Shown: in pieces, positions 1-9,738 of the stretch
Layout: the number at the start of each line of letters is the position of its first letter
Position numbering within the stretch: position 1 is the stretch's first letter
Assembly: GCA_031284225.1 (NCBI GenBank)
Contig: JAITAH010000129.1
Location: 1-9,738 of the forward strand
Direction of reading: 5' to 3'
DNA length: 9,738 bases
DNA from: Dysgonamonadaceae bacterium
Lineage (GTDB): Bacteria > Bacteroidota > Bacteroidia > Bacteroidales > Azobacteroidaceae
The notes under the pieces: model-generated
Databases searched by the model: none
Told to the model about the DNA's origin: nothing
The model's input: only the letters and a program-made list of their open reading frames with translations
Made by a program: the position numbers and the translations under genes

Positions 1-1799
1 TGGAAATTGGCCTCCTGTTGGCGCGAGGGCGCGGGCTGTTCCTTGCCCATCCCCAGGTTGTCGAAACTGTCTAAGTGGGAAGCCCTGCTGAGCGACACGG
101 CGCTCGTGGTTTCTTGCCACGTGTAGCCCGCCAGCACATCCACCGCGTGCGCCTCGTTCAGGCGTTTTGTCCAGGTGAGTAGCGCTTCGGCTTGCACCAC
201 GTCGGTGCGCCTGTTGCCAATAGCGCCCGAGCCTTTAATGTCCTGGTTCATGCCCAGGGCAGAGGTGGGCGGCGCAAAATAGCTTTGCGTGATATAATCG
301 ACGTTGGCGCCGGCGCTCGCCCGCACCTGAAGCCCGTCGATAATCGTATACTGGGCAAAAAAATTACCCTGCAACGAAGTGCCCCGCGTTTGCCCGATGC
401 TGTTCTCCAGGTCGGACACCGGATTGGTGGCATGGCCGTAGTAACTCAGGTCGGTATATTCAAACGGATTCACATAATTGTAGCCTCCGGCAGCGTCGTA
501 AATGGGCAATACCGGGGGCATGTAGAGCGCGTAGGTGAGCGAGTTGGCAATGCCGCGCGAGAAAGGAGAACTGCGGTAATTGGTGCCTTCGAAAGTGGTG
601 AGCGCATTTTGCGTACTCCGGCTCACCGAGGCAGTGACGCCGGTGGTGAGGCCGTCGAACACCTCTTTCTCCAAATTCAGCCGGCCGCTAAAACGGTCGA
701 AGCCCGAATTGAGGATAATTCCCTCTTGCGTCGTGTAATTACCCGAAATCAGGTAGCGCGTTTTATCATCGCCGCCGCTCACCGAGAGCTCGTGGGTTTG
801 CGAGCCGCCTGTTTGCAGCACGGCGTTTTGCCAGTCGGTGCCCCGGTCGAATTGCGCCAGCTCCGCCGCCGAATAATATAAACCCGGCTTGTTGTTAAAA
901 TATTCTTTCTGAATGGCGAGCCACTGTTTGGCGTTAAGCAGGCCGAGCGTTTTGGCCGGCCGGTCGAAGCCGATGCTATACTGGTAATGCACCGCATTAT
1001 TCCCGCGCCGCCCCTTTTTGGTGGTAACCAGTATCACGCCGTTCGCGCCGCGCGAGCCGTAGATGGCTTTGGCCGACACGTCTTTCAGTATTTCGATAGA
1101 CTCAATGTCGGCCGGATTGATGGCCGCCAGGGGGTTCAGGCTTCCGTCGATGCCGCCCACGCCGGCCTGTGTGGCATTCGTTTCGTTAAAAAAGATAAAG
1201 CCGTCGATCACGTATAGCGGTTCGTTGCTGGCGTTGATGGAATTTCCTCCACGGATACGGATACTGGAAGTAGCGCCGGGTTGTCCGGAATTTTGCGTTA
1301 CGTTCAGTCCGGCCACCGCGCCGCTCAACAGTGCATCGACCGACAGGGCCGAGCTGTACTTCAAATGCTCCTGCGAAACGCTTGAAACGGCGCCGGTCAA
1401 TTCTTTTCGCCGTTGCGTGCCGTATCCGATAACAACCACTTCGTCCAGTAAACCGGTATCTTCGGAGAGATATACGGTAAGCGGGGCAGCAGGTTTTTCT
1501 ACTATTACTTCTGCGCTTTTGTATCCGACATAAGTAACGGAAAGCGTTGCCGGAAACGATGTTGCTTGAAGAATAAAGTTTCCATCGACATCCGATACGG
1601 CGCCGGTTTTTTCACCGGACAGAAAAACCGTTGCTCCAATCAGAGGTTCTTTGCTTTTTTCATCGACAATACGCCCTTCGATGTTCCAACTGCGTTGTTG
1701 AGCAAATCCTGTTAATGAACAAAATATACCGATAAATATGAAAAAAACTTTTTGCCGGGAAAAATAATTCTTGCAAACAAATATTCTTATCTTTGCCAC
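1..1799 (-). CDS. SusC/RagA-family TonB-dependent outer-membrane receptor, N-terminal part (3' end off window)
   Basis: An uninterrupted minus-strand frame of 599 codons runs to the left edge. SusC-type receptors form the outer-membrane pore of glycan or peptide uptake complexes, capped by a SusD lipoprotein and energised by TonB. From the GTG at 1799 the order is: a signal peptide (basic residues, then hydrophobic VFFIFIGIFCSLTGFA, cleavage after Ala33); a carboxypeptidase-regulatory-like beta domain at about 38-113 (GRIVDEKSKEPLIGATV, SDVDGNF); the segment LDEVVVIGYGTQRRKELTGA at 118-137; and a plug with RIRGGNSINASNEPLYVIDG and AIYGSRGANGVILVTTKKG at about 178-263. The rest is the start of the beta barrel. 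Family members are usually about 1000 residues, so roughly 60% is present. No ATG lies in frame between the upstream stop near 1878 and the signal peptide, so GTG is the best start. Codons 1-130 are much poorer in GC than the barrel region. The substrate cannot be told. Family call near certain; start fairly likely. Confidence 0.96.
   Translation of the reverse strand, partial: MAKIRIFVCKNYFSRQKVFFIFIGIFCSLTGFAQQRSWNIEGRIVDEKSKEPLIGATVFLSGEKTGAVSDVDGNFILQATSFPATLSVTYVGYKSAEVIVEKPAAPLTVYLSEDTGLLDEVVVIGYGTQRRKELTGAVSSVSQEHLKYSSALSVDALLSGAVAGLNVTQNSGQPGATSSIRIRGGNSINASNEPLYVIDGFIFFNETNATQAGVGGIDGSLNPLAAINPADIESIEILKDVSAKAIYGSRGANGVILVTTKKGRRGNNAVHYQYSIGFDRPAKTLGLLNAKQWLAIQKEYFNNKPGLYYSAAELAQFDRGTDWQNAVLQTGGSQTHELSVSGGDDKTRYLISGNYTTQEGIILNSGFDRFSGRLNLEKEVFDGLTTGVTASVSRSTQNALTTFEGTNYRSSPFSRGIANSLTYALYMPPVLPIYDAAGGYNYVNPFEYTDLSYYGHATNPVSDLENSIGQTRGTSLQGNFFAQYTIIDGLQVRASAGANVDYITQSYFAPPTSALGMNQDIKGSGAIGNRRTDVVQAEALLTWTKRLNEAHAVDVLAGYTWQETTSAVSLSRASHLDSFDNLGMGKEQPAPSRQQEANF
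1788..1795 (+). promoter_or_regulatory. -7 box of the candidate antisense RNA
   Basis: TATCTTTG matches the Bacteroidota TAnnTTTG -7 consensus on the plus strand and would start transcription near 1799-1802. The nearest upstream TTG (1771-1773) is only 14 nt away, shorter than the usual 19-21, so the -33 element is poor or absent. The box lies inside the first codons of the receptor gene on the other strand. Confidence 0.4.
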
Positions 1800-1875
1800 G
1801 TTTATTAATGATTTAATAAATATTTCGAGCGCTTCTATTTCCGCTTGCAATTGGTTTGGAAGCGCTCTCTTTTTT
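1800..1875 (+). ncRNA. Candidate cis-antisense small RNA opposite the susC leader
   Basis: Three elements line up on the plus strand: a TAtcTTTG box at 1788-1795, no coding potential downstream, and a 9-bp GC-rich hairpin ending in a six-T run at 1875. The predicted RNA is about 75 nt. It starts at the receptor's GTG and is complementary to essentially the whole 5' leader. Known parallel: DonS-type antisense RNAs encoded opposite the 5' regions of susC homologues in Bacteroides, which repress the polysaccharide locus. Weak point: no good -33 TTTG lies 19-21 nt before the box. The alternative is that the hairpin serves only as a leader structure for the receptor mRNA. Confidence 0.5.
1827..1875 (+). 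terminator. Intrinsic terminator-like hairpin with T-run (antisense RNA end)
   Basis: GAGCGCTTC (1827-1835) pairs perfectly with GAAGCGCTC (1859-1867), followed by TCTTTTTT (1868-1875). The 23-nt loop is long for a terminator. TTCC (1839-1842) could also pair with GGAA (1858-1861) as a competing inner helix. The T-run lies on the plus-strand side only, which favours a role in ending a plus-strand transcript. Confidence 0.5.
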
Positions 1876-1881
1876 CGAGGA

Positions 1882-1912
1882 CAAAATTATAGACTGCTTG
1901 ATGATTCCCAAA
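1882..1912 (-). promoter_or_regulatory. Bacteroidota-type promoter of the susC-like gene
   Basis: Read on the minus strand, TTTG (1912-1909) is followed after exactly 19 nt by TAATTTTG (1889-1882). This matches the Bacteroidota consensus TTTG-N19/21-TAnnTTTG at both boxes. It places the transcription start near 1876-1878 and gives a leader of about 78 nt before the GTG at 1799. It is the only full two-box match seen upstream of the receptor. Confidence 0.7.
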
Positions 1913-2012
1913 TACCCTAAATGTGGTATTTTTTTCGATAGAGAGCGTATGGCCATTCCTCCCCTATCGTAAATCAATTTCCCCCTCTTGTTATACGGAA
2001 AAAATAAATAAT

Positions 2013-2102
2013 ATGACAGAAATGGAGAGGACAGGTTACAAATACATTGTTGGATCGAGGATAAAAAATGAGGATAAAGCCGTAAAAGATTGGGTTTTAT
2101 GA
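2013..2102 (+). pseudogene. Remnant of an IS4/IS1634-type transposase
   Basis: The 29-residue frame contains ERTGYKYIVGSRIKNEDK and ends in a stop. The pattern GYxYIxGxRIKNExK is characteristic, from family knowledge, of the DDE transposase region that follows the second catalytic Asp in IS1634/IS4-type elements (typical form LEKxGYxYIIGARIKN). The upstream residues that should carry the catalytic Asp are not recognisable, and downstream the frame closes at once. No terminal inverted repeats or other transposase parts were found nearby, so this is an old fragment. Assignment rests on one short motif. Confidence 0.4.
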
Positions 2103-2192
2103 TAAAACAAGTAAGGATGGCTCGTTATTCCGGCCGCCGAAAAACCTCGTTAGTGGTTTCATGTTATCATTTAACCGGATTAAAAATGCAAC

Positions 2193-2219
2193 ATGCATCG
2201 TAAATTTACGTATATGCAT
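2193..2219. repeat. 27-bp near-palindrome, operator-like
   Basis: The perfect 12-bp palindrome CGTAAATTTACG (2199-2210) is flanked on each side by the palindrome ATGCAT (2193-2198 and 2214-2219), offset by a 3-nt TAT on the right. Such a nested dyad could bind a dimeric regulator. No promoter box sits at a helpful distance, so its role is unknown. Confidence 0.4.
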
Positions 2220-2594
2220 TTGTCTTCATCTATTGCTGTGCAACGCCTACGGCGTAGCGTGTTTGTGTTCCGTTCATTCCATTTCTATTGACATGGATGC
2301 CACTGCGGGCATTTTTAAACAATTTGTGTATTTTCTCGCATTTCCTCCGTAATCCATCCGCCTTGCCCGTTATTGGTTTAAAACCTAAAAAATATAGCGC
2401 GGCTTTAAATTTAGGATAAGGTTGAATCTCTGATTTTGTAAACTTAGCGTCCCTTTTTTATTTATTCTCTCGTAAACGAGTTTTGCATAACAAATAGTAT
2501 TTAAAATTTCCGTTCTATTTATAAAAATGGCGAAACAAAAAAATGTATGTAAGCTGGGAATATAGATCCCTTATCGGAAAAGACGACAACGGCA

Positions 2595-2738
2595 ATGAAT
2601 TTGCAGAGCATAAATCTATTGCTCGAAAACGGAAGACTGATTTTTATTTTACCCACTCCTGTTCATACAAAAGGTTTGATAAGGCAATATATCGTCAAAG
2701 GCGCTGATTTTAATCTGTACAGTAATGAATTTATTTAA
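2595..2738 (+). CDS. Doubtful small ORF, 47 residues
   Basis: An ATG at 2595 opens a 47-codon frame ending at TAA 2736-2738. It reads as plausible protein (INLLLENGRLIFILP, KGLIRQYIVKGADFNLYS) but has no signal peptide, recognised domain, nearby promoter or Shine-Dalgarno site. The piece KGLIRQYIVK vaguely recalls the last strand of a T9SS sorting domain, so it may be a fragment of a decayed exported protein. An overlapping frame starting at ATG 2543 is no better. I do not recognise it, and it may be chance. Confidence 0.18.
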   Translation: MNLQSINLLLENGRLIFILPTPVHTKGLIRQYIVKGADFNLYSNEFI

Positions 2739-2811
2739 TTGATACAGAATAAAATAAACAGAAAACCGATAGAAAAATTAACTTTTCAATCGCCTTCTGA
2801 AAATTTTTATG

Positions 2812-2883
2812 CATCTTTGTACTCAATTTTGTTACATTTAGAACTTGAATCTTCAGATACTCATTCGATAAAACTTATTTTTG
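2812..2883 (+). promoter_or_regulatory. Candidate -7 boxes upstream of the 2922 operon
   Basis: Two possible -7 elements precede the operon: CATCTTTG (2812-2819, one mismatch to TAnnTTTG) and TATTTTTG (2876-2883, full match). They would give leaders of about 95 and 32 nt. Neither has a clear TTTG 19-21 nt upstream, so the choice is open. DNA up to the ATG at 2922 is strongly A/T-rich, as usual for starts in this phylum. Confidence 0.35.
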
Positions 2884-2921
2884 GAATTTTCATTTTTTAT
2901 TCATTTTAAATTATTAAAAGC

Positions 2922-4721
2922 ATGAGAAAAGTATTATTAACAATTTGGGGATTGGCCTGTGCCGTGGGACTAACGGCGCAGTGGAATTCGAAAGAAAACC
3001 TGCGGGTGACCATTGACGGAATTATGGATTTTGAAGCGCAAACGAATAAAGACGGGATTACGTTTGTGGGATTTTGGGATTTGGTTGCAGAAGACCCTGC
3101 AAAGCAAGGAAACAGATACTCCGACGATTCGGATATCGCTTATTATTTGCAAATCCTCGACAAGGGAGGGAATAAACTATTTCCGGATAACGGTCGATTA
3201 GTCAGTCACGAACCCTCTCGATCGTTTAGTATGGGCGACGACAAAGCTATTTTTACAGATAGCGACGGCAATGCCCTTTATATTGTAAAAGACGAACGCA
3301 ATTGGAATAACGGTAACTATCCGAATCAGGGTTATTTCGTCTATAAAGTATCGCCTTCCGGTCAATTCCTTTGGGACGAACCGCTGGATTTGGACAAGGG
3401 GTATGCTTATTATATGGTTGCGAATATTAAGGTAATTGAACTGGCCGACGGCAGTTATATTTTTGCGCATGATATATATCTCGATGGCGGATACCTGTCC
3501 TACATAACAATAGATAAAGTATCGAAAGACGGCAAATTTCTTTGGAATGAACCTCTGTTATTGACGAATAACCTTTTTTCGTATTCTTTTCCCTTTTTGG
3601 TGGACGCCGGTTACGGTAATTTTGTTATCGTTTATTCCAAAAGCCCCGGATATCAAATGTATGCACAAAAATTTGATTTCGATAAAGGAAGCGTGTGGAG
3701 CAGTCCGCTGCCCATTTACAGCGGAGGCTTTACCGGCAACGCGTCTCCGTTTACCGCCGTTGAGGTAATTTCCGATCAAAAAGGCGGTTGTTTTGTCAGC
3801 TGGTACGACGATCGTTACAACAGTAAATATGAAAAAGCGTATGTCTCGCACATTTTGCCAAACGGAACACAGGGATTCGTTACTTCCAACGGTGAAGAAG
3901 GTTTGCGTTTGAGTTGGAATCCATACGTGCGCGCTTTCCGTCCGTCGTTATGTTACGATCCTGTCGGGGAGATCCTTTATGCCGCATGGGAAGAAGACGA
4001 TAGCGACCAGATTTTTCGAAGCATTGTCCTTCAAAAAATATCTAAAAACGGTAAATTATTCTGGACAAATTCGTTGATAAAAGAAGACAATACCAATGGA
4101 TTAGTATTAGACAGCCGTTGGTTGCCGGAGTCTGTGGGTTATTATACAATTCAGTTAGCCGGCGAAGGAAAAATTGCGGTTTTTCATCAACATGATTACA
4201 GTTCGGGCAATTCCGCTGAAAATATTGCTACGCTTTTTGACGTCAGTGGCGAACAACCGCAACAACTGAATGAAAAACTCATATTCGCTGAGAAAGGGAA
4301 ATCGAAGGCCGGTTTACTTTCATTGCCTTTATTCGATAACAACTATTTCCTCACGTTCTGGAGCGATTTCCGGACGTCCACACTCTCAAACGGAGCCGCC
4401 GTATTTGCACACAAAGTACTGTTGGACGACTTCGAGACCACTGCCATTCGTTTCCCGGAAACAGGATCGAACAGCCGTTTCGAAATCATTTCCGACAAGG
4501 CAAACGGTACTGTCGATTTTGTACTGGACAGTTCGAGGCAGGGAAATGCAACCCTCGAAATTTATTCCGTGACGGGACAAAAAGCAACCCGTATCCAGTC
4601 GAAGGTGCAGGCAGGAGAAAACGTCATTTCATGGAATGTTCAACATCTCCCCGCAAGTGTATATGTCGCTAAACTTACGACCCTGAACGGCGTGCAAGTA
4701 AAACAATTTATAGTTAAATAA
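2922..4721 (+). CDS. Exported repeat (beta-propeller-like) protein with T9SS type A sorting domain
   Basis: A 599-residue protein. A signal peptide (MRKVLLTIWGLACAVGLTA, then QW) directs export. The body, about 20-510, holds a motif recurring roughly every 60 residues, of form K-[VIF]-s-x-[DNSG]-G-x-x-l-W, near residues 76, 142, 199, 250, 310, 372, 438 and 497 (for example YKVSPSGQFLW, DKVSKDGKFLW, LQKISKNGKLFW). This spacing suggests seven or eight blades of a beta-propeller-like fold. Residues 520-599 form a T9SS type A C-terminal domain (TLEIYSVTGQ, LPASVYVAKL, final KQFIVK), which targets cargo through the outer membrane and is normally cleaved by PorU. No catalytic motif is visible, so binding or surface scaffolding is more likely than an enzyme. 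It is the first gene of a likely operon with 4793. The function beyond export is not known. Confidence 0.93.
   Translation: MRKVLLTIWGLACAVGLTAQWNSKENLRVTIDGIMDFEAQTNKDGITFVGFWDLVAEDPAKQGNRYSDDSDIAYYLQILDKGGNKLFPDNGRLVSHEPSRSFSMGDDKAIFTDSDGNALYIVKDERNWNNGNYPNQGYFVYKVSPSGQFLWDEPLDLDKGYAYYMVANIKVIELADGSYIFAHDIYLDGGYLSYITIDKVSKDGKFLWNEPLLLTNNLFSYSFPFLVDAGYGNFVIVYSKSPGYQMYAQKFDFDKGSVWSSPLPIYSGGFTGNASPFTAVEVISDQKGGCFVSWYDDRYNSKYEKAYVSHILPNGTQGFVTSNGEEGLRLSWNPYVRAFRPSLCYDPVGEILYAAWEEDDSDQIFRSIVLQKISKNGKLFWTNSLIKEDNTNGLVLDSRWLPESVGYYTIQLAGEGKIAVFHQHDYSSGNSAENIATLFDVSGEQPQQLNEKLIFAEKGKSKAGLLSLPLFDNNYFLTFWSDFRTSTLSNGAAVFAHKVLLDDFETTAIRFPETGSNSRFEIISDKANGTVDFVLDSSRQGNATLEIYSVTGQKATRIQSKVQAGENVISWNVQHLPASVYVAKLTTLNGVQVKQFIVK
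4520..4721 (+). other. T9SS C-terminal sorting domain (core of residues 534-599)
   Basis: The final strands show the conserved pattern of the type A sorting family: hydrophobic LEIYSVTGQ, then GENVISWNVQHLPASVYVAKL, a turn with NG, and VKQFIVK at the very end. The usual G-x-Y-x-x-K is present as S-V-Y-V-A-K. This is direct evidence that the host has a type IX secretion system, although none of its machinery is in the window. Confidence 0.88.
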
Positions 4722-4748
4722 TGAGTTATGAGCGAAAAACTCATAATA

Positions 4749-4783
4749 TTAATAATTCACAATTAATAATTCATAATTAATAA
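4749..4783. repeat. 14-bp tandem direct repeat, about 2.5 copies
   Basis: The unit TTAATAATTCAYAA occurs at 4749-4762 and 4763-4776, with a partial third copy, TTAATAA, at 4777-4783. It fills most of the gap between the two exported-protein genes and ends 9 nt before the start codon at 4793. Just upstream is a 7-bp hairpin, TTATGAG/CTCATAA (4726-4746), without a T-run. Similar AT-rich spacer repeats are common in Bacteroidales. A role in start-site accessibility or as a recombination spacer is possible but unproven. Confidence 0.6.
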
Positions 4784-4792
4784 AAGTTTCGT

Positions 4793-7700
4793 ATGAAAAA
4801 AATTATCTTTTTTTTAGTGGGGTGCATCGTTGGTTTAGCGACCGCGACCGCACAAATCAACAGTTACAATTTTGCCTATACGGCAGGAACTTACTCCGAA
4901 ATTTCAGGAGGTACAACGGTTTATTCAGGGGCGGCTCAAGGCGCAGATTCTTTGCGTTTGGAAAATTACGCTTTTGTACCGGGCGATACCCTAATAAGTG
5001 AAATCGCTACCGTAACGGGTTATCCGATTGGATTTAATTTTAATTTGGGATCGCAAATCTTTACCCATTTTGCTATTAGTCCCAACGGTTTTATTTATTT
5101 GGGCGGCGAGTCGTTTACGGTAGATGCGACAGAGGTATCAAGCGATATCAATGTATCGTGGGGAAGCGGCACAAAAAACCCCGTTCTATCCGATAATAAC
5201 CGGTTTGAAGAAGGCGCTACCAACCTGTTGGGCTTTTCGCGTATAACAGCATCGGTAACATCGGACGGCAGCAATGATATTTCCGCTACCACAGCCGACG
5301 CCAACACCGAAATCAGTTATTCGCTCTCCGGAACTGCCGGAAGCCGGGTATTGACCATTCAATTTAAAAAAATTATCCTCTCGTGGTCGGCAACCGCTAT
5401 GGATGCGGTCGATGTACAAATCCGTTTGTATGAGGCCGACAGTAAAGTAGAACTGATTTTTAACGATTTTGCTCAAACCGACGAACGCGTTTGGGCTGAA
5501 ATCGGATTGAAAGGCAGTGTACTTGGAAATACGAAATATGTTTTCATCGATTCAGACAGCAATTGGTCAACGGCTACGGCAGACGTAACCGGCAATGTTA
5601 ATTTACGTAACACCGTTTGCGACAATGGCGCTACTTTTACGTTTACGCCTCCTCCTGCCTGCGTAGCTCCCGCATCCAAGCCAACCGGATTGGAAATGGA
5701 AGCCACATCCAATAGTATCGGCGGTTCTTTTGCGCCTGCCGACGCTGATAAATATTTGGTATTAGCAGGATTAACCGAAAATATTGCACTGATAGGAACC
5801 AACGATAAACCGAAGGCCGACAAAAGTTATAACGTAGGCGATTCAATCAACGGTAAATGGAGGGTAATTGCTTTTTCGTCCGCTACTACTTTTAGCTTTG
5901 ATGGACTGGAAAGTTCTACCGAATACACTGTTGCCGTTTATCCCGCTAACACGGAATGTCTGGGCGGACCTAAATATTATACAATGGGTACTCCTCTCAA
6001 CGACGTGATTAAGACCTTGCCGGGCGCTCCTCAATTGAGTATATCGGAAGGCGGTTTTACCGGTTTGAAATTAGCCGCCCAAGCCAATGCCGCTAACAAT
6101 CCGGTGATTGTGGCTGTCAACTCAGGGCAATGGGACGTTGATAATAACCAGAATCAATTGAACGACGGCGTTTTCGGTACCCCGACATTGAATATGAACA
6201 CAGGGGATCAATTGACCGGTGGAGGAAAAATAATCTATAAAGGCCCGGCTTCCAATGCGATTGAAGTAACCGGATTAGCGCCTAACAAACTGGTCAATTT
6301 CGCTGCATGGAGTTACGATGAAACGGACAATGCGATTTCCTCTACGCTGGTAAAATTAAATGTAACTACTTGGGGTGCATTGCCTTACTTATTAGATTTT
6401 TCGCAATATGCAGCTTATGGAATACCGGTTGACTGGGAGCAGGAAGGCAACTACTTTGAATTGAAACAAAACAACGCTACTCGGAGAGGAAATTTGCTGG
6501 AAGCAAGGGTTACTGGCGCATCGCCCCAAGCGTCTGCTTATAGCTCTATTGCTACTCAATACCTGCAATTAGCTCCGGGTAACAGCCGCTTGGTTTTATC
6601 CGGAATTCTGACTCATACAACCGGTTCTCGACCTTACGTTACGACCGGTTATACTGAATGGGAAGAAAACGACAATATGGCGTTTTTGGTAAAAAAAATA
6701 GGAGAAACCGATTATATCCCTGTTTATACGATTAACGCTTCCAATGCAGCCAACTTCTTTACAGATGCAACTGCCGCCGGCTCCTATTCGAATATAGTTA
6801 TTCCCATCGAAGGTTTTGGGAATGAAACGGTAAAAGTGAAAATTGCTTGGACAACGCATAAGACCGGTACACTCCTTTGGGATATTGCCAAGTTCCTCAT
6901 CGAAGAAAAATCCGACCACGAAGCGCCTATCAATCTAACCGTCGATCTGGCTTCGATTGTGGGCAATCAAGCTAAAATTACTTGGGAAAGACATGCGAAT
7001 GGAACAGAATCGGTCTGGGAAGTGCGTTATCGCCCCATCGATACCGAATGGAATACGCCGGTGCAGACAACCGATGTGAATTACCTGTTTACTACCTTGC
7101 CTGCTAATACAAAAGTGGAAGTATCGGTAAGAGCCGTTATTGGGCCGAACACATACAGTCCGTGGACAACGCCGATTTCCTTCAAAACGGCTTATGGATT
7201 GCCGTATAATGAAAATTTCAATAATTACGATGCGACCAGTTTCGGAACAAATTCGGGATGGACGCTTTCTCCTTCCAGTCCTTTGTATCTTGCATGGGAT
7301 GAAATTGCACGGGCGCTGCGTTTCGGTCTGAGACAATCGAATCCCCCGAAATATGCTACGGCGCTGTTGCCGAAACTGGACTTCGGAGACGGTTCTGCCA
7401 ACTACCGACTGGCATTCGATTTATCAATCGAGAATCCGGATTACCCCATCAATAGTACCGATTCGATCTATGTAATAGACAATACGGCCGAAGGGGAAAT
7501 TATTTTGAAAAAATATCATGACGTATCGGGAAAAGAGACTATCGACCTTGAAGGATTTTCCGGAATCAAACAGCTCGGTTTCAAACTGGTAGAAGGAACA
7601 AGAGACAACGGAGCATATCTGCTGGATGATGTAAGCATTTTCCCGACCTGTTCCGTTGCAGTAAGCAACGCGCAAGCCTCCGAAATCACTACCGAAGGAG

Positions 7701-8977
7701 CCAAAGTATCGTGGGAAGGCGAAGCCTCCGAATGGCTGGTATTTATCCGCAAGGCCGGCGAAACGACTAAAGATTTCGTTGTCCGGACGGAGAAAGACTC
7801 CTTGTTTACCGGTCTGGACGAAGCGACCGCTTACGAGGTGGGCATTACAACGTCCTGCGTTCCGGGCGATACGGCACAGGTAACCATTGTCCGGTTTACA
7901 ACGCGAACATCCATTCCCTGCGGTCAGGCAAGCCATATCGAAGCGACTTCCACTACCGAAAGCGTAAGCCTTACCTGGGAATCGGAAGCCTACAAATTCA
8001 ACGTAAAATTGCGTGCAGTTGGAACCGACGCTTGGCAAGAACGTACCGTAGCGGGAAAAACATTCACTTTCACCGGTTTAACGCACAATACCGATTATGA
8101 GTATTCCATTCAAACGATTTGCGACGCCGAAGGCGACGTCAGCGAATATACAACTCCGGCTACCGTTAAAACCGTAGAAATCACCTGTTTGGCGCCGACC
8201 AATCTCGTAGCCGATCTTTTGGCTTACAATTCGGCTACTCTTTCATGGGAAGGCGCTGCCTCCAAGTATGAATTATCATGGGCGCAAACCGGCAACGACT
8301 GGACGGTGGCTGTCGTGGAAGGCAAATCGTACAATCTGATCGATTTGATTCCTCAAACGGCTTATCAGGCAAAAGTTCGCGCCATCTGTGCCGCAACCGA
8401 CACGAGCGCATATACGGACGTTTATTCGTTCACGACTCCGGCTATTCCGGCCTGCCCGATTCCGACCGGTCTGAGCGCCGGCTCCATCAACGATCACTCG
8501 GCGATCCTCAGCTGGACGGCCGACGCGGCCAATACTTCCTGGGACTTGCGTTACCGTTCCGGAACTTCTTCTTCTTCGATTGACGTTGAAGGACTTGCGG
8601 TCTCATGGTATGAATTGACCGGTTTGACGGCAAATACGGTTTATTTATGGCAGGTAAAAGCGCATTGCGCCTCAACGAACAATGAGAGCGTTTACGCTTC
8701 GCAGGAAAACTTTACGACCGCCTCGACAAGCATTACTTCAGTCAACAGCGGCGCATTGAAAGTGGCTGTTTCCAACCGCCTTATCAGCGTACTGAATCCG
8801 GAAGGCGCATACATCAACAACATTCGCTTGTACGCAGTAGATGGCAGCTTGTTGCAGGATTTCGACGTTCGTTCGACCGACAATGTGTTGATACAGACGT
8901 ATATAACGCAACAGATTGCGATAGTGAATGTTATCGGTAAAGATACGCAAGCTGTTTTCAAAGTAGCGGTGAAATAA
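4793..8977 (+). CDS. Large exported multidomain adhesin-like protein (two cleaved-adhesin/J modules, Cys-paired Fn3 repeats, T9SS-like tail)
   Basis: 1394 residues. Signal peptide 1-20 (MKKIIFFLVGCIVGLATATA). An all-beta N-terminal module spans about 22-275 (YPIGFNFNLGSQIFTHFAIS at 77-96), a type recurring in T9SS cargo. Fn3-like modules follow at about 290-403 and 404-527. A choice-of-anchor J/cleaved-adhesin-type module begins LPYLLDFSQY at 530 and runs to about 705. There is an Fn3 at 711-800 and a second J module at 803-950 (LPYNENFNNY to AYLLDDVSIFPTC). Four Fn3 repeats of 89-92 residues start at Cys953, Cys1043, Cys1132 and Cys1221, each with a second Cys 67-71 residues on. The tail 1317-1394 resembles a sorting domain (NNIRLYAVDGSLLQDF, final FKVAVK) but lacks the usual G-x-Y. 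J modules in gingipains and HagA bind host proteins, so an adhesin or matrix role is inferred. It follows 2922 by 71 bp without a terminator between, so the two are probably co-transcribed. Confidence 0.92.
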   Translation: MKKIIFFLVGCIVGLATATAQINSYNFAYTAGTYSEISGGTTVYSGAAQGADSLRLENYAFVPGDTLISEIATVTGYPIGFNFNLGSQIFTHFAISPNGFIYLGGESFTVDATEVSSDINVSWGSGTKNPVLSDNNRFEEGATNLLGFSRITASVTSDGSNDISATTADANTEISYSLSGTAGSRVLTIQFKKIILSWSATAMDAVDVQIRLYEADSKVELIFNDFAQTDERVWAEIGLKGSVLGNTKYVFIDSDSNWSTATADVTGNVNLRNTVCDNGATFTFTPPPACVAPASKPTGLEMEATSNSIGGSFAPADADKYLVLAGLTENIALIGTNDKPKADKSYNVGDSINGKWRVIAFSSATTFSFDGLESSTEYTVAVYPANTECLGGPKYYTMGTPLNDVIKTLPGAPQLSISEGGFTGLKLAAQANAANNPVIVAVNSGQWDVDNNQNQLNDGVFGTPTLNMNTGDQLTGGGKIIYKGPASNAIEVTGLAPNKLVNFAAWSYDETDNAISSTLVKLNVTTWGALPYLLDFSQYAAYGIPVDWEQEGNYFELKQNNATRRGNLLEARVTGASPQASAYSSIATQYLQLAPGNSRLVLSGILTHTTGSRPYVTTGYTEWEENDNMAFLVKKIGETDYIPVYTINASNAANFFTDATAAGSYSNIVIPIEGFGNETVKVKIAWTTHKTGTLLWDIAKFLIEEKSDHEAPINLTVDLASIVGNQAKITWERHANGTESVWEVRYRPIDTEWNTPVQTTDVNYLFTTLPANTKVEVSVRAVIGPNTYSPWTTPISFKTAYGLPYNENFNNYDATSFGTNSGWTLSPSSPLYLAWDEIARALRFGLRQSNPPKYATALLPKLDFGDGSANYRLAFDLSIENPDYPINSTDSIYVIDNTAEGEIILKKYHDVSGKETIDLEGFSGIKQLGFKLVEGTRDNGAYLLDDVSIFPTCSVAVSNAQASEITTEGAKVSWEGEASEWLVFIRKAGETTKDFVVRTEKDSLFTGLDEATAYEVGITTSCVPGDTAQVTIVRFTTRTSIPCGQASHIEATSTTESVSLTWESEAYKFNVKLRAVGTDAWQERTVAGKTFTFTGLTHNTDYEYSIQTICDAEGDVSEYTTPATVKTVEITCLAPTNLVADLLAYNSATLSWEGAASKYELSWAQTGNDWTVAVVEGKSYNLIDLIPQTAYQAKVRAICAATDTSAYTDVYSFTTPAIPACPIPTGLSAGSINDHSAILSWTADAANTSWDLRYRSGTSSSSIDVEGLAVSWYELTGLTANTVYLWQVKAHCASTNNESVYASQENFTTASTSITSVNSGALKVAVSNRLISVLNPEGAYINNIRLYAVDGSLLQDFDVRSTDNVLIQTYITQQIAIVNVIGKDTQAVFKVAVK
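7649..8735 (+). repeat. Four tandem Fn3 repeats with a conserved cysteine pair
   Basis: Within the 1394-residue protein, modules begin at Cys953, Cys1043, Cys1132 and Cys1221. Each has the b-strand motif (V/L)(S/T)W near residue +20 (KVSWEGEA, SLTWESEA, TLSWEGAA, ILSWTADA), a TGL-x-x-x-T-x-Y segment, and a second Cys (1022, 1110, 1199, 1292). The very regular spacing suggests one disulfide per module linking the first strand to the end of strand F, and expansion by internal duplication. The DNA copies are diverged, so the duplications are old. Confidence 0.85.
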
Positions 8978-9002
8978 TCGAACGAATCGATCTATTTATA
9001 TG

Positions 9003-9039
9003 GACGGTCTTACTTCAAAGTAAGGCCGTCTGTTTTTTT
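9003..9039 (+). terminator. Intrinsic terminator of the two-gene operon
   Basis: A 13-bp stem, GACGGTCTTACTT (9003-9015) with AAGTAAGGCCGTC (9018-9030), has one T-G wobble and a tiny CA loop, followed by seven Ts (9033-9039). It starts 26 nt after the stop codon of the adhesin-like gene. This is the clearest terminator in the window and supports the 3' limit of the operon. Confidence 0.93.
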
Positions 9040-9213
9040 AGGCGTATTTTTTCCTGACTTTGATACTCAAAAATCATCTGATTTCCATAATCAACTCCTA
9101 TGTAACAATTTGTATCGTATTGAATTACAGGAATTACTCACTTATTCCTTTTTTGCGAAATGATACGCTCCACAGTTATTTTTTATCGGGCTACGCGCGC
9201 GGAATTGGGGGAC

Positions 9214-9250
9214 TCATTACCTCATTAATTGTATGAAAATGAGGTAATGA
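9214..9250. repeat. Perfect 13-bp inverted repeat with 11-nt spacer
   Basis: TCATTACCTCATT (9214-9226) is exactly complementary to AATGAGGTAATGA (9238-9250). No T-run follows on either strand, so this is not a normal intrinsic terminator. It could be an operator, a recombination or excision scar, or an RNA hairpin in read-through transcripts. The position, 180-215 nt upstream of the next promoter, is compatible with distant regulation but does not prove it. Confidence 0.65.
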
Positions 9251-9343
9251 TGTTGAGGAAATGCGATTAAACTCCTGGCTACTGGGGTTGTTTTGTTGGG
9301 GAAAATTAGGTAAAAATGAGGTTTGTCTTATGACGTTTATTGA

Positions 9344-9357
9344 AAAGCGCGCGCTTT
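9344..9357. repeat. 14-bp perfect palindrome with alternating GC core
   Basis: AAAGCGCGCGCTTT is fully self-complementary. The core is four GC dinucleotides in AT-rich surroundings. It could be a protein binding site or a restriction/methylation target cluster. No function is assigned. Confidence 0.5.
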
Positions 9358-9430
9358 GCGCCTGTTTCGAAAGCCCTGTCTTTTATCTTTACGAACCGGC
9401 TTTCAGCCCTCCGAAAATTTTTGCTAAATA

Positions 9431-9462
9431 TTTGTTTTATTCAAAAAAAACCGTTTACTTTG
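9431..9462 (+). promoter_or_regulatory. Bacteroidota-type promoter for a gene at or beyond the right edge
   Basis: TTTG (9431-9434) and TTACTTTG (9455-9462, one mismatch to TAnnTTTG) are separated by exactly 20 nt, the expected spacing. Transcription would begin near 9467. It reads toward the right edge, with an AT-rich leader of about 95 nt before the ATG at 9561. Confidence 0.6.
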
Positions 9463-9560
9463 TCGCCGTAAATCGCTAATATTTGCTCAATTATAGTAAA
9501 GTTATTTACAATATAACCCCGCATAAGCGAAAATAAAGCAAAAAAATCCTGTTGAAAAAT

Positions 9561-9659
9561 ATGAGAAAAATGATGAAAAGATTAATAAAGTTTAACCATA
9601 ATTATTTGGTAGTTATCTCGAAAAAAATAGAGAGAGAGAGAGAGAGACACATTTTATAA
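9561..9659 (+). CDS. Short ORF across an AG microsatellite; possible out-of-phase gene start
   Basis: ATG at 9561 begins MRKMMKRLIKFNHNYLVVIS, then runs into ERERER encoded by the AG repeat, and stops at TAA 9657-9659 after 32 residues. It lies about 95 nt after a good promoter. The frame that starts at the repeat and continues as ETHFINNFVFNRLRLTAANE stays open to the window edge. Loss of one AG unit, or gain of two, would join the ATG to it. So this may be a phase-variable or frameshifted gene start; it may equally be a chance ORF in a leader. No domain is recognised. Confidence 0.25.
   Translation: MRKMMKRLIKFNHNYLVVISKKIERERERHIL
9629..9647. repeat. (AG)9 dinucleotide microsatellite
   Basis: Nineteen bases of uninterrupted alternating AG, far longer than expected by chance. 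It lies inside the short frame beginning at 9561. Dinucleotide tracts of this size are prone to slipped-strand changes, and a change here alters the reading frame. Confidence 0.95.
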
Positions 9660-9671
9660 ACAACTTCGTCT

Positions 9672-9689
9672 TCAATCGTTTACGATTGA
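9672..9689. repeat. 7-bp hairpin with TTTA loop
   Basis: TCAATCG (9672-9678) and CGATTGA (9683-9689) are perfectly complementary around TTTA. No T-run follows, so it is not a standard terminator. It lies 25 nt after the AG tract and could be an RNA hairpin or a protein binding dyad. Confidence 0.4.
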
Positions 9690-9738
9690 CGGCGGCGAAT
9701 GAGTCGTCGATAAATACAGACGCGCAGGATTCTTCCCG

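Follow-up and report, generated by a model that had tools for sequence, protein, structure and literature searches.

Our analysis of the window (the whole 9,738-nucleotide stretch of Dysgonamonadaceae DNA considered here) revealed a cassette that probably gives rise to a cis-encoded antisense RNA of the DonS kind, covering the leader of a SusC/RagA receptor gene on the minus strand (Table 1). A preliminary description of the same DNA had read this segment as an antisense cassette opposite a susC leader, and that reading is supported by the recurrence of the cassette at the same place in relatives, by the covariation of its stems, and by the association of its promoter box with a terminator in receptors chosen by their protein sequence.

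Table 1. Positions of the antisense cassette, the receptor gene and its promoter in the window
Feature	Position	Strand	Basis or remark
Antisense promoter -7 box TATCTTTG, exact TAnnTTTG	1788..1795	+	within receptor codons 2-4 (GCA AAG ATA)
5' AT-rich hairpin SL1	1800..1821	+	adjoins the complement of the start codon; fold
3' GC-rich terminator hairpin SL2	1827..1867	+	fold; covariation in 27 sequences
SL2 9-bp stem, GAGCGCTTC / GAAGCGCTC	1827-1835 / 1859-1867	+	
SL2 loop with TTGC core, CCGCTTGCAATTGG	1841..1854	+	
Antisense terminator T-run TCTTTTTT	1868..1875	+	
Predicted antisense RNA, ~75 nt	1802..1876	+	box, two hairpins, T-run, fold, R1/R2 match; transcription putative
Receptor promoter -7 box TAATTTTG	1889-1882	-	
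Receptor promoter -33 box TTTG	1912-1909	-	N19 before the -7 box
Palindrome TACCCTAAATGTGGTA, possible activator site	1913..1928	.	directly upstream of, and abutting, the -33 box
SusC/RagA TonB-linked receptor, 5' part (599 codons)	3..1799	-	TIGR04056, Pfam domains
Likely receptor start codon GTG	1797-1799	-	

The TAnnTTTG box, 9-bp hairpin and T-run previously claimed for the plus strand were each recovered in place, and a mechanical scan for a hairpin plus T-run 35-150 nt after TAnnTTTG identified them as the single cassette with a strong hairpin on either strand of the window. For the plus-strand RNA 1800-1876 the fold energy is -24.8 kcal/mol (z -5.8; equalled by 0 of 200 shuffles), and its fold includes SL1, a second hairpin that the earlier account did not contain. 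No -33 box precedes the antisense -7 box, the nearest TTG lying 14 nt before it and not 19-20. A generic scan for sigma-70 promoters and for terminators with loops of 3-8 nt, the scope of which omits both the TAnnTTTG promoter type and loops as long as that of SL2, was blank in 1600-2100, and a sigma-70 promoter for the antisense RNA was rejected. Rfam gave no match near 1788-1912 up to an E-value of 5.

Transcription from sigma-ABfr promoters starts about 7 nt downstream of the -7 box. Starts at this distance from both boxes would place the plus-strand RNA at ~1802-1876 and the 5' end of the receptor mRNA at ~1875, so that each leader would be some 75 nt long and complementary to the other. 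Because its +1 would lie about 7 nt past the box (~1802), the antisense RNA would start beside the GTG and not across it, and probably stops short of the receptor start codon. The ~75-nt RNA had been proposed to run from the start codon over the whole leader; coverage of the leader agrees with our prediction, and the beginning is shifted to a position beside the GTG at 1799.

The receptor itself scored 449 bits against TIGR04056 (cut-off 368), with Pfam matches to CarbopepD_reg_2 from residue 40 and to Plug, and TIGR/Pfam domain scans showed it to be without an N-terminal signalling extension. Relatives with 96-98% query coverage are 71-79% identical to it and partial relatives up to 87%, and they include MAGs labelled Tannerellaceae and Candidatus Symbiothrix. 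The suggestion that the DNA came from a T9SS-bearing relative of Bacteroides was borne out by a T9SS sorting domain encoded in the window (TIGR04183, 31.6 bits; cut-off 23); the Pfam counterpart of this domain scores just below its own cut-off. No sigma or anti-sigma factor was found among the two other long frames scanned in the window, beyond which the downstream side of the receptor lies. The two-box receptor promoter proposed for the minus strand was confirmed as TTTG-N19-TAATTTTG (1912-1882).

Recurrence of the layout was surveyed in 80 SusC loci (562 kb) with the mechanical scan for box, hairpin and T-run, which set no requirement on loop or start codon. It returned 18 antisense and 7 sense matches; nine of the former and none of the latter were receptor-proximal, i.e., between 330 nt upstream and 60 nt downstream of residue 40. 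The layout of the window was present in five of the nine proximal loci (L002, L003, L005, L014, L029), all five with TTGC in the loop, and the other four (L010, L028, L046, L048) look unrelated to the window cassette. These five, the window, and two loci chosen by eye (L007, L008) formed a seed of eight rows, from which L019 was left out because it aligned poorly; 98.6% of the 72 cells were paired, and 6 of the 9 pairs had changed on both sides. Two covariance models were built, R1 from the seed and R2 from 27 sequences. The latter alignment pairs in 96.3% of 241 cells and carries double changes in eight of nine pairs, having been fitted to the structure and hence leaning towards the paired state; when the partner column was slid by 1-3 columns as a control, pairing fell to 45-66%. 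That the window holds a one-off inverted repeat was rejected.

At E <= 0.01, R2 matched 18 of the 39 genomes in the family of G006 (Dysgonamonadaceae), 16 of which (not G329 and G336) had a SusC-linked match among the loci examined. The same threshold gave matches in 8 of 40 genomes in the family of G009 (Tannerella sp.), four of them SusC-linked (G009, G383, G392, G395) and four weak and not SusC-linked; the training of R2 had drawn on G006, G010 and G009 themselves. Multiple copies of the cassette occur in several genomes. In the Mediterranea family of G013, which we take to be Bacteroidaceae, 5 of 41 genomes matched at E <= 0.1 with stricter filters; under these filters no R2 match in the 41 genomes lay opposite a SusC start, including L144-L148 (E 0.005-0.06), none of which was opposite SusC. 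Searches with R1 over 295 Bacteroidales genomes (five genomes with a match at E <= 0.01, two being seed-locus genomes) and with R2 over 395 Bacteroidota genomes (G006 alone) are weak negatives because the filters were strict and 11-15 candidates were scored per genome. Viral contigs gave 14 pattern matches, with no relative of the cassette among them. The cassettes examined come from termite-gut-type Bacteroidales.

The final set (A6) comprised 70 rows, or 64 with the window counted after removal of six sense-strand echoes; outside it were the weak matches L091-L095, L104-L106, L134, L144-L148, L152-L155 and L158, together with L166, which was offered for inclusion and lay above the cut-off applied. 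The covariance search of the hairpin upstream of susC homologues, as advocated in the preliminary description, yielded 64 cassettes among the loci examined (up to 30 per search), 58 of them opposite a SusC-type start and six not (L099, L109, L113 (integrase-like), L114 (short frame), L129, L164 (NifH-like)). The repetition of one cassette before dozens of related receptors suggests a family of RNAs that silence receptors. A further locus outside the set, L137 (E 1.4e-7), has the hairpin and loop and no receptor frame on either side.

In the 64 rows, which are related and whose counts for box, stem and loop lean towards the model that contains them, the -7 box was exact at the position equivalent to that of the window in 54 aligned cassettes. 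The plus-strand start triplet was CAT in 57 rows, CAC in 6 and CTC in 1. Codon 2 was mostly ACA (30) or GCA (27), codon 3 AAA (32), AAG (19) or AAT (11), and codon 4 GTA (26), TTA (26), ATA (4) or CTA (4), the remainder differing in each case; these shares are biased since the box belongs to the model, a bias that the census described below does not share. The first receptor residues, M-[AT]-[KN]-[VLI], follow from TAnnTTTG being read from the opposite strand. Of the 64 cassettes, 19 have a -33-like TTG at a spacing of 20 nt upstream of the antisense box, and every other spacing between 12 and 29 nt accounts for 0-6; this peak is within the gene and outside the model, receptor coding similarity could contribute to it, and the window has no TTG there. 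TTGC was found in 40 of 64 loops, against a mean of 5.9 in shuffled loops. The palindrome CAATTG, previously singled out as suited to a kissing contact, is present in the window loop and kept in the loops of only 10 of the 64 relatives; the closest cassette, L107, has CAACCG, and a conserved kissing contact through CAATTG was rejected. An SL1-like stem (score >= 10) was present in 45 of 64 cassettes (shuffle mean 13.6, maximum 23), SL1 being unpaired in the model. The estimated length of the RNA in the 64 relatives has a median of 71 nt (range 64-92).

Some of these features could also be produced by an insulator, in which a terminator halts stray antisense transcription into the receptor promoter and no regulatory RNA is made. 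The well-conserved stem and an antisense promoter that is weak on paper in the window would both be consistent with such a role. However, 54 of the 64 rows (found with the box in the model) carry a perfect -7 box at the same codons, and the loop (itself part of the model) and SL1, which a bare terminator would not need, are kept in many, so that we regard an insulator as very unlikely.

The association of box and terminator was also assessed in a census of receptors selected by TIGR04056 from three genomes that had been chosen for their R2 matches (20 receptors from each, out of 31 matches in G006, 50 in G338 and 39 in G392). The box, as [AG]TG[AG]CAAAnnTA at the start codon, was present in 15 of the 60 SusC proteins and absent from 45. 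An antisense hairpin with T-run accompanied 10 of the 15 box-bearing receptors and 5 of the 45 others (p 7e-5), under a rule whose loop, score and range had been loosened because the first one missed loops longer than 25 nt; the stricter first rule gave 7/15 versus 4/45. By genome, the terminator was found at 5/5 box-bearing receptors in G006, 3/4 in G338 and 2/6 in G392, where the relaxed rule left four of six without a terminator and R2 matches one (L250/L165). Among 39 Bacteroidales loci, 8 of 38 SusC frames had the box at a candidate start, compared with 1 of 193 other frames.

The same census connects the cassette to the palindrome beside the receptor promoter. In the three genomes, 11 of the 15 receptors with the box have TACCN8GGTA, compared with 6 of the 45 without it (p 3e-5). 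The motif also occurs upstream in 29 of the 64 cassette loci; 24 of these have a sense TAnnTTTG as well, and in 22 of them the distance from the end of TACCN8GGTA to the TAnnTTTG that follows is exactly 23 nt, as in the window. Given this association with box-bearing receptors, the cassette receptors seem to share one regulon.

The conserved structure could alternatively belong to the leader of the sense mRNA, serving as a stability element or as a protein or ligand site, with its terminator-like appearance a by-product of the inverted repeat. The minus-strand receptor leader does fold (-17.9 kcal/mol, z -3.8), the loop is similar across paralogues, and in L164, where the antisense box has degenerated, hairpin and loop are retained ahead of a NifH-like gene. 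Yet the T-run of the window cassette is on the antisense strand only, the start-codon box is tied to the hairpin in the census, and the -33-like TTG has its spacing peak before the antisense box. Wobble pairs and fold energies likewise favour the antisense strand: stem pairs open only to the antisense RNA (G-U) outnumber those open only to the sense RNA (written A-C in the antisense letters) by 60 to 18 after a symmetrical new search for the stem and by 47 to 11 on aligned columns, and the lower fold energy falls on the antisense strand in 53 of 64 cassettes and on the sense strand in 10, counts to be read with a model that somewhat favours G-U and with related rows. The corresponding G-U excess in SL1 (36 to 5) was not clearly above the expectation from composition. 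A structure serving the sense leader is thus unlikely, and an antisense RNA is the preferred reading.

If such an RNA is transcribed, it would be made when the receptor is unwanted and would pair with the ~75-nt receptor leader; the SL2 loop and the AT-rich hairpin may touch first, followed by a full duplex, and the SL2 loop could be either this first contact or a protein site. The duplex would block the translation start and expose the receptor mRNA to decay, convergent transcription would add interference, and activation of the receptor promoter via TACCN8GGTA may override the antisense RNA when substrate is present. In the sampled genomes only some SusC receptors carry the cassette, and the majority of these have TACCN8GGTA in common. 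Counting against repression, some PUL antisense RNAs of B. thetaiotaomicron correlate positively with their receptor (PMC10994844).

Action mainly in trans, with the shared loop allowing one cassette RNA to engage the leaders of other receptors, would be consistent with the TTGC common to 40 of 64 loops and with the energies predicted for eight cassettes, whose non-cognate pairs range from -30 to -108 kcal/mol (shuffle means -21 to -25). Shuffles nevertheless reach -41 kcal/mol, overlapping the weak non-cognate values, cognate pairing is far stronger (-125 to -145 kcal/mol), the strongest non-cognate pair is that of the window with its near-copy L107, and stems differ among paralogues. Predominant trans action is highly improbable, and control in cis is favoured because non-cognate pairing, near-copies aside, is far weaker than cognate pairing.

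DonS belongs to Bacteroides fragilis, where an ECF sigma/anti-sigma pair controls the host-glycan PUL of its receptor. Together with the PUL-associated cis-antisense RNAs, it was reportedly defined by Cao et al. in 2016. DonS represents a family of 78-128 nt RNAs opposite susC homologues, reducing their expression (PMC7366714), B. thetaiotaomicron has 32 PUL-associated antisense RNAs with negative and positive receptor correlations (PMC10994844), the mechanism of DonS is described as unknown, and ECF sigma/anti-sigma control is typical of host-glycan PULs (PMC11697453). Like DonS, the window RNA would lie opposite the start and leader of a susC homologue, with a -7 box of the sigma-ABfr type, an intrinsic terminator and expected repression of the receptor. 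Unlike DonS, it faces a receptor without an N-terminal extension and, in the frames scanned in the window, without the ECF sigma/anti-sigma setting of DonS-type PULs, its promoter lies within codons 2-4, its loop motif is common to the cassettes, its hosts are of other families, and its predicted ~75 nt compares with 78-128 nt. Relative to a sigma-ABfr promoter, the window has an exact -7 box and no -33 box, a -33-like TTG being enriched in relatives. The label 'DonS-type' used previously therefore describes the layout well, and membership in the DonS sequence family found no support in proxy searches: 41 Mediterranea-family genomes gave no receptor-linked R2 match under strict filters, and Rfam gave none.

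FopS and GibS, with RbpB, resemble the window RNA as small RNAs at susC translation starts, in multiple copies and with a terminator hairpin, and FopS, which is deposited in Rfam, uses a conserved single-stranded 5' seed on distant targets (PMC11697453), whereas the window RNA begins with a hairpin and is fully complementary to the adjacent leader. It has no Rfam match, in a copy of Rfam that may or may not include FopS. Hairpin RNAs fully complementary to a target leader, with loop contact first, are known from CopA/CopT and RNA I; in contrast to these, the cassettes here act on receptor genes of the chromosome from a promoter of the Bacteroidota type, and their pairing is predicted only.

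G632, taken as Bacteroides from its 16S primer pattern, has an antisense hairpin with T-run at 9 of 40 SusC, including six long N-extended receptors with the hairpin upstream (L195, L205, L215, L216, L222, L225). As in the window cassette, hairpin and T-run lie upstream of the receptor start, with TAnnTTTG nearby in some; stems and loops are different, however, the box at codons 2-4 was found at 0 of 40 receptors of this genome, and TACCN8GGTA likewise at 0 of 40. The hairpins at N-extended receptors suggest that both groups use leader antisense RNA, seemingly with different receptor types and different RNA sequences. The open-licence literature examined contains no description of this antisense cassette family outside Bacteroides.

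A broader and less likely proposal is that the cassettes form a separate, start-codon-embedded antisense family in which the TTGC loop is a shared address that couples numerous SusC receptors of a single TACCN8GGTA regulon, induction of one receptor then silencing its competitors, and in which the antisense promoter dictates M-[AT]-[KN]-[VLI]. The link through such an address, as part of the same tentative proposal, could be one protein or RNA partner or a loop-loop contact between paralogues. For the silencing mechanism of DonS, described as unknown (PMC11697453), a family of many natural variants with a fixed architecture, covarying stems and a recurring loop offers a direct route to tests, and could show which part of the RNA matters and whether receptors communicate. 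It would also be a case in which promoter sequence on one strand sets the initial codons of a protein encoded on the other, and would extend leader-antisense control from Bacteroides to the Dysgonamonadaceae and Tannerella families.

The window and L107 share 86% identity in their cassettes and 52% in their receptors, and the nearest receptors, L138 and L116 (61 and 60%), carry cassettes 54 and 65% identical to that of the window. Mapped onto a 91-row receptor tree, with an uneven comparison set and several long branches, the cassette requires 13 changes, against 29 when the labels are shuffled, and well-supported branches force 11 of them. The cassette is thus clustered and kept within groups, yet gains or losses recur, and exchange of cassettes between receptors is possible. 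Loss of both box and hairpin in close relatives, a concern raised in the preliminary description, was checked in L107/L007, the closest cassette, with a mixed outcome: the hairpin is kept and the box is imperfect, TTTCTTTG replacing TATCTTTG. This imperfect box and the missing -33 box of the window are points against an antisense RNA. The receptor frame of L107/L007 is disturbed near a tract of 15 G.

A palindrome, TACCN8GGTA, lies upstream of the receptor's sense TAnnTTTG box in the window and is present at 29 of the 64 loci, window included, in the final covariance-model set of the antisense cassette. Its distance from the sense TAnnTTTG box was exactly 23 nt in 22 of 24 loci, and the palindrome may be where an activator binds to control a regulon of SusC receptors.

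Features of the window outside the cassette
Feature	Position	Strand	Context	Basis
Palindrome TACCN8GGTA	1913-1928		Upstream of sense TAnnTTTG box	Sequence pattern
Protein with T9SS sorting domain	2922-4721	Plus	Oriented away from receptor
Large fibronectin type III protein	4793-8977	Plus	Oriented away from receptor
GA dinucleotide run	9629-9647		Non-coding end of window

Upstream of a NifH-like gene (L164, G009:C380:3081-3166) stand the leader hairpin and loop of the cassette loci together with the palindrome, but the antisense box there is degenerate. The start of an integrase-like gene (L113, G160:C23) has a cassette-like match on the opposite strand. L137 (G331:C40:80902-80980) has a strong hairpin that keeps the conserved loop and is accompanied by a T-run, and a search of both strands found no receptor frame beside it.

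At the locus whose cassette is closest to that of the window (L007/L107), the signal-peptide region of the receptor, within its N-terminal coding region, includes a run of 15 G, and the reading frame from the GTG start is disturbed; these features may reflect phase variation or an assembly artefact. In the Bacteroides-type genome G632, antisense hairpins followed by T-runs lie upstream of N-extended SusC genes at six loci (L195, L205, L215, L216, L222 and L225), and these hairpins possibly represent RNAs like DonS, the antisense RNA opposite a susC homologue in Bacteroides fragilis.
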